From IMG/VR virus record IMGVR_UViG_3300042881_004166, positions 1-56,939 of that record: a stretch of 56,939 nucleotides of DNA; one strand, given 5' to 3'. The DNA is from a virus. The notes below the pieces were generated by a model, which did no database searches, was not told the DNA's origin, and saw only the letters and a program-made list of their open reading frames with translations. A program made the translations under genes and the position numbers. Positions 1 to 56,939 of the stretch are shown piece by piece. Position 1 is the stretch's first letter; each line of letters starts with the position of its first letter.

Positions 1-148
1 CTGTGGAATACATAAATAAATACTTAGCAAAAGTTTCATCTGATAGTTCATTTCTGCGTTCATGGAGTTCGCCTGCTAATCCCATAATTTCATCGTCAAA
101 AATACTATCTTTGGTTGCGTCAAGTATCCCGATAGCAGTTGCTAACAT
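1..148 (-). CDS. Small phage protein, partial (C-terminus outside window)
   Basis: This leftward reading frame starts at an ATG at 148-146 and stays open for 49 codons to the window edge. The start overlaps the stop of the upstream gene as TAATG, the translational coupling used throughout this early cluster. The visible part is acidic and mostly helical in character. I do not recognise the family. It belongs to the operon of the promoter at 382-404. Confidence 0.6.
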   Translation of the reverse strand, partial: MLATAIGILDATKDSIFDDEIMGLAGELHERRNELSDETFAKYLFMYST

Positions 149-354
149 TATTTCACAACCTTTAGTGTTGCATAAGAGTTGCCTGCGTTTAGATTATCTA
201 TAAGTGGCATAATATCGGGAACGAGTAAAGAGTGTAGCATTCCTTCTAATAATTGTGCCTGCATATCTTTATCTAATTCTAGTAATCGTTGTGCGGTTGG
301 ATTAGTTTCATCTAACTCTGTAATAAATCTAAGAGAGTGTTCTACTGTTTTCAT
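148..354 (-). CDS. Small early phage protein, unknown function
   Basis: This gene encodes 68 residues. It is preceded by the leader sequence AACGAAAGG about 6 nt before its ATG, the same Shine-Dalgarno-containing leader seen before other first genes of early operons here. It is the first gene after the promoter at 382-404 and is coupled (TAATG) to the next gene. The product is leucine-rich and acidic, without membrane segment or cysteines. No domain is recognised. Small proteins in such clusters often act on host functions in phages, but nothing in the sequence shows this. Confidence 0.7.
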   Translation of the reverse strand: MKTVEHSLRFITELDETNPTAQRLLELDKDMQAQLLEGMLHSLLVPDIMPLIDNLNAGNSYATLKVVK

Positions 355-381
355 TAGAGCCTTTCGTTGTTGGATAAGAGT

Positions 382-404
382 ATTTTACCACAATACACCG
401 ACAA
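382..404 (-). promoter_or_regulatory. Early leftward promoter P1 (TTGTCG-N11-TAAAAT)
   Basis: Read on the minus strand, TTGTCG (404-399) is followed after exactly 11 nt by TAAAAT (387-382). The predicted start site is near 375, just upstream of the AACGAAAGG leader of the 148-354 gene. It belongs to a set of six promoters with this spacing (also near 1405, 2207, 2606, 3458 and 3881). Confidence 0.65.
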
Positions 405-428
405 TTCTTTACATATCTGTAGGATTTC

Positions 429-485
429 GGGGTGTTTTACATCACACCCGTAACGACACGCCCGACCCCGTACCCTTGTGGGCGC
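429..485. repeat. GC-rich intergenic repeat, copy A
   Basis: This roughly 57-bp segment is nearly the same as 1441-1497. Both carry a GTGTTTT/ATCACA part, then GACACGCCCGA (455-465 here), then CCCTTGTGGGCGC. The GC content stands out against the AT-rich surroundings. An inverted pair, GGGTGT and ACACCC, flanks 8 nt at 430-449. It lies between the small membrane gene and promoter P1 and has no reading frame. Confidence 0.6.
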
Positions 486-495
486 AGCTGCGGCG

Positions 496-627
496 CTATT
501 GTTCCCCGCTAAGCCCGTTGTTATCTATATCAGGTTTTGTATATAATAAAACAAATAAAAAAATTAAAGGCGGAAGAATTAAAAACAAAACAAAAAAGAA
601 TCCAATTAGCGCTCCAATTAATTCCAT
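496..627 (-). CDS. Small single-span membrane protein (43 aa)
   Basis: A short reading frame starts at the ATG at 627-625 and ends at TAG at 498-496. After a five-residue N-terminus it encodes a very hydrophobic stretch (about residues 5-29, rich in Phe, Leu and Ile with two prolines), then a short polar tail. This fits one transmembrane helix with a small soluble C-terminus. AAAAAAGG lies about 12 nt upstream, a weak ribosome site. It follows the gp88-family gene by 21 nt and is probably cotranscribed. A role is unknown; holin-like or host-membrane roles are guesses. Confidence 0.55.
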   Translation of the reverse strand: MELIGALIGFFFVLFLILPPLIFLFVLLYTKPDIDNNGLSGEQ

Positions 628-648
628 AGTATATTATACCTTTTTTCT

Positions 649-1368
649 TTATTTTTTACTAGCGCTAAATCTAATATCTGCTTTACCGTAGACACATAAT
701 CCACATGACACACATGCAGAGCCTGCATTGCTAATAAGCGGAATGCTTTTCATATTCTCAGGACACTTAGCGCCAGGCTTGCCCGTTAATTCTTTCATTG
801 TACTTTCAGTAACGGCGAAAGTTTTTCCTAGATAAGCAAGGCGAATTCCTTCATTTACTTTTAGTTCATGGCCGATCTCTTTATTCTCATCATCCGTAGA
901 ATAATATAAAGATAGATTAGATATATCTTTTAGGATAATCGCTGCGTCCTTCACCCGTGTGTATACCCAAAATTGAATATCGGAATGCTTTTCAATAACA
1001 GTCTTCCAGGCATAGGTATAGGTATCATTAAAAAAATCTCCGTCCCAGTGAATACGGAATAACTTAGGCGCATTCTTCTTATCACAATCAGCAACAAATT
1101 CTATGATCATCTCATCCAATAAACGCACCATTGTGTCATTATCCGCATTGCGTAACAATTCCCAATTGTGCAGCAGATTAGCCTTAACAGCCTTATAAAG
1201 TTTTTCTAATTTTCCCGCATAGCAAACAGTCTCACAAATAGAAGTTGCGCCAGGGCATGAAAAATCTTTGCCAGCGGGTAATCCAAAAGTATTAGCAATT
1301 GCTGCTTGCTTGCCATTCTTTGTAACAAGGTTAGCGACTTTGCGATCATTAGATCTTTTTAATTTCAT
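649..1368 (-). CDS. gp88-family phage protein (cysteine-rich)
   Basis: This gene encodes 239 residues with the pattern of the mycobacteriophage gene-88 family: an N-terminal SNDRKVANLV-type stretch, FGLPAGKDFSCPGATSICETVCYAG with closely spaced cysteines, a central FRIHWDGDFF motif, and a C-terminal CP...CVSCGLC cluster. The many paired cysteines suggest metal or Fe-S binding; the biochemical role of the family is not known to me. A longer in-frame ATG exists at 1416, but the ATG at 1368 has AACGAAAGGTCAACTC in front and lies downstream of promoter P2, so I chose it. It is the longest early gene in the window. Confidence 0.8.
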   Translation of the reverse strand: MKLKRSNDRKVANLVTKNGKQAAIANTFGLPAGKDFSCPGATSICETVCYAGKLEKLYKAVKANLLHNWELLRNADNDTMVRLLDEMIIEFVADCDKKNAPKLFRIHWDGDFFNDTYTYAWKTVIEKHSDIQFWVYTRVKDAAIILKDISNLSLYYSTDDENKEIGHELKVNEGIRLAYLGKTFAVTESTMKELTGKPGAKCPENMKSIPLISNAGSACVSCGLCVYGKADIRFSASKK

Positions 1369-1393
1369 GAGTTGACCTTTCGTTATTAAGAGA

Positions 1394-1416
1394 ATAATAT
1401 CATAGGCCACTGACAT
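1394..1416 (-). promoter_or_regulatory. Early leftward promoter P2 (ATGTCA-N11-TATTAT)
   Basis: On the minus strand ATGTCA (1416-1411) is followed after 11 nt by TATTAT (1399-1394), with the AACGAAAGG leader and the ATG of the gp88-family gene downstream. Architecture and spacing are the same as in the other early promoters. Confidence 0.65.
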
Positions 1417-1423
1417 TTATTAC

Positions 1424-1451
1424 AAAACACCCCAGCTTTCAGGGTGTTTTT
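1424..1451 (-). terminator. Hairpin terminator upstream of promoter P2
   Basis: AAAACACCC (1424-1432) and GGGTGTTTT (1442-1450) form a 9-bp stem with a 9-nt loop. On the minus strand the stem ends in TTTT. It lies between the three-gene cluster 1644-2163 and promoter P2, so it would end that transcript before the gp88 gene begins. The plus-strand reading also ends in a T-run, so it may work in both directions. Confidence 0.5.
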
Positions 1452-1535
1452 AATCACACTCTTAACGACACGCCCGACCCCGCACCCTTGTGGGCGCGAC
1501 ACGCCCGACCGCGTTGTAAGCTGCAACACGCCCGA
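1441..1535. repeat. GC-rich intergenic repeat, copy B, with extra GACACGCCCGA units
   Basis: This is the second copy of the repeat seen at 429-485, with GACACGCCCGA at 1467-1477, then CCCTTGTGGGCGC. A further GACACGCCCGA follows at 1498-1508 and AACACGCCCGA at 1525-1535. No gene is present. The interval 1369-1643 holds only promoter P2, this repeat, the hairpin at 1424 and the inverted repeat at 1601. Confidence 0.6.
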
Positions 1536-1600
1536 GATTATATTAGATCAGTTTTTTTATATTTAATTTTGCGTGTGTATTTTTTTTTATTGCGAACAGG

Positions 1601-1624
1601 TTGCGCCGCATTACTACGGCGCAA
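1601..1624. other. Perfect 8-bp inverted repeat
   Basis: TTGCGCCG (1601-1608) and CGGCGCAA (1617-1624) flank an 8-nt spacer, about 20 nt beyond the stop of the 1644-1835 gene. A strong RNA hairpin would form at the 3' end of that mRNA. There is no directly adjacent U-run, so it may be a mRNA 3'-end stabiliser rather than a true terminator. Confidence 0.4.
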
Positions 1625-1643
1625 TTCCTGAATTCGTTTTACT

Positions 1644-1835
1644 TTATTTTGAAGAGAAGTTAGGAACACGATATCCACTTGCCTTATGAAATCTGATTAC
1701 ATCAAATCGTTCGTTATCTTTCGCAAACATTTCTGCGAAATCGTGAACAGTTTTAGAAAAAACAGCGGGGTGCGTTTTGTCGCTAATATATTTTAATATT
1801 TCAGCAGTAGCGATATAATCTTTACGGGTCATCAT
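1644..1835 (-). CDS. Small early phage protein, MTRKDY type
   Basis: This gene encodes 63 residues, starting with MMTRKDYIATAEILKYI and containing DFAEMFAKDNERFDVIRFHKASG. Short proteins with an MTRKDY start and a DNxRFD segment recur in the early regions of actinobacterial and other phages; I recognise the pattern but no function. Its start overlaps the stop of the preceding gene as ATGATGA. It is the last gene of the P3 operon, followed by an inverted repeat. Confidence 0.75.
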   Translation of the reverse strand: MMTRKDYIATAEILKYISDKTHPAVFSKTVHDFAEMFAKDNERFDVIRFHKASGYRVPNFSSK

Positions 1836-2032
1836 TTTGCGGATACCAATCCTAGTCTACTAAAGTTTTTTGTATACATTTTGCCATTAGGCATAGTTAA
1901 ATTATAGGTTGCTAATTCTTTAGCGAACCCGACATCATAACATTTAGCGAACGCTTCAAATGCTTGAAGAGCGTCAGCAAATTGGTGTGTGTATTCTAAA
2001 TTGCCGTCATAGTAAGTAAATAATTTATACAT
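1832..2032 (-). CDS. Small early phage protein, unknown
   Basis: This gene encodes 66 residues from the ATG at 2032-2030, which overlaps the upstream stop (TAATG) and is preceded by GGGGTA. A longer in-frame version to 2065 exists but would run into the upstream zinc-ribbon gene. The product has an aromatic N-terminus (YKLFTYYDGN), a helical middle (ALQAFEAFAKCYDVGFAKELATYNL) and a basic C-terminus. The family is unknown. Confidence 0.65.
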   Translation of the reverse strand: MYKLFTYYDGNLEYTHQFADALQAFEAFAKCYDVGFAKELATYNLTMPNGKMYTKNFSRLGLVSAK

Positions 2033-2163
2033 TAGATACCCCATGTATCTTGAACACAGTCGCAACTTTCCACATCATAATTCTTTTCATCACCAAAGAA
2101 TATGAAGCCAGCACCGCCACACTCATCACAAGCGACCCCGATTATTTCTGCTAGATTTCCCAT
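2032..2163 (-). CDS. Small zinc-ribbon-like protein (43 aa)
   Basis: A 43-residue frame runs from the ATG at 2163 to TAA at 2034-2032. It contains CDECGG near residue 12 and CDC near residue 34, a four-cysteine arrangement that can hold one zinc ion, with GGAGFIFFGDE between. It is the first gene after promoter P3; ACGAAAGGA lies about 8 nt before the ATG. Such mini zinc-ribbons are common in actinophage early clusters. The partner (nucleic acid or protein) is unknown. Confidence 0.65.
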   Translation of the reverse strand: MGNLAEIIGVACDECGGAGFIFFGDEKNYDVESCDCVQDTWGI

Positions 2164-2195
2164 TTATAGTTTTCCTTTCGTAGTTTGTTAATGTA

Positions 2196-2218
2196 ATTAT
2201 AGCCTAAGCCACCGACAA
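2196..2218 (-). promoter_or_regulatory. Early leftward promoter P3 (TTGTCG-N11-TATAAT)
   Basis: On the minus strand TTGTCGGTGG starts at 2218 and a perfect TATAAT lies at 2201-2196, with exactly 11 nt between TTGTCG and TATAAT. The three-gene cluster 2163-1644 follows. Confidence 0.7.
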
Positions 2219-2236
2219 TTTCGGGAAAGACACGCC

Positions 2237-2359
2237 CTAGAGCGCACCTTCCTGAAATAATCCGATTTCTAAATCTAACATTTCTGCGGGTGTTGCTTCG
2301 GATAAATCTACCCAGCCAGCACCCTCATCATTCATTCTAAAGATTTCTATGTATCCCAT
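2237..2359 (-). CDS. Small acidic early protein (40 aa)
   Basis: A 40-residue frame runs from the ATG at 2359 to TAG at 2239-2237, directly after the stop of the 2361-2558 gene (1 nt apart). The product is acidic, with a WVDLSEATPAEMLDLE segment, no cysteines and no membrane span. GTAGGTGAA, the end of the upstream gene, may serve as its ribosome site. A copy of the GACACGCCC motif overlaps its stop codon. Function unknown. Confidence 0.55.
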   Translation of the reverse strand: MGYIEIFRMNDEGAGWVDLSEATPAEMLDLEIGLFQEGAL

Positions 2360-2360
2360 A

Positions 2361-2558
2361 TTATTCACCTACCTTAACCGCAATTATGCGATAGTGGTCT
2401 TTATAAGAATGCGGTGTGCGAATTAAAACACGATACGCTTCTTTATCATTACCAAACCAATGTTCGGTTTTTTCACCGCTAATAATTTCTCCATTAAGAG
2501 AATTAGAGCGATATTCTTTACCTTGTAAAAGGTTTTCTATTGTGTATAAGTTAGCCAT
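2361..2558 (-). CDS. Small early phage protein, unknown
   Basis: This gene encodes 65 residues from an ATG preceded by AACGAAAGGAAGTGGCTAAC. It carries a MANLYTIENLLQGKEYRS start and a basic aromatic C-terminus with YRIIAVKVGE. It is predicted to be a beta-rich small domain. It is the first gene after promoter P4 and is followed at once by a 40-residue gene. I do not know the function. Confidence 0.7.
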   Translation of the reverse strand: MANLYTIENLLQGKEYRSNSLNGEIISGEKTEHWFGNDKEAYRVLIRTPHSYKDHYRIIAVKVGE

Positions 2559-2594
2559 TGTTAGCCACTTCCTTTCGTTTTGTTATATGCCGAT

Positions 2595-2617
2595 ATTATA
2601 CTCTAACCCACCGACAA
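2595..2617 (-). promoter_or_regulatory. Early leftward promoter P4 (TTGTCG-N11-TATAAT)
   Basis: On the minus strand TTGTCGGTGG starts at 2617 and TATAAT lies at 2600-2595, again with 11 nt between. An AACGAAAGG leader and the ATG at 2558 follow. Confidence 0.7.
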
Positions 2618-2686
2618 TTTGCATATTACTTTCCAGTAATTCCATATTTTGAGACGCTCAAGTCGTGTGTCCTTAATCACATTTAG

Positions 2687-2739
2687 CCTGTGGACGACAC
2701 GCCCGACACGCCACGACACGCCCGAAAGTTATCCACAGG
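2687..2739. other. Candidate replication origin: DnaA box with GACACGCC iterons
   Basis: A perfect DnaA box, TTATCCACA, lies at 2729-2737. Its inverse, CCTGTGGA at 2687-2694, pairs over 8 bp with TCCACAGG at 2732-2739. Between them are three direct GACACGCC units (2696, 2705, 2715), two of them full GACACGCCCGA. A T-rich run follows (2747-2755). DnaA box plus iterons plus AT-rich DNA in a 270-bp gene-free interval is the layout of many phage and plasmid origins. Alternatives are a repressor cluster or an RNA hairpin. Replication proteins are not in the window. Confidence 0.4.
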
Positions 2740-2755
2740 ATTCAGGGTTTTTTTA

Positions 2756-2828
2756 TAGTGTGTCTTAAATCACAAAATGCCCCCACAGCTTTTGTGGGCG
2801 CTTCCGCTTTTGTCAAGCCGACACGCCG
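2756..2828. repeat. Divergent copy of the intergenic repeat with hairpin
   Basis: The segment has GTGTGTCTTAAATCACA, then a near-perfect hairpin of GCCCCCACA (2779-2787) and TGTGGGCGC (2793-2801), then GACACGCCG at 2820. It shares the order ATCACA, TGTGGGCGC and GACACGCC with the copies at 429, 1441 and 2660, but in rearranged form. The 2618-2829 interval holds no gene. Confidence 0.45.
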
Positions 2829-2829
2829 T

Positions 2830-2928
2830 TTATTCTTTGTGATCTTGCTCACATACGCATTTAGTATATGCGCCAGCGTTTAACCTGCCACATTTAGGGC
2901 AGGTATAAAATCCGCTAGGGTTAGCCAT
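2830..2928 (-). CDS. Mini zinc-ribbon protein (32 aa)
   Basis: The frame runs from the ATG at 2928 to TAA at 2832-2830. It contains YTCPKCGRLNAG and then CVC, so three or four cysteines are placed as in a small zinc ribbon. The start follows the stop of the 2929-3081 gene directly (TAAATGGC), with AGGAGAGA upstream as ribosome site. It is the last gene before the candidate origin. Function unknown. Confidence 0.6.
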   Translation of the reverse strand: MANPSGFYTCPKCGRLNAGAYTKCVCEQDHKE

Positions 2929-3081
2929 TTACTTATCTCTCCTAAGTAATGCGATAGAATAAATAAAACCAATAGAGCCAACTAGTAGCCATGTTGGGAT
3001 ATCTATACCGACACCATTAGGCCATAGCCCGTTAATGTATAGCGAAAAGTATTCGCTGTCTAATAATAATTCTAAGTTCAT
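2929..3081 (-). CDS. Small membrane protein (50 aa)
   Basis: The frame runs from the ATG at 3081 (TAATG overlap with the upstream gene; GGGAGG 9 nt before) to TAA at 2931-2929. Residues about 30-45 (TWLLVGSIGFIYSIALL) form a membrane helix that ends in LRRDK, a positive-inside signature. A polar 28-residue N-terminus would lie outside. Role unknown. Confidence 0.6.
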   Translation of the reverse strand: MNLELLLDSEYFSLYINGLWPNGVGIDIPTWLLVGSIGFIYSIALLRRDK

Positions 3082-3254
3082 TATTCGTATGCCTCCCAAT
3101 CTAATGTTAATTCATTTTCGATAATTTCATCAAGGCTAACGATATCGCTATCGCTAATCGCCTCAGCGTTAATCTTATTTAACGCTTCTTCTTCATCTAG
3201 ATAGACATAAGCATCTGCTACATCTGCCTGAATTGTATCCCATTTGGTCATCAT
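3081..3254 (-). CDS. Small acidic protein (57 aa)
   Basis: The frame runs from the ATG at 3254, within the TAATGATG junction with the upstream gene, to TAA at 3083-3081. The product is strongly acidic (many Asp and Glu), with VYLDEEEALNKINAEAI and SLDEIIENE segments, probably helical. Highly acidic small phage proteins sometimes mimic DNA, but nothing here goes beyond charge. It is coupled to the membrane protein that follows. Confidence 0.6.
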   Translation of the reverse strand: MMTKWDTIQADVADAYVYLDEEEALNKINAEAISDSDIVSLDEIIENELTLDWEAYE

Positions 3255-3409
3255 TATTTATTTACCTCTACTTCTCTAATGTTGTAAGTAAAACCCTTAC
3301 CAAGTTTATTTAACTCAGCGATTACCGCTAAGATTTCTTCGGGCTTACTAGCCTTTTGATTTACGGCTAGCAGTTGGCTACCTTGCCATAGTGTATAAGT
3401 TATAGTCAT
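3254..3409 (-). CDS. Small early phage protein (51 aa)
   Basis: The chosen ATG at 3409 follows AACGAAAGAAGGACAGAAA, a good ribosome site. Longer in-frame starts (3475, 3439) lie within or at the predicted promoter start. The product begins MTITYTLWQGSQLLAV and looks like a compact beta-alpha-beta domain. It is the first gene after promoter P5 and heads a four-gene coupled run (3409 to 2830). Function unknown. Confidence 0.65.
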   Translation of the reverse strand: MTITYTLWQGSQLLAVNQKASKPEEILAVIAELNKLGKGFTYNIREVEVNK

Positions 3410-3446
3410 TTTCTGTCCTTCTTTCGTTAGGTTTTTCATTAAGGTA

Positions 3447-3469
3447 AATCTATCATAGTCGCCCGACAT
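3447..3469 (-). promoter_or_regulatory. Early leftward promoter P5 (ATGTCG-N11-TAGATT)
   Basis: On the minus strand ATGTCGGGCG starts at 3469, and 11 nt after ATGTCG comes TAGATT (3452-3447). The -10 is weaker than in P3 and P4 but the spacing is identical. The gene at 3409 follows. Confidence 0.55.
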
Positions 3470-3490
3470 TATCAAGCGACACGCTGTCGC

Positions 3491-3640
3491 CTATTCTGTG
3501 ACCTTAGTCACAGTAGGGAGAGAGATTAAGTAGCGTAGCAATACCTTACGCTCATAGGTAGTTAATTCGGGGTGATTAGAAACCACGCCACCATTTTGGT
3601 ATTCCCAAACAATTTTATTAAAAGTTTTTTCGGATAACAT
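3491..3640 (-). CDS. Small early phage protein (49 aa)
   Basis: The start at 3640 overlaps the stop of the zinc-binding gene (TAATG). A longer frame to 3676 would lie inside that gene. The product (MLSEKTFNKIVWEYQNGG start, then PELTTYERKVLLRYLISLP) looks like two helices. It is the second gene of the P6 operon. Function unknown. Confidence 0.6.
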   Translation of the reverse strand: MLSEKTFNKIVWEYQNGGVVSNHPELTTYERKVLLRYLISLPTVTKVTE

Positions 3641-3822
3641 TACATCACCCAACTTTCTTGAGTGTATGCTAACCACTCACCAAGGGTCATTAAGCCCTTG
3701 TATTCTTTACATTTACCGCAAAACATTTCGCTTGCGTAGTCTGAGCAGAAAACGCAGACAATTAGATTAGCCTCATCGGCTCGGACATTAGAGAGAGTAA
3801 TCTCTCTGATTAGTGTAGTCAT
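3640..3822 (-). CDS. Small zinc-finger-like protein (60 aa)
   Basis: This gene encodes 60 residues with CVFCSDYASEMFCGKCKEYKG, two CxxC pairs 8 residues apart, consistent with one zinc site. An N-terminal MTTLIREITLSNVRADEANL precedes it. AAGAAAGG lies 8 nt before the ATG, and promoter P6 is upstream. As first gene of the early cluster next to the divergent control region it could be a small regulator, which is inference. Confidence 0.65.
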   Translation of the reverse strand: MTTLIREITLSNVRADEANLIVCVFCSDYASEMFCGKCKEYKGLMTLGEWLAYTQESWVM

Positions 3823-3869
3823 TTTAACTACCTTTCTTAGTAAGACTTTCTTACTTTCTTTATACTATA

Positions 3870-3892
3870 ATCCTAGCAGGGGGGTCTGACAT
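3870..3892 (-). promoter_or_regulatory. Early leftward promoter P6 (ATGTCA-N11-TAGGAT)
   Basis: On the minus strand ATGTCA (3892-3887) is followed after 11 nt by TAGGAT (3875-3870). This is the same spacing as in the five other early promoters. The spacer is unusually C-rich. A second A/T-rich box (TATAGTATAAAG) lies just downstream. Confidence 0.5.
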
Positions 3893-3907
3893 TATGCCTA
3901 TCACAAA

Positions 3908-3995
3908 TCGGACATGTCGGACAAATTAAAAAAAACTTTGTAAAAACATTATGAGTTACATCACATATGGTCGCACTAATGGGGCATATCGGACA
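3908..3995. promoter_or_regulatory. Candidate operator: three TCGGACA repeats
   Basis: TCGGACA occurs at 3908-3914, 3917-3923 and 3989-3995 in the gap between the leftward early cluster and the rightward genes. The first two are 9 bp apart and the third is 72 bp from the second. The TGTC core, read on the minus strand, is the same as in the early promoter boxes. A phage regulator might bind here. The rest of 3823-4113 holds only promoters. Confidence 0.4.
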
Positions 3996-4055
3996 TCTCG
4001 CAGGGGTGTATCATACAAATTAAAAATATATTAACATTTTATGAAATCTAAAATA

Positions 4056-4080
4056 CTAGTCGACTAAGATTATATAGCTA
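4056..4080 (+). repeat. 25-bp control-region repeat, copy 1
   Basis: The segment CTAGTCGACTAA followed by GATTATATAGCTA recurs at 5165-5189 with only two differences. The first 12 bp are close to a palindrome and also occur at 9712-9723. It lies 22 bp upstream of the -10 box of a predicted leaderless gene. Confidence 0.55.
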
Positions 4081-4098
4081 AGATCCTAAAATCAATAA

Positions 4099-4107
4099 TG
4101 CTATAAT
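4099..4107 (+). promoter_or_regulatory. Extended -10 promoter for a leaderless gene
   Basis: TGCTATAAT ends at 4107, six nt before the ATG at 4114. The expected transcription start falls on or next to the A of the ATG, and there is no Shine-Dalgarno sequence, so the mRNA should be leaderless. Confidence 0.6.
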
Positions 4108-4113
4108 TTGATT

Positions 4114-4311
4114 ATGGACAATACAATGGATTACCTATCAGATAACGAAGAAGAAGACAAATGGGACAATATGCAAAAAACTTGTTGGAGCGGATACAAG
4201 CAGGTAGGCATGAAAGATAAAAATGGTCGACAGGTACCTAACTGTGTTCCTATTAAAAAGTCTTTATTTGGTACAGAAGGACCTCAGACTTTAATTCCTA
4301 AAAATAAATAA
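4114..4311 (+). CDS. Small phage protein with CWxGYKQVGMK motif
   Basis: This gene encodes 65 residues from the ATG at 4114 (an in-frame TTG at 4108 overlaps the promoter). After a very acidic N-terminus it has KTCWSGYKQVGMKDKNG and VPNCVP. The CxxGY..xGxKxKNGxxVPNC pattern recurs as a small module in proteins of aquatic phages, often at the end of larger virion proteins, and two cysteines bracket it. Here it stands alone. No function is assigned. Confidence 0.65.
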   Translation: MDNTMDYLSDNEEEDKWDNMQKTCWSGYKQVGMKDKNGRQVPNCVPIKKSLFGTEGPQTLIPKNK

Positions 4312-4320
4312 TAAATATCC

Positions 4321-4350
4321 TTGACCTAGAAATATTTTAAATGCTATCAT
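4321..4350 (+). promoter_or_regulatory. Promoter of the structured leader (TTGACC-N18-TATCAT)
   Basis: TTGACC (4321-4326) and TATCAT (4345-4350, with TGC before it) are 18 bp apart. The predicted start is near 4357, at the first stem of the structured segment. Confidence 0.5.
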
Positions 4351-4355
4351 GATAA

Positions 4356-4522
4356 CCTTGAACAGTTTTCGGAGATAATATCAAGGGGTTAAACTTCAGG
4401 TGCATACAATGACGGAAAAGTCATTAAGCAAAGCAGTAACCGATTAATTGCGGGTTTACAACCTAGTGCCAGTTTCGGGGATACTCTTTAATTTTTAAGG
4501 GGTGTAGGGGTTCCTATGCTCC
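4356..4522 (+). ncRNA. Candidate structured RNA leader or small RNA
   Basis: The 240-bp gene-free gap after the promoter holds several helices. CCTTGA (4356-4361) pairs with TCAAGG (4381-4386). AATGAC and GTCATT form a 6-bp hairpin with loop GGAAAA (4408-4425). GGGGTGTAGG and CCTATGCTCC pair over 10 bp (three G-U pairs) around GGTT (4499-4522). AACC and GGGTT pairs lie between. No U-run follows the last hairpin, and the gene at 4568 has its own ribosome site, so this may be a structured 5' leader or a processed RNA. It matches no riboswitch, tmRNA or tRNA that I recognise. Confidence 0.4.
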
Positions 4523-4567
4523 AATTCTGGAAAATACACAGAAAACATAAAGCATAGAAGGAAATAT

Positions 4568-5101
4568 ATGGAAGAGTGCATAGTAACAAATATTAATACT
4601 TTCGATAGCTTAGACTTAGAAGATAATCTAAAAGTTATGAAGAAAATCCAAAAAATGGTAATAAGCAAATACATGTATCGTTATGAAAATAAAGATCCTT
4701 TTTATATAAAAGCTTTAGTATCTAGAGAAGATGATTCTAGCGTGGTATTTCCAGAACAGACTGGCAATAAAATTATACCCGTATGTGAAGGTGGATCTAT
4801 ACTTTTTCATGAAAAGATTAAATTTGAAGTTGTAAAGGGAAAATTTTTTGAATATACGTTTTTAGTAGATCCAGGACAGAAATTTGGAGAAGGAAGCAAG
4901 TCCTATAAAGTTTTATGCAAAACGGAAGAATTTTATGAAATTGAAGTTATGGCTAATAGTGAAGAGGAAGCTATAGAAACTGCTAATAAGCAAGAGTTAT
5001 GGTATTGGAATCATCATCAGCCTGGTAAAGATGACAAAGTAAGACCTATAACTTCATTTGTTGTTTGGGACAATTTTAAGGTAACTGAAATTAATGAATA
5101 A
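4568..5101 (+). CDS. Phage protein with DpnD/PcfM-like C-terminal segment
   Basis: This gene encodes 177 residues, preceded by AGAAGGAAATAT. The N-terminal part (about 1-110) is not recognised. Around residues 117-137, FYEIEVMANSEEEAIETANK resembles the beta-alpha unit of DpnD/PcfM-like small domains (xVxVEAxSEEEAIExA), whose function is unknown. No membrane segment or cysteine cluster is present. It lies downstream of the structured leader and could be its regulated gene. Its last 8 nt overlap a 24-residue membrane peptide gene. Confidence 0.6.
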   Translation: MEECIVTNINTFDSLDLEDNLKVMKKIQKMVISKYMYRYENKDPFYIKALVSREDDSSVVFPEQTGNKIIPVCEGGSILFHEKIKFEVVKGKFFEYTFLVDPGQKFGEGSKSYKVLCKTEEFYEIEVMANSEEEAIETANKQELWYWNHHQPGKDDKVRPITSFVVWDNFKVTEINE

Positions 5102-5168
5102 TGGCAAAGCAGATTATATAACCATAGGAGTAATATTTTTGCTTGTAATGTTGGTATATATATTCTAG
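5094..5168 (+). CDS. Tiny membrane peptide (24 aa)
   Basis: ATG at 5094 to TAG at 5166-5168, overlapping the previous gene by 8 nt. After eight polar residues the peptide is one hydrophobic helix (ITIGVIFLLVMLVYIF). The overlap suggests translational coupling. It is too short for a composition-based call, but a second tiny membrane peptide follows directly, which supports both. Confidence 0.4.
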   Translation: MNNGKADYITIGVIFLLVMLVYIF

Positions 5169-5189
5169 TTGACTAGGATTATATAGCTA
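5165..5189 (+). repeat. 25-bp control-region repeat, copy 2
   Basis: CTAGTTGACTAG followed by GATTATATAGCTA; it matches 4056-4080 except at two positions. TTGACT inside it (5169-5174) is exactly 17 bp from TATAAT at 5192-5197, a standard sigma-70 promoter, so the repeat probably overlaps a regulated -35 box. Confidence 0.6.
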
Positions 5190-5204
5190 TATATAATATA
5201 ATAT

Positions 5205-5212
5205 TGTATAAT
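5205..5212 (+). promoter_or_regulatory. TGTATAAT promoter 6 nt before an ATG
   Basis: TGTATAAT ends at 5212 and the ATG of the 27-residue gene is at 5219, so the gap is 6 nt, as in the other predicted leaderless genes. It acts in addition to the TTGACT-N17-TATAAT promoter at 5169-5197. Confidence 0.5.
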
Positions 5213-5218
5213 GATAGG

Positions 5219-5302
5219 ATGAATACTATTTATAAGAAGATAGTCGCAAGTATGCTTATCTTTTTAGCTGCATACATATTTCTATCCTGCGTATTGGTTT
5301 AA
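5219..5302 (+). CDS. Tiny membrane peptide (27 aa)
   Basis: ATG at 5219 to TAA at 5300-5302, followed at once by the ATG of the next gene (TAAATG). The peptide has a basic start (YKK) and then one hydrophobic helix (IVASMLIFLAAYIFLSCVLV) with a cysteine. LSC resembles a lipoprotein signal, but only three residues would follow the cysteine. Role unknown. Confidence 0.45.
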   Translation: MNTIYKKIVASMLIFLAAYIFLSCVLV

Positions 5303-6034
5303 ATGTACGAAGTTGAAGTTTATAAATTAAAAGGCGGGGGATCTGGAATAATTTCTCCTCTTCCAGTACAGAGAGATTGGATGGATAATCTTCCATTTGA
5401 TGCAGTATACAGATGTATGCCTATGACATTAGCTAACCAGATGGGATATGGCATATCCTTTCCAGAAGAGATCTCATTTACCTGGGATGGGACATATGAC
5501 TCAGAAGAAAATCATGGAATTACAGTACATTCTGGAGATACTTGGATACATAAGCATAGAGGTTGGGCCACATTAGCTATATCTACAGGACTTAGATTTA
5601 AAACAGATAAGAATACTAGCATGTTGGCCTATCCTATTCCTAATAAGTTCTATGAAGGATTTCAGGTATATACAACGCTTATTTCCACCTCCTTTTTCAA
5701 AGGTGCATGGGAAATTACTTTGAGGTTAACCGAACCTAATAAGAAAATAACTATACCTGCATATACACAAATAGCAGCATTTATGCCCTTTTCCGCCGCC
5801 GCACTTAATAATAGCAAAATTACCGTTAAATATAATGAAAGAATGTTAGAGGACTTTCCATCTGAAGATCAACATGCATATGTAGATAGTCAAACAGAAC
5901 TTGGTAAAGGAACTGGTCTTTATCGAAAAGGAATAGATCTAAGTGGCAAAAAATTAGGAGAACATGAAATATCCAAATTCACTCTCTTTTTCGACGATTC
6001 ACTAGACCGAGAATATAGGAGCTATAATGTATGA
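5303..6034 (+). CDS. DUF6065-like phage protein
   Basis: This gene encodes 243 residues. The hallmarks are PLPVQRDWMDNLPFDAVYRCMPMTLANQMGYGISFP near the N-terminus, a central W-T-L-x-I-S-TGLRFKT stretch, and GAWEITLRLTEPNKKITIPAYTQIAAFMPFS near residue 165. This order (substrate-like head, central YxxL/PxN segment, then an I-x-x-G/Y-T-P/Q-I-x-x-F/P-F motif) matches the DUF6065 family. Its function is not known, but members often lie near glycan or oxygenase genes. Three further members, one very divergent, lie at 20625, 21314 and 22014. The next gene overlaps by 8 nt. Confidence 0.7.
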   Translation: MYEVEVYKLKGGGSGIISPLPVQRDWMDNLPFDAVYRCMPMTLANQMGYGISFPEEISFTWDGTYDSEENHGITVHSGDTWIHKHRGWATLAISTGLRFKTDKNTSMLAYPIPNKFYEGFQVYTTLISTSFFKGAWEITLRLTEPNKKITIPAYTQIAAFMPFSAAALNNSKITVKYNERMLEDFPSEDQHAYVDSQTELGKGTGLYRKGIDLSGKKLGEHEISKFTLFFDDSLDREYRSYNV

Positions 6035-6779
6035 GTATAATCAAATAATAATTAACTCTATGCCTAGGAGTGGTTCTACTTGGGCACAATACCTATTAGC
6101 AAAAAGTATTAATCGTAGAGAGGGAGACCCTTTAGATTCTGACATAAATTCAATTAATACCAGCCCTATCCCAGACGGCAAGAACTTTGTTATGAGATGC
6201 AATAATATAATTGGTTTATATGGATTGTATGCTCCAATAAAACAAATGACTATTATTAGAGATCCAAGAGATATAATTCCTTCAGTTATAACTAAAACAT
6301 ATGGAGGTGCAGGAGATACAGTGTCTGCTGGGGTGGTTATTCCTGCAGAGACACCTAACATTAATATAGATGATCAGATTTACGCACAAATACAGATATA
6401 CAAGGGGTATGCGTCAGCAGCTCTAGAAAATTTTAAAAATCTTAATGTTTTTACTTTTGATCAGGTAACAAAAGACATAAATTTTTTTACAAAGACAATG
6501 CTTGGAGAAGAATTAGCTCTTTCAAATGAAGATTACAGTAAATTTTTAGAAAAAGCAAGAAAAGAAATAAGAGTGCATGCTTTGTCTCACCCAGGATACA
6601 CTAATGCCGTGCCAGAAAAAAAACCTGGAATTTACGATAAGATTAAGTTTGTATACAAGCTTAAAGAACATTCAGAAGCTTTAGAAAAACATTTTAAAGA
6701 ACTTGAAGATCTCTATAATGAAGTTACGAATATGTGTAAACAATTTGAAAATGATTTTAAGGCGTCTAAATACTATTAA
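6027..6779 (+). CDS. Sulfotransferase-family protein
   Basis: This gene encodes 250 residues. SMPRSGSTWAQYLL (residues 11-24) is the PAPS 5'-phosphosulfate-binding loop, and TIIRDPRDIIPSV (75-87) is the 3'-phosphate-binding motif with the usual Arg and Ser. The C-terminal 60 residues are a charged helical extension. Family members transfer sulfate from PAPS to a hydroxyl or amine. The start lies inside the end of the DUF6065-like gene, with ATAGGAG 8 nt before. A phage version could modify host surface glycans, host metabolites or its own particles; the substrate cannot be read from sequence. Confidence 0.8.
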   Translation: MYEYNQIIINSMPRSGSTWAQYLLAKSINRREGDPLDSDINSINTSPIPDGKNFVMRCNNIIGLYGLYAPIKQMTIIRDPRDIIPSVITKTYGGAGDTVSAGVVIPAETPNINIDDQIYAQIQIYKGYASAALENFKNLNVFTFDQVTKDINFFTKTMLGEELALSNEDYSKFLEKARKEIRVHALSHPGYTNAVPEKKPGIYDKIKFVYKLKEHSEALEKHFKELEDLYNEVTNMCKQFENDFKASKYY

Positions 6780-6865
6780 TGGCACTCCTAGACCAAATAT
6801 GTGTGAAATTGTCTTAAAATGACTCTCAGAGGCTTAAAATGGCTAATCTGCAGGTTTAGGTAAAG

Positions 6866-7027
6866 TTATTTTCTAAATAATTTTTTAAATTTATACTTGA
6901 ATAATTTAAATTTTATATACATGTTGTATTCAACGTCCCCTGGCTTGAAATTTGCACCAGTAAAATGATACCAACCGCTTTCAGCAGAGGGGCTGTTAGT
7001 AAATTTAGAAAAATATCTTGGGCTCAT
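6866..7027 (-). CDS. Small basic protein (53 aa), predicted leaderless
   Basis: The frame runs from the ATG at 7027 to TAA at 6868-6866. The N-terminal part is MSPRYFSKFT with SGWYHFTGANFKPGD; the C-terminus is very basic (alternating Lys, Phe and Leu). No Shine-Dalgarno is present, but TATAAT ends 6 nt before the ATG. It lies in the converging gap between the sulfotransferase and the P450 gene. Function unknown. 6780-6865 holds nothing I can name. Confidence 0.5.
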   Translation of the reverse strand: MSPRYFSKFTNSPSAESGWYHFTGANFKPGDVEYNMYIKFKLFKYKFKKLFRK

Positions 7028-7033
7028 AAATTA

Positions 7034-7041
7034 ATTATACA
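7034..7041 (-). promoter_or_regulatory. TGTATAAT promoter 6 nt before an ATG (minus strand)
   Basis: On the minus strand TATAAT lies at 7039-7034, preceded by TG, and the ATG is at 7027. The gap of 6 nt is the same as at 4107, 5212, 27510 and 48992. Confidence 0.5.
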
Positions 7042-7049
7042 CCCTATTA

Positions 7050-7085
7050 AAATATAAACCCAGACAGAGGCGGGTCCGTCTGGGT
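7050..7085 (-). terminator. Terminator after the P450 operon
   Basis: ACCCAGAC (7058-7065) and GTCTGGGT (7078-7085) form an 8-bp stem. On the minus strand the stem is followed by TTATATTTTAAT. It lies 70 nt beyond the P450 stop and should end that transcript. A second hairpin, TGCAAAC/GTTTGCA, lies between them at 7111-7129. Confidence 0.55.
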
Positions 7086-7155
7086 CTAATGCATTCTAAA
7101 AGAACGCAACTGCAAACCATAAGTTTGCATCTATGCAATAGTAAAATATTTTAAT

Positions 7156-8598
7156 TTATAAGTCAATAGGTTTAATTGTAGCTTTTATTTTCTTTAAAGG
7201 TCTATATGAAACATGCGATTGCCCACCTGGATTTTTTTTCTTTGTAGTTAAATCAAAATTTGCAAATATGTTTAATAGAATTACTTTCATTTCCAGCATA
7301 GCAAACATATCTCCTATGCATTTTCTAGATCCCATTCCAAATGGAAAGTATGATCCTCTTGGAAGGTTAGATTCAAAATCTTTAGTCCACCTTTCTGGCA
7401 TAAATTTTTCTGGGTTTTCGTATATTTTTGGATTATTGTGGATTGGGTAAGAGCTTAAAACAATATTGGCTCCTTGTGGAAAAAAATGACCATCAATAAT
7501 AGAATCTTTCTTGCAAAATCTTGGCTGTATCCAAAGAGGAGGAAAAATTCGTAATGTTTCTTTAATTACAGATGAACAAATTTCTGCATTAGATACTAGT
7601 TCTATAAAATTATCATTATTTCTTTTTGAAAGGATTTGCTGTGATTCTTTTTTCATAAGATCAAGATATTTAGGATTGTCGTTTATGTTGCATATTGCAA
7701 AAGCTAAAGTGTTAGCAGTAGTTTCAAAGCCAGCTAGCAAAAGTGTAAGTATTTCATTGTTTATGTCGGATAAAGATAAATTGTTTTCTGGATCTTGATA
7801 TGATTTTATAAAAACATTTAAAAGGTCATCTGAATCTACAGGGTTTGCAATTCTTTCATCAATAGTTGTTTTAACAAAATTAAAAAGCTCTATTGAGGAT
7901 TCTCTAAATTGTTTAAATATTGGTAGGTTGGAATTATCAAATCTGTGCAGTAATGGGGACACGGTTCTTTCGGCATTTGCTACACAAATATCCATGTGTT
8001 TTTTTATAAAAGCGGTTTTTTCTTTAAAATCAATACCAAATAAAGATTGACAAACTATTTCTAGAGTTAAGTTGACCATTTCGGTGTGCACTTCTATATA
8101 TTTATTATTCTTCCACTCAGACATTTTGTTTTCAGATTTAATACACATGATATCAAAATAATCTTTTTGTATTTTTTTATAACTTAAGCTTGGCTGTGCA
8201 ATACCCCTTCTTTCAGTATGAGTAGGCTCTTCCAAGGTAAGCATTCCTTCGCCACCAAATTTTCTAATTCTGTTCCAAGCTCTACCTTTTGAAAAATTAT
8301 TTTTTTGAGCCACGGATATTTGGTATGCAGTTTCTGGAGAAAATGCTGCAATAAAAAGTTCGTTATTTACAAAAAAAGAAAAAACTTCTCCATGTTTTTT
8401 TGACATTTTTAATAAATTTTTTGCCCTGTTTCCTTGTTTTATATGGTAATTAGATTTAAGTTTTATTACTTTTGGTATTTTTTTTAATAAATTTCTTTTT
8501 TCTAAAGTTTTTAAATTCATTGGTTTTAAATAGAACATGTGCTTGGGAAAATAAAAAAATGGAGGAATATTTAACTGATTTTTTTTAGACATCTTCAT
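7156..8598 (-). CDS. Cytochrome P450 (heme-thiolate monooxygenase)
   Basis: This gene encodes 480 residues, full length for a soluble P450. The signatures are complete: I-helix AGFETT (289-294) for O2 activation, K-helix ExxR (E347, R350), PERW (401-404), and the heme loop FPFGMGSRKCIG with the thiolate Cys427. No N-terminal membrane anchor is seen, only a basic, aromatic stretch. P450s oxidise small molecules such as lipids, steroids or terpenes, with electrons from ferredoxin or flavodoxin partners; none is encoded nearby, so host partners would be needed. The start overlaps the upstream gene by 14 nt (an alternative ATG lies 6 nt later). Phage P450 genes are rare. Confidence 0.93.
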   Translation of the reverse strand: MKMSKKNQLNIPPFFYFPKHMFYLKPMNLKTLEKRNLLKKIPKVIKLKSNYHIKQGNRAKNLLKMSKKHGEVFSFFVNNELFIAAFSPETAYQISVAQKNNFSKGRAWNRIRKFGGEGMLTLEEPTHTERRGIAQPSLSYKKIQKDYFDIMCIKSENKMSEWKNNKYIEVHTEMVNLTLEIVCQSLFGIDFKEKTAFIKKHMDICVANAERTVSPLLHRFDNSNLPIFKQFRESSIELFNFVKTTIDERIANPVDSDDLLNVFIKSYQDPENNLSLSDINNEILTLLLAGFETTANTLAFAICNINDNPKYLDLMKKESQQILSKRNNDNFIELVSNAEICSSVIKETLRIFPPLWIQPRFCKKDSIIDGHFFPQGANIVLSSYPIHNNPKIYENPEKFMPERWTKDFESNLPRGSYFPFGMGSRKCIGDMFAMLEMKVILLNIFANFDLTTKKKNPGGQSHVSYRPLKKIKATIKPIDL

Positions 8599-8800
8599 TG
8601 CTATCTACAGAAGTAAAAGAAGGAACGGGTCCAAGCAAAAAACCTTTTTCGTGATAGTCAATCATTTTTTGAACTTCTTCTGGCTTAGCAACTGATTTCG
8701 ATATTAGCACTAATAAGTCATATATCCTGTGCAACATAATATAATTAACCATTGGAAGGTTATCTTCTAAGTTTTGAGAAGGCTCTTTTTCTTCATTCAT
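8585..8800 (-). CDS. Small phage protein (71 aa)
   Basis: This gene encodes 71 residues: an acidic N-terminus, then a helical core MLHRIYDLLVLISKSVAKPEEVQKMIDYHEKG, then a LGPVPSF segment and an acidic tail. The IYDxLxxI...MxxxHEKG...PxPxF pattern is one that I associate with small proteins of actinophages. It is a soluble helical protein without known function. It overlaps both the P450 start (14 nt) and the end of the previous gene (8 nt), so it is cotranscribed with P450. Confidence 0.65.
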   Translation of the reverse strand: MNEEKEPSQNLEDNLPMVNYIMLHRIYDLLVLISKSVAKPEEVQKMIDYHEKGFLLGPVPSFTSVDSNEDV

Positions 8801-8912
8801 TGGGTCTACCTATGTCTAGCCAAAATATTTCTCGACCCATAGAGTCTGTTTCTTTTATTTGACCACCGTCAGTAGGAACTTCTTGATTTAACAAGTTTTT
8901 CAATAGACTCAT
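8793..8912 (-). CDS. Small phage protein (39 aa)
   Basis: From the ATG at 8912 this frame encodes 39 residues (MSLLKNLLNQEVPTDGG start, REIFWLDIGRP near the end). Its first 44 nt overlap the end of the zinc-binding gene in another frame; a longer frame to 8975 overlaps more. GAGTC upstream is a weak ribosome site. It is kept because it fills the gap between two supported genes and its stop overlaps the next start. Function unknown. Confidence 0.45.
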   Translation of the reverse strand: MSLLKNLLNQEVPTDGGQIKETDSMGREIFWLDIGRPNE

Positions 8913-9087
8913 AACGGTTACTCCCAATTGTTGTTTTGTAACTGCAAGAAAGGCAGTATAAATATATTCTATCATTTAAATCTACATTAGGCATAAGAAA
9001 GCCTTGATCCATAGGACATTCAAGTCTAGGAACAAGGCCTTCTTCCGATAGGGCTATATATTTAGATACGATTTGTATCTTTTTCAA
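8869..9087 (-). CDS. Small zinc-binding-like phage protein (TTG start)
   Basis: This gene encodes 72 residues from a TTG at 9087 that is preceded by AAGGAG. The core, LECPMDQGFLMPNVDLNDRIYLYCLSCSYKTTIG, has three cysteines plus Asp or His positions and matches a common actinophage protein type (CPxDQ...LxPNxDxxDxxxLYCLxCxYK). It is probably a zinc-stabilised domain. It is located between the lysin gene and the P450 cluster. Function unknown. Confidence 0.65.
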   Translation of the reverse strand: MKKIQIVSKYIALSEEGLVPRLECPMDQGFLMPNVDLNDRIYLYCLSCSYKTTIGSNRYESIEKLVKSRSSY

Positions 9088-9096
9088 TATGGCTCC

Positions 9097-9648
9097 TTAT
9101 TGTTTAGGGAAATCTTTTACAATATCCTGGGCTTTGCCTGTCGAAGCAGACCATGATGACCAGTCTTTGCCGCCCTTAGTCATAAAATACGTTATCTCTG
9201 CGTTTGTTACTGGATCAAATAATTCCTTATTTGAAACTAAATTAAATTTCTCTAATCTGTCTACGCCAAGTTCCCCTAGCATATTGATTTGAAAAATTCC
9301 GTAAGATTTATCTCCAGTCGATTTGTTGTCGTTTAGAGCAAGCGGTCTCCCGTTTGATTCTATCCTTGCAACAGACCAAGCTGTTTTTAAAGCAGTTCCT
9401 TCAAATCCAACAGCCCACAGCAAATCTTTTAAATCTTCTGGGGCAAGCATTTGAGAGTGCTTGTAAGTTTCATTGCTGAACTTATCTAGTATTTCTCTTT
9501 TTAGTTGTTTTTCAGTTTTTTGTATTTCTACAGTTAAAGCTTGAGAAGCCGTAGGCCCTGGTTGAACGGAAAATAAAAATAGCACTGCTACTCCTATTGC
9601 CATCCAGTTATGGACTACATCACTCAAACGTTCTTTAATTTTCTCCAT
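9097..9648 (-). CDS. Membrane-anchored lysozyme-like lysin
   Basis: This gene encodes 183 residues from the ATG at 9648. An ATG 6 nt earlier sits right on the AAAGGAGG ribosome site and is less likely. A signal-anchor helix (about residues 15-29) is followed by a charged linker and a lysozyme-like/SLT-like domain: ARIESNGR with the likely catalytic Glu (E97), SYGIFQINM, DPVTNAEITYFM and DWSSW. Such enzymes cleave the peptidoglycan glycan strand. The anchor suggests a SAR-type endolysin or export by the host Sec pathway. A holin-like gene lies at 11913, so the two lysis functions flank the RNR gene. Confidence 0.8.
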   Translation of the reverse strand: MEKIKERLSDVVHNWMAIGVAVLFLFSVQPGPTASQALTVEIQKTEKQLKREILDKFSNETYKHSQMLAPEDLKDLLWAVGFEGTALKTAWSVARIESNGRPLALNDNKSTGDKSYGIFQINMLGELGVDRLEKFNLVSNKELFDPVTNAEITYFMTKGGKDWSSWSASTGKAQDIVKDFPKQ

Positions 9649-9680
9649 TGGCATTCCTCCTTTAGAGATAACGAACTATA

Positions 9681-9710
9681 ATAATACCATTATAAACAAG
9701 AATAAGTCAA
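9681..9710 (-). promoter_or_regulatory. Leftward promoter for the lysin-P450 operon
   Basis: On the minus strand TTGACT (9710-9705) and TATTAT (9686-9681, preceded by TGG) are 18 bp apart. A palindrome-like CTAGTCAACTAG at 9712-9723 lies just upstream and resembles the first half of the repeats at 4056 and 5165. The remaining divergent gap to 9907 is AT-rich; TGATACACT near 9851-9859 is a plausible rightward -10 for the RNR gene. Confidence 0.5.
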
Positions 9711-9907
9711 TCTAGTCAACTAGTATTTTTTTGTGTAAAGTAATGATTTAGCGTTGACATATAACTATTTAAGTTATTAAACATTCTTTTAGTTGAGTAA
9801 TAATAATTTTTTAAAAAACTTATAAACACTTCTTTTTATAAATAAAGTTTGATACACTTAGACCTCATCCAAAAATAATCAAACGCTAAGCGAAGAAAAA
9901 GGTATAT

Positions 9908-11842
9908 ATGTCAAAAATTATTGAAAACCCATATGAAAATTTTATTGCATTGTCTCGTTATGCAAGATGGATCTCAGAAGAAAACCGTCGTGAGACATGG
10001 GCAGAAACAGTAGATAGATATTTTGACTACATGATAAAGTATCTTAAAGACAACAATGGCTACGTCCCAGAACCAAATTTATTAAAAGAATTAAAAGAAT
10101 CTGTTTACAATCGTGATGTAATGCCATCAATGAGATCTGTAATGACAGCAGGACCTGCTTTAGATAGAGACCATGTTGCAGGATATAATTGTTCGTTTAT
10201 ACCAGTAGATTCTCCACGATCATTTGACGAAACAATGTATATACTTATGTGTGGAACGGGAGTAGGGTTTTCCGTTGAGTATAAATACATCAATAAGCTT
10301 CCAGCGATTCCAGAATCTTTTGAAAAGTCTACAACAGTAATTATTGTTGAAGATTCTAAGTCTGGTTGGGCAAAAGCGTTTCGTGAATTGCTTGCACTTC
10401 TTTGGTCTGGTCAAGTTCCTTCAATTGATGTAAGCAAACTTCGTCCCGCTGGCGCAAGACTTAAGACTATGGGTGGTAGGTCATCAGGACCACAGCCATT
10501 AGTTAACTTGTTTGATTTTACAATTGCAAAATTTAAATCTGCAGCAGGTAGATCATTTAAACCAATTGAGGCACATGACATTATGTGTAAGATTGGAGAA
10601 ATTGTAGTAGTTGGTGGAGTTAGAAGGTCTGCATTAATTTCTCTTTCTAATATTAATGATATTGAAATGGCACAAGCAAAAACTGGTAATTGGTGGGAGC
10701 ATAATGGACAACGTGCTCTTTCAAATAACTCTGTTGCGTATTCTCGTAAACCAGAGATGGAACAATTTATTGCAGAATGGAAATCCTTATATGATTCAAA
10801 ATCAGGAGAACGAGGTATATACAATGTGGCCGCAGCTCAAGCCCAGGCAGCCAAGTATGGAAGAAGAGATCCAGATATACACTACGGAACTAACCCTTGT
10901 TCAGAAATTATTTTACGTCCTTATCAGTTTTGTAATCTTTCAGAAGTCGTACTACGTGAAAAAGATACAAAAAAAGATATTGAGCGTAAAGTAGAACTAG
11001 CAACAATTCTTGGAACATGGCAGTCTACTCTTACTAATTTTAAGTACCTTCGTAAAATTTGGAAAGATAACACAGAAGAGGAAAGATTACTAGGGGTATC
11101 TCTGACTGGACAATTTGGTCATCAGTTTATGTCTGGAAAAGAAGACTTGGTGTCTTTAGAAGCATTTTTAATGACTCTTAGAGAAAAAGCTAGAGAGACA
11201 AATAAAAAAGAGGCAGGAAATCTTGGAATTCCAGAGTCTGCTGCTATTACATGTGTAAAGCCATCAGGAACAGTATCTCAACTAGTTGGAGTATCTTCAG
11301 GAATGCATGCTTGGCATTCTCCGTATTACATTAGAACAGTTCGTGGCTCAAAAGGAGACCCAATATCTACATTTTTAAAAGAAGTTGGAATTCCAGTAGA
11401 GGATGACGTTATGAAGCCAAACGACACCTATGTATTTTCGTTTCCAATAAAAGCTCCAGATGGGGCTGTGGTTAGAAAAGATTTGACCGCAATTGAACAC
11501 TTAAATATTTGGTTAGTTTACCAACGTGCATGGTGTGAGCATAAGCCATCTATCACAGTTTCAGTAAAAGAAGATGAATGGATGGAAGTAGGAGCTTGGG
11601 TATATAAAAACTTTGATGAAGTCTCTGGAATATCATTCTTGCCTATGTCCGATCACTCATACAAGCAGGCTCCATACCAAGAAGTTTCTAAATTAGAATA
11701 TGAAGAACTAGTTTCAAGAATGCCTAAAGAAATTAGATGGGCGGACTTATATTTTTACGAAACAGAAGATGGAACATCTACAAACGCCACGCTTGCGTGC
11801 AGCTCAGATGGAAATTGTGAGCTTGTAGACATTTCTTCTTAA
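9908..11842 (+). CDS. nrdJ: Adenosylcobalamin-dependent ribonucleotide reductase (class II)
   Basis: This gene encodes 644 residues. NCSFIPV carries the first active-site cysteine (C95), TNPCSEI the radical Cys and Glu (C331, E333), FCNLSE the partner cysteine (C342), and the C-terminus CSSDGNC (C631, C637) is the redox pair that re-reduces the active site. The motif set and single-chain length match the monomeric B12-dependent ribonucleoside-triphosphate reductases of actinophages; no glycyl-radical site and no NrdB gene are present. It makes dNTPs for phage replication and needs host adenosylcobalamin. AAGAAAAAGG lies 9 nt upstream. No inteins or frameshifts are seen. Confidence 0.93.
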   Translation: MSKIIENPYENFIALSRYARWISEENRRETWAETVDRYFDYMIKYLKDNNGYVPEPNLLKELKESVYNRDVMPSMRSVMTAGPALDRDHVAGYNCSFIPVDSPRSFDETMYILMCGTGVGFSVEYKYINKLPAIPESFEKSTTVIIVEDSKSGWAKAFRELLALLWSGQVPSIDVSKLRPAGARLKTMGGRSSGPQPLVNLFDFTIAKFKSAAGRSFKPIEAHDIMCKIGEIVVVGGVRRSALISLSNINDIEMAQAKTGNWWEHNGQRALSNNSVAYSRKPEMEQFIAEWKSLYDSKSGERGIYNVAAAQAQAAKYGRRDPDIHYGTNPCSEIILRPYQFCNLSEVVLREKDTKKDIERKVELATILGTWQSTLTNFKYLRKIWKDNTEEERLLGVSLTGQFGHQFMSGKEDLVSLEAFLMTLREKARETNKKEAGNLGIPESAAITCVKPSGTVSQLVGVSSGMHAWHSPYYIRTVRGSKGDPISTFLKEVGIPVEDDVMKPNDTYVFSFPIKAPDGAVVRKDLTAIEHLNIWLVYQRAWCEHKPSITVSVKEDEWMEVGAWVYKNFDEVSGISFLPMSDHSYKQAPYQEVSKLEYEELVSRMPKEIRWADLYFYETEDGTSTNATLACSSDGNCELVDISS

Positions 11843-11848
11843 TAGGTA

Positions 11849-11896
11849 TATAATGTAATTGGGGTAAAACCCAAAATTACTGGGCGCAAGGCCCAG
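11849..11896 (+). promoter_or_regulatory. TATAAT promoter with double-hairpin leader
   Basis: TATAAT at 11849-11854 predicts a start near 11861. The leader folds into TTGGG/CCCAA (11859-11874) and CTGGGC/GCCCAG (11880-11896), followed by TAGGAGG and the ATG at 11913. The hairpins may protect the 5' end of the holin-like mRNA. Confidence 0.5.
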
Positions 11897-11912
11897 AAAT
11901 AGGAGGATCTAT

Positions 11913-12137
11913 ATGACAAAAGATCTTAAAAAGAATGGACTAGTAGAAATGCAAGAAAAAATTCTAGCAGCTTTGGCAAGTTATGGTCGTCACTTCTTAG
12001 GAGCAGCTATTGCTCTTTACATGACTGGAAATACTGACCCAGGAGACTTAATCAAGGGCGGTATTGCGGCTTGTCTACCAGTTATTTTGAAAGCACTTAA
12101 TCCAAACGAAAGCTCATTTGGATTTACCAAGAAATAA
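11913..12137 (+). CDS. Holin-like small membrane protein
   Basis: This gene encodes 74 residues with a strong AGGAGG ribosome site. A polar N-terminus precedes SYGRHFLGAAIALYMTGNTDPGDLIKGGIAACLPVILKALNPNESSFGF. Two membrane segments (about residues 27-40 and 48-62) are separated by a GNTDP turn. The YGR...TDPxDL...LPVxLKxLNPNxxxFG pattern matches a small family in phages, often annotated as putative holins. Together with the lysin across the RNR gene it would form the lysis module. The role rests on topology and family annotation. Confidence 0.6.
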   Translation: MTKDLKKNGLVEMQEKILAALASYGRHFLGAAIALYMTGNTDPGDLIKGGIAACLPVILKALNPNESSFGFTKK

Positions 12138-12157
12138 ATCTTACTCGATTAGGATAG

Positions 12158-12187
12158 CTCCTGTGCTAAAATTGGCATAGGAGTTTT
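12158..12187 (+). terminator. Terminator after the holin-like gene
   Basis: CTCCTGTGC (12158-12166) pairs with GCATAGGAG (12175-12183) over 9 bp with one G-U pair, followed by TTTT. The loop contains TGCTAAAAT, which could itself be an extended -10 for the tail-fibre genes that start at 12209. Confidence 0.55.
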
Positions 12188-12208
12188 CCTATTTAGGAGT
12201 ACTAGCAA

Positions 12209-12556
12209 ATGGCAGGACAAAAAAATTGGGAAGTGGATCAAAACACAACCCACACGTTTGAAGCAATTTATCAAGATCAAGATGGAAATCCCATAGATCT
12301 AACTGGCGCTTCTGCAAAAATGCAAGTCCGTGATTTAAAAGGCGGAACTAAATTAGCTTTTACCCTAACATCGCCATCTGGCGGAATTGTAATAGACCCC
12401 ACTAACGGTAAGCTAACAATTAAGATGACACCGACACAAACAAGTAAGTTATTTTATCCAAAGTCATCATATGACATAATGGTTACAGATAGCAATTCAA
12501 ATAAAATAAAACTACTTGAAGGCTTTATATCTCTTAGCAGATCGGTAACCATCTGA
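12209..12556 (+). CDS. Small virion/tail protein (BppU-like fold)
   Basis: This gene encodes 115 residues. WEVDQNTTHTFEAIYQDQDGNPIDLTGASAKMQVRDL and the later GKLTIKMTPTQTSKL resemble the N-terminal beta-sandwich of phage baseplate/receptor proteins (pattern: pDlTGatakmqvR...g.i.l.l..t.T..l). TTTAGGAG lies 13 nt upstream. It is the first gene of the tail-fibre block and overlaps the next start by 1 nt (TGATGG). An attachment role is inferred from context. Confidence 0.65.
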   Translation: MAGQKNWEVDQNTTHTFEAIYQDQDGNPIDLTGASAKMQVRDLKGGTKLAFTLTSPSGGIVIDPTNGKLTIKMTPTQTSKLFYPKSSYDIMVTDSNSNKIKLLEGFISLSRSVTI

Positions 12557-13005
12557 TGGCAGAGCAAGTATTTATATCAGGAGTAAAAAATCAAGTAGTT
12601 GTTAATTCCCCAGGACCACAAGGACCTGCTGGAAGAACAATATTAAATGGCTCTGGAGCACCTTCAAACAATTTGGGTATAACTGGAGATTTCTATTATG
12701 ATATTGTTACAACAAAATTCTATGGACCAAAACTTAATGATTTGTCTTGGAGCAATGCTCAACAGATAACATTAGTTCAGACTCCAGGAGAATTTGCTTT
12801 TTCTAGCTCTTGGTCTTTACAAAATCTTGTTTTATCAGCAGGAGTGTATTCTATAGAAATAACACACAATCTTGGATTTAGCCCAAACGTAACAGTAAAA
12901 GCTAGTTCAGGAGATATCTTAGAAACTGAAGTAGATTACAACAGTTTAAATAAAATAACGCTGAGAATGGCTCAACCATTTTCAGGGACAGCATATCTGT
13001 CATAA
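12556..13005 (+). CDS. Tail protein with a short collagen-like segment
   Basis: This gene encodes 149 residues. A short N-terminal beta part leads to NSPGPQGPAGRT (residues 18-29), a collagen-like stretch with Gly-Pro-X spacing, then FYYDIVTTKFYGPK (a typical tail-fibre strand pattern) and a C-terminal beta domain. Collagen-like segments serve as trimeric stems in phage fibres. With two Pro-hydroxylase-like genes in the same genome, these prolines are candidate targets, which is inference. Confidence 0.65.
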   Translation: MAEQVFISGVKNQVVVNSPGPQGPAGRTILNGSGAPSNNLGITGDFYYDIVTTKFYGPKLNDLSWSNAQQITLVQTPGEFAFSSSWSLQNLVLSAGVYSIEITHNLGFSPNVTVKASSGDILETEVDYNSLNKITLRMAQPFSGTAYLS

Positions 13006-13017
13006 AGGAGAAACAAA

Positions 13018-13989
13018 ATGGCAAGACAATTTGTAGTAAATCTTGATCTAAATAAAAATGAACTTTTAAATGCTAGAGTTCAAAATTTAGCAAGCGCACC
13101 ATCGTCACCAGTATCAGGACAGATTTATTTTAATACATCAAATAATATTTTATACTTTTTTGATGGAACAGACTGGATCTCAACTTCTGGCTCATTAGAA
13201 GTAATTCAAGACGCAATTGGTCAATATGTAGTTGGAGGCCAATCACTAACTGCTACATACGACGATTCATCTGGAACTACAACAATAGACCTAGATAATA
13301 CCGCTGTTACAGCTGGCACATACGGTTCAATTACCAAGGTACCAACATTTACTGTTGATCAGCAAGGAAGAATAACAGCAGCAAGCGATACCAATTTAGT
13401 CATCCCGCTAGATACTCAAACAACAGGAGATTATGTAGCAACTATCGTTGGAACAGCAAACGAAGTTACTGTTTCCCCAAATAGTGGACACACATCCGCA
13501 GTAACAATTGGATTGCCAGACAACGTAGAGATTACTGGAAATCTGCAAGTTGGCGGAAACCTAAATGTTATTGGAACTGTTAATTCTGTAAACACAACGC
13601 AGATTAATATTGAAGATAACAAGGTAAAACTTAACAGTAATGCAACAGGAGCACCAACTGTAGATGCTGGAATCGTTGTAGAAAGAGGAAGTGCCCCAGA
13701 CGCAGAAATTCTTTGGGACGAAACCTCAGATCAATGGAAACTTGGTAGCACTGGATCACCTTACCATGCAATTGCAAGAAAATACTCAGAAACAATTGGA
13801 GATGGATCTTCAACTGTTTTTCAAGTATCTCATTTCTTAAATACAAGAGACATAGCAGTTACTGTTTATGACATATCAAGTAAAGAAGAAGTTATTGTAG
13901 ATACAACACACTCAACTTTAGATATAGTTTCAATAGGATTTGCTGTAGCACCTACGGCTAGCCAATATAGAGTTGTTGTAGTAGGCTAA
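13018..13989 (+). CDS. Tail fibre-like protein
   Basis: This gene encodes 323 residues after AAAGGAG. The N-terminus (MARQFVVNLDLNKNELLNARVQNLASAP...GQIYFNTSNNILYFFDGTDW) is a common attachment module of phage fibre proteins; it is followed by beta-rich repeats (TAGTYGSITKVPTFTVDQQGRITAA and VEITGNLQVGGNLNVIGTVNSVN) and a C-terminal segment (SETIGDGSSTVFQVSHFLNTRDIAVTVYD) typical of fibre shafts and tips. A homotrimer is likely. No enzymatic domain is seen. Confidence 0.8.
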   Translation: MARQFVVNLDLNKNELLNARVQNLASAPSSPVSGQIYFNTSNNILYFFDGTDWISTSGSLEVIQDAIGQYVVGGQSLTATYDDSSGTTTIDLDNTAVTAGTYGSITKVPTFTVDQQGRITAASDTNLVIPLDTQTTGDYVATIVGTANEVTVSPNSGHTSAVTIGLPDNVEITGNLQVGGNLNVIGTVNSVNTTQINIEDNKVKLNSNATGAPTVDAGIVVERGSAPDAEILWDETSDQWKLGSTGSPYHAIARKYSETIGDGSSTVFQVSHFLNTRDIAVTVYDISSKEEVIVDTTHSTLDIVSIGFAVAPTASQYRVVVVG

Positions 13990-13990
13990 A

Positions 13991-14341
13991 ATGTCTAAAA
14001 AGGTTAAATCTTTATTAAACATAGTTTCTCTTGCTTCCGACCCACAGGGAAGCATGGGAGACTTGTTTTTTAATTTAACTGACAGAGCCTTAAAGATACA
14101 TGATGGAAATGGGTGGGTTTCTTTAACAAGAGATCTATCTTTTTTGCCACACACACATGACTATGATGGTAACGTACATACAGTAGACGTAAACGAATTA
14201 GATTTTGAAATAATAAATGAAAATTCAATAATTGAAGAACAAAACCCTGTTATAATTGGGTATGACGGCGGAGTCCCAGACTCTCAGCTAAACATAATAA
14301 ATAATGCAGTAACAATGGATGGTGGCACAATTGGCAACTAG
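13991..14341 (+). CDS. Small tail/fibre-associated protein
   Basis: This gene encodes 116 residues that follow the previous stop by 1 nt. The GSMGDLFFNLTDRALKIHDGNGWVSL pattern is a shortened version of the fibre attachment module (GdlyFNtt...L.iydG..W). LPHTHDYDGNVHTVDVN carries a His-rich turn like those that bind metal in fibre trimers. It overlaps the start of the next gene. Confidence 0.65.
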   Translation: MSKKVKSLLNIVSLASDPQGSMGDLFFNLTDRALKIHDGNGWVSLTRDLSFLPHTHDYDGNVHTVDVNELDFEIINENSIIEEQNPVIIGYDGGVPDSQLNIINNAVTMDGGTIGN

Positions 14342-14888
14342 TTTCCCAACAAGCTTAGACACTTTAACAAACCCGACAAGCACAAGCAGTTTAGCAAGTC
14401 CTTCACACGCAGATCAACATATAAATGCCAATGATGCTATCGAAGCACTTGAAGCAAAAGTTGGTATAGATGGATCAACAGACGTAAACTCAATTCAGTA
14501 CAAAATAGCAGCGGTACAGACAACACTTTCAAGTTTGTCTAATACCACTAACGAAACAGTTTCTCTTTTAGGTCTTGAAGGAAACAACGATTTAACTGTA
14601 AGTGATATAGAAAACAAAACAACATTAGATACATTTTCAAAAACAGCTTTCAGGACAGTAAACTATCAGTTACAGCTTTCCAGAGGAAGTCTTTATGAAA
14701 CATCAGACATTGTAGTTCTTAATGATGGAACTGACATAAACATCTCGCAGTCAAACATTATTTCTAACACAAATATTTCTCTTGCAAATGTTACATTTGA
14801 AGAAAATTCAGGTATAATAGGGCTATGCGTAACTCCAACGAGTACAGCAGTTACTGCAAGATATATTAGAACAGCAATAAAAATATAA
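14331..14888 (+). CDS. Tail/fibre-associated protein with coiled coil
   Basis: I place the start at TTG 14331, which gives MATSFPTSLDTLTNPTSTSSL, matching how this family normally begins; ATG 14319 and GTG 14322 are upstream alternatives. Next come ASPSHADQHINANDAIEALEAKVGID, a conserved helix of phage fibre proteins, and a C-terminal beta domain. About 185 residues in all. It overlaps the previous gene by 11 nt. Confidence 0.7.
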   Translation: MATSFPTSLDTLTNPTSTSSLASPSHADQHINANDAIEALEAKVGIDGSTDVNSIQYKIAAVQTTLSSLSNTTNETVSLLGLEGNNDLTVSDIENKTTLDTFSKTAFRTVNYQLQLSRGSLYETSDIVVLNDGTDINISQSNIISNTNISLANVTFEENSGIIGLCVTPTSTAVTARYIRTAIKI

Positions 14889-14908
14889 GCAGTAAAAGGG
14901 GATAAAAA

Positions 14909-16075
14909 ATGGCAACAGTAGTAAAAAACTTTAGAATCAAATCAGGTCTTGTAGTTGAAGGCGCAACAGGTACAATCAATGGCCAAAATATACTTACAGA
15001 AACAGGCGGAGATGCCTATATCCTTAACCTTGTTGGAGGAGCCACTCTTGTAAAATCCGTAGACGCAGGAACATTTGCAGTAGATGGTGCAGGCAATCTT
15101 ACAGTAAAGGCTAATACATTTGATGCATATGGATCAGCTTCATCTGCTCAATCAGCAGCAATTTCTGCAGCAGCATCAGATGCAACAACCAAGGCTAACG
15201 CCGCTCAAGCAGCAGCCGAAGCAACAGCAGCAGCAGACGCTACTACAAAGGCTAACGCAGCTCAAGCAGCAGCAGAAGCAACCGCAGCAGCAGCTCTTTC
15301 ATCTGCAATATCAACAGAGGTTTCAAATCGTAATACAGCAATTTCAGGAGCAGTAAGTACATTAGTAGACGGCGCACCAGACCTTCTTAATACATTAAAT
15401 GAACTTGCAGCAGCAATAAATGATGACGCTAATTACACAACAACTCTTACATCAGCATTAGCCACAAAAGCTAATTCAGCAGATGTTACTTCAGCAATTT
15501 CTGCAGCATCTTCAACTGCCGCTTCAGATGCAACAACTAAGGCCAACGCCGCTCAAGCAGCAGCCGAAGCAACAGCAGCAGCAGACGCTACTACAAAGGC
15601 TAACGCAGCTCAAGCAGCAGCCGAAGCAACTGCAGCAGCAGATGCAACAACTAAGGCTAACGCAGCTCAAGCAGCAGCAGAAGCAACTGCAGCAGCAGCT
15701 AATACAGCACAGCAAAACGGAACTACAGCATTTACATCAATTAATTACAACTCTGTTGCCAAGCAAGTTGCAGCAACAACTGGAAATATTGTAACCGCTG
15801 CAGCAACAACTGCTATCTCATGGGCAGCAGAAGATTACAGAAGCGCTAAACTTGTAGTTAAAGCAAAAAATGGTAGCCACACTCAGGTATCAGACCTAGT
15901 AGTTACACTTGATACTTCTAACAACGTAGCAGTTTCTGAATATGGAATTACATATTCAAACGGAACAGAGTTAGCTGCAGTAACTGCAGATTATTCTGGC
16001 TCAGATGTAAGAATTCGTGTAACCCCAGCAAACAATAACACCGAAGTTGTTGTAGTTGGAACATTAATTAAATAA
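14909..16075 (+). CDS. Tail fibre protein with alanine-rich 19-residue repeats
   Basis: This gene encodes 388 residues after AAAAGGGG. The N-terminal MATVVKNFRIKSGLVVEG module recurs in the gene at 16143. Residues 91-127 and 207-263 hold five copies of a 19-residue unit with DATTKANAAQAAAEATA, which should form a trimeric coiled coil. Between them, DGAPDLLNTLNELAAAINDD is a fibre motif seen twice more in the 16555 gene. The C-terminal 110 residues are a beta domain. The repeats may vary in copy number between related phages. Confidence 0.8.
   Translation: MATVVKNFRIKSGLVVEGATGTINGQNILTETGGDAYILNLVGGATLVKSVDAGTFAVDGAGNLTVKANTFDAYGSASSAQSAAISAAASDATTKANAAQAAAEATAAADATTKANAAQAAAEATAAAALSSAISTEVSNRNTAISGAVSTLVDGAPDLLNTLNELAAAINDDANYTTTLTSALATKANSADVTSAISAASSTAASDATTKANAAQAAAEATAAADATTKANAAQAAAEATAAADATTKANAAQAAAEATAAAANTAQQNGTTAFTSINYNSVAKQVAATTGNIVTAAATTAISWAAEDYRSAKLVVKAKNGSHTQVSDLVVTLDTSNNVAVSEYGITYSNGTELAAVTADYSGSDVRIRVTPANNNTEVVVVGTLIK
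15179..15292 (+). repeat. 57-bp tandem repeats, block 1 (two units)
   Basis: Two 57-bp units encode the 19-residue alanine-rich repeat in the fibre gene. A second block of three units is at 15527-15697. The units differ mostly at third positions. Confidence 0.7.
15527..15697 (+). repeat. 57-bp tandem repeats, block 2 (three units)
   Basis: Three 57-bp units, near-identical to those at 15179-15292 and separated from them by 234 bp of unrelated fibre sequence. Recombination between blocks would lengthen or shorten the fibre stem. Confidence 0.7.
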
Positions 16076-16090
16076 TTAAATAAAGGGCCA

Positions 16091-16112
16091 GGGGAGAGCC
16101 TGAAATCTCCCC
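16091..16112 (+). other. Hairpin between two fibre genes
   Basis: GGGGAGA (16091-16097) and TCTCCCC (16106-16112) form a 7-bp stem with an 8-nt loop, followed by AAAAAA, not T. It is thus not a rightward terminator; it may stabilise or process the mRNA between the fibre genes. AGGGGAT (16124-16130) serves the next ATG at 16143. Confidence 0.4.
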
Positions 16113-16142
16113 AAAAAACAATTAGGGGATATGTGAACTTAA

Positions 16143-16502
16143 ATGGCAACAACAGATAAAAACTTTAGAATAAAGAACGGACTCAATGTCGCAGGATCTG
16201 CCACATTCCAGTCCTCAGTCATATTAGGAACAACCCCTTTAAGATTCGATACAGCATCAAATAAATTACAAATTCAGTTAGATAATGCTTGGGTTAACGT
16301 TGCACTTGCAACAGACCTCCCAGATTTATCTGAAGAAATTTCATTTATGGATCTTGGTCTGGCAATCGATTATAATGGAGAACCTATATACACAGTTCAG
16401 GCCAACGGAGTAGACAATTCAGGCACAACTGGTGTAGCTAGTGGTGGAGATCCCTCTACCTCTTCATTTCAACTTGTTTTTGATTCAGGTTCAATAGCAT
16501 AA
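16143..16502 (+). CDS. Short fibre protein, paralogue of the 14909 N-terminus
   Basis: This gene encodes 119 residues. MATTDKNFRIKNGLNVAG is clearly related to the first 18 residues of the 14909 product. PLRFDTASNKLQIQLDNAWVNVA follows, then a short C-terminal domain ending in SFQLVFDSGSIA. It contains only the attachment module and no stem, so it may cap or replace fibres. Confidence 0.7.
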   Translation: MATTDKNFRIKNGLNVAGSATFQSSVILGTTPLRFDTASNKLQIQLDNAWVNVALATDLPDLSEEISFMDLGLAIDYNGEPIYTVQANGVDNSGTTGVASGGDPSTSSFQLVFDSGSIA

Positions 16503-16512
16503 CAAAAAAAAA

Positions 16513-16521
16513 TGATATAAT
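16513..16521 (+). promoter_or_regulatory. Extended -10 promoter TGATATAAT
   Basis: TGATATAAT at 16513-16521, with a start expected near 16528 and AAAAGGGG plus ATG at 16555 downstream. It would drive the large fibre genes separately. Confidence 0.5.
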
Positions 16522-16554
16522 ATATCATAACTAAAGCAGTAAAAGGGGAATAAA

Positions 16555-18042
16555 ATGTCAACAGTAAGAATTCAAATTCGCAGAGGTACTGCAGCACAAT
16601 GGACTGCAGCAAATCCAACTCTAGCCGCAGGAGAAATGGGCGTAGAGACAGATACTAGAAAAACTAAAATTGGAACAGGTTCTACTGCTTGGACAGCCCT
16701 AGCTTATGCAAACGTTGTTCCTTCAGACTTATCAAATACACTTAGTGATTATCTTTTAGTTGAAGACCGTGGCGTTGCCAACGGAGTTGCATCACTAGAT
16801 GCACAAGGACAGGTGCCAATTAATCAATTAGGAAATGTAATTGACGCAGCCCCTGGAGTACTAGATACTCTTAACGAGTTAGCAGCAGCCATCAATGATG
16901 ACGCAAGTTTTGTAACTACAATTAACAGTAGCATTGCAACTAAATTAGCACTTGCTGGTGGAACAATGACTGGCGCTATTGCAATGGGCAATAACAAAAT
17001 CACAGGTCTTGCAACACCAACAGCAGATTACGATGCATCAACTAAGAAATATGCAGATGATCTACAAACACAGACAGTAGCAGGAATTGCAACACATGCT
17101 GCTATTAGTACAAACGTTCACGGAGTAGCGGACATGGCAGCATTGGCAACAATGACATATGTCAACACTGAAATAACTTCACATGGCGATGACACTACTA
17201 ACGTACACGGAATTGGAAACACAGCATTACTTGCAACTCAAGAATATGCTACTAACGCAGTTACGGCAGAAGCAACTGCCAGAGGTGCAGCAATTACAGC
17301 AGAAGTAAATGCTAGAACAGCAGCAATTGAAGCAGAAGCAACTGCTAGAGCAGCAGCAATTACAGCTGCCGCTACCACAGCAGCAACAAATTTAGATACC
17401 CACACCGCAGATACAACAAGCGTACACGGTATTTCAGACACTTCATTACTTGCACTTAAGTCAGAGGTTGCTGCAGTAACAGCCGCATCTCTTGGATTAG
17501 GTAACGTTACAAATACATCAGATGCCGATAAGCCAGTTTCAACAGCACAGGCAACAGCAATAGCTGCAGCACAAGCAGCAGCAATTGCAGATGCAACATC
17601 ACAAGTTAATGCAGTAATTGCAGCAGCACCAGGAGCACTAAATACTCTTGACGAACTAGCAGCAGCACTTGGAGACGATGAAAACTACGCAGCATCAATT
17701 ACAACAGCATTAGCTGGTAAAGTAGATTCATACACACCAATTGTACAAAAAACAGGATCATACACACTGTCAACTCTTACACACAGAGACGATTTAATTG
17801 AAGTAAACTCAGCATCAGCTGCCGTAATTTCAATTCCAGAGGATGCAACATTAGACTATCCAATAGGAACTTCTTTAGATATTCTTCAGACAGGTTCTGG
17901 AGAAGTATCAATTGCAGGAGTTAGCGGAACTGTTACAGTTAACGCAACACCAGGATTAAAATTACGTACTCAGTGGTCATCTGCTACTATATTTAAAAGA
18001 GCAGCAAATACTTGGGTCGTTTATGGAGATCTTAAAGCTTAA
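16555..18042 (+). CDS. Tail fibre with Mtd-N-like head
   Basis: This gene encodes 495 residues. Residues 1-50 (RIQIRRGTAAQWTAANPTLAAGEMGVETDTRKTKIGTG) match the N-terminal module of the major tropism determinant family. Two copies of the LDTLNELAAAINDD motif (about 101 and 362) and repeated THxxxTxxVHGIxDTALLA units (about 180-300) follow, with alanine-rich coiled-coil spacers. The C-terminus (SYTLSTLTHRDDLIEVNSASAAVISIPEDA) is a common fibre tip domain. The product is likely a trimeric receptor-binding fibre. No diversity-generating reverse transcriptase is present in the window. Confidence 0.8.
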   Translation: MSTVRIQIRRGTAAQWTAANPTLAAGEMGVETDTRKTKIGTGSTAWTALAYANVVPSDLSNTLSDYLLVEDRGVANGVASLDAQGQVPINQLGNVIDAAPGVLDTLNELAAAINDDASFVTTINSSIATKLALAGGTMTGAIAMGNNKITGLATPTADYDASTKKYADDLQTQTVAGIATHAAISTNVHGVADMAALATMTYVNTEITSHGDDTTNVHGIGNTALLATQEYATNAVTAEATARGAAITAEVNARTAAIEAEATARAAAITAAATTAATNLDTHTADTTSVHGISDTSLLALKSEVAAVTAASLGLGNVTNTSDADKPVSTAQATAIAAAQAAAIADATSQVNAVIAAAPGALNTLDELAAALGDDENYAASITTALAGKVDSYTPIVQKTGSYTLSTLTHRDDLIEVNSASAAVISIPEDATLDYPIGTSLDILQTGSGEVSIAGVSGTVTVNATPGLKLRTQWSSATIFKRAANTWVVYGDLKA

Positions 18043-18076
18043 TTTAAAATAATTAAAATATAAAGGGGATAAAAAA

Positions 18077-19408
18077 ATGGCAAGAGGTAAAAAAGCAGGT
18101 AAAATATCACAGTCAGCAAATGACTTTTTGGAGCCAAAGGCACCAACGTCAGTAAGCGCAACAAACGTAGGTTCAGGTCGTCCATTCAATAATGGACGGG
18201 CTGATGTAACATTTTCTTTACCAGCAGACTCACCTGCAGCCACATCCTACACAGTAACATCCTCTCCAGGATCATACACTGCGTCAGGAGCATCATCTCC
18301 CCTATCTGTAACTGGTCTACAATCAAATACAGCATACACATTTACAGTTATAGCAACAAATGCAGTTGGAAACTCGCCAGCATCTGCTGCGTCTAATAGC
18401 ATTACTGCAACAACAGTTCCTGCTACAATTGGAACACCATCAGCAGCAAACAACGGAGCACAAAACAATACTGCTTCCTGGTCAACACCAGCAGACGGTG
18501 GATCAGCAATTATTGATTATTATGTAGAAGATAATGGTGGAGGCGGAGACGCAAATAAGACTGTATCAGTTGGAACAAACAGCGTAAATTTTGCAAGCCA
18601 AGACAATAACTTTGTTTGGAACTTTAGAGTACGGGCTAGAAATGCTAATGGAAGTGGAGAATTTTCTCCTTATTCAGGAAGCATTACAACAACACCATTT
18701 AGCTTTGCACCATTCGGCTTCACCCCGTTCGGCTTCACCCCGTTCGGCTTTACACCCTTCGGCTTTACACCCTTCGGCTTTACACCATTCGGCTTCACAC
18801 CAGGAAAATCAATTGGAGCAGATACATTAATTCATTCAAAGGTTCCTGAAGGTCTTGTGTTAGCTCACAACGTTTCTGCAGGAGATATTCTGTACTCAGC
18901 AGCAATTGATGATTTACCAATGGACGGAGTAGGACTAGAAGAAATTATTGAATCTTGGTCATCTGCTGCCCCACAAATTAATACTGATATTGAAACAACA
19001 GTGGTGTCTATTTCAGCAAACATTGCAATGACCACTTATGTAATTAACGGAAATAAATATACAAATACTCACTGGGTATTAGCTAAAAGAGACGGAGTAG
19101 CAAGATTTATCTCAGCAAATGAAATTGTAGAAACCGATTTAATTTACTCTCCAACATTTAGTGACTGGCAGCCAATTATTGAGCTAAGAGTTTCAGAAGG
19201 ACCAGAGTTAGTTATTACTATTAACACAGAACCTTATGACGTATTCTTTACAGACAACTCCTTAGTCCACGACTCAGTTAGACTAGACATAACATCACCT
19301 AACGTTATTACTGAGCCAAACCAAAGCGTTTCTGAATCTCTAGAGGTACTTTACCAGCAATGGAAAGACTCTACAGCAGGAGACACCGACCCTACACCAG
19401 AGGCCTAG
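18077..19408 (+). CDS. FN3 tail protein with PFGFT repeats and Hint-like domain
   Basis: This gene encodes 443 residues. Two fibronectin type III domains (about 22-113 and 118-206) are followed by six PFGFT repeats (212-242). Then comes a segment like Hint/intein domains: SIGADTLIHS with EGLVLAHNVSAGDIL (245-272), THWVLAKRDG with block-B-like H332, ANEIVETDLI, and FFTDNSLVHDS at 390-400. Hint domains splice or cleave peptide bonds; here Ser245 stands where Cys1 usually is and Asp399 where the final Asn is, so activity may be altered or lost. It closes the fibre block, just before the auxiliary island. Confidence 0.7.
   Translation: MARGKKAGKISQSANDFLEPKAPTSVSATNVGSGRPFNNGRADVTFSLPADSPAATSYTVTSSPGSYTASGASSPLSVTGLQSNTAYTFTVIATNAVGNSPASAASNSITATTVPATIGTPSAANNGAQNNTASWSTPADGGSAIIDYYVEDNGGGGDANKTVSVGTNSVNFASQDNNFVWNFRVRARNANGSGEFSPYSGSITTTPFSFAPFGFTPFGFTPFGFTPFGFTPFGFTPFGFTPGKSIGADTLIHSKVPEGLVLAHNVSAGDILYSAAIDDLPMDGVGLEEIIESWSSAAPQINTDIETTVVSISANIAMTTYVINGNKYTNTHWVLAKRDGVARFISANEIVETDLIYSPTFSDWQPIIELRVSEGPELVITINTEPYDVFFTDNSLVHDSVRLDITSPNVITEPNQSVSESLEVLYQQWKDSTAGDTDPTPEA
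18710..18802 (+). repeat. 15-bp tandem repeats encoding PFGFT
   Basis: Six 15-bp units, consensus CCNTTCGGCTTYACM, encode PFGFT. Copies differ at silent positions. Such repeats can expand or contract. Confidence 0.75.
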
Positions 19409-19417
19409 TAAATAAAA

Positions 19418-20059
19418 ATGCTTAATTTAATTAAGCATATTTATAATATGGGATTTGTTGGTGCAAAATCAACAAAAGGTTTTATCTTTCCAGTATTTAG
19501 AAAATATCCTAAATATATAAAAGGATCCTGGATTCAATGGACGTTAATGCAAGACATCCATGGAAACAGGGGTATTGAATGCCTTTATCTTAATAATAAA
19601 AATCCATCTGGGACATTAATATTTTCTAATTTTATAAATAATGACTACCCTACTTCATGGATAGATATTTTAAATATACAAGACGATAAAGAAAGAAATT
19701 GTAAAGATGCTGTAGTAAACAGAGTTTACTGCCAGCCTTTCTATAGAAGAAAAAAGATAAATATTTCATTAGCCATATTAGGATACACTGTTTGGTGGGC
19801 AAAATATAACGTTAGAGTTAGACAGGGTCTTTCTGCAAGTAAAGCTGCTTCTAATATGCAAAAACAATCAGCTAAATTAATTTTGGCATTAAAATTTAAA
19901 AGATCTAAAAATAAAAAAAATGAAAATATAGTTTTGGGAGAATCGAAAGAAATTATTCTAGAGCAAGATCTAGAGCATTTTAAAGATCCTATTTTGCCAG
20001 CAACTTGGCATTCTCTTAGACCTTACGAAAAAACACCAAATGAAATTTTAGAGAAATAA
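19418..20059 (+). CDS. Unknown protein at the head of the auxiliary island
   Basis: This gene encodes 213 residues, rich in Lys, Asn and Ile. A weak GNAT-like pattern can be read in the middle (VVNRVYCQPFYRRKKINISLAILGY), where acetyltransferases have RxxVxPxYRGKGIG, but the glycine loop is missing, so I do not assert the fold. The C-terminus has many charged residues and a LPATWHSLRPYEK motif. No good ribosome site is visible. It lies 9 nt after the Hint tail gene and 5 nt before the next island gene. Confidence 0.55.
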   Translation: MLNLIKHIYNMGFVGAKSTKGFIFPVFRKYPKYIKGSWIQWTLMQDIHGNRGIECLYLNNKNPSGTLIFSNFINNDYPTSWIDILNIQDDKERNCKDAVVNRVYCQPFYRRKKINISLAILGYTVWWAKYNVRVRQGLSASKAASNMQKQSAKLILALKFKRSKNKKNENIVLGESKEIILEQDLEHFKDPILPATWHSLRPYEKTPNEILEK

Positions 20060-20064
20060 AAATT

Positions 20065-20625
20065 ATGATAACAAAACTAGAAAACATTAGAAACGAATTC
20101 TTATATAAACAATATAAAGATATGGTTGACTCCATGTATGAAGAGATAGGCTCTGCAAAATGGGGAGTCAGAACAAAAATTAAAACAAAAAAAATTTCTT
20201 TGATTGATTATAGAACTTTTAACTTTTTTGGAATGTACCATAAAGAGATATATAAATTATACCTAGAGATATCTAAAGTTGTCAAAGAACAATGTCAAAT
20301 AAATAGCATAAATTTTGAAAAAAATTATTATTATTTATTAGGAAATATATTAGATCAATCTGTTAGCGAGTTTCTGGTTACAACCCCAGACAGAACAAGA
20401 TTAAATTTTTCTGGGGTATATGTAATTAAAAGTAATGGAAATAAAATGATAATTAATGAAAAAGAAGTAGATACCTTAGAGGGTACCTTGATTATGTTTA
20501 ATAAAGGAGATATAATAGATTTTTGTGATACAATAAATAAAGACAGCATGTTTTTGTATTTTTCTGTAGCTACACTACAAAATTTACACAGACAGTACTA
20601 TCAGAAATGGATACCGTTAGCTTAA
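20065..20625 (+). CDS. Catalytically degenerate 2OG-oxygenase-like protein
   Basis: This gene encodes 186 residues. It shares layout and end with the proteins at 22767 and 23414: a helical IYKLYLEISKVVKEQCQINSI part, an FSGVYVIKS strand where they have HGFYCVKAEPS, and a C-terminal QKWIPLA like HWIPLL. The HDH motif before that strand is replaced by TTPDRTRLN, and the distal HPH/NPHG by DIIDFCD, so iron ligands are absent. It may be a structural or regulatory partner of the active copies. Its stop overlaps the next ATG (TAATG). Confidence 0.55.
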   Translation: MITKLENIRNEFLYKQYKDMVDSMYEEIGSAKWGVRTKIKTKKISLIDYRTFNFFGMYHKEIYKLYLEISKVVKEQCQINSINFEKNYYYLLGNILDQSVSEFLVTTPDRTRLNFSGVYVIKSNGNKMIINEKEVDTLEGTLIMFNKGDIIDFCDTINKDSMFLYFSVATLQNLHRQYYQKWIPLA

Positions 20626-21338
20626 TGAAAATTGAATTTCTTCCAAAATATAGAGGTCTTGAGAAGATATTTCCACAACCTCAATCAGTATCCTCATTGC
20701 TTCCAGAATGGTGGAAAAAACAAAAAAGCTATTTAAATGACGATACATCCGTTCACAGTGGTAACATGCTCTTAACAGTAAAAAAATGTCAAGCAGTTTT
20801 TGACTCTATGACTTTTGGATACTATTTGCTTTGTCCCATGGATCTAAGCATAGATGCCACTGGAGACACATTAACAATTGATATTCCAAACGATACAAGA
20901 GAGTTTCAAAAATTTTTATTAGCCCATCATTTATCTGAACAAATTCAGGAATACCCTATACCTAATAATTTTCACAAACAGGTTATAAGAATACATCCAA
21001 TGTGGGTTGTTAGAACAGAGACTGGGTACAGTTGCTTGTTTGTAAACCCAATGCACGGATCAAAGAGTCCTCTACAAGCCATTCCAGGGCTAATAGATAC
21101 CGATAAGTATGTTTCTGATGGCTACTTGTCCTTTTTTGTAGAAAAAGGATTTAAGGGAGTAATTGAACAAGGAACTCCAATTGTTCAAGTTATTCCTTTT
21201 AAAAGAGATGACTGGGAAAGCTCACTAAATAAGGAAAAGGATTCTGATACACAAATAAGAGCCCAACAACTTTCAGTCAGATCAGTTTTCAGAAATGGTT
21301 ATAGGAAAAAAATGTGGTCGAAAAAAATATTTCGATAA
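20625..21338 (+). CDS. DUF6065-like phage protein
   Basis: This gene encodes 237 residues from the ATG at 20625, which overlaps the previous stop; a longer frame starts at 20607. Features in order: LPEWWKKQKSY, LTVKKCQAVFDSMTFGYYLLCPMD, IRIHPMWVVRTETGYSCLFVNP and GVIEQGTPIVQVIPFKRDDWES. The same order occurs in the 22014 product and, more loosely, in the one at 5303. The family has no known function; the beta-rich layout and conserved aromatic and Pro residues suggest a binding fold. It is coupled to neighbours on both sides. Confidence 0.7.
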   Translation: MKIEFLPKYRGLEKIFPQPQSVSSLLPEWWKKQKSYLNDDTSVHSGNMLLTVKKCQAVFDSMTFGYYLLCPMDLSIDATGDTLTIDIPNDTREFQKFLLAHHLSEQIQEYPIPNNFHKQVIRIHPMWVVRTETGYSCLFVNPMHGSKSPLQAIPGLIDTDKYVSDGYLSFFVEKGFKGVIEQGTPIVQVIPFKRDDWESSLNKEKDSDTQIRAQQLSVRSVFRNGYRKKMWSKKIFR

Positions 21339-22024
21339 ATAAAAGTTTTCCTATACTAAGGGCACCATTTGAATCTAACTCTTGGCTAGAGATGTCTTCA
21401 ATGAGCTTTAAGGATATATTAAAAGAGTGCAATGTATTTTACGATTGGGCAACCTGGGATCAAGTTTTAAAAAAATATAAAGACAATGTATTAAAACCAA
21501 TAAACCTATATGTAGATAATTTTGGAATTAAGCCAGAAGTAGAAGTAGTTTCTAAAAATGAAATTAATTTAATATACAAGAACTACTCAGACATTTTATG
21601 GCAAGGACACCCCACAAGTAATAAACAAATATCAAGTATATTCTATGCATCCGAAAAAGCTATGGTCAGGCAGTTTTATCCATCGTTTTTGTCTATTGAA
21701 AGCTTTAAGGAATTGTTAGACCAAAATGATTTTAAGCAGGCCTCTGATAGAGTTTTTAAAATATATGTTCCCTGGATTATTGATTGTTATGCAGAATACA
21801 GCATAAAAAATATTCAAAAAGACCCAGTAATCTGTATTATAGAGAGCCGTGGAGTCTTTGAAAAAACCAATAATAATGATATAATAAAGGAACCAACTTT
21901 TATAGATTTTTGTTTTTTATCTAATGAAAAACAAATAAGGTTAATAGAGAGAAATACTCCACTATTTTATATTTCTATAAAAGCTACAGAAAAGGTTATT
22001 CAAAAAATTATTAATGAGCAATAA
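21314..22024 (+). CDS. Divergent protein, possibly DUF6065-related
   Basis: This gene encodes 236 residues from a GTG at 21314 (25-nt overlap; an ATG lies at 21389-21391). KIYVPWIIDCYAEYSIKNIQKDPV and IRLIERNTPLFYISIK take the places of the MWVVxTxxGYSxLxxNP and IEQGTPIxQVxPFKR segments of the neighbours, at similar spacing. The N-terminal LPEW motif is missing. I read it as a highly diverged duplicate; an unrelated origin is possible. Confidence 0.5.
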   Translation: MVEKNISINKSFPILRAPFESNSWLEMSSMSFKDILKECNVFYDWATWDQVLKKYKDNVLKPINLYVDNFGIKPEVEVVSKNEINLIYKNYSDILWQGHPTSNKQISSIFYASEKAMVRQFYPSFLSIESFKELLDQNDFKQASDRVFKIYVPWIIDCYAEYSIKNIQKDPVICIIESRGVFEKTNNNDIIKEPTFIDFCFLSNEKQIRLIERNTPLFYISIKATEKVIQKIINEQ

Positions 22025-22766
22025 CAATTTAATAATCAAATTTACCCCAGCAGAGGTTAATCTTAATTTTGAGCCAAAAGACTATGCTCCACCATCTCCT
22101 GCAATAAATAAATTGCCAGAATGGTATAGAAAGCTTTCTAGGTTTCAAACATCTAATGATTTGTCAAAGTTGTTTCCAGTAAATGATAGAGGCACTGATG
22201 GTAGTGCTGGTTCTACTAAATTGTGCATGCCATTCCTTGATTCCCTATCGGCAGGTTACATGTTTTGCTTAGAAGATGATGTCGAAGTAACTTTAGATAA
22301 AAAAGGGTTTCCTTCTATTAAAAATACAAACGATTTTATGTTGGTAGATAAAAGAAATATGGTCGAGGTTGCAGTTCCACACGAACACCACCCTATGCAT
22401 TATGGATGGAAAATACCTTGGCATTGCGAAACTCCCCCAGGATATTCTATTTTAATTACACACCCACACAATAGGCATGACCTACCCTTTACCACTCTTT
22501 CTGGAATTATAGACTCTGACGATTGGAACGCACCAGTATTTACAGCATTTTTTTTAAAAAGAAACTTTATGGGAACTATTAAAAAAGGAACTCCCATATT
22601 CCAAGTTTTTCCATTTAAAAGAGAAAACTGGGAAATGTCATTAGATTATTCTAAAGAAGATATTGTGCAAAAAAAGATTAAAGAAGAAAAAAGAAGAATA
22701 TCAATATATTCATACTATAAAGACTTTGTATGGAAAAGAAAAAACTACACAAGGAAAGAGGAATAA
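22014..22766 (+). CDS. DUF6065-like phage protein
   Basis: This gene encodes 250 residues, with an 11-nt overlap with the previous gene. It contains APPSPAINKLPEWYRKLSRF, TKLCMPFLDSLSAGYMFCLEDD, YGWKIPWHCETPPGYSILITHPHN and GTIKKGTPIFQVFPFKRENWEMS. It is the clearest paralogue of the 20625 product. The conserved W-H/V...T-x-x-GYSxL...HP and GTPIxQVxPFKR parts look like opposite sides of one binding pocket. Function unknown. Confidence 0.7.
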   Translation: MSNNNLIIKFTPAEVNLNFEPKDYAPPSPAINKLPEWYRKLSRFQTSNDLSKLFPVNDRGTDGSAGSTKLCMPFLDSLSAGYMFCLEDDVEVTLDKKGFPSIKNTNDFMLVDKRNMVEVAVPHEHHPMHYGWKIPWHCETPPGYSILITHPHNRHDLPFTTLSGIIDSDDWNAPVFTAFFLKRNFMGTIKKGTPIFQVFPFKRENWEMSLDYSKEDIVQKKIKEEKRRISIYSYYKDFVWKRKNYTRKEE

Positions 22767-23417
22767 ATGGAATATATATTGTCTGGAAAAAATAAGCCTA
22801 GTGGAAAACCCCACAAGTTTTTTGAAAGAATTTTGGACAACGACTTAAAAGAGTTGTCTTTGTTTTTACAAGATCAATATTCTAAAATTGAAAATTTAAG
22901 CATGAAAGGAATTACCGAGGTGGGCAAATCGGACTACTGGAAAGAATCTGGTAGCGTATCTACAATAAAATGGAGAGACTATAATGTTTTTCAATTCTAC
23001 CACCCAGGGATATACAATTTGTACAAGGAGCTGTCCAGCGTAATTAAAGAAGCTTGCTCTTATTATGAAATTGATTTTGATAAACAAAAATATATGGTTC
23101 AGGGGTGGTTTAATATAAATTATTCAGAAATTGGAAAACTAGATTGGCACGACCACGGAGGTCCTTATGCTCCATATTTCCACGGATTCTACTGCGTAAA
23201 AGCAGAACCGTCAATTACTTATTATAAAGTTTTTGAAAAAGAAACTGAAAATCATAATATAGATAACAGGATGATTGTTTCAGAAATGGGTCACCCGCAT
23301 GCTATGGGTAATTGGGACTGGGAAGGTCCCAGAATTACAATTGCTTACGACATAATGCCATTAAATTCTATTATTGAAGCAAAAGCAAGCCCTCAACACT
23401 GGATACCGCTATTATGA
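22767..23417 (+). CDS. 2OG-Fe(II) oxygenase-like protein (HDH type)
   Basis: This gene encodes 216 residues; the start follows the previous stop directly. WHDHGG (H128, D129, H130) precedes FHGFYCVKAEPSITYYKV, and HPHAMGNW (H176/H178) with PRITIAYDI (R189) follows. This H-x-H/D ... H ... R order is that of double-stranded beta-helix Fe(II)/2-oxoglutarate oxygenases, in which Arg binds 2OG. Small phage proteins of this layout are often classed as putative 2OG-Fe(II) oxygenases. Substrate unknown. It is coupled to its paralogue at 23414 (ATGA overlap). Confidence 0.65.
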   Translation: MEYILSGKNKPSGKPHKFFERILDNDLKELSLFLQDQYSKIENLSMKGITEVGKSDYWKESGSVSTIKWRDYNVFQFYHPGIYNLYKELSSVIKEACSYYEIDFDKQKYMVQGWFNINYSEIGKLDWHDHGGPYAPYFHGFYCVKAEPSITYYKVFEKETENHNIDNRMIVSEMGHPHAMGNWDWEGPRITIAYDIMPLNSIIEAKASPQHWIPLL

Positions 23418-24079
23418 AAGAAAAAAAAGATCAGAGATTTTTTGAAAGAACTTTAGATAATAATTTAGAAAATCTTTATAGTTTTTTGTTAGAAAAAAAT
23501 AATGAATTAGTTGAACAGGCAAGCAAAGAACTGGGAGAGGGATTAGATAAAGCCCTAGCTCAAGATCCAGGAATTCTGGATGGTATTGCTACAAAAAATA
23601 GTGACAAATATAATCTTTGGACATTCGACAACCCAGAAATAAAAAAGTTAAAAGAGGCTATTGCCGACATGACAAAAGAAGCTTGTGCGTACTATGAGTA
23701 TAACGATAGTTCGTCAAAATTTATTACTCATGCTTGGTTTAATTTAGATAAAAAAATAGAGGATCTTGGTCGGTCTGTAGACCCAAGAAAAGAAAGTTCG
23801 TTTTTTCACGACCACATGGACGGATCAGGATTTCCGCAGCTACATGGATTCTATTGCGTAAAAGCAGAGCCTTCAAGTACTTATTATAAAATTAACAATA
23901 AAGATATCTTTGAAAATGTTAATAAAAACAACAGGGCTATTTTATCGGAAACTGGTAACCCCCACGGTAGAGGTAACTGGTACGAGGATGAACCAAGAAT
24001 GACGATAGCCTATGATGTTATTGTGGTTCCAAATGGACCAATGGGCATAGATAGTATTTTTGTGGATCTGTTTGAATGA
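23414..24079 (+). CDS. 2OG-Fe(II) oxygenase-like protein (HDH type)
   Basis: This gene encodes 221 residues and is a paralogue of the 22767 product. FFHDHMDGSG (H132, D133, H134) precedes LHGFYCVKAEPSSTYYKI; NPHGRGNW (H184) and PRMTIAYDV (R195) follow. The C-terminus differs and lacks the WIPLL end. With the inactive copy at 20065 it makes a family of three within 4 kb, suggesting duplication followed by specialisation. It overlaps the next gene by 4 nt. Confidence 0.65.
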   Translation: MKEKKDQRFFERTLDNNLENLYSFLLEKNNELVEQASKELGEGLDKALAQDPGILDGIATKNSDKYNLWTFDNPEIKKLKEAIADMTKEACAYYEYNDSSSKFITHAWFNLDKKIEDLGRSVDPRKESSFFHDHMDGSGFPQLHGFYCVKAEPSSTYYKINNKDIFENVNKNNRAILSETGNPHGRGNWYEDEPRMTIAYDVIVVPNGPMGIDSIFVDLFE

Positions 24080-24897
24080 AAGACATTGGCATAGTTTTAT
24101 ATTCTTTTCAAAATAAAGATTTAGTCGATTTGGTTGAAAAAAATATAGAAAGTTCCAGCGGTTTAAACAATTTATTTTTTTATATAATTGATCAAAACAA
24201 TATTGATAGAAAGAAAAACTTTAAATCTATATATCCAAATGTAAAAATTTATTATAAATATGTAAAATGGGATAGTATTAAAAGCCCAATTTTGCATAAA
24301 CAAGAAGGGTATAGGCTTTTTAAAAAAGAATACTTTTTGTTAATTGGAGACGGAGTAAGTCTAAATAAAAATTGGGACGAGGATCTTATTGAAAAAATAG
24401 AATTTCTTAGCTTAGAAAGAGAATGTGTCCTGTCTGGAAATCATGAGATAGTCCCATATTTAGAAAATCCGTTTATTATTTCATATAAAAGAGAGCCTAT
24501 TTTTCAAGAAACTTTAACAAAATATATAGACAAAGATTTTATTTTTACAAAATCTAAATCTTTTTTGTATAACAAATTGCCAGGTTATTTAAAGTACTAT
24601 GGAGAAAAAGAGCACCTATCAATATATTTTAATTTAATAAAAATTTTTGCCCTTCCAACAAATTTTTTTAAAAATGAAACAGTTGAGCTAGATAAAATTG
24701 AATATTTGCCTTTTTCTATATATCACGGGTATAATGAGTTTTTGGGTAAATGGGGAGCAAGCATTAAGAGTTTGTTTGGATTTGAGGTATGCAGCCTTCC
24801 GTTTTCTGGAAATGATGTTTCGTACGACCCTTCTGGCTCTTTAACAGACAAGCTCGGCGGAGAAAGATATCTAGACCCTAAAGGAGTAATTAATTAA
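24076..24897 (+). CDS. Glycosyltransferase-like protein (GlcNAc-transferase type)
   Basis: This gene encodes 273 residues. The start (IGIVLYSFQNKDLVDLVEKNIESSS) is like the first strand of GT-A folds. YRLFKKEYFLLIGDGVSLNKNWDEDLIEKI corresponds to the metal and nucleotide-sugar site of the family of polypeptide GlcNAc-transferases (YxLxiDaHxxFxxnWDxxLi), with GDG for DAH. The C-terminal LPFSIYHGYNEFLGKWGASIKSLFGF may be the acceptor side. In eukaryotes members glycosylate hydroxyproline, which is notable next to two prolyl-hydroxylase-like genes. The assignment is by motif only. Confidence 0.55.
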   Translation: MKDIGIVLYSFQNKDLVDLVEKNIESSSGLNNLFFYIIDQNNIDRKKNFKSIYPNVKIYYKYVKWDSIKSPILHKQEGYRLFKKEYFLLIGDGVSLNKNWDEDLIEKIEFLSLERECVLSGNHEIVPYLENPFIISYKREPIFQETLTKYIDKDFIFTKSKSFLYNKLPGYLKYYGEKEHLSIYFNLIKIFALPTNFFKNETVELDKIEYLPFSIYHGYNEFLGKWGASIKSLFGFEVCSLPFSGNDVSYDPSGSLTDKLGGERYLDPKGVIN

Positions 24898-25607
24898 TGA
24901 AAGGAAAACTTATAGTTGGGGGATTTAATATAGGAAATTTTAAAGATACCCCTCAAAGAACAATAGAAGCCATATATTCCTCAGACGTTATTGTTGCGGA
25001 GCACGCAGAATTTTTTGATTACTTTTTAGATATTAAAAACAAAAAAACAAACGCAGAGATTATTAATTATCTACCAGAGTTAAATAATAAAAAAGATATA
25101 ATTAAAAAAATAGTTAATTATATTTTTGAAGGTAAAAACGTTTTGCTTATAGTGCAAGAAGGAATGCCATTAATTCATGATCCAGGATTCGAAATAGTAA
25201 AAGATGTAGTCGAGTCAGACCTAAAGATAACAGTTATTCCTGGACCAACAGCTCCTATTGCGGCACTGTGTGTATCTGGGTTTGCATCAGACAAATTTAT
25301 ATTTAATTCAGATATCCCAGATGATGCTGACAAAGCGCTAGAAATGTTTAACAAACTAAAAAATGAAAGCAGATCGGTAATATTTTTTGATAAAATAATA
25401 AATATTAAAAGAAATTTATTGCTGTTATCGGAGTCAGTGGGAGGACAAAGGCGAGTCTGTATCTGTATAAATTTAACAAAAGAAGATGAAAGAATAATTA
25501 CTGTACCAATTAATTATATGATAGAATGGGTTAACTCTTCGGGTTTTGAAGAAGTGAAATTAAGAGATTCAAAAATTACGTTAGTTGTAGAAGGGGTAAT
25601 GAATTGA
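24897..25607 (+). CDS. RsmI-like tetrapyrrole-methylase-family protein
   Basis: This gene encodes 236 residues. GGFNIGNFKDTPQRTIEAIYSSDVIVAEH (8-36) parallels the ATPIGNLxDxTLRAxExLxxADxIxAED start of RsmI, and EGMPLIHDPGFEIVKDV with VIPGPTAPIAALCVSGFASDKFIF (88-136) is the SAM-binding core. RsmI 2'-O-methylates C1402 of 16S rRNA. A phage copy could act on rRNA or on another target; the usual RsmI C-terminal domain is reduced. Overlaps are TAATG with the gene before and TTGA with the gene after. Confidence 0.75.
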   Translation: MKGKLIVGGFNIGNFKDTPQRTIEAIYSSDVIVAEHAEFFDYFLDIKNKKTNAEIINYLPELNNKKDIIKKIVNYIFEGKNVLLIVQEGMPLIHDPGFEIVKDVVESDLKITVIPGPTAPIAALCVSGFASDKFIFNSDIPDDADKALEMFNKLKNESRSVIFFDKIINIKRNLLLLSESVGGQRRVCICINLTKEDERIITVPINYMIEWVNSSGFEEVKLRDSKITLVVEGVMN

Positions 25608-26152
25608 GCAGCATGATAAAGATTGTAGAAGACTTTATATCAGAACAAGATGCGTTTGCTCTAATAGAAGAAATGCAATCTCCGTCTAAAATAAATCCAT
25701 ACCCAGAATACTATAAAGACAGAAATGGTGGTACTGCTTTTCCATATAACAACAGGGTGATGGACATATTAAAAAAATATTCAGTAAGAGCAAATCACAT
25801 TCAAAAAGAATTTTTTAATTTAAAAGACAAAGTAATTGTTACCAAGGCTTTTGGATCGTGGTGGCAGCCAGGACAAAGTGGAAGTCCTCACATAGATGCA
25901 ATTGAAAAAGAGCCTTTTATAGAATATAGCACCGTCATTTATTTAAATGATGACTACGAAGGCGGAGAGATCTATTTTCCAAAACAAAATTTTGAACATA
26001 GGCCTAAGTCCTTGTCAGCTATTTTTTTTCCAGGAAACAAATATGAATACTTACATGGAGTAAAAGAAATAACTAAAGGAAATAGATTTACCGCACTTTA
26101 TATGCAATCTACAAAAGTAGATTTCGCCGACCCAGACTTTGAGGTATTGTAA
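25604..26152 (+). CDS. 2OG-Fe(II) oxygenase, prolyl-4-hydroxylase type
   Basis: This gene encodes 182 residues. SPHIDA (H96, D98) and HGVKEITKGNRFTALY (H151, R161) give the complete iron and 2OG site; YSTVIYLNDDYEGGEIYF between them is the typical strand of prolyl-4-hydroxylase-like phage enzymes. Start: TTG at 25604, with AGGGG 8 nt upstream and overlapping the previous stop; an ATG 9 nt later is the alternative. The reaction would be hydroxylation of a protein side chain or small molecule using O2 and 2-oxoglutarate. Related to the next gene. Confidence 0.8.
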   Translation: MSSMIKIVEDFISEQDAFALIEEMQSPSKINPYPEYYKDRNGGTAFPYNNRVMDILKKYSVRANHIQKEFFNLKDKVIVTKAFGSWWQPGQSGSPHIDAIEKEPFIEYSTVIYLNDDYEGGEIYFPKQNFEHRPKSLSAIFFPGNKYEYLHGVKEITKGNRFTALYMQSTKVDFADPDFEVL

Positions 26153-26805
26153 TGAATAGAGAAATTCTCTCACTTGGAATGGCTTACTATAAAAATATAA
26201 TACCAGATCCAGCATCTTTAATTAAAAAAATTGAAGACTTAGAAATAAAAAGAAGCGAGACTAATGGGTATGAGTCCTTGTATGTTAGAGGGTGGCAGCC
26301 ATGGGACTACGACCATGGTGGAAAAGAAAAAACTGTTTTTTGCTGGCAAAAGTTTATACCAAAATCTGAAGATATTCCAAAAGATGATTTATTTTATAAC
26401 GAGCAAAAAGAAATATCAGATGTATTATTTGGAGCACTAGAAAAAGGATTACAAGATTATTTTTCTATTTATCCATACTCTCAAAAAAATATTAAATCAA
26501 GAGAAAAAACAATGCATCTTTTAAAGTATAAAGAGTCAGGATTCTTGCCAGCACACTCAGACCACGGAATTAGCAGTAGAGTTTTATCGGCATTACTTTA
26601 TTTAAACGACGATTACGAAGGAGGAAATATTAAATTTGAACACGCAGGGGTAACCTTAAAGCCAGAAGCGGGAAGCTTATTGTTTTTTCCTTCTAATTAT
26701 ATATATGTACACGAGGTCTCGGCAGTAACTTCTGGAATTAGATACGCTCTTCCAAACTGGTACCATAATAGGTCTAAGGCCTACTATTCGGATGGCACAG
26801 AATGA
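26152..26805 (+). CDS. 2OG-Fe(II) oxygenase, prolyl-4-hydroxylase type
   Basis: This gene encodes 217 residues. PAHSDH (H135, D137), LSALLYLNDDYEGGNIKF and VHEVSAVTSGIRYAL (H187, R197) form a complete Fe(II)/2OG site; LLFFPS is the strand before the distal His. LNDDYEGG is shared with the previous gene. It carries a longer N-terminal part with WQPWDYDHGG. Two complete, adjacent enzymes suggest different substrates or successive sites. TAATG overlap at the start, ATGA overlap at the end. Confidence 0.8.
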   Translation: MNREILSLGMAYYKNIIPDPASLIKKIEDLEIKRSETNGYESLYVRGWQPWDYDHGGKEKTVFCWQKFIPKSEDIPKDDLFYNEQKEISDVLFGALEKGLQDYFSIYPYSQKNIKSREKTMHLLKYKESGFLPAHSDHGISSRVLSALLYLNDDYEGGNIKFEHAGVTLKPEAGSLLFFPSNYIYVHEVSAVTSGIRYALPNWYHNRSKAYYSDGTE

Positions 26806-27491
26806 CAGTTTTAGTAGTTGGAGCAGTCAGGGGAATAGGAAACGAAGTTGCTAAAAGACTAGTGTCTTTAGGGCATGATGTTATTGGAGTTGGAAGACAC
26901 ATTAGGAATTCCGACAGCAACGATACATTTGAGTATATTCAAACAGACATTGTTGATAAAGAAAAGCTAGAAGATTTATTTAACACTATAAAATCAAGGA
27001 ATGTTGTTATTTCTGGAATTGTAAATTGTGCTGGAGCATACTGGCCATCGCCTGCTTATGGAGAAATTTTTCCACAAGTAGAGCAAATGATGAATGTTAA
27101 CATTTTAGGTCCTTACAATGTTATATCTAAATTCCTTGCGCTTGTAGACCCAAACAAGCATACTCCTGTAATTAATATATCTAGTTTGGCAGCACATAGT
27201 TTAAACTCAGAGTCTATGTATTCAGCATCTAAAGCAGCATTAGAAACCTATACAAGGTCTTTGGCTAAACAAGTTTGCGGTACTGGAATTAGGCCAAACT
27301 GCATAGCCCCAGGACCAATAAGAACTAGATTTACAAAGTTTATGCCAGAAGTTTATTTTCAAACTTTATTGCTGGGTCAAGTTATTCCGAAGGAATATAC
27401 GGTAACCGATATAGCAAATCTAGTAGAGTTACTTTTTGATGAAAAATCATCTAGCCTGTCTGGTCAGGTTTTTCACGTAGGAGGATATTAA
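26802..27491 (+). CDS. Short-chain dehydrogenase/reductase
   Basis: This gene encodes 229 residues. VVGAVRGIGNEVAKRL is the glycine-rich NAD(P)-binding loop, NCAGAYW the NAG motif, NISSLAAHS the catalytic Ser strand, YSASKAALETYTRSLAKQ the catalytic YxxxK, and RPNCIAPGPIRT the PG motif. This is a classical full-length SDR that would oxidise or reduce a hydroxyl or keto group. Arg in GAVRGIG and VGRH after strand 2 suggest NADP(H). As the last gene of the island it may act on an alcohol produced by the oxygenases, which is inference. Confidence 0.88.
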   Translation: MTVLVVGAVRGIGNEVAKRLVSLGHDVIGVGRHIRNSDSNDTFEYIQTDIVDKEKLEDLFNTIKSRNVVISGIVNCAGAYWPSPAYGEIFPQVEQMMNVNILGPYNVISKFLALVDPNKHTPVINISSLAAHSLNSESMYSASKAALETYTRSLAKQVCGTGIRPNCIAPGPIRTRFTKFMPEVYFQTLLLGQVIPKEYTVTDIANLVELLFDEKSSSLSGQVFHVGGY

Positions 27492-27501
27492 AAGTCCTTG
27501 A

Positions 27502-27510
27502 TGGTACAAT
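27502..27510 (+). promoter_or_regulatory. Extended -10 promoter TGGTACAAT, leaderless start
   Basis: TGGTACAAT ends at 27510, six nt before the ATG at 27517; no Shine-Dalgarno is present. It predicts a leaderless mRNA for the LamG tail protein, separate from the island operon. Confidence 0.5.
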
Positions 27511-27516
27511 TTAATC

Positions 27517-29217
27517 ATGTCGTATAATCTTAGAGTTTTATCAGACAACCCGCTGGCCTTTTGGCCAAGCGGGACAGATGATGTTTCTGGATTCGACAAC
27601 CAAGTATCAATAGTTGGATCGGTAGATAATACAAATTTACCATTAGTTATTGGTGCAGAAAGCTCTTCAAAACTTTCTGGAATTGCCGACATTACCTACA
27701 TAGATATAGATGGTATTGCGACTAAAAATTTTTCCGATGATCAATTTTCTATAGAATGCTGGGTTAGGGTAAATACTACCTCTTCTTTAGAGATACCAAT
27801 TGTGGGAGACTCTTCTAATAATATAGGACTATTTTATAAAAAAGGAAACATAGTATTTTCAATAGGAACAGAATCTATAGAGTACACCGTTCCTTTTTTA
27901 AAAAAATCCTTACATATAGTTGGGGTATATAGTAAAAATAAAATTATACTGTATATAGATGGAAAAATAGAAGCAGAAAAAGATCTGTCTAACTTTTCTT
28001 TTTCAAATGAATCTATCACAATGAAGTCAGGACCAGTTAATAATAGTTTAGACCATATGCTCTTAAATTGTGTATCTTTTTATAGAAACTCTTTGACTAA
28101 AGATCAAATTTTATTGCATTACTTAGATAATAAATCTTTAAGTGCTACTCAAATAGTATACCCAGACCAGGGTAATTTTTTTGAACTTAATGATAAATCA
28201 ATATCCGCCAAGTACTCCTATTCCTACCCAGCAAACAAATCCTGGCAGTATTTTATTAATGATAATAATTTATACTATAATTCTCAAAAAGAATTTATTG
28301 GAGTAGTAAAGGGAGACGGAAACCCCCAGTCTATTGTTATTGAAGATTTTATCACAATCCCAAGCGGCCCAGATATAAACTCTTCAAGAATTGAATGGGA
28401 CGGGGATAACGGAGTTTCTGTTTCAGTAAGTATCGATGGTCAAGACTATCAATCTTGCGTTAATGGACAACCCATACCTCAGTATTCACTAAGCTCTTTT
28501 AGTCAAACAAGAAATTTATATATTAGGGTTTATTTTACAACATCAGACGATAGCGTGTACCTGCCATCCTTAAAATTTTTATCCATAAGCTTTTACAATA
28601 ATCAAAAAATTTATTCAAAAAATTCCTCTAATTATATAGCAAGCCAGCAAGACATCCCTGTAAGCAATAACAAATATGAAATACTTTCTACAGATAACAG
28701 AAACGGCATCAGCTTAAAAAATCTTTCATCGTTTTATATAAATACGACAACCCCAACAAAATCGATAGAGTTTTTTTATACCCCGTATTCTATTCAAAAT
28801 GGAGGGTTGGTTACATCTGTTGCTACAAGCGGGTACAGTGCAAGTAGCCTTACTTGGTCAAGCAATACAATATCTAAAAGCAATATATCCAAGATATACG
28901 TTAATGGGGTAGATAAGACAAGCCAGACTAATATAAATAATTTGTTTTTAAAAGATTCTCTTCACCACGTTGTTATTGTTTTTGAAAATAGCATATATGG
29001 AGAAATTTCTATTAATAAATCTAGCGTTTTGGGAGGGCAAAGTCTATACCAGAATGTGGCTATTTATGAGTCAGCCCTGAGTGCTGAAAAGGTTCAGGAT
29101 CATTTTAATAAATATATATCTTCCCAAGGTACAATTATTGAAGATCAGCTAGCAAAAATGTCAGAACTGTCGGTTGATTATTTTAATTCTGACTGGATAG
29201 TGGTACAAAATATTTAA
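27517..29217 (+). CDS. Tail protein with LamG/concanavalin-like domains
   Basis: This gene encodes 566 residues. FSIECWVRV (about 69-77), a central HIVGVYSKNKIILYIDGKIEAEKDL and later SLHHVVIVFENSIYGEISINKS are LamG/concanavalin-type jelly-roll strands; two such domains appear to flank a beta region. The N-terminal LRVLSDNPLAFWPSGTDDVSGF is a common opening of phage LamG proteins (lAdsPxxYWrL). Probably a minor tail protein that binds glycans. Confidence 0.75.
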   Translation: MSYNLRVLSDNPLAFWPSGTDDVSGFDNQVSIVGSVDNTNLPLVIGAESSSKLSGIADITYIDIDGIATKNFSDDQFSIECWVRVNTTSSLEIPIVGDSSNNIGLFYKKGNIVFSIGTESIEYTVPFLKKSLHIVGVYSKNKIILYIDGKIEAEKDLSNFSFSNESITMKSGPVNNSLDHMLLNCVSFYRNSLTKDQILLHYLDNKSLSATQIVYPDQGNFFELNDKSISAKYSYSYPANKSWQYFINDNNLYYNSQKEFIGVVKGDGNPQSIVIEDFITIPSGPDINSSRIEWDGDNGVSVSVSIDGQDYQSCVNGQPIPQYSLSSFSQTRNLYIRVYFTTSDDSVYLPSLKFLSISFYNNQKIYSKNSSNYIASQQDIPVSNNKYEILSTDNRNGISLKNLSSFYINTTTPTKSIEFFYTPYSIQNGGLVTSVATSGYSASSLTWSSNTISKSNISKIYVNGVDKTSQTNINNLFLKDSLHHVVIVFENSIYGEISINKSSVLGGQSLYQNVAIYESALSAEKVQDHFNKYISSQGTIIEDQLAKMSELSVDYFNSDWIVVQNI

Positions 29218-29280
29218 ATATCTTTAGGATATGGCAAAAATCTGGACTTTATTTTGAAATAATGGTAAACTTAGGGAACA

Positions 29281-29625
29281 ATGGATATAAAAAACTTTAA
29301 ACAAACGTCTGTAGAAGAAACAACTCTAGGGATATACGTCTGGGAGATGCCTGACGGAAGATGGGTTGGAGATGATGACGGCAACTATCTTTCAATTACC
29401 TCATTAAAAGGAAATAGATCAAGAATTGATGCTCTTGCAAGAGAAGCCAGATCTTATGGAATTTATGAAGGCAGCCCTTTATTTTTATCAAATAGAAGGA
29501 AGATAGATGACGAAGAGTTTGAGCATCAAAAACAAAGATTAGAGTGGGGACTCGTTCCAGATGCTTTAGACGTTGGAAACTATAAGGATGAAATGAAAGC
29601 GTTAAGACAAGGAAAAAGCAAATGA
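29281..29625 (+). CDS. Small conserved protein upstream of portal
   Basis: This gene encodes 114 residues. ETTLGIYVWEMPDGRWVGDDDGNYLSI and the helical RIDALAREARSYGI, followed by a basic C-terminus, form a short soluble protein. I know this type as a conserved neighbour of portal in actinophages, without assigned function. AGGGA is very near the ATG, and TGGTAAACT lies 9 nt upstream, so the start may be leaderless or weakly SD-led. It overlaps the portal gene by 4 nt. Confidence 0.65.
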   Translation: MDIKNFKQTSVEETTLGIYVWEMPDGRWVGDDDGNYLSITSLKGNRSRIDALAREARSYGIYEGSPLFLSNRRKIDDEEFEHQKQRLEWGLVPDALDVGNYKDEMKALRQGKSK

Positions 29626-31211
29626 TAGAGTTCTTAAACGAAGATAATGGTTTTGTTCAGAACATAGATATTTCAGACTCATCAGATTTTTCTAGATTTC
29701 ATAACAAGGCTCCCGTTCTAGACAGCGACCCATTTAATATAACAGAGTCAGAATTAAAAAAGGTTCAAGGTTTGGGCAATAACTTTCGTAGAAAAATGTC
29801 TAGAGAGTTATCAAAAAGATTTGTTGGTCAAGACGGAACAGCCACACAGCAAAATCTTATGCAGCAAGCAGTTACTGGTTACGCAATGTTTGACTTGGTT
29901 GAGCCAACATATAACATGGAATACCTTTCTAAAATTTATGAGATTTCTCCATACAACTATGCAGCAATTAACGCAAAGGTTGCTAACATTGTTGGGCTTG
30001 GGTATACTTTTATTGAGACAAAAAAAGCAAATGATGCTTTAGATAATATCGAAGATCAAAAGCAATTAGATAGAGCTCGAAAGAAGTTAAATAAGCTTAG
30101 ACAAGATTTAGATACTTGGCTAGAAGAGACCAACGAAGAAGAAACTTTTACAGAAACTTTAATAAAAGCCTATATTGACCTAGAGGCAACTGGAAATGGA
30201 TTTATTGAAATAGGAAGAACGGTTGCAGGTAACATTGGATACATAGGACATATACCAGCAAAGACCATGCGTGTTCGTAGACTAAGAGACGGATTCATTC
30301 AGCTTCTTTATGGAAAAGCAGTGTTCTTTAGAAATTTTGCAGATTTAGAAACACCAAATCCTATTGCAGATGGATCAGATAGACCAAATGAAATTATTCA
30401 TTTAAAGAAATACACACCAATGAACAATTATTATGGATTGCCAGATATTGTTTCTGCACAAAACGCAACGGCAGGAAATGAATTTGCTGGTAAGTATAAT
30501 TTAGACTATTTTGAAAACAAAGCCGTACCTAGATATATTATTACCGTTAAGGGAGCCAAGCTCTCTCCAGAGTCAGAGCGTAAACTTTTAGAATTTTTCC
30601 AAGTTGGATTAAAAGGAAAAAATCATAGGTCTTTGTATGTCCCACTTCCAGCAGATAGCCCAGATTCAAAAGTTGAATTTAAAATGGAGCCAATTGAAGC
30701 TGGAACCCAGGAATCATCATTTAACGTGTATCGTAAGTCCAACAGAGACGAAATTCTTTTAGCCCACAGAGTTCCAATAAATAAAATAGGAGTTCCAGAA
30801 GGAATTAGCTTAGCCTCTGCAAGAGACGCAGATAAAATGTTTAAGGAGCAGGTGTGTAGACCAGCACAAGACATTTTAGAGAAAAAATTAAATAGAATTA
30901 TATTAGAAAAAACAGATGCGGTAATGCTAAAGTTTAATGAATTAACTTTAACAGACGAAGACACCCAGTCTAAAATTGATGAAAGATATTTAAGAATGCA
31001 GGTAATTACCCCTAACGAAGTTAGAATTAGGAAGGGAATGGTTCCTCGAGATGGCGGGGATCAGGTTGTAGATTTAAAAGCTCAGGAGAAATCTGAGCAA
31101 ACCGCACAAGCCCTAAATTCTAGAAAAAGAACTCAGGAAAGATCTGCCAATTCACCAGATAATTCTGGGGAGGGCAGAAATGAAAAAGGTGGGGGAAGAG
31201 TCACCGAATAA
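29622..31211 (+). CDS. Portal protein
   Basis: This gene encodes 529 residues. EISPYNYAAINAKVANIVGLG, a helical linker, DLEATGNGFIEIGR, IPAKTMRVRR, VFFRNFAD, IIHLKKYTPMNNYYGLPDIVSA, YFENKAVPRYIITVKGAKLS and NKIGVPEGISLASARDADKMF follow the order of HK97/PBSX-type portals. The C-terminal 60 residues are basic and disordered. Twelve copies form the vertex through which DNA enters the head. No terminase gene precedes it, unlike in most related phages. Confidence 0.9.
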   Translation: MIEFLNEDNGFVQNIDISDSSDFSRFHNKAPVLDSDPFNITESELKKVQGLGNNFRRKMSRELSKRFVGQDGTATQQNLMQQAVTGYAMFDLVEPTYNMEYLSKIYEISPYNYAAINAKVANIVGLGYTFIETKKANDALDNIEDQKQLDRARKKLNKLRQDLDTWLEETNEEETFTETLIKAYIDLEATGNGFIEIGRTVAGNIGYIGHIPAKTMRVRRLRDGFIQLLYGKAVFFRNFADLETPNPIADGSDRPNEIIHLKKYTPMNNYYGLPDIVSAQNATAGNEFAGKYNLDYFENKAVPRYIITVKGAKLSPESERKLLEFFQVGLKGKNHRSLYVPLPADSPDSKVEFKMEPIEAGTQESSFNVYRKSNRDEILLAHRVPINKIGVPEGISLASARDADKMFKEQVCRPAQDILEKKLNRIILEKTDAVMLKFNELTLTDEDTQSKIDERYLRMQVITPNEVRIRKGMVPRDGGDQVVDLKAQEKSEQTAQALNSRKRTQERSANSPDNSGEGRNEKGGGRVTE

Positions 31212-31265
31212 TTATTAGGCAACCAGTATTTGCCTTATATACAATACCGTTATAAAATTAGGCAT

Positions 31266-32576
31266 ATGAATATTGAAAAATCTTATTGGTCCAGCAATGG
31301 AGATAATATTAGCCTATCGGTCCCTTTTACAAAGGTTGATCGAGAAAAAAGAACCGTCTCTGGTTTTGCTACTTTAGACAACGTAGATCAAACAGGAGAT
31401 GTAGTTACAGCAGAAGCAAGCATGAGAGCTTTTGAAAGATTCCGTGGCAACATTAGAGAGATGCATGGTCCTAACGCTGTAGGCAAAATGGTTTCTTTTA
31501 AACCAGAAACATTTTATGATCCAAAGTCAAATGATTTTTATAGTGGAGTATATGTAGATGCATACATTTCAAAAGGCGCACAAGATACATGGGAAAAAAT
31601 TCTAGACGGAACACTTGCAGGATTTTCAATTGGTGGAAAGATTAAAGAGTCTGACAATCAAGTAAACAAAGCAACTGGGCAAACAGTTAGATTTATTAAA
31701 GAGTATGCTTTGATGGAGCTGTCAGTAGTAGATTCCCCAGCAAACGAATTATGTAATATTCTATCTATTGAAAAAATGAATGGACAATTAATTTTTAAAG
31801 GAATTTCTACAAACTTAAAAACAGAAAATATTTTTTATTGTGAAGACAGCGACTCTGTATTTATGTCAACAGACGCTGAATTCAATTCACCAATAACTGG
31901 CAAGCAAGCAAGTTTAATTGGCTGGGTAGAAACTGATGATATAAACAAAGCAAAAGAAATAGAAAAGATTCTTGCTTCATTTAAGAAGTCAAGATTAACG
32001 TTGCCTGAAACACAAACAATCGCAAAACAGGCAAACGCACAAGGAGGTAATGAAGTGTCAGAAAACACAGAAACCGCAGTGGTTGAAGAAACCGCAGCAG
32101 TAGAAGTAGAAGTTGTTGCAGAAGCAACAATTGAAAAAGCTATTACAGAAGACGTATTAGCAGATGCTTCTGCCGAAATCGTTGAAAAAGCAACAGACAT
32201 CTCTGATGAGATTGTTGTTGAAAAACCTGATTTTGCAAAAATGTTAGGTGATTTAAAAGGCTTTTTCTCAGAAACTCTAAACAAAGCTTCAGAAGAAAAC
32301 GCAGCACAAGTTACAACTATTAAAAATGCAGTTGAAATTTTAAGCAAAAGCGTAGAAAGCAAAATTACAGAGTTGGCAGAACAACACTCAGAGCTCAGCA
32401 AAACTGTTGAGAACATCAGAAACACGATTGATGGAGTAGAAAAGCGTGTCGATGCAGTAGAATCAGAGACTGCAATTAAAAAGTCCTCAGACCTTGGCGG
32501 GTCTAGGGAAGTAAAAGTCCAAAAATCAAAATGGAACGGTTCTTTCCTCGGTTCCGTAAACGAACTAATAAAGTAA
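31266..32576 (+). CDS. Prohead protease fused to a scaffold-like domain
   Basis: This gene encodes 436 residues from the ATG at 31266; an upstream in-frame TTG (31230) is less likely because TAAAAT ends 7 nt before the ATG. The N-terminal half has SGFATLDNVDQTGDVV, NIREMHG (H67), LAGFSIGGKI (S121) and ALMELSVVDSPAN, the XkdF/HK97-like serine protease layout. The C-terminal half (about 270-420) is an acidic, Ala/Glu-rich coiled coil like a scaffold. The protease would cleave its own scaffold during head maturation. Confidence 0.85.
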   Translation: MNIEKSYWSSNGDNISLSVPFTKVDREKRTVSGFATLDNVDQTGDVVTAEASMRAFERFRGNIREMHGPNAVGKMVSFKPETFYDPKSNDFYSGVYVDAYISKGAQDTWEKILDGTLAGFSIGGKIKESDNQVNKATGQTVRFIKEYALMELSVVDSPANELCNILSIEKMNGQLIFKGISTNLKTENIFYCEDSDSVFMSTDAEFNSPITGKQASLIGWVETDDINKAKEIEKILASFKKSRLTLPETQTIAKQANAQGGNEVSENTETAVVEETAAVEVEVVAEATIEKAITEDVLADASAEIVEKATDISDEIVVEKPDFAKMLGDLKGFFSETLNKASEENAAQVTTIKNAVEILSKSVESKITELAEQHSELSKTVENIRNTIDGVEKRVDAVESETAIKKSSDLGGSREVKVQKSKWNGSFLGSVNELIK

Positions 32577-32597
32577 GAAATAAGGAGAAATAAAATA

Positions 32598-33644
32598 ATG
32601 AGCAATGAAACATTAGAAAAGGCAATCGCAGCTGGTACAACAGCAACAGGTACTTTTGCGTCCACAACTGGTGGTACAGGTACACACGCTGGTTCCGAAA
32701 ACGGAAACGGTGGTTTACTTAACCCAGAACAGTCAGCTCGCTTCTTAGACTATATGTTCGATGCAACCGTAATTGGAAAAGTCGCACGTACCGTTCGAAT
32801 GAGAGCAGACACTGCAGAAATTGACCGCATGTCAGTAGGCGAAAAGCTTATGAAACTTGCAACAGAAGGAGATAACACTGCAGAAAACGCAGCAGTTACT
32901 TTCTCAAAGATTTCTTTGACAACAAAGAAATTGCGTCTAGACTGGGAGCTTTCAACTGAGTCTCTAGAAGACAACATTGAGGGTGCAGATCTAGAAGATC
33001 ACATTGCACGATTGATGGCAACACAAGCAGGAAACGACATTGAGGATGTAATCCTTAATGGTGTCGGCAGCGGATCAGATCCTCTGTACAAGGCATTCCA
33101 AGGAGTTGTAGCTAAAGCTAAGGCCAATGGTCGAGTTGTAGCTGGAGCTGGAGCTGGAGTTTCTCGTGAGCTATTTAACAAGGCATTAAAAGCAATGCCA
33201 CGTAAATACATGCAACGTCGTGGAGACCTTCGCTTCTTGGCAGGTTCAAACCTAATCCAAGATTTCCTATATGCTAACAGCATTGGAACAAACAACACAA
33301 TCCCACAAGATATCGCATCAAGCGTTATCCGTGGTGCAACACCAGGACTTGGTGGAGCAGCAGGATATGTAGCACCTTTCGCATTTGGTATTCCAATTGT
33401 TGAAGTACCACTTCTTCCTGAGACACAAACAGGTTCATATGCAAGCCCATCAGGTTCACACGGAGATATCCACTTGACATTCCCAAATAACGTAGTTATT
33501 GGTATCAAGCGCGATGTAACTGTTTACCGATTCTTCTGGCCTCGTAAGGACTCCATTGAGTACACAATGTATACTCGAGTTGGCGTTCAAATCGAACAAC
33601 CAGATGCTTGGGTAGTTGTAAAAGATGTTAAGGTTGCTTCTTAA
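32598..33644 (+). CDS. Major capsid protein (HK97 fold)
   Basis: This gene encodes 348 residues with AAGGAG 9 nt upstream. It has a Gly/Thr-rich N-terminus, LNPEQSARFLDYMFDATVIGKVARTVRM (N-arm), KKLRLDWELSTESLEDN, AGNDIEDVILNG (spine helix), ALKAMPRKYMQRRGDLRFLAGSNLIQDF, FGIPIVEVPLLPE and a C-terminal FPNNVVIGIKRDVTVYRFFWPRKDSIEYTMYTRVGVQ. This matches HK97-type capsid proteins of actinophages. It stands in the usual place after the protease and before a strong terminator. Codon use looks more optimal than in the neighbours. Confidence 0.93.
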   Translation: MSNETLEKAIAAGTTATGTFASTTGGTGTHAGSENGNGGLLNPEQSARFLDYMFDATVIGKVARTVRMRADTAEIDRMSVGEKLMKLATEGDNTAENAAVTFSKISLTTKKLRLDWELSTESLEDNIEGADLEDHIARLMATQAGNDIEDVILNGVGSGSDPLYKAFQGVVAKAKANGRVVAGAGAGVSRELFNKALKAMPRKYMQRRGDLRFLAGSNLIQDFLYANSIGTNNTIPQDIASSVIRGATPGLGGAAGYVAPFAFGIPIVEVPLLPETQTGSYASPSGSHGDIHLTFPNNVVIGIKRDVTVYRFFWPRKDSIEYTMYTRVGVQIEQPDAWVVVKDVKVAS

Positions 33645-33670
33645 TTAAGAAATAATCTATTTATCTAAAG

Positions 33671-33709
33671 AAAAGCCTCCAATTTAATTTGGGGGCTTTT
33701 CATTTGAAT
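33671..33709 (+). terminator. Terminator after the major capsid gene
   Basis: AAAAGCCTCC (33671-33680) pairs with GGGGGCTTTT (33691-33700), 10 bp with one G-U pair, followed by CATTT. A classical rho-independent hairpin directly after the capsid gene. Confidence 0.8.
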
Positions 33710-33716
33710 TTACTAG

Positions 33717-33725
33717 TGATATAAT
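33717..33725 (+). promoter_or_regulatory. Extended -10 promoter TGATATAAT
   Basis: TGATATAAT at 33717-33725, just after the capsid terminator. It restarts transcription for the connector genes; AAAAGGAG and the ATG at 33753 follow. Confidence 0.6.
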
Positions 33726-33752
33726 TAAACGACCTAACCAAAAGGAGAACAT

Positions 33753-34148
33753 ATGTCATTCGAGACATTGAAATTATCTGAATTAAAGCAGGCAGCCGAA
33801 GACTTCGGCGTAGACGCAAGTGATTTAAAAGGAAAAGCCGACATTATTGCGGCGCTAACAGAAGACGGGGTAACCTGGGAAGTGTATAGTAAAGCAATTA
33901 AAGATGTTGAAGAAGCTAAAGAAGAAATTGAAGTATTACCAAGATTTGATTTAAATCAGGAAATAGATCCAAATTCTTTGTTAGTTAAGATGGAAAGAGA
34001 CAATTACAGATACGATGCTTTAGGATTTACTTTTACAAAAGAACATCCATTCGTTGCAATGTCTGCAGAAGCTGCTCAAGAAATTTTTGATAAGGAGGAA
34101 GGTTTTAGATTAGCTACCCCAAGGGAAGTTCAAGACTTCTACAGTTAA
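33753..34148 (+). CDS. SAP/Rho-N-like small head protein
   Basis: This gene encodes 131 residues. LKLSELKQAAEDFGVDASDLKGKADIIAALTEDGVTWE (6-43) is a HeH/SAP-type helix-extended-helix motif, as often seen in phage proteins just after the capsid gene. The C-terminal half (LVKMERDNYRYDALGFTFTKEHPFVAMS...GFRLATPREVQDFY) is a small alpha/beta domain. A head-decoration or head-completion role is inferred from position. Confidence 0.7.
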   Translation: MSFETLKLSELKQAAEDFGVDASDLKGKADIIAALTEDGVTWEVYSKAIKDVEEAKEEIEVLPRFDLNQEIDPNSLLVKMERDNYRYDALGFTFTKEHPFVAMSAEAAQEIFDKEEGFRLATPREVQDFYS

Positions 34149-34162
34149 TTTAACCTTTTAAA

Positions 34163-35149
34163 ATGGCAGAGATTTATGTAAATAGTAGGACTCCAATAAA
34201 AAGCAAAATATATTGGGAGTCTGAACTTGTCAGTCCAGACACAGTTACAGTAAAAGTTTACGATGTTACAGAGGATCCTTCTATAGTCCCTGCCATTTCC
34301 CCAACTACAATCTTAACAACACTTACGGCCACTAGCGTAGAAACAGATTCTGGATCGTATCAAGTTATATTGCCTTTTAACTATACGGAAAGAAATAGAA
34401 GTTTCAAGCTAGTTTGGTCGTATTTAATTTCTGGAACAGAGGGATACCATGCATCATATGTTGATGTAGTCACTCCTTACATAAACATTAATGAGCATTT
34501 GCAAGATCTAAATTTCGGATCAGACCCTAGCGATCCAAATTATAAAAATTATCAAGAGATTCAATCTGCAGAGAGATATGCTAGAAAAATTATAGAAGGA
34601 CATACAGGTCAAGAGTTTTACTTATACCAAGACGTAGAAGTAGTATACGGATCAGACTCAGACGTATTAGTATTACCTTATAAAATAAATAAACTAAATA
34701 AACTGTATTCTAACGATATCCTTTTAATTGACAATCAATCTGTTCCTGCTGTTAACAACTGGATATTTAATCCAATTATTTCAGAAACTGGTTTTGGAAT
34801 TAGAATTAATAAAACTAATTCAATAGACAATGCAGTTTATACTGCAAATGGATTTGTGCCACCTAGCGTTAATGATAGCGAAGGTTCTTTGTTTGGAAAA
34901 AATATTAGATACACAATTCATGGTGAATTTGGATGGGACAGGGTTCCAACAGAAGTTAGCCAAGCTTGTATTGAGTTAATGAAAGATTACTTTTCTAAAG
35001 ATTCTGTCTGGAGAAACAAATACGCAAAAAATGTTCAAGCATTTGATTGGAAATTTGAATATAACTCTAGCGCATATGCTGGAACTGGAAACGCCTACGC
35101 AGACCAGTTACTAAGCTCATATGTTTTAAGTAATATGGTAGTAATTTAA
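34163..35149 (+). CDS. Head-tail connector (adaptor) protein
   Basis: This gene encodes 328 residues. The N-terminal 110 residues form an Ig-like/beta domain (VTVKVYDVTEDPS...SYVDVVTPY). The C-terminal part has INEHLQDL, EIQSAERYARKIIEGHTGQEF (the adaptor helix), VLPYKINKLNKLYSND and WDRVPTEVSQACIELMKDYFSKDSVWRNKY, the gp6/gp15-like adaptor signature. The N-terminal extension is unusual for this family. It overlaps the next start by 1 nt. Confidence 0.75.
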   Translation: MAEIYVNSRTPIKSKIYWESELVSPDTVTVKVYDVTEDPSIVPAISPTTILTTLTATSVETDSGSYQVILPFNYTERNRSFKLVWSYLISGTEGYHASYVDVVTPYININEHLQDLNFGSDPSDPNYKNYQEIQSAERYARKIIEGHTGQEFYLYQDVEVVYGSDSDVLVLPYKINKLNKLYSNDILLIDNQSVPAVNNWIFNPIISETGFGIRINKTNSIDNAVYTANGFVPPSVNDSEGSLFGKNIRYTIHGEFGWDRVPTEVSQACIELMKDYFSKDSVWRNKYAKNVQAFDWKFEYNSSAYAGTGNAYADQLLSSYVLSNMVVI

Positions 35150-35577
35150 TGATAGATTTAATACAGTCCATGTTGCCTATGAACTTGGATATCTATAGAC
35201 AAACAGATATTCAAGATAATGATACTGGTGCTATAAAAAAAGAATGGTCTTATTACTCAACAATTCCATGCTATGCAAAAAGCATTATAAGTAATTCTTC
35301 AACTTCTAGATCTGGAGATACTCAATCATTTTCCAACAAATACAAAAATGAGCAAAATATTCAAGTTCGTACCGAAAGTAAAATATCTTTAAGGCACAAG
35401 GTTTCAAACATTAAAGACAGGGACGGAAAATCAATTTGGACAGAGCAGGACTATCCATCAGAGACACCCACAGTATTTGAAGTTATTGGAAGTAGTCCCA
35501 TAACAGATCCATTTGGTAGAGTAATTGGTTATAATTCTTCTTTAAAGAGATCGGAGAATCAGCAAATTGGAATCTAA
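35149..35577 (+). CDS. Head closure protein
   Basis: This gene encodes 142 residues. The start MIDLIQSMLPMNLDIYRQTDIQDNDTGAIKKEWSYYSTIPCYAKSI is typical of stopper proteins (xxvxIxRxxxxxDxxxGxxxxxwxxxxxxxC), and IKDRDGKSIWTE...FEVIGSSPITDPFGRVIGYNSSLKRSENQ completes the beta-barrel. It sits between adaptor and neck genes. It plugs the portal channel after DNA packaging, by analogy with SPP1 gp16. Confidence 0.7.
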   Translation: MIDLIQSMLPMNLDIYRQTDIQDNDTGAIKKEWSYYSTIPCYAKSIISNSSTSRSGDTQSFSNKYKNEQNIQVRTESKISLRHKVSNIKDRDGKSIWTEQDYPSETPTVFEVIGSSPITDPFGRVIGYNSSLKRSENQQIGI

Positions 35578-36355
35578 CGTAATGCTGCTTCAAGCAGCTT
35601 CTGGTCTTGAAAGATTAATGTATAACAAAAGCCCAAAGGGAATTATTCAAGATAGCAATATTGCACAAATTTCTGCTGCCTTATATTATCAAGCAAATGT
35701 AGTTGCCAAATTAAGCAATAGCAAAAAGTTTAAAAGTACTTTTAAAAAGGTAGTGTTTAATCAAATAAAAAAAGATTTTGGGCAATACATAGATTCACAA
35801 GCAAGATCAAAGCCAAAAGCATTTCACCATGTATATGAATGGGGTAAGACTGGAAGCGCAAATGATAGATTGTTTAGTCTAACATCTTTAGATTCTGTAG
35901 GAATATCTTTTAAAGTTAATTTTAAATTTGAACCATCAAAAACATTTGTTCCTGGACCAGAAAAACAAAGGAAACACGTATTTCAAAACAAAGCGTCTGT
36001 GATGGAGTCAGGAATGGCTCTTAAAATTGCTCCACGCCATTCTGAGAGGTTAGTATTTGAATCCAATGGTGAGACAGTCTTTATGCCCAAAGGGGCTTCA
36101 GTGACCGTTAAAAGGCCAGGAGGACCTAGTGTTAAAAATCAATTTACTTTACAATATTCAAGATTTTTTAGCGGGAACCTTGTAAGCTCATCTATTAAGA
36201 AATCTGGATTTAAAGATATATTTAATTCAGCTTCAATGAAAGCATTAAAAATACCAGCAACAATTAAAACAGTTCAATATTCATTTTCTCCAAATTCAAT
36301 TAGAAGCATGGCGGACTCAGCAGTAGAGATGTCATTTGGAGGGTCCTTAATATGA
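35567..36355 (+). CDS. Neck/tail-completion protein
   Basis: This gene encodes 262 residues from a TTG at 35567 (GGAGA 9 nt upstream; an ATG lies at 35582). It is basic and helical at the N-terminus, with FHHVYEWGKTGSANDRLFSL like the neck proteins of the gp10 type, and a C-terminal part with MALKIAPRHSERLVFESNGETVFMPKGASV. The position between closure and tail terminator supports a neck role. It overlaps neighbours by 11 and 4 nt. Confidence 0.65.
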   Translation: MESNVMLLQAASGLERLMYNKSPKGIIQDSNIAQISAALYYQANVVAKLSNSKKFKSTFKKVVFNQIKKDFGQYIDSQARSKPKAFHHVYEWGKTGSANDRLFSLTSLDSVGISFKVNFKFEPSKTFVPGPEKQRKHVFQNKASVMESGMALKIAPRHSERLVFESNGETVFMPKGASVTVKRPGGPSVKNQFTLQYSRFFSGNLVSSSIKKSGFKDIFNSASMKALKIPATIKTVQYSFSPNSIRSMADSAVEMSFGGSLI

Positions 36356-36864
36356 CAGCAAATTATAAACTAGATGCAATTCTAGAAATAAGAAAATTTT
36401 TATGGTCTAAATTGGTGGCAGCTGAAATATTTGATGAGAACGAATATTTTAGCGATAGTATAAACGACAAGATAGTCCCCATTATTCCAGTCCAACAGGT
36501 ATCTGAAATGGATCAATTTTTGAGTGGAAAAAAACATATAGTTTATGACAAAATTGGAACCTCATATGAGGACAATTGGATGGTCTGCTGTGAGCAGATA
36601 CTGTTTACTATCTACTCCCCAGATGTTTCAGAAATCAATGAGATTAGGAATTTTATGATTGATGAATTTAGAAGGGTAGATGAGTCCGCAAGAGACGTAA
36701 ATAGGTTTGCAAGCCTATCTAATAAATTCAAATTTTTTAGCATTTTTGTAGCCGATATATCCCCAACAGAGCCATCAGAGGAAATGCAGGGTCTAATGTC
36801 TTCAGATGTCATTTTGGAAGTAAAGTATGCCAGAATAGTAGATGGGGTAGGAAGATTTCTATAA
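36352..36864 (+). CDS. Tail terminator protein
   Basis: This gene encodes 170 residues. It begins with a helix (LDAILEIRKFLWSKLVAAEIF), then IVPIIPVQQVSEMDQF, DNWMVCCEQILFTIYSPDVSEINEIRNFMIDEFRR and C-terminal strands ending in VILEVKYARI. Length, layout (helix, strand, central CEQILFTIYS strand, helix) and place just before the tail tube gene fit tail terminators. A promoter follows it. Confidence 0.65.
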   Translation: MTANYKLDAILEIRKFLWSKLVAAEIFDENEYFSDSINDKIVPIIPVQQVSEMDQFLSGKKHIVYDKIGTSYEDNWMVCCEQILFTIYSPDVSEINEIRNFMIDEFRRVDESARDVNRFASLSNKFKFFSIFVADISPTEPSEEMQGLMSSDVILEVKYARIVDGVGRFL

Positions 36865-36865
36865 G

Positions 36866-36894
36866 TTGCTTTTGGTTGACTTGTTCCGTATAAT
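36866..36894 (+). promoter_or_regulatory. Promoter of the major tail gene (TTGCTT-N17-TATAAT)
   Basis: TTGCTT at 36866-36871 and TATAAT at 36889-36894 are 17 bp apart. A 67-nt leader, ending in a strong ATAGGAGGA site, precedes the ATG at 36971. Confidence 0.55.
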
Positions 36895-36970
36895 TGCCTT
36901 AGAGGAAAGAAGCCTAGCCAGCTTGATTAAAAGATTTTAATATGTATATATATATAGGAGGAATAAATTA

Positions 36971-37711
36971 ATGTCACAAAATACAGGTAATGCCAGAAAT
37001 ATTCTTGTTGGTGCATCTCCACTGTTTTTATCAGTAGAAGATTCAACAACATCAGGATATGTAGAAAACATGGTTCCAGGTACTGCCATCTCAGGCGCGA
37101 CTGGACGTAACAAGACAGTTCCAGCATTTAAAAATGGTACATCAGCAACACCAGGACCATACGTCGCAGGAGAGTCATACATTACGACTCTTAACGGAGT
37201 AGATACAGCATCAGGTTCAACAGCAACAACAGGTGCCGCATACCGTAACGTAGGTTTTACAAACAACGGTTTGCAAATTACTTACAACCCAACATACGAC
37301 TCAGTGACTGTAGATCAGTTACTTGATACAGCTAAGCTGTTTAAGTCCGCTATGGAGGTTATGATTGCAACAGAATTCGCAGAAGGTACTCTTGAGAACG
37401 TTCTTGCGGTATTCGGACAAAAGCGATCAACACTAAATGGTTCAACACTTGGACTTGAGGCAGGTGCACTTGGTGCGGCTCCAGTTGAGCGTCAATTAGT
37501 TGCAATTGGACAAGCTCCAACAACTGCAGAATCATCACAAACAGAGCGTGTATATTATGCTCGTCGTGTTCTTTCTGTACAACAGTCACAGTTCTCTTTG
37601 GCTCGTAACGCAGCATCAACATTCCCAGTAACATTCCGCTTGCTTCCATCAGGAGCATCGGCTGATGTGGGTTCAGAATACGGTACAATCGTAGACCGTA
37701 CCTGGTTGTAA
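36971..37711 (+). CDS. Major tail tube protein
   Basis: This gene encodes 246 residues with a strong AGGAGG site. NILVGASPLFLSVEDSTTSGYVENM, FKNGTSATPGPYVAGESYITTLNGVD, AAYRNVGFTNNGLQITYNPTYDSVTVDQLLDTAKLFKSAMEVMIATEFAEGTLENVL (the helix-loop of tube proteins) and FPVTFRLLPSG match actinophage tail tube proteins. Optimised codons, its own promoter and a strong terminator fit high expression. Only one tube protein and no sheath is present, which supports a non-contractile tail. Confidence 0.85.
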   Translation: MSQNTGNARNILVGASPLFLSVEDSTTSGYVENMVPGTAISGATGRNKTVPAFKNGTSATPGPYVAGESYITTLNGVDTASGSTATTGAAYRNVGFTNNGLQITYNPTYDSVTVDQLLDTAKLFKSAMEVMIATEFAEGTLENVLAVFGQKRSTLNGSTLGLEAGALGAAPVERQLVAIGQAPTTAESSQTERVYYARRVLSVQQSQFSLARNAASTFPVTFRLLPSGASADVGSEYGTIVDRTWL

Positions 37712-37732
37712 TTAATATAAATTAATTAATAG

Positions 37733-37761
37733 AAGCCCCCCATTATTTGGGGGGCTTTTTA
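37733..37761 (+). terminator. Terminator after the major tail gene
   Basis: AAGCCCCCC (37733-37741) pairs with GGGGGGCTT (37749-37757), followed by TTTATT. Strong rho-independent terminator. Confidence 0.85.
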
Positions 37762-37781
37762 TTGCCCTTATGTTTGCTATA

Positions 37782-37790
37782 TGTTATAAT
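37782..37790 (+). promoter_or_regulatory. Extended -10 promoter TGTTATAAT
   Basis: TGTTATAAT at 37782-37790, followed by AAGGAGG and the TTG start at 37817. It restarts transcription for the tail assembly genes after the terminator. Confidence 0.6.
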
Positions 37791-37816
37791 AATTTTAACT
37801 ATCCAAGGAGGATAAA

Positions 37817-38155
37817 TTGGCAACAACAGTATATGATGTAGAAGAAATTGAACTTCAAAATGGAGCAAAGGTCAAGCTAAAGCCATTGACAATTAAAGCA
37901 TTGCGAAAGTTCATGGCAGAAATTAAAAAGACAGAAACTGCAGCAAATGAAGATGAAACACTTTCAATTTTAATTGCAGCAAGCGGAATTGCAATTGAGT
38001 CACAAGTACCAGAATTAGTAGCAGACAGGGATAAATTAGAAGACGCACTAGACATGCCGACAATTAATCGAATTCTTGAAGTTTGCGGAGGAATTAAACT
38101 TGACGACCCAAACCTGGAAGCGGCACGAGCTCTAGTTGGTCAGAACTCGATTTAG
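37817..38155 (+). CDS. Tail assembly chaperone, short form (TTG start)
   Basis: This gene encodes 112 residues from a TTG at 37817, with AAGGAGG 7 nt upstream. VEEIELQNGAKVKLKPLTIKALRKFMAEIKK and LVADRDKLEDALDMPTINRILEVCGGIKLDDPN match the gpG-like tail assembly chaperones that sit between tube and tape-measure genes. Near its end the heptamer CCCAAAC lies in the right register for a -1 shift, so a longer form is also made. It helps the tape measure protein and tube subunits to assemble. Confidence 0.8.
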   Translation: MATTVYDVEEIELQNGAKVKLKPLTIKALRKFMAEIKKTETAANEDETLSILIAASGIAIESQVPELVADRDKLEDALDMPTINRILEVCGGIKLDDPNLEAARALVGQNSI

Positions 38156-38475
38156 CCGCTCTCTTAGGGGAAGTTTTTCTTTTAGGTAATTGGAAAAATT
38201 ACGAAGAGCTAGAAGAAAATCTTTCAATGCCAGAAATAATTCAAACCTTTAAATCTATGCACAAAACGGAAGATGAAAAAAGAAAGTTTTTAGCATCTTT
38301 GCAAGGAGTTAACTTAAACGAAAGCTCCGTAGAAGAAGGCAATAGTTTTGAGGATATAAAAAGAAAGGCTCTGGGTATACAGGCAAGTGCAGACGACGTA
38401 GTCTCACTACAAGGAAGTTATGCTGCTGAAGCAGGCTTTGGAATTGGCGCAGGCTTAGGATACTCAAGGGTGTAA
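37817..38475 (+). CDS. Tail assembly chaperone, -1 frameshift long form
   Basis: The second frame is open from after a TGA at 38101-38103 to the stop at 38473-38475 and is one nt behind the first frame. A slip at CCCAAAC (38107-38113) joins 99 codons of the short form to 120 residues that include FLLGNWKNYEELEENLSMPEIIQTFKSM and an acidic C-terminus, giving about 219 residues. This is the gpG-gpGT arrangement of lambda and most siphoviruses. A start at 38227 without a ribosome site is an unlikely alternative. Confidence 0.8.
38107..38113 (+). promoter_or_regulatory. Slippery heptamer CCCAAAC for -1 frameshift
   Basis: C CCA AAC in the frame of the short chaperone fits X XXY YYZ exactly. The frame it leads into is open both here and downstream, and the stop of the 0 frame lies at 38153. 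Confidence 0.8.
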
Positions 38476-38485
38476 AATAATATAG

Positions 38486-41400
38486 ATGGCTGAAGATCAG
38501 ATAGTAACCAGAATAGTCGCTACGGCAGACTTTTCAAACCTTATTGTAGACTTAAACAAGGTTTCTTCAGCCTTAACTAATTTACAGACAAAGCTAAACG
38601 CAACAAACAAAAACCTATCAGCGCAAGCGGCGGTAATGAACCGTTCTTTTGCAGAAACAATGAGAAGTACTGGGCAATTTTCTACCCACTTCGTAAACCT
38701 TCAATCTGATGTAGAGAAATTTGGATCTCAATTAGATAAAGGTCAAATAAAATTAAGACAATTCTTTCAAGTATATCAAGGACATGTAAAAACAAATAGC
38801 GGAATTGTAAGACAGTTAGCTGCTCAACAAGTACAATTACAAAATGCCATATTGCAACCACTAGGTAAAAACTCTGAAGGATTAATGCAATACAATGTTC
38901 ATATTCCAACTGGATTGGACAAAGTAAAAAATAGAACAGCTCTAGCAAGACAAGAGTTGCAAATTATGAACAGAGTAATTCAAGAAGGAGCAAACTCTTT
39001 AATTAACTGGGGTAAAAATACTCAGTGGGCAGGACGTCAGCTAACAGTAGGTTTAACAATACCACTTGCAGCTTTTGGTAAAGCTTCAGCAGATGCATTT
39101 AGAACCGCAGACCAAGAATTAACTAGATTAACTAAGGTTTATGGAGGATTAACTGCTAAATCTTCTTTAGAGTTGGCAAAGATAAGAGCAGATGTTGCAG
39201 CAACAGCATCAGAGTTAGCAAAGGGATATGGAGCATCATTTAAAGAAACTCTGGGTCTTGCAGCGGACATTGCTGCAACTGGAAAAGAGGGAGACGATCT
39301 TTTAGGATCTATTAAAGAAACAACTCGTCTTGCAGTTCTTGGTGAAGTTGATAGACAAGATGCAATGAAAGCTACACTTGCAATTCAGTCAGCTTTTAAG
39401 CAAAACACAGATGAGTTAGCAGAATCAATTAACTTTTTAAACGCAGTTGAAAACCAAACATCAACAACTCTTGGAGATTTAGTAGAAGCAATTCCTAAAG
39501 CGGGACCAGTAATAAAAGGTCTAGGAGGAAGTGTTCAAGATCTTGCTTTGTATTTAACAGCAATGAGAGAAGGCGGAATTAATGCAACAGAAGGAGCAAA
39601 TGCTCTTAAGTCTGCACTAGCTTCTTTAATTAACCCAACAGATGTAGCTATTGATAAATTTGCAGATTTTGGAATTAACTTAAAAGCAATTGTAAATGAT
39701 AATGCTGGAAACGTTACCGATACATTATTGGCTTTACAGGAAGGATTAGATAATCTAAACCCTTTGCAAAAATCTCAAGCAATTGAGCAATTGTTTGGAA
39801 AATTCCAGTTTTCAAGAATTAGTGCATTGTTTGAAAACTTAGGAAAACAAGGAAGTCAAACTTTAGAAGTAATGGATTTAATGAAAGCAAGCTCTCAAGA
39901 TTTAGCTAACATTGCTGGACGAGAGTTAGCAATGGTTACAGAATCTGCTTCTGGTAGATATCGCAGAGCATTAGAAGGGCTTAAAGCAGAACTTGCTGGG
40001 GTTGGAGAACAGTTCTTAACAATCAACACTCATTTAATAAATATTGTTAGTGGAATTTTAAAATTTATAGATAAGCTGCCTGCCCCATTAAAGTCATTGC
40101 TGGCCTTCTTTGGAGGACTGACAGCAGTTGCAGGACCTCTGATTATGTTAACTGGTGTACTTGCAAACTTCTTTGGATACATAATAAAAGGAGCTTCTCA
40201 GTTTAGAGCGTTATTTAAAGGTGGTGCTGGATGGAAACTTCTTACACCAGACATCCTTGCTGCAAATAAAGCAGGAGCTTTAGTAGAGGCTACCTTCTAC
40301 AGTGATGCAAAAGCAGCAGACATTCTTCAACAATCTATAACTAGACTTTCTGCTTCTTACAATAAGCTTGCAACAGATGCTAATAGTGCAATTATAGCTA
40401 CAAACCCAGGCGTATCAACAATGGCAGGAAATTCTGTTATCGCAGCAGGCGGAAGATCAGTAAACCCTAATAGCCCTTACATTGGAGCAATTGGAACAAG
40501 AGCTGCAGCACACCACAACCCAGTTTCTGCAATGAACAAAGACCAAAAAAATAGTCAAACAATTCACTCATTTACACCACAACCAATTCCTGTAAATCAA
40601 AAAATAGGTGCTGTTCCTCAAATATTTTCAACAGGAAATTTGCCAGAGTACGAAGGATTAACTACATCAAGAGGAGTATCAACTGGAATAGTTGCTGGAG
40701 AAGCAGCTAAGTGGCACGCATTAATGGGAACTTTGTCTATGATGTCAAAAAGAGAGGTTGCTGATTTAAAGAAAGAAATTGCTAGAACGGGTACATTTAG
40801 TGCAGACATAAATAAAACATTTGGACAGTTGCTTCCAGCAATGACTCAGTTAACAACAAATGCTGCAAGCCAATCAGCAGCAGTAGTAGCTCAATTAAAA
40901 GCAGGAAAAATTAATCTTGACGCTGCTCGTGCAAAAATAATTGCTATTAATGCTGAGCTAGAAATGTTAATGTCTCAAACAACTTCTCAGATGGCTGCTA
41001 GTATGGGTAAAACTGCAAACTTAACACAAGTTCCTTTGATAAATCAACCAGTCGTTAGCCCTAAAGGCAAAGCCAATATTAAAGAAATCTTTAGAGCAAA
41101 AAGACCATCTGCTCAAATAATTGATAAGATTGCTAGGGCTCTTGGTGTAAGAACTTACGGAGCAGGTTACTCAACAGAGACAACAATTCCTAAAATGAAT
41201 ACTGGCGGAATTGTTCCTGGAACTGGTAACACAGATACTTATCACACTACTCTACCAGCAGGAGCTTTTGTTGTAAACAAACAAGCTACAGCAGAAAATA
41301 TGGATATTCTTGGGCCAATGATGGGAATGAATAAGGGCGGAGAAGTTCCAGTAGTACTTACTCCTGGAGAAGCAGTAATTGAACCCTACACAGCCCAAAA

Positions 41401-44400
41401 GAATATAAAAACATTGTACGCTATAAACGGTCCAGGGGTTGGCGGAAACGAATTAAATGCAGGAGGACAATTCCTGCCAGCAACAATGCTTTGGCAAGGA
41501 AGTAAGATGAATGCTATTCTTGCACACCCAGATCAAGATGGAAGAAGAGCTAGCCTAGGACTTCCGCCAGGAAATACAATACCTGGAAAAATGTTTGCAG
41601 ATGACTTTATGCAAATGCGTAAAAAAGGTATGCACCCAGGTGGTCTTTTGTATGAAATTGGAACACAGCTAGGTTATGATAAAAAGAGTTTACAATTTGC
41701 CATAAACCCTATGGAAAAAGAAATAAGAACCGCACTGACGTCAGCGGGAAATATAACACCAAAACAATACGATCAAATAGTTTCAGGAATTATTCACAAG
41801 CATATTAACAAAGTAAAAAGATTTAGCCCAGCAAAAGGAAGACCAGTTTCTTTCTTAGAAGAAATAATGTCATTAGGATTCCAAAGAAATGAAAAAAATA
41901 AAGGTGTCAAAAAAGGCAGTGTTAAAAATGTTGGCTTTGATGGACAAAAAGTACCACAACCATTTATTTCAACTGGTGGCGGAATACCTCAATCAATGGC
42001 AAAGCCACATTATGAAAAAATGCAGGATCTTTACCCAGAGTCACAAAGACAAAAATCTCCATCTTTTGGAGTTGGCAAAACAATAAAATCAGTGTTTGGT
42101 GCAGAAAGAGGACATGTTGCAGCAGGACTTCCATTTGGTGGTATGAAATTTAATCCTGCCGTAAGAGGAATAAGTCCAAATAATTATTCAATGCCGTCAC
42201 ACGGAAGAAAAGCATTTTTAGGAATGCCATTAAAAAAATTAGCACAAGGATGGTCTAACCCAAGATACATAGGTCCTGACCCACGCTCAGAAGCATTGAC
42301 CAGAAAATGGAAAATGGGATACAACAGGGGTGGCATGGTCGGTGGCTTGCAGGCTTCTCCTAGAGGATATAATGCTGGCGGAATGATTGCACAAATGCTT
42401 CTACCAATGCTTGGATACATGGGTGGGCAATCAATAGGAACTCAAGTTGGTGGCACAGGTGGAGGCTTTGCTGGTGGAATGATTGGATCAATGATTCCTT
42501 CAATGTTTATGGGAAGCATGGGGGCAAATAGAACTAAAACGGCTCCAGGATCTGATGAGGCTTATGAGAAATACGGAAATCGTGTAGGTAAATCAGCTTT
42601 AGCAAATAATAAATTTTCATTATCTTTAGCAAATTCAGCAGCACAAGGATCTAAGGTATCTAGAGTTCTGACCACTCTTATAGGAGGGTTAACAAAAACA
42701 AATCTTGTAGTAGGCGGAGTAACACTTGCCCTGGGAGTTGGATATAAGGCATTTAGGGATTATCAAGAAGGAGTTAGACTAAATGTATCTACTTTTGGTC
42801 TAACCGAAGAAGCTGCAGAAAAAGCTGGACTAAAGGTAACAAGCTATAATTCAGCCATTAAAGATTCTATTGGGACAATAAACGCAACTATTGAAAGAAA
42901 TAAAATGCTTTATGAAAGCATGAACTCTGCTGGAATTCCAATTAAGATGACTATTGCAGAGTATAAAAAATTAAAAGAAGAAGTTAAAATAAGCATGAGT
43001 GATTCTATTGAGGCAATTAATAGAATGAAAGAAACAGATCTAAAAGATTATGCAGAAAGACTAAAAGCTCAAATGATCTCAGCTGGAGCTTCCGCAGATG
43101 AAGCTTCTAAAAAAATATATGCAGCATTTGCTTTGTCTGAAAAGTTTGCGCTAGCAGGATCTTCAACATTAGGAAATATGGGATTTAATAACATAAAAGA
43201 CGGAATAACTGCAGCAATAGAGGCCTACAAGGTATTTAACGACACAGTTAAAAACGAAAGTCCAGATGCTCAGGGAATGGCATTAACAACATCTTTGGAT
43301 GCAGTAAATAAGGCTATAGAAGAATCAATTGCTCTTAGCGAAAAGAAAGCTAAGGCAGACAAGTCTGGAAAGACTTTAGTGATATCTAGATCTCAAGCAG
43401 AAATTGAAGTTATTAATAAAATAAAGTCTAAAGTTTCTGAACAAACAAATGTTTCTCAAGGGCTACTAAATAGTATTTTTGATCAAAACAAAGAAGCAAA
43501 GAAATTCCTTTCTTTGCAAGATACCGCTTTAAGTGTTATGCAAAAATTAAGGCTTCAAGCTCAAGGATATACTGGAGACTTATCAATGGGCGCACTCGCA
43601 GCAGATCGACTGTTTTCAATGAGAGCTGCAATTGAATCTAATGTTACGGCGTTTTCTACTTCTCAAAGTGGTCCATTATTTGGAATATCTCAAAAATTAA
43701 AAATTGCTCAAGAGCAGTATAAAAAATTAGGATTAGCATCTCAAGGTGCTAGCGTTAAGCAGCAAATTGACTCAAGAAAAGCTGGCGAAGCAATTGATGC
43801 AAAAATTAAAAAGATTCAAGAAGAGGCTGATGCAAGGCGTAAAGCATTAACTCAAACACTAAAGGATGAAGATTTCTTAACTCAAGTTAAGAAAAAACAA
43901 CTAGAATATCAAGATGCCTTATCTTCTGGAGATATGTCGAGGGCAGCTCAAGCACAGCTAGATATTAAATCAATGAACAAACAACAGCAAACTGATAAAG
44001 CAATACAATCAATTGATGACAAAGAAAAGTTTGACATTGGCAAATTAGAATCTCAAAGAAAAGCACTTTCAGACGCTAATCAAAAACTTGCAGACAGTGC
44101 TTCACTAGCTGGAAATGGGTTGCAAAAGTTTGCAAAAGAAATAGAAGGTTATCAATCAACAATTTCTAAATACAATAATTCATTGACAAACTACCTTACA
44201 CTTTTAAAAAATAATGATGGAAAGACAAGTATGGAAGGTCCTGCAGCAGAGTTCCTTAACGAAATTAAAAATATTCCTGGCGTGACTTTGCCAAATAAAT
44301 TTGCTGGCCCAAGACCAAAATCAAGTACTGAAATGGCATATGAAATTGTTTCAGGTTACTCAGAATTATTAAAAACTATAAATACAGACACAGCTGTTAT

Positions 44401-44857
44401 TAATGTTAAATCGGCCGAAATTGATGATAAATCAAAAGTACCAGAAAATAGAAATTATGCACGTGGTCCTGTGGGCACTACTGGAAGAGGAGCTTCTGGA
44501 TACGTGCCTCAAATTCCAAAAACTACTACCTATACAGAAAAGCCATCGTATGCTGCAGGAAGTTATTTTAGTTATACACCAGGATCTCCTATTAAAAAAT
44601 CAATGGGTGGATTAATTAAGATGTCCACAGTTCCTAGAATGTCTGCTGGCGGTCCAGTAATAAATACCGTTCCTAGATACAATAAGGGAGGAATTGTTAA
44701 TAGTTCGAATAGCTCATCATCTTCTTCGGTAAGAATTGAAACCCTATCAATAAACTATCCAACAGCACCAACCAATGCAAAAGAGTTCTTTGCTCAAGTT
44801 GAAGAGATAGCAAGACAAAAAGGAATTAAAGTACTAGCAGGGGGGAGGGCAGTATAA
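38486..44857 (+). CDS. Tape measure protein (2123 aa)
   Basis: This is the largest gene in the window. Residues about 200-400 (SADAFRTADQELTRLTKVYGGLT...LVEAIPKAGPVIKGLGGSVQDLALYLTAMREGGIN) are the TP901-like tail tape measure core. A hydrophobic segment lies at about 531-568, Gly-rich membrane-like stretches at about 1300-1346 and 1395-1422, MNTGGIVPG/MNKGGEVPVVLTPGEAVI repeats at about 900-960 and again near the C-terminus, and coiled coils at about 1760-1900. At the usual 0.15 nm per residue it predicts a tail of roughly 320 nm. TAAAAT ends 7 nt before the ATG, without SD. Confidence 0.9.
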   Translation: MAEDQIVTRIVATADFSNLIVDLNKVSSALTNLQTKLNATNKNLSAQAAVMNRSFAETMRSTGQFSTHFVNLQSDVEKFGSQLDKGQIKLRQFFQVYQGHVKTNSGIVRQLAAQQVQLQNAILQPLGKNSEGLMQYNVHIPTGLDKVKNRTALARQELQIMNRVIQEGANSLINWGKNTQWAGRQLTVGLTIPLAAFGKASADAFRTADQELTRLTKVYGGLTAKSSLELAKIRADVAATASELAKGYGASFKETLGLAADIAATGKEGDDLLGSIKETTRLAVLGEVDRQDAMKATLAIQSAFKQNTDELAESINFLNAVENQTSTTLGDLVEAIPKAGPVIKGLGGSVQDLALYLTAMREGGINATEGANALKSALASLINPTDVAIDKFADFGINLKAIVNDNAGNVTDTLLALQEGLDNLNPLQKSQAIEQLFGKFQFSRISALFENLGKQGSQTLEVMDLMKASSQDLANIAGRELAMVTESASGRYRRALEGLKAELAGVGEQFLTINTHLINIVSGILKFIDKLPAPLKSLLAFFGGLTAVAGPLIMLTGVLANFFGYIIKGASQFRALFKGGAGWKLLTPDILAANKAGALVEATFYSDAKAADILQQSITRLSASYNKLATDANSAIIATNPGVSTMAGNSVIAAGGRSVNPNSPYIGAIGTRAAAHHNPVSAMNKDQKNSQTIHSFTPQPIPVNQKIGAVPQIFSTGNLPEYEGLTTSRGVSTGIVAGEAAKWHALMGTLSMMSKREVADLKKEIARTGTFSADINKTFGQLLPAMTQLTTNAASQSAAVVAQLKAGKINLDAARAKIIAINAELEMLMSQTTSQMAASMGKTANLTQVPLINQPVVSPKGKANIKEIFRAKRPSAQIIDKIARALGVRTYGAGYSTETTIPKMNTGGIVPGTGNTDTYHTTLPAGAFVVNKQATAENMDILGPMMGMNKGGEVPVVLTPGEAVIEPYTAQKNIKTLYAINGPGVGGNELNAGGQFLPATMLWQGSKMNAILAHPDQDGRRASLGLPPGNTIPGKMFADDFMQMRKKGMHPGGLLYEIGTQLGYDKKSLQFAINPMEKEIRTALTSAGNITPKQYDQIVSGIIHKHINKVKRFSPAKGRPVSFLEEIMSLGFQRNEKNKGVKKGSVKNVGFDGQKVPQPFISTGGGIPQSMAKPHYEKMQDLYPESQRQKSPSFGVGKTIKSVFGAERGHVAAGLPFGGMKFNPAVRGISPNNYSMPSHGRKAFLGMPLKKLAQGWSNPRYIGPDPRSEALTRKWKMGYNRGGMVGGLQASPRGYNAGGMIAQMLLPMLGYMGGQSIGTQVGGTGGGFAGGMIGSMIPSMFMGSMGANRTKTAPGSDEAYEKYGNRVGKSALANNKFSLSLANSAAQGSKVSRVLTTLIGGLTKTNLVVGGVTLALGVGYKAFRDYQEGVRLNVSTFGLTEEAAEKAGLKVTSYNSAIKDSIGTINATIERNKMLYESMNSAGIPIKMTIAEYKKLKEEVKISMSDSIEAINRMKETDLKDYAERLKAQMISAGASADEASKKIYAAFALSEKFALAGSSTLGNMGFNNIKDGITAAIEAYKVFNDTVKNESPDAQGMALTTSLDAVNKAIEESIALSEKKAKADKSGKTLVISRSQAEIEVINKIKSKVSEQTNVSQGLLNSIFDQNKEAKKFLSLQDTALSVMQKLRLQAQGYTGDLSMGALAADRLFSMRAAIESNVTAFSTSQSGPLFGISQKLKIAQEQYKKLGLASQGASVKQQIDSRKAGEAIDAKIKKIQEEADARRKALTQTLKDEDFLTQVKKKQLEYQDALSSGDMSRAAQAQLDIKSMNKQQQTDKAIQSIDDKEKFDIGKLESQRKALSDANQKLADSASLAGNGLQKFAKEIEGYQSTISKYNNSLTNYLTLLKNNDGKTSMEGPAAEFLNEIKNIPGVTLPNKFAGPRPKSSTEMAYEIVSGYSELLKTINTDTAVINVKSAEIDDKSKVPENRNYARGPVGTTGRGASGYVPQIPKTTTYTEKPSYAAGSYFSYTPGSPIKKSMGGLIKMSTVPRMSAGGPVINTVPRYNKGGIVNSSNSSSSSSVRIETLSINYPTAPTNAKEFFAQVEEIARQKGIKVLAGGRAV

Positions 44858-45315
44858 TGACAGCAATGGTATTGCCAGTTGGCTCTTTATTAAAACTTAA
44901 CTCAACAATAAATTTATCTGAGCATAATAGACAACCCGTATCTTTAAACAAGATAAGAATTGAAAAAACTCAAAGAATGGCAAATGGAACAATGCGTAAA
45001 TTTTTTGTTTCAGAAAAAGAAAGCATAAATGTTTCCTGGTCCATGCTTCCTTCTCATTCAACAATGACTGTAGACGGAGGTTATGGAGCGGTAGACATAA
45101 AGTCTTTCTATGACGGTACCGCAGCAAAAGCTTCTGGTTCTTTATCTGGAAGATCTACTTTTGATCTATCTATAGTGTATGGAGGAACCACAAAAACAAT
45201 GGAAATGATATTTACCGCATGTTCTTTTGAAATAGTAAAAAGAAACGTAAAAGAAAATTCAACAGATACTCCTCAAGAATTCTGGAACGTATCTCTTACA
45301 ATGGAACAGGTATAA
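44857..45315 (+). CDS. Minor tail protein, distal-tail-like
   Basis: This gene encodes 152 residues; it overlaps the tape measure stop by 1 nt. SEHNRQPVSLNKIRIEKTQRMANGTMRKFFVSEKESINVSWSMLPSHSTMTVDGGYGAVDIKSFYDG and EFWNVSLTMEQV are typical of the small beta-sandwich tail protein that follows the tape measure gene in actinophages. Its role is probably to connect tube and tip. Confidence 0.7.
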   Translation: MTAMVLPVGSLLKLNSTINLSEHNRQPVSLNKIRIEKTQRMANGTMRKFFVSEKESINVSWSMLPSHSTMTVDGGYGAVDIKSFYDGTAAKASGSLSGRSTFDLSIVYGGTTKTMEMIFTACSFEIVKRNVKENSTDTPQEFWNVSLTMEQV

Positions 45316-48300
45316 TGATAGATTCAAATAAAACCAGTTTGCTTAATTTATTTAAGCAGCAAAAATCAGTAACTTCAGATGCTGGTTTGGTTATAGAGTA
45401 CAACATGAATTCTATGATTGATGGAATAACTGTTTCTTCAGCAACGGCAGATTCTTCATATACTTCTCAAATTTCTGATTGGCCTTCAGGAAAACCAAAC
45501 CCTTATAAAAAATTGTTTCCCGTAGATTCTATAATAAAGCCATTTAGACCATTAGAGTCAGGTATAAAGTATTATGTTTTCTCATCTGTAGATACTCCAG
45601 TGAATAGTTTTTCAAAGTATAGAACAGTTCAGTATCCCTCAACTCAGCCAAGAATATATATTCCTGGAGAAAAAACTGAGTATAAATATTGGCTAGGAGC
45701 AAAAAATACTAACATTGATCTAACTGTAAAGTATAAGCAAGACACGGTTATTGAAGGAAACAAAAATGCTTTATCAAATAAAATTGTAATTAGATTTGAA
45801 AAAAATCATTTTCTTCCCACTAACTACTCCTTATTAATTACTAAGTCCGACAACACAACTCAGTCAGTTGGGCCATTTACTACACCGACAGACGGAAATA
45901 TCGTATTAAACTATAATGGAACTTCTTGGGTAAACACGTCTTTGGTAGAGCCAATAACTTACTCAACTCCAGTTTCTATTAAATCAATTAAACTTACTGC
46001 AACAAATTCAAATCTTGGAGGAATGATCGGGGTAATTGAGTTATCAGCAAGATGGGTAAAAGACATATCCTCAGATTTAGTTGACTTTGACATAAGCAAA
46101 GAGTCTTCATCTTCTTCCACGGACGTACTCCCAGTAGGATTTGTTACCGCAAACAGCATGTCAGCAAATATTGCTAAGTATAATCAGGTAACATCTCAGA
46201 TAGTTTCTTATGTTAGAGATTCCGTTGAGTTTGATAGCTCATTGCTGTATCTAGTAAAAAATGCTGAACTTCGCCCATTCTTTAATGTCTACCATAGCAA
46301 CGCAACAACTGTTGCTGGTTCTTACGACAAAGTGTCCCAAGGATTCTATTACATTAATGATTTCAATATAGATGAGTATGGAAGCGCAGCAATATTTTCT
46401 TTAGATGGCTCTAAGTATTTAATGGAAACCGTATGCCCAGATATTGTGTGTGAATTCTATCCTGTAACTGCAATTATTAGAAGACTTCTAGACTCAATAG
46501 GTTTTGCTAGTTACAGATTTAATTTGAATGAAACAAGTGAAAAATCAATTCCTCAAGTAAATTATTGGTGGACAGATGATTCCAAAACAGTTTGGGAAGC
46601 AATTCAAGAACTATGCAGAGATATCCAAATGAATGCATTTTTTGATGAAAACAATATCCTGCAATTTTACAGCAGAGATTATATCTATGACACAGCAAGA
46701 CCAATATCCTGGACATTTTACAACGAAACAGATGGAACCACTCTTCCAAACATTATTAAATTTAATAAAAAAGATATAGTTGGAGCAAACTACGTAAAAG
46801 TTTTGTGGGAAACACAGATGACTTCAGATTATATAGGTACTTCTGGATCTCTTTGGAACGCTCCCACTACATTATTAAGCGCAGGAGGATTATCTCAAGA
46901 TATCAGCGCTTTGGAAAATACTTACCTGACTATTGATTCTCAAACAACAGACGTATATGCAGGTCAACAATCTTTTTATAATTTTTCTGGATATGTTCTT
47001 ATAGATTCAGAAATTATTGAGTATGATGCAATGGAATATGATTGCGTATTTCTAGATGGAAGCACTGGAAAAGTAAACGTAGAGTCTGCAGCAGATATAA
47101 ATAAATACAGATCTTTGTGTAAAGCTGGGTATTCAGATGTAAATAATCCTTCTTCTAGCGCATACTTTAAGCCAAGTGGAAGATACAGAATTAAAAAAAG
47201 AGGGGCCCTGGGAACTGTAGCAGCTAAGCATGATGCTGCAAACAGTAATCTAGGAAATTGGGAATTAAGAAACGTTACATTTGATCCGTCCCAAAAGTCT
47301 ACATCAACTGGAACTACTACAAACTGGGATCTATTTTATGACTTAAGGGTTACACAACTTACATCTAGTAGTGTGTCTATTGATTTTGTAGTTCCCACAA
47401 CAGTGCCAACTTCTTATGTTATAAAAGCTTTGAAGTCAGATACAGGAAATGTCTTCAGCGAAATTTTTGAAGAGGTAGTCAATATACCTGCTGCAACTGG
47501 CAATCCACCATTTACAATATCTAACTTAAGTCTAGGAAGATACATTTTTGAAGTAACCCCAAAGTCTGGATCTTCTTCAGGTAAAGTAATGAGAAGTGGA
47601 AAGTTTACTTTATCTAGCATTACTAACGCAGCAACCATATCTTCAAATCCAGTTTCTGCGACAAAAATATATCCAAGCAAATCTTATTTTAAAATGTCGA
47701 ATCCAAATGCATCAAAAAATCAATACAACATTGCTTATAGAAATTTTGAAGGAATGTCTTTGTCTACATCAACAACAAACTCATCTCTTCCAACATACGG
47801 CTTACCCTCACCTTTATTATCAGAAAAATATTATGCTTTTGGTACAAGTATATTCTTAGACACAAATATTAACACAAAAGGTGTTTCCGCAGGTTTGGGA
47901 TTTTTTGTAAACCATACAGGAAAAACTGGGTATTATGTTATTTTAGAAACCACAAAATCTGCTGTTTCAAAAGAGACTAAATCAGTTAGAATTATAAAGG
48001 CAGACGGGTCTTCAATAAAAACCTTAGCTGATTCACAAAAAACATCTACTACAACTTTTGAGGGAGTATTTGGTGGAACTCAATACAATGTCGACGTTAG
48101 AGTAAAAGTTTCTGGTAGCAAGGTTTATATTAATGCATACATTAACGGATTTATTATTACGGCAGTAGACGTAAGCTCTTCCTCTGGAACCACAGTTAAT
48201 TCAATCCTTCCAACAACTAAAACCGTAGCATTGGCATGCGGGTCTGGCGAGATAGCAGTAGACTACGTATACGGCACAGACATAGATGTAAGCCAGTACG

Positions 48301-48974
48301 AAACTTCCTATAACAATAGAAACTTATATGCTGGCCAATATTCAGATGATTTGCTTGACATGAGTTTTGGAGATTTAATTTATAATACTGGAAACTCCGA
48401 TCCAGTTCTTAAAAATCAGACGGTAGATGATTTTGGAACAGTTGTGAGAGAGATCTATTATGTAAAGACTAAATTAAACTCTAGACCAGCATTCCCAATT
48501 AAATGGTCTACTGGTAGCAACCAAGCAGTTAGCCTGATTGGTAAAAAGATTTCTAATTTTGAAGCAGAAGCTTATGTGCTAAACAATACTTCTTCAACTG
48601 TTCCTTTAAGCGATGGCGCACTGGCCTCCTTATACGTAATAGGAAATGATTTATACCCTTCTGGAACTATGGAGTACTCCACAGATACCAGCAGTGAGTA
48701 TGCAAACAAGGAGCCCGTAATATTTGAATCTAGGTGGCTTCAGTCAGAATATGATGTAAAAAATCTTGCTGAATTTATTAAAACAAAGGCAGTAAACAAA
48801 GGAAAGATTATAGAAATAGAGACCTTTGGAAACCCAATGCTTTCTGTGGGAGACATAGTTTCAGTTAAATATGCATATCAAAATCTTCAGGAAACTCAAA
48901 AAATGATTATTACTAACGTAAGCCAATCTTTTCTAGAAGGGATTTCTACCTCGATTACTTGCAGAACTCTGTAA
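45315..48974 (+). CDS. Large minor tail protein (tip/hub-like, 1219 aa)
   Basis: An N-terminal part rich in beta strands is followed (about 360-470) by YLMETVCPDIVCEFYPVTAIIRRLLDSIGFASYRFNL and WEAIQELCRDIQMNAFFDENNILQFYSRDYIYD, a pattern of tail-hub/tip proteins of siphoviruses. SSVSIDFVVPTTVPTSYVIK near 680 is FN3-like, and a concanavalin-like jelly roll with YVILETTKSAVS follows near 870. The C-terminal IETFGNPMLSVGDIVSVKYAYQNLQETQKMIITNVSQSF is again hub-like. It is likely a central tip protein with glycan-binding parts. Confidence 0.75.
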   Translation: MIDSNKTSLLNLFKQQKSVTSDAGLVIEYNMNSMIDGITVSSATADSSYTSQISDWPSGKPNPYKKLFPVDSIIKPFRPLESGIKYYVFSSVDTPVNSFSKYRTVQYPSTQPRIYIPGEKTEYKYWLGAKNTNIDLTVKYKQDTVIEGNKNALSNKIVIRFEKNHFLPTNYSLLITKSDNTTQSVGPFTTPTDGNIVLNYNGTSWVNTSLVEPITYSTPVSIKSIKLTATNSNLGGMIGVIELSARWVKDISSDLVDFDISKESSSSSTDVLPVGFVTANSMSANIAKYNQVTSQIVSYVRDSVEFDSSLLYLVKNAELRPFFNVYHSNATTVAGSYDKVSQGFYYINDFNIDEYGSAAIFSLDGSKYLMETVCPDIVCEFYPVTAIIRRLLDSIGFASYRFNLNETSEKSIPQVNYWWTDDSKTVWEAIQELCRDIQMNAFFDENNILQFYSRDYIYDTARPISWTFYNETDGTTLPNIIKFNKKDIVGANYVKVLWETQMTSDYIGTSGSLWNAPTTLLSAGGLSQDISALENTYLTIDSQTTDVYAGQQSFYNFSGYVLIDSEIIEYDAMEYDCVFLDGSTGKVNVESAADINKYRSLCKAGYSDVNNPSSSAYFKPSGRYRIKKRGALGTVAAKHDAANSNLGNWELRNVTFDPSQKSTSTGTTTNWDLFYDLRVTQLTSSSVSIDFVVPTTVPTSYVIKALKSDTGNVFSEIFEEVVNIPAATGNPPFTISNLSLGRYIFEVTPKSGSSSGKVMRSGKFTLSSITNAATISSNPVSATKIYPSKSYFKMSNPNASKNQYNIAYRNFEGMSLSTSTTNSSLPTYGLPSPLLSEKYYAFGTSIFLDTNINTKGVSAGLGFFVNHTGKTGYYVILETTKSAVSKETKSVRIIKADGSSIKTLADSQKTSTTTFEGVFGGTQYNVDVRVKVSGSKVYINAYINGFIITAVDVSSSSGTTVNSILPTTKTVALACGSGEIAVDYVYGTDIDVSQYETSYNNRNLYAGQYSDDLLDMSFGDLIYNTGNSDPVLKNQTVDDFGTVVREIYYVKTKLNSRPAFPIKWSTGSNQAVSLIGKKISNFEAEAYVLNNTSSTVPLSDGALASLYVIGNDLYPSGTMEYSTDTSSEYANKEPVIFESRWLQSEYDVKNLAEFIKTKAVNKGKIIEIETFGNPMLSVGDIVSVKYAYQNLQETQKMIITNVSQSFLEGISTSITCRTL

Positions 48975-48983
48975 TTATCTAAA

Positions 48984-48992
48984 TGGTATAAT
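48984..48992 (+). promoter_or_regulatory. Extended -10 promoter TGGTATAAT, leaderless start
   Basis: TGGTATAAT ends at 48992, six nt before the ATG at 48999, and no SD is present. It is the best example of the leaderless arrangement. Confidence 0.65.
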
Positions 48993-48998
48993 ATTAAA

Positions 48999-49829
48999 AT
49001 GACAATAGGATCACAAGATATAGTAAATAAAAAAACTATAAAAAGAATACCGTCTAAGAATATAGCCAAGACGTCAAAGGTTGTGCTTAAAACTACAGAC
49101 CCAGACCTATTGTGGCTAAGGCCAGACGAAGCTATTCTTAAAAATGATTCGGGATATATTTATTCTAAGCAAGTATCTCGTCCTTATCCTGGAGACGGAT
49201 CTGGTGGAGACAATCCGCCTGGAGATAACGAAGAAAAAGACCCAGAAGGATCTACAGACACCGTAGATTTATCAGACATAGAGTCAATAACCTTTGAAGA
49301 GTATTATGATGCTGCAGCTAAGACTACTAAATATAATGCATTAATTAAAATTAAAAATACGAGTCAATATGCATCAACTACAGTTGGTGTTGACGCAAGA
49401 ATATATAACGCAGCAACCGCATCGTATGCAGCAGCAGTTTCATCTTCTGAATCAAACCCTCCAAACTCAAGTAATTTTATTACACCAACACCATCTGTTC
49501 CGTCTGTAATATTTGATAGAACTGGTTCTACAGGATTATCTTGGGGATGGAATGATTCAAGTGGTCTTGGTTCATATGATTCAATATCTTACGAATGGAT
49601 TATAAAAACTTTAAAAAATGGCGGGACAACTGTAAGTTCAGGATCAAAAGCATACCCTTCCTCTTCATCTTACGGCATAGGAGATAGTGGAAAGAATAGA
49701 CAATATAAAGTTAGCTCATCTGGAGGAGATACACCAGCTTCTTCTTCACCAAGATGGCTATCGGTAAGGGCTGTAGTAACTGGAACTAATAATAAAAAAT
49801 ATTATTCAAGTTATTCTACACCAATCTAA
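48999..49829 (+). CDS. Minor tail protein with C-terminal GWGWN domain
   Basis: This gene encodes 276 residues. A basic N-terminus (KKTIKRIPSKNIAKTSKVVLKTTDPDLLWLRPDEAI), an acidic Gly/Pro-rich linker, a beta domain with ITFEEYYDAAAKTTKYNALIKIKN, and a C-terminal domain (about 165-276) with LSWGWN, GSKAYPSSSSYGIG, YKVSSSGGDTPASSSPRWLSV and VTGTNNKKYYSSYSTP. The last domain recurs at the end of the 52926 product. Probably a tip or fibre-like component. Start is at a leaderless promoter. Confidence 0.65.
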   Translation: MTIGSQDIVNKKTIKRIPSKNIAKTSKVVLKTTDPDLLWLRPDEAILKNDSGYIYSKQVSRPYPGDGSGGDNPPGDNEEKDPEGSTDTVDLSDIESITFEEYYDAAAKTTKYNALIKIKNTSQYASTTVGVDARIYNAATASYAAAVSSSESNPPNSSNFITPTPSVPSVIFDRTGSTGLSWGWNDSSGLGSYDSISYEWIIKTLKNGGTTVSSGSKAYPSSSSYGIGDSGKNRQYKVSSSGGDTPASSSPRWLSVRAVVTGTNNKKYYSSYSTPI

Positions 49830-49838
49830 AGGAGAGTA

Positions 49839-50981
49839 ATGATAAAAGGAACCTATGTATTTTATGAAAACAATAAAGAGATCGCAAGATCTTCTAATAT
49901 AATTACCAAATTTGGAAAAAGGTATTTTTCTAAACTTATGGCTGGAAATGTGCCGTCTGCCACAAAGGACTTAGCGGTAGGTATTCATGATTCAAAAACA
50001 ATATCAGGAATCTCTTCTACAGGATCTGTTGTCACCTTTACAACTACTTATGAACATGGGTTATTTGAAGGAAACAAGGTTAGCATTCATAATGTATTGC
50101 CAACAGAGTATAACTTTTTAAATGCAACAATAAGCTCTGTTCCTTCAACTACTACCTTTACAATTTTAGATTCAACAAATTCAGCCTATGTTTCTGGAGG
50201 TAATGTGTCTTCCGAGGTAGACACAAGATTGGGATTTGAGATATACAGGACACCAGTAGTTTTGGGAAGCACAGATATTCAAATGGAAAACGGATTGCCT
50301 GTATATAATATAGTTTACAAAGCAACACTTCCTCAAGATTTAGCTGGAGTAATTTCAGAAATAGGAATTTACCCATCAATAAGATCTTCTGCAAATAGTT
50401 TTGATAGCAAGTTTATTGCGGATTTTGACAATTACCTAGACTGGACAGACTCAGATGGTTACAACCCAGAAACATCAGAAACTGGTGCAAGAGTTGGAAC
50501 TAATGTTTTGGTTATGCCTTCCAACGGCACTAGCTCAAAAGAATACACAACAAACACTTCTTTTGATTTAGAGGGATATAGCAACAACGATTCTATTACT
50601 TGCGCTTACTATAAGGGAGATGATAACCTAAGTAAGATTACAGTTAAATTTTATACATCTACTGGCAATTATTATTTTGTTGATTTGCCGTCAATTTCTG
50701 GAACTGGAAAAAAGATATCACAAGAAGTTTTGCTTTCTAGCTTATTTGGTAACGTAGTGGGTTCTCCAAATAAATCAGAAATTACAAAAATCGGAATCGT
50801 AGTCACCCCAGTTTCTGGACAATCAACTTTAGTGGGCCTAGATGCAGTTAGAATTAATGATGAAGATACATTTGATCCGATATATGGTTTGGTAAGTAGG
50901 TCCATATTAAACTCACCATATTTAACAAAAACAGCTGGAAGGCAGATTGACGTAGAGTATAGACTGGAAGTAACATTCTAA
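49839..50981 (+). CDS. Minor tail protein
   Basis: This gene encodes 380 residues after AAAGGAG. The N-terminus (IKGTYVFYENNKEIARSSNIITKFGKRYFSKLMAGN) is a typical opening of phage minor tail proteins (GxxxxxxxGxxxxxSxNxITxxGkxxxxxxlag). Residues about 60-115 (GSVVTFTTTYEHGLFEGNKVSIHNV...TTFTILDSTNS) are an Ig-like strand set. The C-terminal half is beta-rich with FLYW-type jelly-roll strands. Function: tail tip or fibre. Confidence 0.65.
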   Translation: MIKGTYVFYENNKEIARSSNIITKFGKRYFSKLMAGNVPSATKDLAVGIHDSKTISGISSTGSVVTFTTTYEHGLFEGNKVSIHNVLPTEYNFLNATISSVPSTTTFTILDSTNSAYVSGGNVSSEVDTRLGFEIYRTPVVLGSTDIQMENGLPVYNIVYKATLPQDLAGVISEIGIYPSIRSSANSFDSKFIADFDNYLDWTDSDGYNPETSETGARVGTNVLVMPSNGTSSKEYTTNTSFDLEGYSNNDSITCAYYKGDDNLSKITVKFYTSTGNYYFVDLPSISGTGKKISQEVLLSSLFGNVVGSPNKSEITKIGIVVTPVSGQSTLVGLDAVRINDEDTFDPIYGLVSRSILNSPYLTKTAGRQIDVEYRLEVTF

Positions 50982-52919
50982 ATGTCATCCTATCAAGATT
51001 TATTAAAGGATAGCTCCAAGGTAGATCCTGGAGATAAGAATTACTTTATTGTAACAATTACTGACCTTGACGTAAATAATACATATCCTTTACAATTTAG
51101 ATGGAAAAGAGAAGGCGGAGCATTTTCTGTATGGTCTGCTGTAAAAATAATAACAACTCCAGGAGAATCAGTTCCAGGTGAACCATCTCTTACAGCTGGT
51201 AGTGTTACGGGAGAACCTGGATTAATTAAAGTAACCTGGAACGGCACAGATGCTGCTGGTAAAATTATATCCAATATAGATAGAGTAGATATTTATGTTG
51301 ACGGCGGTATTTTTGATGGAACTAAACCAACCTCAAGTTTTAAATCAGCTGGAACACAAACAATTGCCGCACCTTCTGGAGAGTACTTTGTAACTCTTTA
51401 TTCTGTTACTTCTTATGGTAAAAAGTCTGCAGTAAGTAGCGCAAGATCAGTAGTTGTTCCAGGAATTGGAACAACAATACTTAATCCTCAAGACCCATCT
51501 GCTCCAACAATAGAATCAGGACTTGCTTCAATAATTGTTACTTGGGATGGTAAAAGAGCAAATACAGAAAATTTTACTACTGGATCTTTTGCGGGAGCTA
51601 AAGTTTACATAGGAACGTCAGCTGATTTTGTACCAAGTGATAATAATTGGGTTCATTCATTAAATTTTGCAAACGGAACTAATCAGGTAGCAATCGGAGT
51701 TGGAACTGTAATTGATAAAGATGCTCAAACAAAATTGCAATATGGCGTTCCATATTATGTTAAAATTAAAACTGTAAATGCAGCAGTGCCACCAGTTGAG
51801 ACAACAACGGCAGTAGTTTCTAGTCCAACAAATATCACAGTAGAAAAATTGCCAGCAAGTGAAATTAAAACAGGATTCTTAGAAGCAGATGCGTACATTA
51901 AAGCTGGCGCAAGCGGTGGAGCAAGAGTTGAAATAGGAGGATCCACTACACCATTAGTTATTTATGGAACAAACGGAACTACAAAACTTCTTGAGTTTAT
52001 TGGAGGGTCTACTGGAACATTAGCAATTAATGGATCTGGAACATTTACTGGTAGTCTGTCAATAGGATCTGGAAACGCAGTATTTAAAGCAGACCCAGAC
52101 AGTCTAGCAACTCCTGGAATTTGGCTAGGACATGCAGATTATTTAAGTGCACCATTTCGTGTTTCAAAAACTGGTTCATTAACAGCATCAGCTGGATACA
52201 TTGGTGGATGGAAATTATTAGACAATTCATTGCAAAATGATGCAGGAACACTTAAAATAAATAGCGGCTTAGACCCAGCTATATTTTTAGGACCCGCTTC
52301 TGGTCAGCATATAAGACTAACTCCAGACTCAATAGCACATTATAATGGAAGTGGCACAACAGGAAAGTTTACGCTAACTGCTTCAAATGGAAACGTATCA
52401 ATGCTAGGAAATCTTACTGCAGGATCTACAATTACTGGTGCTGTAATTACTTCAGTTGGTACAAACCCAAATAATTTTACTGGAACTTTAACAATTGATT
52501 CTGGTACTATAACTCAAACAAATCAATTATATTTAAACACACCATTTATATATGCAAATACAACACAAGTTTATTTACAATCTGGAAATGGAAATTTTGC
52601 ATTAGAAGAGGATGGCGGAGTAATTTTAGGACAAGGAAACGCATCTGGTGACCTTCAAATAAGATTAAATAACAAGACTGACCTTCCAGGATATGTTAGG
52701 GGATATTTGTTTCACAGTCTTTACTATAATTTTGCAGACACAACTACTTTATATACAACCACTAGTTATGGAACACCAGGGTCCACGGTTACAATTAATG
52801 CAAACAATAGATTGAGCAGAGGAAGAACTTTGTATTCTGGAAATATTTCTAGCGCCGCCACGCTAGACGATTATTTAGGCGGAGCTTTTACTGGCGACTT
52901 ATATTTTAGTACGGCGTGA
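50982..52919 (+). CDS. Tail fibre/tip protein with FN3-like domains
   Basis: This gene encodes 645 residues; it starts directly after the previous stop. Two FN3-like domains (about 10-165 and 170-285; YPLQFRWKREGGAFSVWS, GLASIIVTWDGKR) are followed by a fibre-type part: AGASGGARVEIGGSTTPLVIYGTNG, PFRVSKTGSLTASAGYIGGWKLLDNSLQNDAG and FTLTASNGNVSMLGNLTAGSTITGAVIT, common in siphovirus tip proteins. The C-terminus ends in a short beta segment. Likely receptor-facing. Confidence 0.75.
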   Translation: MSSYQDLLKDSSKVDPGDKNYFIVTITDLDVNNTYPLQFRWKREGGAFSVWSAVKIITTPGESVPGEPSLTAGSVTGEPGLIKVTWNGTDAAGKIISNIDRVDIYVDGGIFDGTKPTSSFKSAGTQTIAAPSGEYFVTLYSVTSYGKKSAVSSARSVVVPGIGTTILNPQDPSAPTIESGLASIIVTWDGKRANTENFTTGSFAGAKVYIGTSADFVPSDNNWVHSLNFANGTNQVAIGVGTVIDKDAQTKLQYGVPYYVKIKTVNAAVPPVETTTAVVSSPTNITVEKLPASEIKTGFLEADAYIKAGASGGARVEIGGSTTPLVIYGTNGTTKLLEFIGGSTGTLAINGSGTFTGSLSIGSGNAVFKADPDSLATPGIWLGHADYLSAPFRVSKTGSLTASAGYIGGWKLLDNSLQNDAGTLKINSGLDPAIFLGPASGQHIRLTPDSIAHYNGSGTTGKFTLTASNGNVSMLGNLTAGSTITGAVITSVGTNPNNFTGTLTIDSGTITQTNQLYLNTPFIYANTTQVYLQSGNGNFALEEDGGVILGQGNASGDLQIRLNNKTDLPGYVRGYLFHSLYYNFADTTTLYTTTSYGTPGSTVTINANNRLSRGRTLYSGNISSAATLDDYLGGAFTGDLYFSTA

Positions 52920-52925
52920 TAAAAT

Positions 52926-55427
52926 ATGCCTTCAATATTTAGAAAAAACACAACTGGCTGGGTAGAAATATTATCTGTTTTTAGAAAAAACACAACTGGC
53001 TGGGTAGAGATATTAAATGCATATAGAAAAAATACTACAGCCTGGGTAAAAGTTTTTGCAAGAAGCCAAATACCAGGAATCACATCTTTTCCAAAAGTAA
53101 GAAATTCTAGCGGAGACAATATCGATAATACTACAGTCATTGCAAGAGTTGGTGACACTTTAACTGGATATCGTGGTAGTTGGAGCAATAGCCCAACAGT
53201 TTATGAAGATAGATGGTACTTTAGTCAATATGCAGGTGGGGGAAACTATGGACCATTTAGTCCTGCTCAAACTAATACAACATTAGCTACCAATTTATCT
53301 TATGACGGATATTATGTTGTTTATCAAGTTAGAGCAACTAATGCATCGGGATCATCCGAATATGTGACTAGCAGCAATGAAGCTCGTGTAGTTAAATATG
53401 CTCCAGTTTCTTTATCAATACCCAATCTTAATGGATCTCCCGTAGTTGGTGGAACATTAACTGCTGGATCACAAAATGGCTTGTGGCGTAATACAACATC
53501 TATTTCTGGAGACACCTACCCAGACAGTTTTGAATATGAGTGGAGTTATTCAGACGGTACGATTCTTCAGTTTGATAGTAGCAACAGTTATTTAATCGAC
53601 AGTAATGATCTAGGTAAAACAATTAGAGTAAGAGTTACTGGAACAAACACAGGTGGTTCAGCAACAAGTGGTTACACAACATCTGGAGTTGTTACTACTC
53701 CGTATTCTTTTAATTTTGGAAACATTTTATATGTTGGTTCTAATGGATATATAGGATTAGATAGTGGAGGGTCTACAGCGGGAACAGCAGGTAGCGGAAG
53801 AAATATTAATATATGGAATGAAGACCTAGTTAATTATAGAATTCAAGAATACTCTGATAGCAGCAATTATCATTTATATGTTAGAGCATATATGTATCAG
53901 AACCCTCTAGTAAGATCATCAATCACCGCTTTAGATTATCAAATTAAATTTTATACAGGACAGCCTTACTGCGATGTTTATTTAGTAAGAAAAGGAAGCA
54001 GCGTTCCTACATATATAGACAATCCAGGTTATTATTCAAACGGTTTATTTGGAACTTCTGGATTTTCTGGCACATTTGTGGCGGGATCTGTTTTAAGAGT
54101 TTATTTTGACGGAACGACCCAAGCAAGCACTTCTGCAGCAAGCTGGACTTCTATTCCAGATTCAGTTTGGAAAAGCATTTCAACATCTGATATAGATGAT
54201 AGTTATGTTGCCGTTACCACATCTGCAAATCAACAAAATGCATTTGCTTCTCCCACCCCAACAAGTGTTACGTACAGTGGCGGAGTATTTACAATTAATT
54301 TTACGGGAGGCTCAGGAGAATTTTTTCAAGGGTGGTATCAAACTGATTCACTAGCAATAGGAACCCAGCCAGCATTAGCAGGAACAACTGCATCTACCCC
54401 AGACACACCAATAAGTGGTGGATCTTTTACATCTTCACCGCTAACAAAGACACAGGCTGCTTCACCTGGGTATACTTATTATTGGTGGGTAAGATCATCA
54501 TTAACTGCAACTGGTACGGGTGCTGGAAATGTAACCGATTGGGCAGGGCCAGTTTCAATTAAAATACCTGATGCAACAATGACTACTGCCCCAACTTATG
54601 GATCTGCAACTAGTACATCTAATGGCTTTACAGCAAGCATTAATAACACTCCAGACCCATCTGGAGGAACTTATGCGGTAGTATCAAATTCAAATCCTAA
54701 TGCGTCTACATCAATTACCGCGTCTGGTGCAATTACCGTCACAGGTCTTTCTGCATCAGCTTCAAATACAGTAACAGTAAGTTATTCAAAATTTGGATAT
54801 ACTACTGTGCAATTTACAGTAACTGGAAGTGCATCGGCACCTGTTCAGTACACAGTAACTTGGAATGCAAATGGTGGATCTGTTACACCAAGCTCGACCA
54901 CAGTAACTTCTGGATCTTCCGTGACGGCTCCAACTCCTACAAGATCTGGGTTTACACTTAGCACATGGCGTAATCCATTATCTGGCGGAGACCCCACACT
55001 TCTTGCCGCTGGAGCATCTTACACACCAACTGCAAATATTACATTTTATGCAATATGGATATCAACATTTGTAACTCCAAGCATTACTCTTACCACAAAT
55101 CCACCAGCATTTGCAAGATCTACTGTTAACACAAATCGATTTGGTTGGGGATGGAACAATGCCATTTGGAGCGGAAGTACCTCTGGAAACCCTAGTTATC
55201 CTTGGAGAATTAGATCAGGAAGTTCTTCTGGAACTATAATAAATTCTGGTACACGCTCATATAGCACTGGAGCTATCAACGTGGGAGGTTCGAACTATAA
55301 TTATAGAATTGGAACAGAAGAAGGAGATACACCAAGAACTACCGCCTCTAGATGGGGAAGCTATGAAGCAACAATATTAGGAACTAATGGTCAGACATAT
55401 TCTTCAGGATTCTCGGCTAGCGTATAA
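52926..55427 (+). CDS. Large fibre/tip protein with InlB-type and GWGWN domains
   Basis: This gene encodes 833 residues. Three 14-residue repeats (RKNTTGWVEIL type) open it. Ig/FN3-like domains follow (VSLSIPNLNGSPVVGGTLTAG...), then a beta region, an FN3-like region near 540-635, and an InlB/Flg_new-type unit (YTVTWNANGGSVTPSSTTV with FTLSTWRNPLSGG) near 640-715. The end (about 725-833) has RFGWGWNNAIW, GTRSYSTG, YRIGTEEGDTPRTTASRWGSY and LGTNGQTYSSGF, homologous to the end of the 48999 product. An adhesin-like tail tip is likely. Confidence 0.7.
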   Translation: MPSIFRKNTTGWVEILSVFRKNTTGWVEILNAYRKNTTAWVKVFARSQIPGITSFPKVRNSSGDNIDNTTVIARVGDTLTGYRGSWSNSPTVYEDRWYFSQYAGGGNYGPFSPAQTNTTLATNLSYDGYYVVYQVRATNASGSSEYVTSSNEARVVKYAPVSLSIPNLNGSPVVGGTLTAGSQNGLWRNTTSISGDTYPDSFEYEWSYSDGTILQFDSSNSYLIDSNDLGKTIRVRVTGTNTGGSATSGYTTSGVVTTPYSFNFGNILYVGSNGYIGLDSGGSTAGTAGSGRNINIWNEDLVNYRIQEYSDSSNYHLYVRAYMYQNPLVRSSITALDYQIKFYTGQPYCDVYLVRKGSSVPTYIDNPGYYSNGLFGTSGFSGTFVAGSVLRVYFDGTTQASTSAASWTSIPDSVWKSISTSDIDDSYVAVTTSANQQNAFASPTPTSVTYSGGVFTINFTGGSGEFFQGWYQTDSLAIGTQPALAGTTASTPDTPISGGSFTSSPLTKTQAASPGYTYYWWVRSSLTATGTGAGNVTDWAGPVSIKIPDATMTTAPTYGSATSTSNGFTASINNTPDPSGGTYAVVSNSNPNASTSITASGAITVTGLSASASNTVTVSYSKFGYTTVQFTVTGSASAPVQYTVTWNANGGSVTPSSTTVTSGSSVTAPTPTRSGFTLSTWRNPLSGGDPTLLAAGASYTPTANITFYAIWISTFVTPSITLTTNPPAFARSTVNTNRFGWGWNNAIWSGSTSGNPSYPWRIRSGSSSGTIINSGTRSYSTGAINVGGSNYNYRIGTEEGDTPRTTASRWGSYEATILGTNGQTYSSGFSASV
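52938..53056 (+). repeat. Three 42-bp tandem repeats
   Basis: TTTAGAAAAAACACAACTGG opens two nearly identical 42-bp units at 52938 and 52980; a third, diverged copy starts at about 53022. They encode the RKNTT(G/A)WV unit at the N-terminus of the tip protein. Confidence 0.7.
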
Positions 55428-55457
55428 AATAAACACTCTTTACAAAATGAATAAAAA

Positions 55458-55466
55458 TGATATAAT
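55458..55466 (+). promoter_or_regulatory. Extended -10 promoter TGATATAAT
   Basis: TGATATAAT at 55458-55466; GAAAGG and the ATG at 55494 follow. It drives the small coiled-coil genes. Confidence 0.55.
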
Positions 55467-55493
55467 AAATAAATATACAAGAAAGGTAGTCCC

Positions 55494-55721
55494 ATGTCAG
55501 ATACAGATTTAAATAATGAGCAAAAAATATCAATTATTAATGCACATATAATAGAGCTTAAAGCTGAACAGTACAGTCATGAAATTAGAAAAATAGAGTT
55601 AGAGACAATACAAAGCACAGATAATGAAATTTATCAAAATATTGTTAGAATAATTGGAGACTACGATAATCAAATTTCTGTTTTAGAGTCTTTAAAGGCT
55701 AACTTGCAACAATCAGTTTAA
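55494..55721 (+). CDS. Small helical protein (75 aa)
   Basis: This gene encodes 75 residues, nearly all helical (KISIINAHIIELKAEQYSHEIRKIELE, IVRIIGDYDNQISVLESLKANLQQSV) with heptad spacing of Ile and Leu; a two-helix coiled coil is likely. AAAGG upstream. The next gene has the same design, so the two may be old duplicates. It lies right after the tip genes; function unknown. Confidence 0.65.
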   Translation: MSDTDLNNEQKISIINAHIIELKAEQYSHEIRKIELETIQSTDNEIYQNIVRIIGDYDNQISVLESLKANLQQSV

Positions 55722-55722
55722 A

Positions 55723-55731
55723 TGATATAAT
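55723..55731 (+). promoter_or_regulatory. Extended -10 promoter TGATATAAT
   Basis: TGATATAAT at 55723-55731, starting 1 nt beyond the stop of the previous gene; AAAGGAGG overlaps the expected start, and the ATG is at 55747. The leader would be about 10 nt, so the start is SD-led. Confidence 0.5.
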
Positions 55732-55746
55732 AGCAAAGGAGGAAAC

Positions 55747-55971
55747 ATGACAACATTATCAAATTCAGAAAAACGTGCAGTTATTGAAAGTCGTATTAAA
55801 AGCTTAAATCATGTTAAATTTAATTTAGACATAGACGTAATTGTTGAAAATGCTAAAACTCAAACAAATGCAGAAGTAATTGCTTCTTTAAACGCAGCAC
55901 AGACTTCCGTAAATGCTCAAATTGCTGCTCTGACAACAGAAGCCGCAAAATACCCAGAGGAGCAAGCATAA
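55747..55971 (+). CDS. Small helical protein (74 aa)
   Basis: This gene encodes 74 residues with AAAGGAGG upstream. SNSEKRAVIESRIKSLNHVKFNLDIDVIVENAKTQTNAEVIASLNAAQTSVNAQIAALTTEA resembles the previous product in layout (two helices, conserved S..E+R..I...I..L start). Probably a coiled-coil virion or assembly protein. Function unknown. Confidence 0.65.
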   Translation: MTTLSNSEKRAVIESRIKSLNHVKFNLDIDVIVENAKTQTNAEVIASLNAAQTSVNAQIAALTTEAAKYPEEQA

Positions 55972-55973
55972 AG

Positions 55974-56162
55974 ATGGCGGATAAAACAGAGTTAATTATT
56001 ACAGCTTTGCAGCAACGCATAGGAGAAATTGTATCTAATTATGAAACTCAGATAGCGGTATTGCGCTCAGAAATTACTTTACTTATTGATCAAAATCAAG
56101 AACGTGAAAAGTCTATTAAAGAATACTCAGATAGCCTAGACAATATTATGAAAGAAGGTTAA
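55974..56162 (+). CDS. Small coiled-coil protein (62 aa)
   Basis: This gene encodes 62 residues and follows the previous stop by 2 nt, with GAGG within the end of that gene. It is one long helix (IITALQQRIGEIVSNYETQIAVLRSEITLLIDQNQEREKSIKEYSDSL) with clear heptads. It is similar in kind to short phage coiled-coil proteins close to tail genes. Function unknown. Confidence 0.65.
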   Translation: MADKTELIITALQQRIGEIVSNYETQIAVLRSEITLLIDQNQEREKSIKEYSDSLDNIMKEG

Positions 56163-56164
56163 TT

Positions 56165-56572
56165 GTGGCAACTTTAAAGCAACCAATATTTAATGACGGA
56201 GAGCCTTTAGACGCTAGCAAATTAAATGATTTAAAAGATGGTTTAACAAAAACTTACCAAATTGCTCAAGGTCTACAGAATACTTTAGAGGACGGAACTA
56301 CAACTATCCCAGTAATTTCTGCTGGAACCGTCACAATTCCAGCACTAACTAATGCTGCTGGTGGAAATTCAGCAACAGTAGACTTGCCAGTAGATGCAAA
56401 GTTTAATGGAGAGACGCCTATTTATACAATTAGTATTGCTGGTGGCTCTATAGATTCTAAAAGACAAATCACTCTCAGGATAATTAATAAGAAGCAAGTT
56501 CAATACATATCTAATGGTCCAGTAGGAGAACTAACAATAAGTTACATTGCTTTTAAAGAAAAGGCTAACTAA
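56165..56572 (+). CDS. Tail-associated protein (GTG start)
   Basis: This gene encodes 135 residues from a GTG at 56165; GAAGG lies upstream. The start ATLKQPIFNDGEPLDASKLNDLKDGLTKTYQIAQGLQN, a helix with the PLDAxxLNxLxxxI pattern, is common in small tail proteins. The C-terminal half is a beta-sandwich (AKFNGETPIYTISIAGGSIDSKRQITLRIINKKQVQYISNG). It is the last gene of the tail block. A promoter and a hairpin follow it. Confidence 0.7.
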   Translation: MATLKQPIFNDGEPLDASKLNDLKDGLTKTYQIAQGLQNTLEDGTTTIPVISAGTVTIPALTNAAGGNSATVDLPVDAKFNGETPIYTISIAGGSIDSKRQITLRIINKKQVQYISNGPVGELTISYIAFKEKAN

Positions 56573-56575
56573 ATA

Positions 56576-56603
56576 TTGACAGACTGTCATTATATGTTAA
56601 AAT
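56576..56603 (+). promoter_or_regulatory. Promoter with palindromic operator (TTGACA-N16-TAAAAT)
   Basis: TTGACA (56576-56581) and TAAAAT (56598-56603) are 16 bp apart. TGACAGACTGTCA (56577-56589) is a perfect palindrome around one central base and overlaps the -35 box, a typical repressor or activator site. Confidence 0.6.
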
Positions 56604-56616
56604 ATAGGTAGTACCC

Positions 56617-56641
56617 AAAGTCACAAAATTGTGACTTTTTT
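56617..56641 (+). terminator. Terminator-like hairpin in the leader of the last gene
   Basis: AAAGTCAC (56617-56624) pairs with GTGACTTT (56631-56638), followed by TTT. It begins about 7 nt after the predicted start site, between promoter and start codon, so it could attenuate the phosphoesterase transcript or end the upstream tail transcript. Confidence 0.55.
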
Positions 56642-56657
56642 AATTTAAGGATATTAA

Positions 56658-56939
56658 ATGTCTAACGACTTAAAATGGATGCTTTCATCAGATCAGCAAT
56701 TTCCATATCAAGATGATAAAATGATTGAGCTTTGGTTTAAGGTTATGAAGTGGTTTAAGCCAGATGTTGTAGACTATCTTGGCGACACAGATGATCAGGC
56801 TTGCTATAGTAGGTTTACAGAAGGAAAGCCAACAGAGTTTTTAAAGGCATACAAGAATGACGACGTAACAAATGATTTAGAGTTAATGCTAAAAGACATG
56901 AAGTTTGAGGCAAGTGGTGCCCGTGAATTTTATGAAAGA
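56658..56939 (+). CDS. Metallophosphoesterase, partial (N-terminus)
   Basis: The first 94 codons are visible; the gene continues beyond the window. KWMLSSDQQFPYQDDKMIELWFKVMKWFKPDVVDYLGDTDD has the start of calcineurin-like phosphoesterases: SDxQxPYxD (Asp12, with Gln14 where His is usual) and LGDxxD (Asp43, Asp46). This form is common in phage proteins near replication genes. TTAAGGATATTAA precedes the ATG. It may begin a replication/nucleotide module to the right. Confidence 0.75.
   Translation, partial: MSNDLKWMLSSDQQFPYQDDKMIELWFKVMKWFKPDVVDYLGDTDDQACYSRFTEGKPTEFLKAYKNDDVTNDLELMLKDMKFEASGAREFYER

Follow-up and report, generated by a model that had tools for sequence, protein, structure and literature searches.

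The window examined here (the whole 56,939-bp linear IMG/VR virus record) carries an intact, conserved cytochrome P450 gene. The gene belongs to a P450 family known so far from phages alone, in which a sulfotransferase accompanies the P450 in nearly every case, and this pairing suggests that some small molecule in the bacterial host undergoes chemical modification by these viruses.

The P450 gene and its transcription unit

The gene is a single open reading frame running from ATG to stop (Table 1); that it lies on the minus strand was not mentioned in the preliminary description of this DNA. The encoded protein has all the sequence hallmarks of the P450 superfamily (that is, FxxGxxxCxG, ExxR, PERF/W and an I-helix AGxET): the I-helix motif reads A289-G-F-E-T-T294, the ExxR motif E347-T-L-R350, the PERW motif P401-E-R403-W404 and the heme loop F420-G-M-G-S-R-K-C427-I-G. 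The P450 family of Pfam (PF00067) aligns with residues 55–455 at 238.4 bits (E = 1.9e-70) and solved P450 structures match residues 63–449 (E = 5.6e-38); none of the PHROG families matches. The 480-aa frame and the Pfam score confirm what had been noted from the sequence at the outset, that is, a complete P450 with all of its motifs in a tailed phage.

Table 1. Features in and around the P450 cargo slot of the window
Feature	Position	Strand	Basis
Cytochrome P450, 480 aa, heme ligand Cys427	7156–8598 (read 8598 to 7156)	minus	PF00067, conservation, dN/dS
Conserved small protein F9, 71 aa	8585–8800	minus	phrog_12271, E = 4.8e-11
Conserved small protein F2, 72 aa	8869–9087	minus	CP..D and CxxC motifs, alignment of 13 homologues
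Lysin, lysozyme-like SLT_3 with N-terminal hydrophobic segment	9097–9654	minus	PF18896, 57.4 bits; conserved neighbour
Promoter-like site, TTGACT-18-TATTAT, extended -10	9681–9710	minus	consensus scan, 10/12 matches
Intrinsic-terminator-like hairpin, 14 pairs	7055–7088	minus	consensus scan
B12-type (class II) ribonucleotide reductase (RNR), anchor gene flanking the slot	9908–11842	plus	phrog_367, 617 bits
Sulfotransferase-like protein, 250 aa, convergent with the P450	6027–6779	plus	PRSGSTW and RDPRDIIPS motifs
DUF6065 protein	5303–6034	plus	PF19541, 75.6 bits; 8-nt overlap with the sulfotransferase gene

In the viral contig scan, twelve further IMG/VR contigs encode the protein at 84–100% identity in an unchanged gene order, and the frame is open in all of them bar L012, a 6.2-kb contig with single-nucleotide indels in the gene, and L013, in which the gene is truncated by the contig end. 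Colinearity with a longer relative (G001; 110,973 bp) extends over practically the entire window, through and beyond the P450 region. Two features might point to an assembly chimera, or to host DNA in a viral bin, namely the GC content of the P450 stretch (0.30, below the window average) and the far greater divergence of the P450 than of its flanks; however, the junctions are identical in many independent contigs, the 111-kb relative is colinear and the gene order is kept in divergent relatives, which leaves this explanation a vanishingly small probability and, for a chimeric assembly, rules it out through the colinear contigs. The preliminary description had named chimerism at this place and disruption of the gene in relatives as findings that would overturn its claim, and neither was found apart from the two exceptions above.

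Purifying selection acts on the P450: dN/dS is 0.045–0.11 in comparisons between alleles with appreciable synonymous divergence, and 0.24 in pairs between the L008 group and L011, a value that rests on very few changes. Between close phages dS reaches 0.48–0.69 in the P450, as against 0.03–0.06 in the lysin, 0.06–0.10 in the RNR and 0.02–0.16 in the overlapping small gene of the same phages. As the raised divergence is limited to the P450 gene itself and the flanks remain low, it suggests that recombination exchanges diverged P450 alleles between phages.

The P450 and the lysin form one apparent transcription unit, as had been proposed. The lysin is the first gene of this unit and lies on the same strand, the P450 start shares 14 nt with the preceding gene F9, a strong terminator-like hairpin follows about 70 nt past the P450 stop codon, and the best promoter-like site on the minus strand is the one listed in Table 1, just upstream of the lysin, in a region where such sites are no commoner than chance. 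Late expression of the P450, which had also been put forward, is a possibility that the lysin neighbour suggests. Divergent relatives have a similar plan, with the RNR followed on the opposite strand by the lysin, F2, a gene of 325–362 aa, F9 (about 70 aa) and the P450; F9 stands before or after the 325–362-aa gene, depending on the phage, and is near the P450 in most relatives. F2 is a backbone marker of the phage group, with relatives in at least 551 viral contigs. Among 51 F2 loci with enough flank, picked by similarity to the F2 of the window and not by P450, 41 lack a P450 and have other genes in the slot, and the P450 is therefore accessory cargo. Next to the slot, window positions 4568–5101 encode a 177-aa protein of no known family, for which dN/dS is about 0.3–1.05 between close relatives, possibly reflecting diversifying selection.

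Family, origin and host affiliation

Members of the P450 family were found in at least 38 IMG/VR contigs (32–100% identity; searches with alignment-derived patterns gave 36 and then 38), which is the outcome of the search of related viral genomes that had been proposed as a check. Those members whose sequences were read out have kept open frames, the acid–alcohol pair and the heme Cys are conserved in 13 divergent viral P450s, and even at 32% identity no catalytic residue has been lost in the clade. A P450 of any kind is encoded in only three of the 50,697 named phage records (two Adler records and Pseudomonas phage Y1), in agreement with the earlier remark that such genes are very rare in phages; the Adler protein is 25% identical to that of the window. 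The record of phage Y1 (OQ572403) is unannotated; its P450-like protein is 23% identical to that of the window and apparently unrelated to the family described here.

Cell-encoded P450s are also distant. A scan of 85,000 cellular species, sensitive to two degenerate motifs only, returned P450s with 25–27% identity over their full length and one 169-residue fragment with 40% identity to the window protein. When 893 genomes of three phyla were searched with profiles, four Actinomycetota genomes proved to have clearly closer P450s. The closest full-length cell-encoded protein is 34.7% identical to that of the window, and the identity of these four P450s to the viral member L036 reaches 41%. By the usual naming rule, P450s that share more than 40% identity are placed in one CYP family, and within this limited cellular sample no cell-encoded P450 stands that close to the window protein. 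Recent transfer from a host was considered and rejected, given that about 35% was the highest identity to the window protein of any cellular copy in the motif-limited scan and the 893-genome profile searches.

A maximum-likelihood tree of 67 rows groups all 23 viral rows on a single branch (100/98; 200/200 bootstraps) that is joined (100/100) to the four Actinomycetota P450s (L122–L125, from G074, G355, G034 and G226), and the P450s of Adler and Y1 are placed elsewhere, outside the viral clade. The four sister genes lie in apparently ordinary chromosomal contexts. They differ from the phage P450 in being high-GC chromosomal genes at the far end of a long branch, and no sulfotransferase was noticed adjoining them by inspection (rather than by a family scan); an apparent sulfotransferase gene beside the nearest of them, L122, proved to be a spurious high-GC frame. 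The donor phylogeny that the preliminary description had called for is hereby answered at the level of phylum. The simplest reading of the tree is that the P450 was acquired once, long ago, from an actinobacterium and then diversified inside phages; a donor nearer to the family may lie outside the limited sample of cellular genomes. On the whole, the preliminary description was right about the complete gene, its rarity and the lysin unit, but had missed the phage-only clade and the link to sulfotransferases.

Sequence comparison relates the phages, as well as the P450 gene, to actinobacterial lineages. A gene for WhiB, the usual actinophage marker (PMC10202952, PMC6802176), is present in four of nine related long records (G900, G902, G905 and the colinear G001). 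A link of the window to the Stanwilliamsviridae is possible, judging from individual genes (66% identity of the RNR to its counterpart in Streptomyces Samistivirus phages and about 58% identity of the portal to that of other Streptomyces phages) and from a similar gene order. Samistivirus phages (for example, Streptomyces phage Paradiddles) share with the window the order endolysin (minus), RNR (plus), portal, protease and capsid; unlike the window, they were found to have no P450 and carry other genes at that place. Elsewhere in the window, positions 24897–25607 encode a tetrapyrrole (corrin/porphyrin) methylase domain (PF00590, 77 bits), which the phage has in addition to its B12-type RNR. 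Genes for 2OG-Fe(II) oxygenases recur (window 26152–26805, L039:8046–8657 and L044:9752–10414), and DUF6065 (PF19541) occurs three times in the window, above the cut-off at the copy in Table 1 and just below it at 20607–21338 and 22014–22766.

The earlier statement that no redox partner lies near the P450 holds for the ferredoxin families tested: no Fer4_15 ferredoxin was found in the window or nine related virus records, no Fer2 ferredoxin in four related records, and none when the window and G001 were scanned for cysteine motifs. Ferredoxin-like matches in antisense low-complexity frames were discarded. In line with this absence, PMC9405906 cites work in which none of the known redox partners of P450s had been found in viral genomes. 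The absence might be taken to suggest a protein that is expressed but has no monooxygenase chemistry (that is, a binding protein or decoy), yet the selection on the gene and the retention of every catalytic residue throughout the clade make such a role very unlikely.

Sulfotransferases beside the P450

In 22 of the 38 contigs, the 325–362-aa gene just upstream of the P450 in the same operon encodes a sulfotransferase. Sulfotransfer_2 matches it above the curated cut-off in three of the members scanned and below it in others, and the family shares the motifs H-x-x-K-x-S-G and R-[ND]-P-[VI]-D-R-x-I-S; a PDB profile search gave only a marginal match, to heparan-sulfate 6-O-sulfotransferase (E = 0.03). 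This gene is kept with the P450 across four divergent P450 subclades and overlaps it in several. Close homologues were found in the slot 28 times, beside a P450 in 23 cases and cut by contig ends in two, and the remaining three, all of one lineage, have no P450; the next long downstream gene in that lineage resembles, by eye, a 2OG-Fe(II) oxygenase. In the F2 anchor sample all ten loci with a P450 have a sulfotransferase, as opposed to none of the 41 loci without a P450 that has a full-length one (short N-terminal matches in three of these were left out of the count), and as the loci are related we attach no significance test to this difference. The association of P450 and sulfotransferase rests on few independent lineages.

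The lineage of the window lacks the upstream gene and has a different sulfotransferase-like gene, convergent with the P450 and downstream of it (Table 1). Its product matches Sulfotransfer_1 with 20.6 bits (E = 3.3e-4), just below the cut-off of 22 bits, its homologue in G001 exceeds the Pfam cut-off with 23.9 bits, and the 5'-PSB (PRSGSTW) and 3'-PB (RDPRD...S) motifs of PAPS-dependent sulfotransferases are present. A PDB profile search with this protein gave noise only, and an AlphaFold model from a 4-row alignment has a pLDDT of 35. The gene exists as two strongly diverged alleles (about 72% amino-acid identity) in phages whose flanking genes are about 97% identical, and the dS of the other allele to that of the window is 0.89. 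Matched inheritance of these alleles with those of the P450 was tested and is absent: L005, for example, combines the P450 nearest that of the window with the other sulfotransferase allele. As the two sets of alleles reassort freely, tight coupling is unsupported in the window lineage.

This reassortment is among the observations that would be expected if the P450 were stand-alone cargo that detoxifies a xenobiotic or an anti-phage metabolite made by the host or a neighbour, with the sulfotransferases being unrelated occupants of the slot. Slot cargo does differ between phages; the P450 occurs without an upstream sulfotransferase in the window clade, in the L056 type and in L114 (a 9-kb contig with no recognised sulfotransferase at all), and chemical anti-phage defence exists in Actinobacteria. 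Retention of the upstream sulfotransferase in the four subclades, with overlapping genes in several, argues against this explanation, and freshwater streamlined Actinobacteria are not known as antibiotic producers; on balance we consider detoxification somewhat unlikely.

Similarly, the P450 could help to modify host-surface or virion glycans (for example, for superinfection exclusion or a change of receptor) together with phage glycosyltransferases, sulfotransferases and methyltransferases. The P450 of L056, L057 and L059 is situated among glycosyltransferases, a nucleotidyltransferase and a sugar epimerase, a glycosyltransferase adjoins the RNR in many relatives, and the upstream sulfotransferase has a weak match to phrog_3347 ('galactose-3-O-sulfotransferase'). 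Nevertheless, P450s rarely act on sugars, and Pfam revealed no glycosyltransferase among the scanned window genes around the slot, so that we regard a role in glycan modification as improbable. L056, L057 and L059 are phages of another type, and among the viral P450s theirs diverges most (32%).

Further genes were observed in related phages. An APS-kinase-like protein is encoded in two of nine records (L157 in G900:C1 and L158 in G902:C1), from phages that have both P450 and sulfotransferase; APS kinase produces the sulfate donor. The protein has a C-terminal nucleotidyltransferase-like part and its gene adjoins one of the catalase family (PF00199). An acyl-ACP-desaturase-like gene (PF03405, about 196–199 bits) lies near the P450 slot in L044 (10540–11478), G902 and G906.

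Proposed function and known systems

We give an even chance to the reading that the phage P450 is a working, host-powered monooxygenase of actinobacterial origin that diversified in phages and whose hydroxylation often precedes a sulfation. An ancestor of these actinobacterial phages may have taken the gene from an actinobacterium long ago, after which it would have diversified as cargo in the variable slot beside the lysis cassette. The P450 would share a transcript with the lysin, take up heme from the host and receive electrons from a host ferredoxin and its reductase, and would insert one oxygen atom into an unactivated C–H bond of a small hydrophobic host molecule, most likely a lipid, isoprenoid or quinone. 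The sulfotransferase of the adjoining upstream gene would presumably then sulfate the new hydroxyl in most relatives, a step that in the window lineage may fall to the convergent one. As the hydroxyl would then be the site of sulfation, the module would run in the order 'hydroxylate, then sulfate', like CYP128A1 and Stf3, and we infer that such a module is the most economical account of the pairing. The fuller proposition, that aquatic actinobacterial phages carry an 'oxidise, then sulfate' pathway of their own (that is, a phage-only P450 family and a PAPS-dependent sulfotransferase, in some with an APS kinase) yielding a sulfated host lipid, quinone or envelope product, is one that we put forward tentatively, as possible rather than probable.

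If the two-step reading is true, a host lipid, quinone or envelope compound is made sulfated during infection. The question of why a phage would need a P450 now becomes testable, as both the partner enzyme and the host group (actinobacterial) are defined, and a new P450 family is supplied for enzymology. Phage P450s were already known, for the most part as isolated acquisitions from a host, Adler being an example; the open-access literature searched contained no report of a selected, diversified, phage-resident family that repeatedly has a sulfotransferase as its partner.

The closest precedent in setting is CYP102L1, the P450 of Mycobacterium phage Adler (Lamb et al. 2019, cited in PMC9405906 and PMC11814380), which is likewise a P450 of an actinobacterial tailed phage with no redox partner encoded. 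In sequence it is distant, on a separate branch of the tree and, at the identity given above, not close enough for the window protein to be placed in CYP102. It also differs in origin: PMC11814380 describes it as acquired from the M. abscessus host, whereas for the family described here, with its 38 or more phage members, the genomes searched yielded no close copy in a host. The P450s of giant viruses (Mimiviridae and Pandoraviridae; PMC9405906) are similar in being virus-resident without an identifiable recent host donor, a likeness by description and not by sequence, and, unlike the phage family, they belong to eukaryotic viruses. With regard to the partner enzyme, the nearest parallel is in M. 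tuberculosis, in which CYP128A1 hydroxylates menaquinone-9 and Stf3 sulfates it (PMC7404182). A CYP128-like Mycobacterium P450 beside a sulfotransferase aligns with the viral P450s along part of the length only, at 22–28% identity, which falls short of family-level homology, and the adjoining sulfotransferase aligns poorly with the viral ones. The resemblance is rather one of arrangement, in that the CYP128A1/Stf3 operon, like most of the viral relatives (22 of the 38 contigs), has a P450 and a sulfotransferase side by side in an actinobacterial setting, with the window having its own, different sulfotransferase downstream in convergent orientation.
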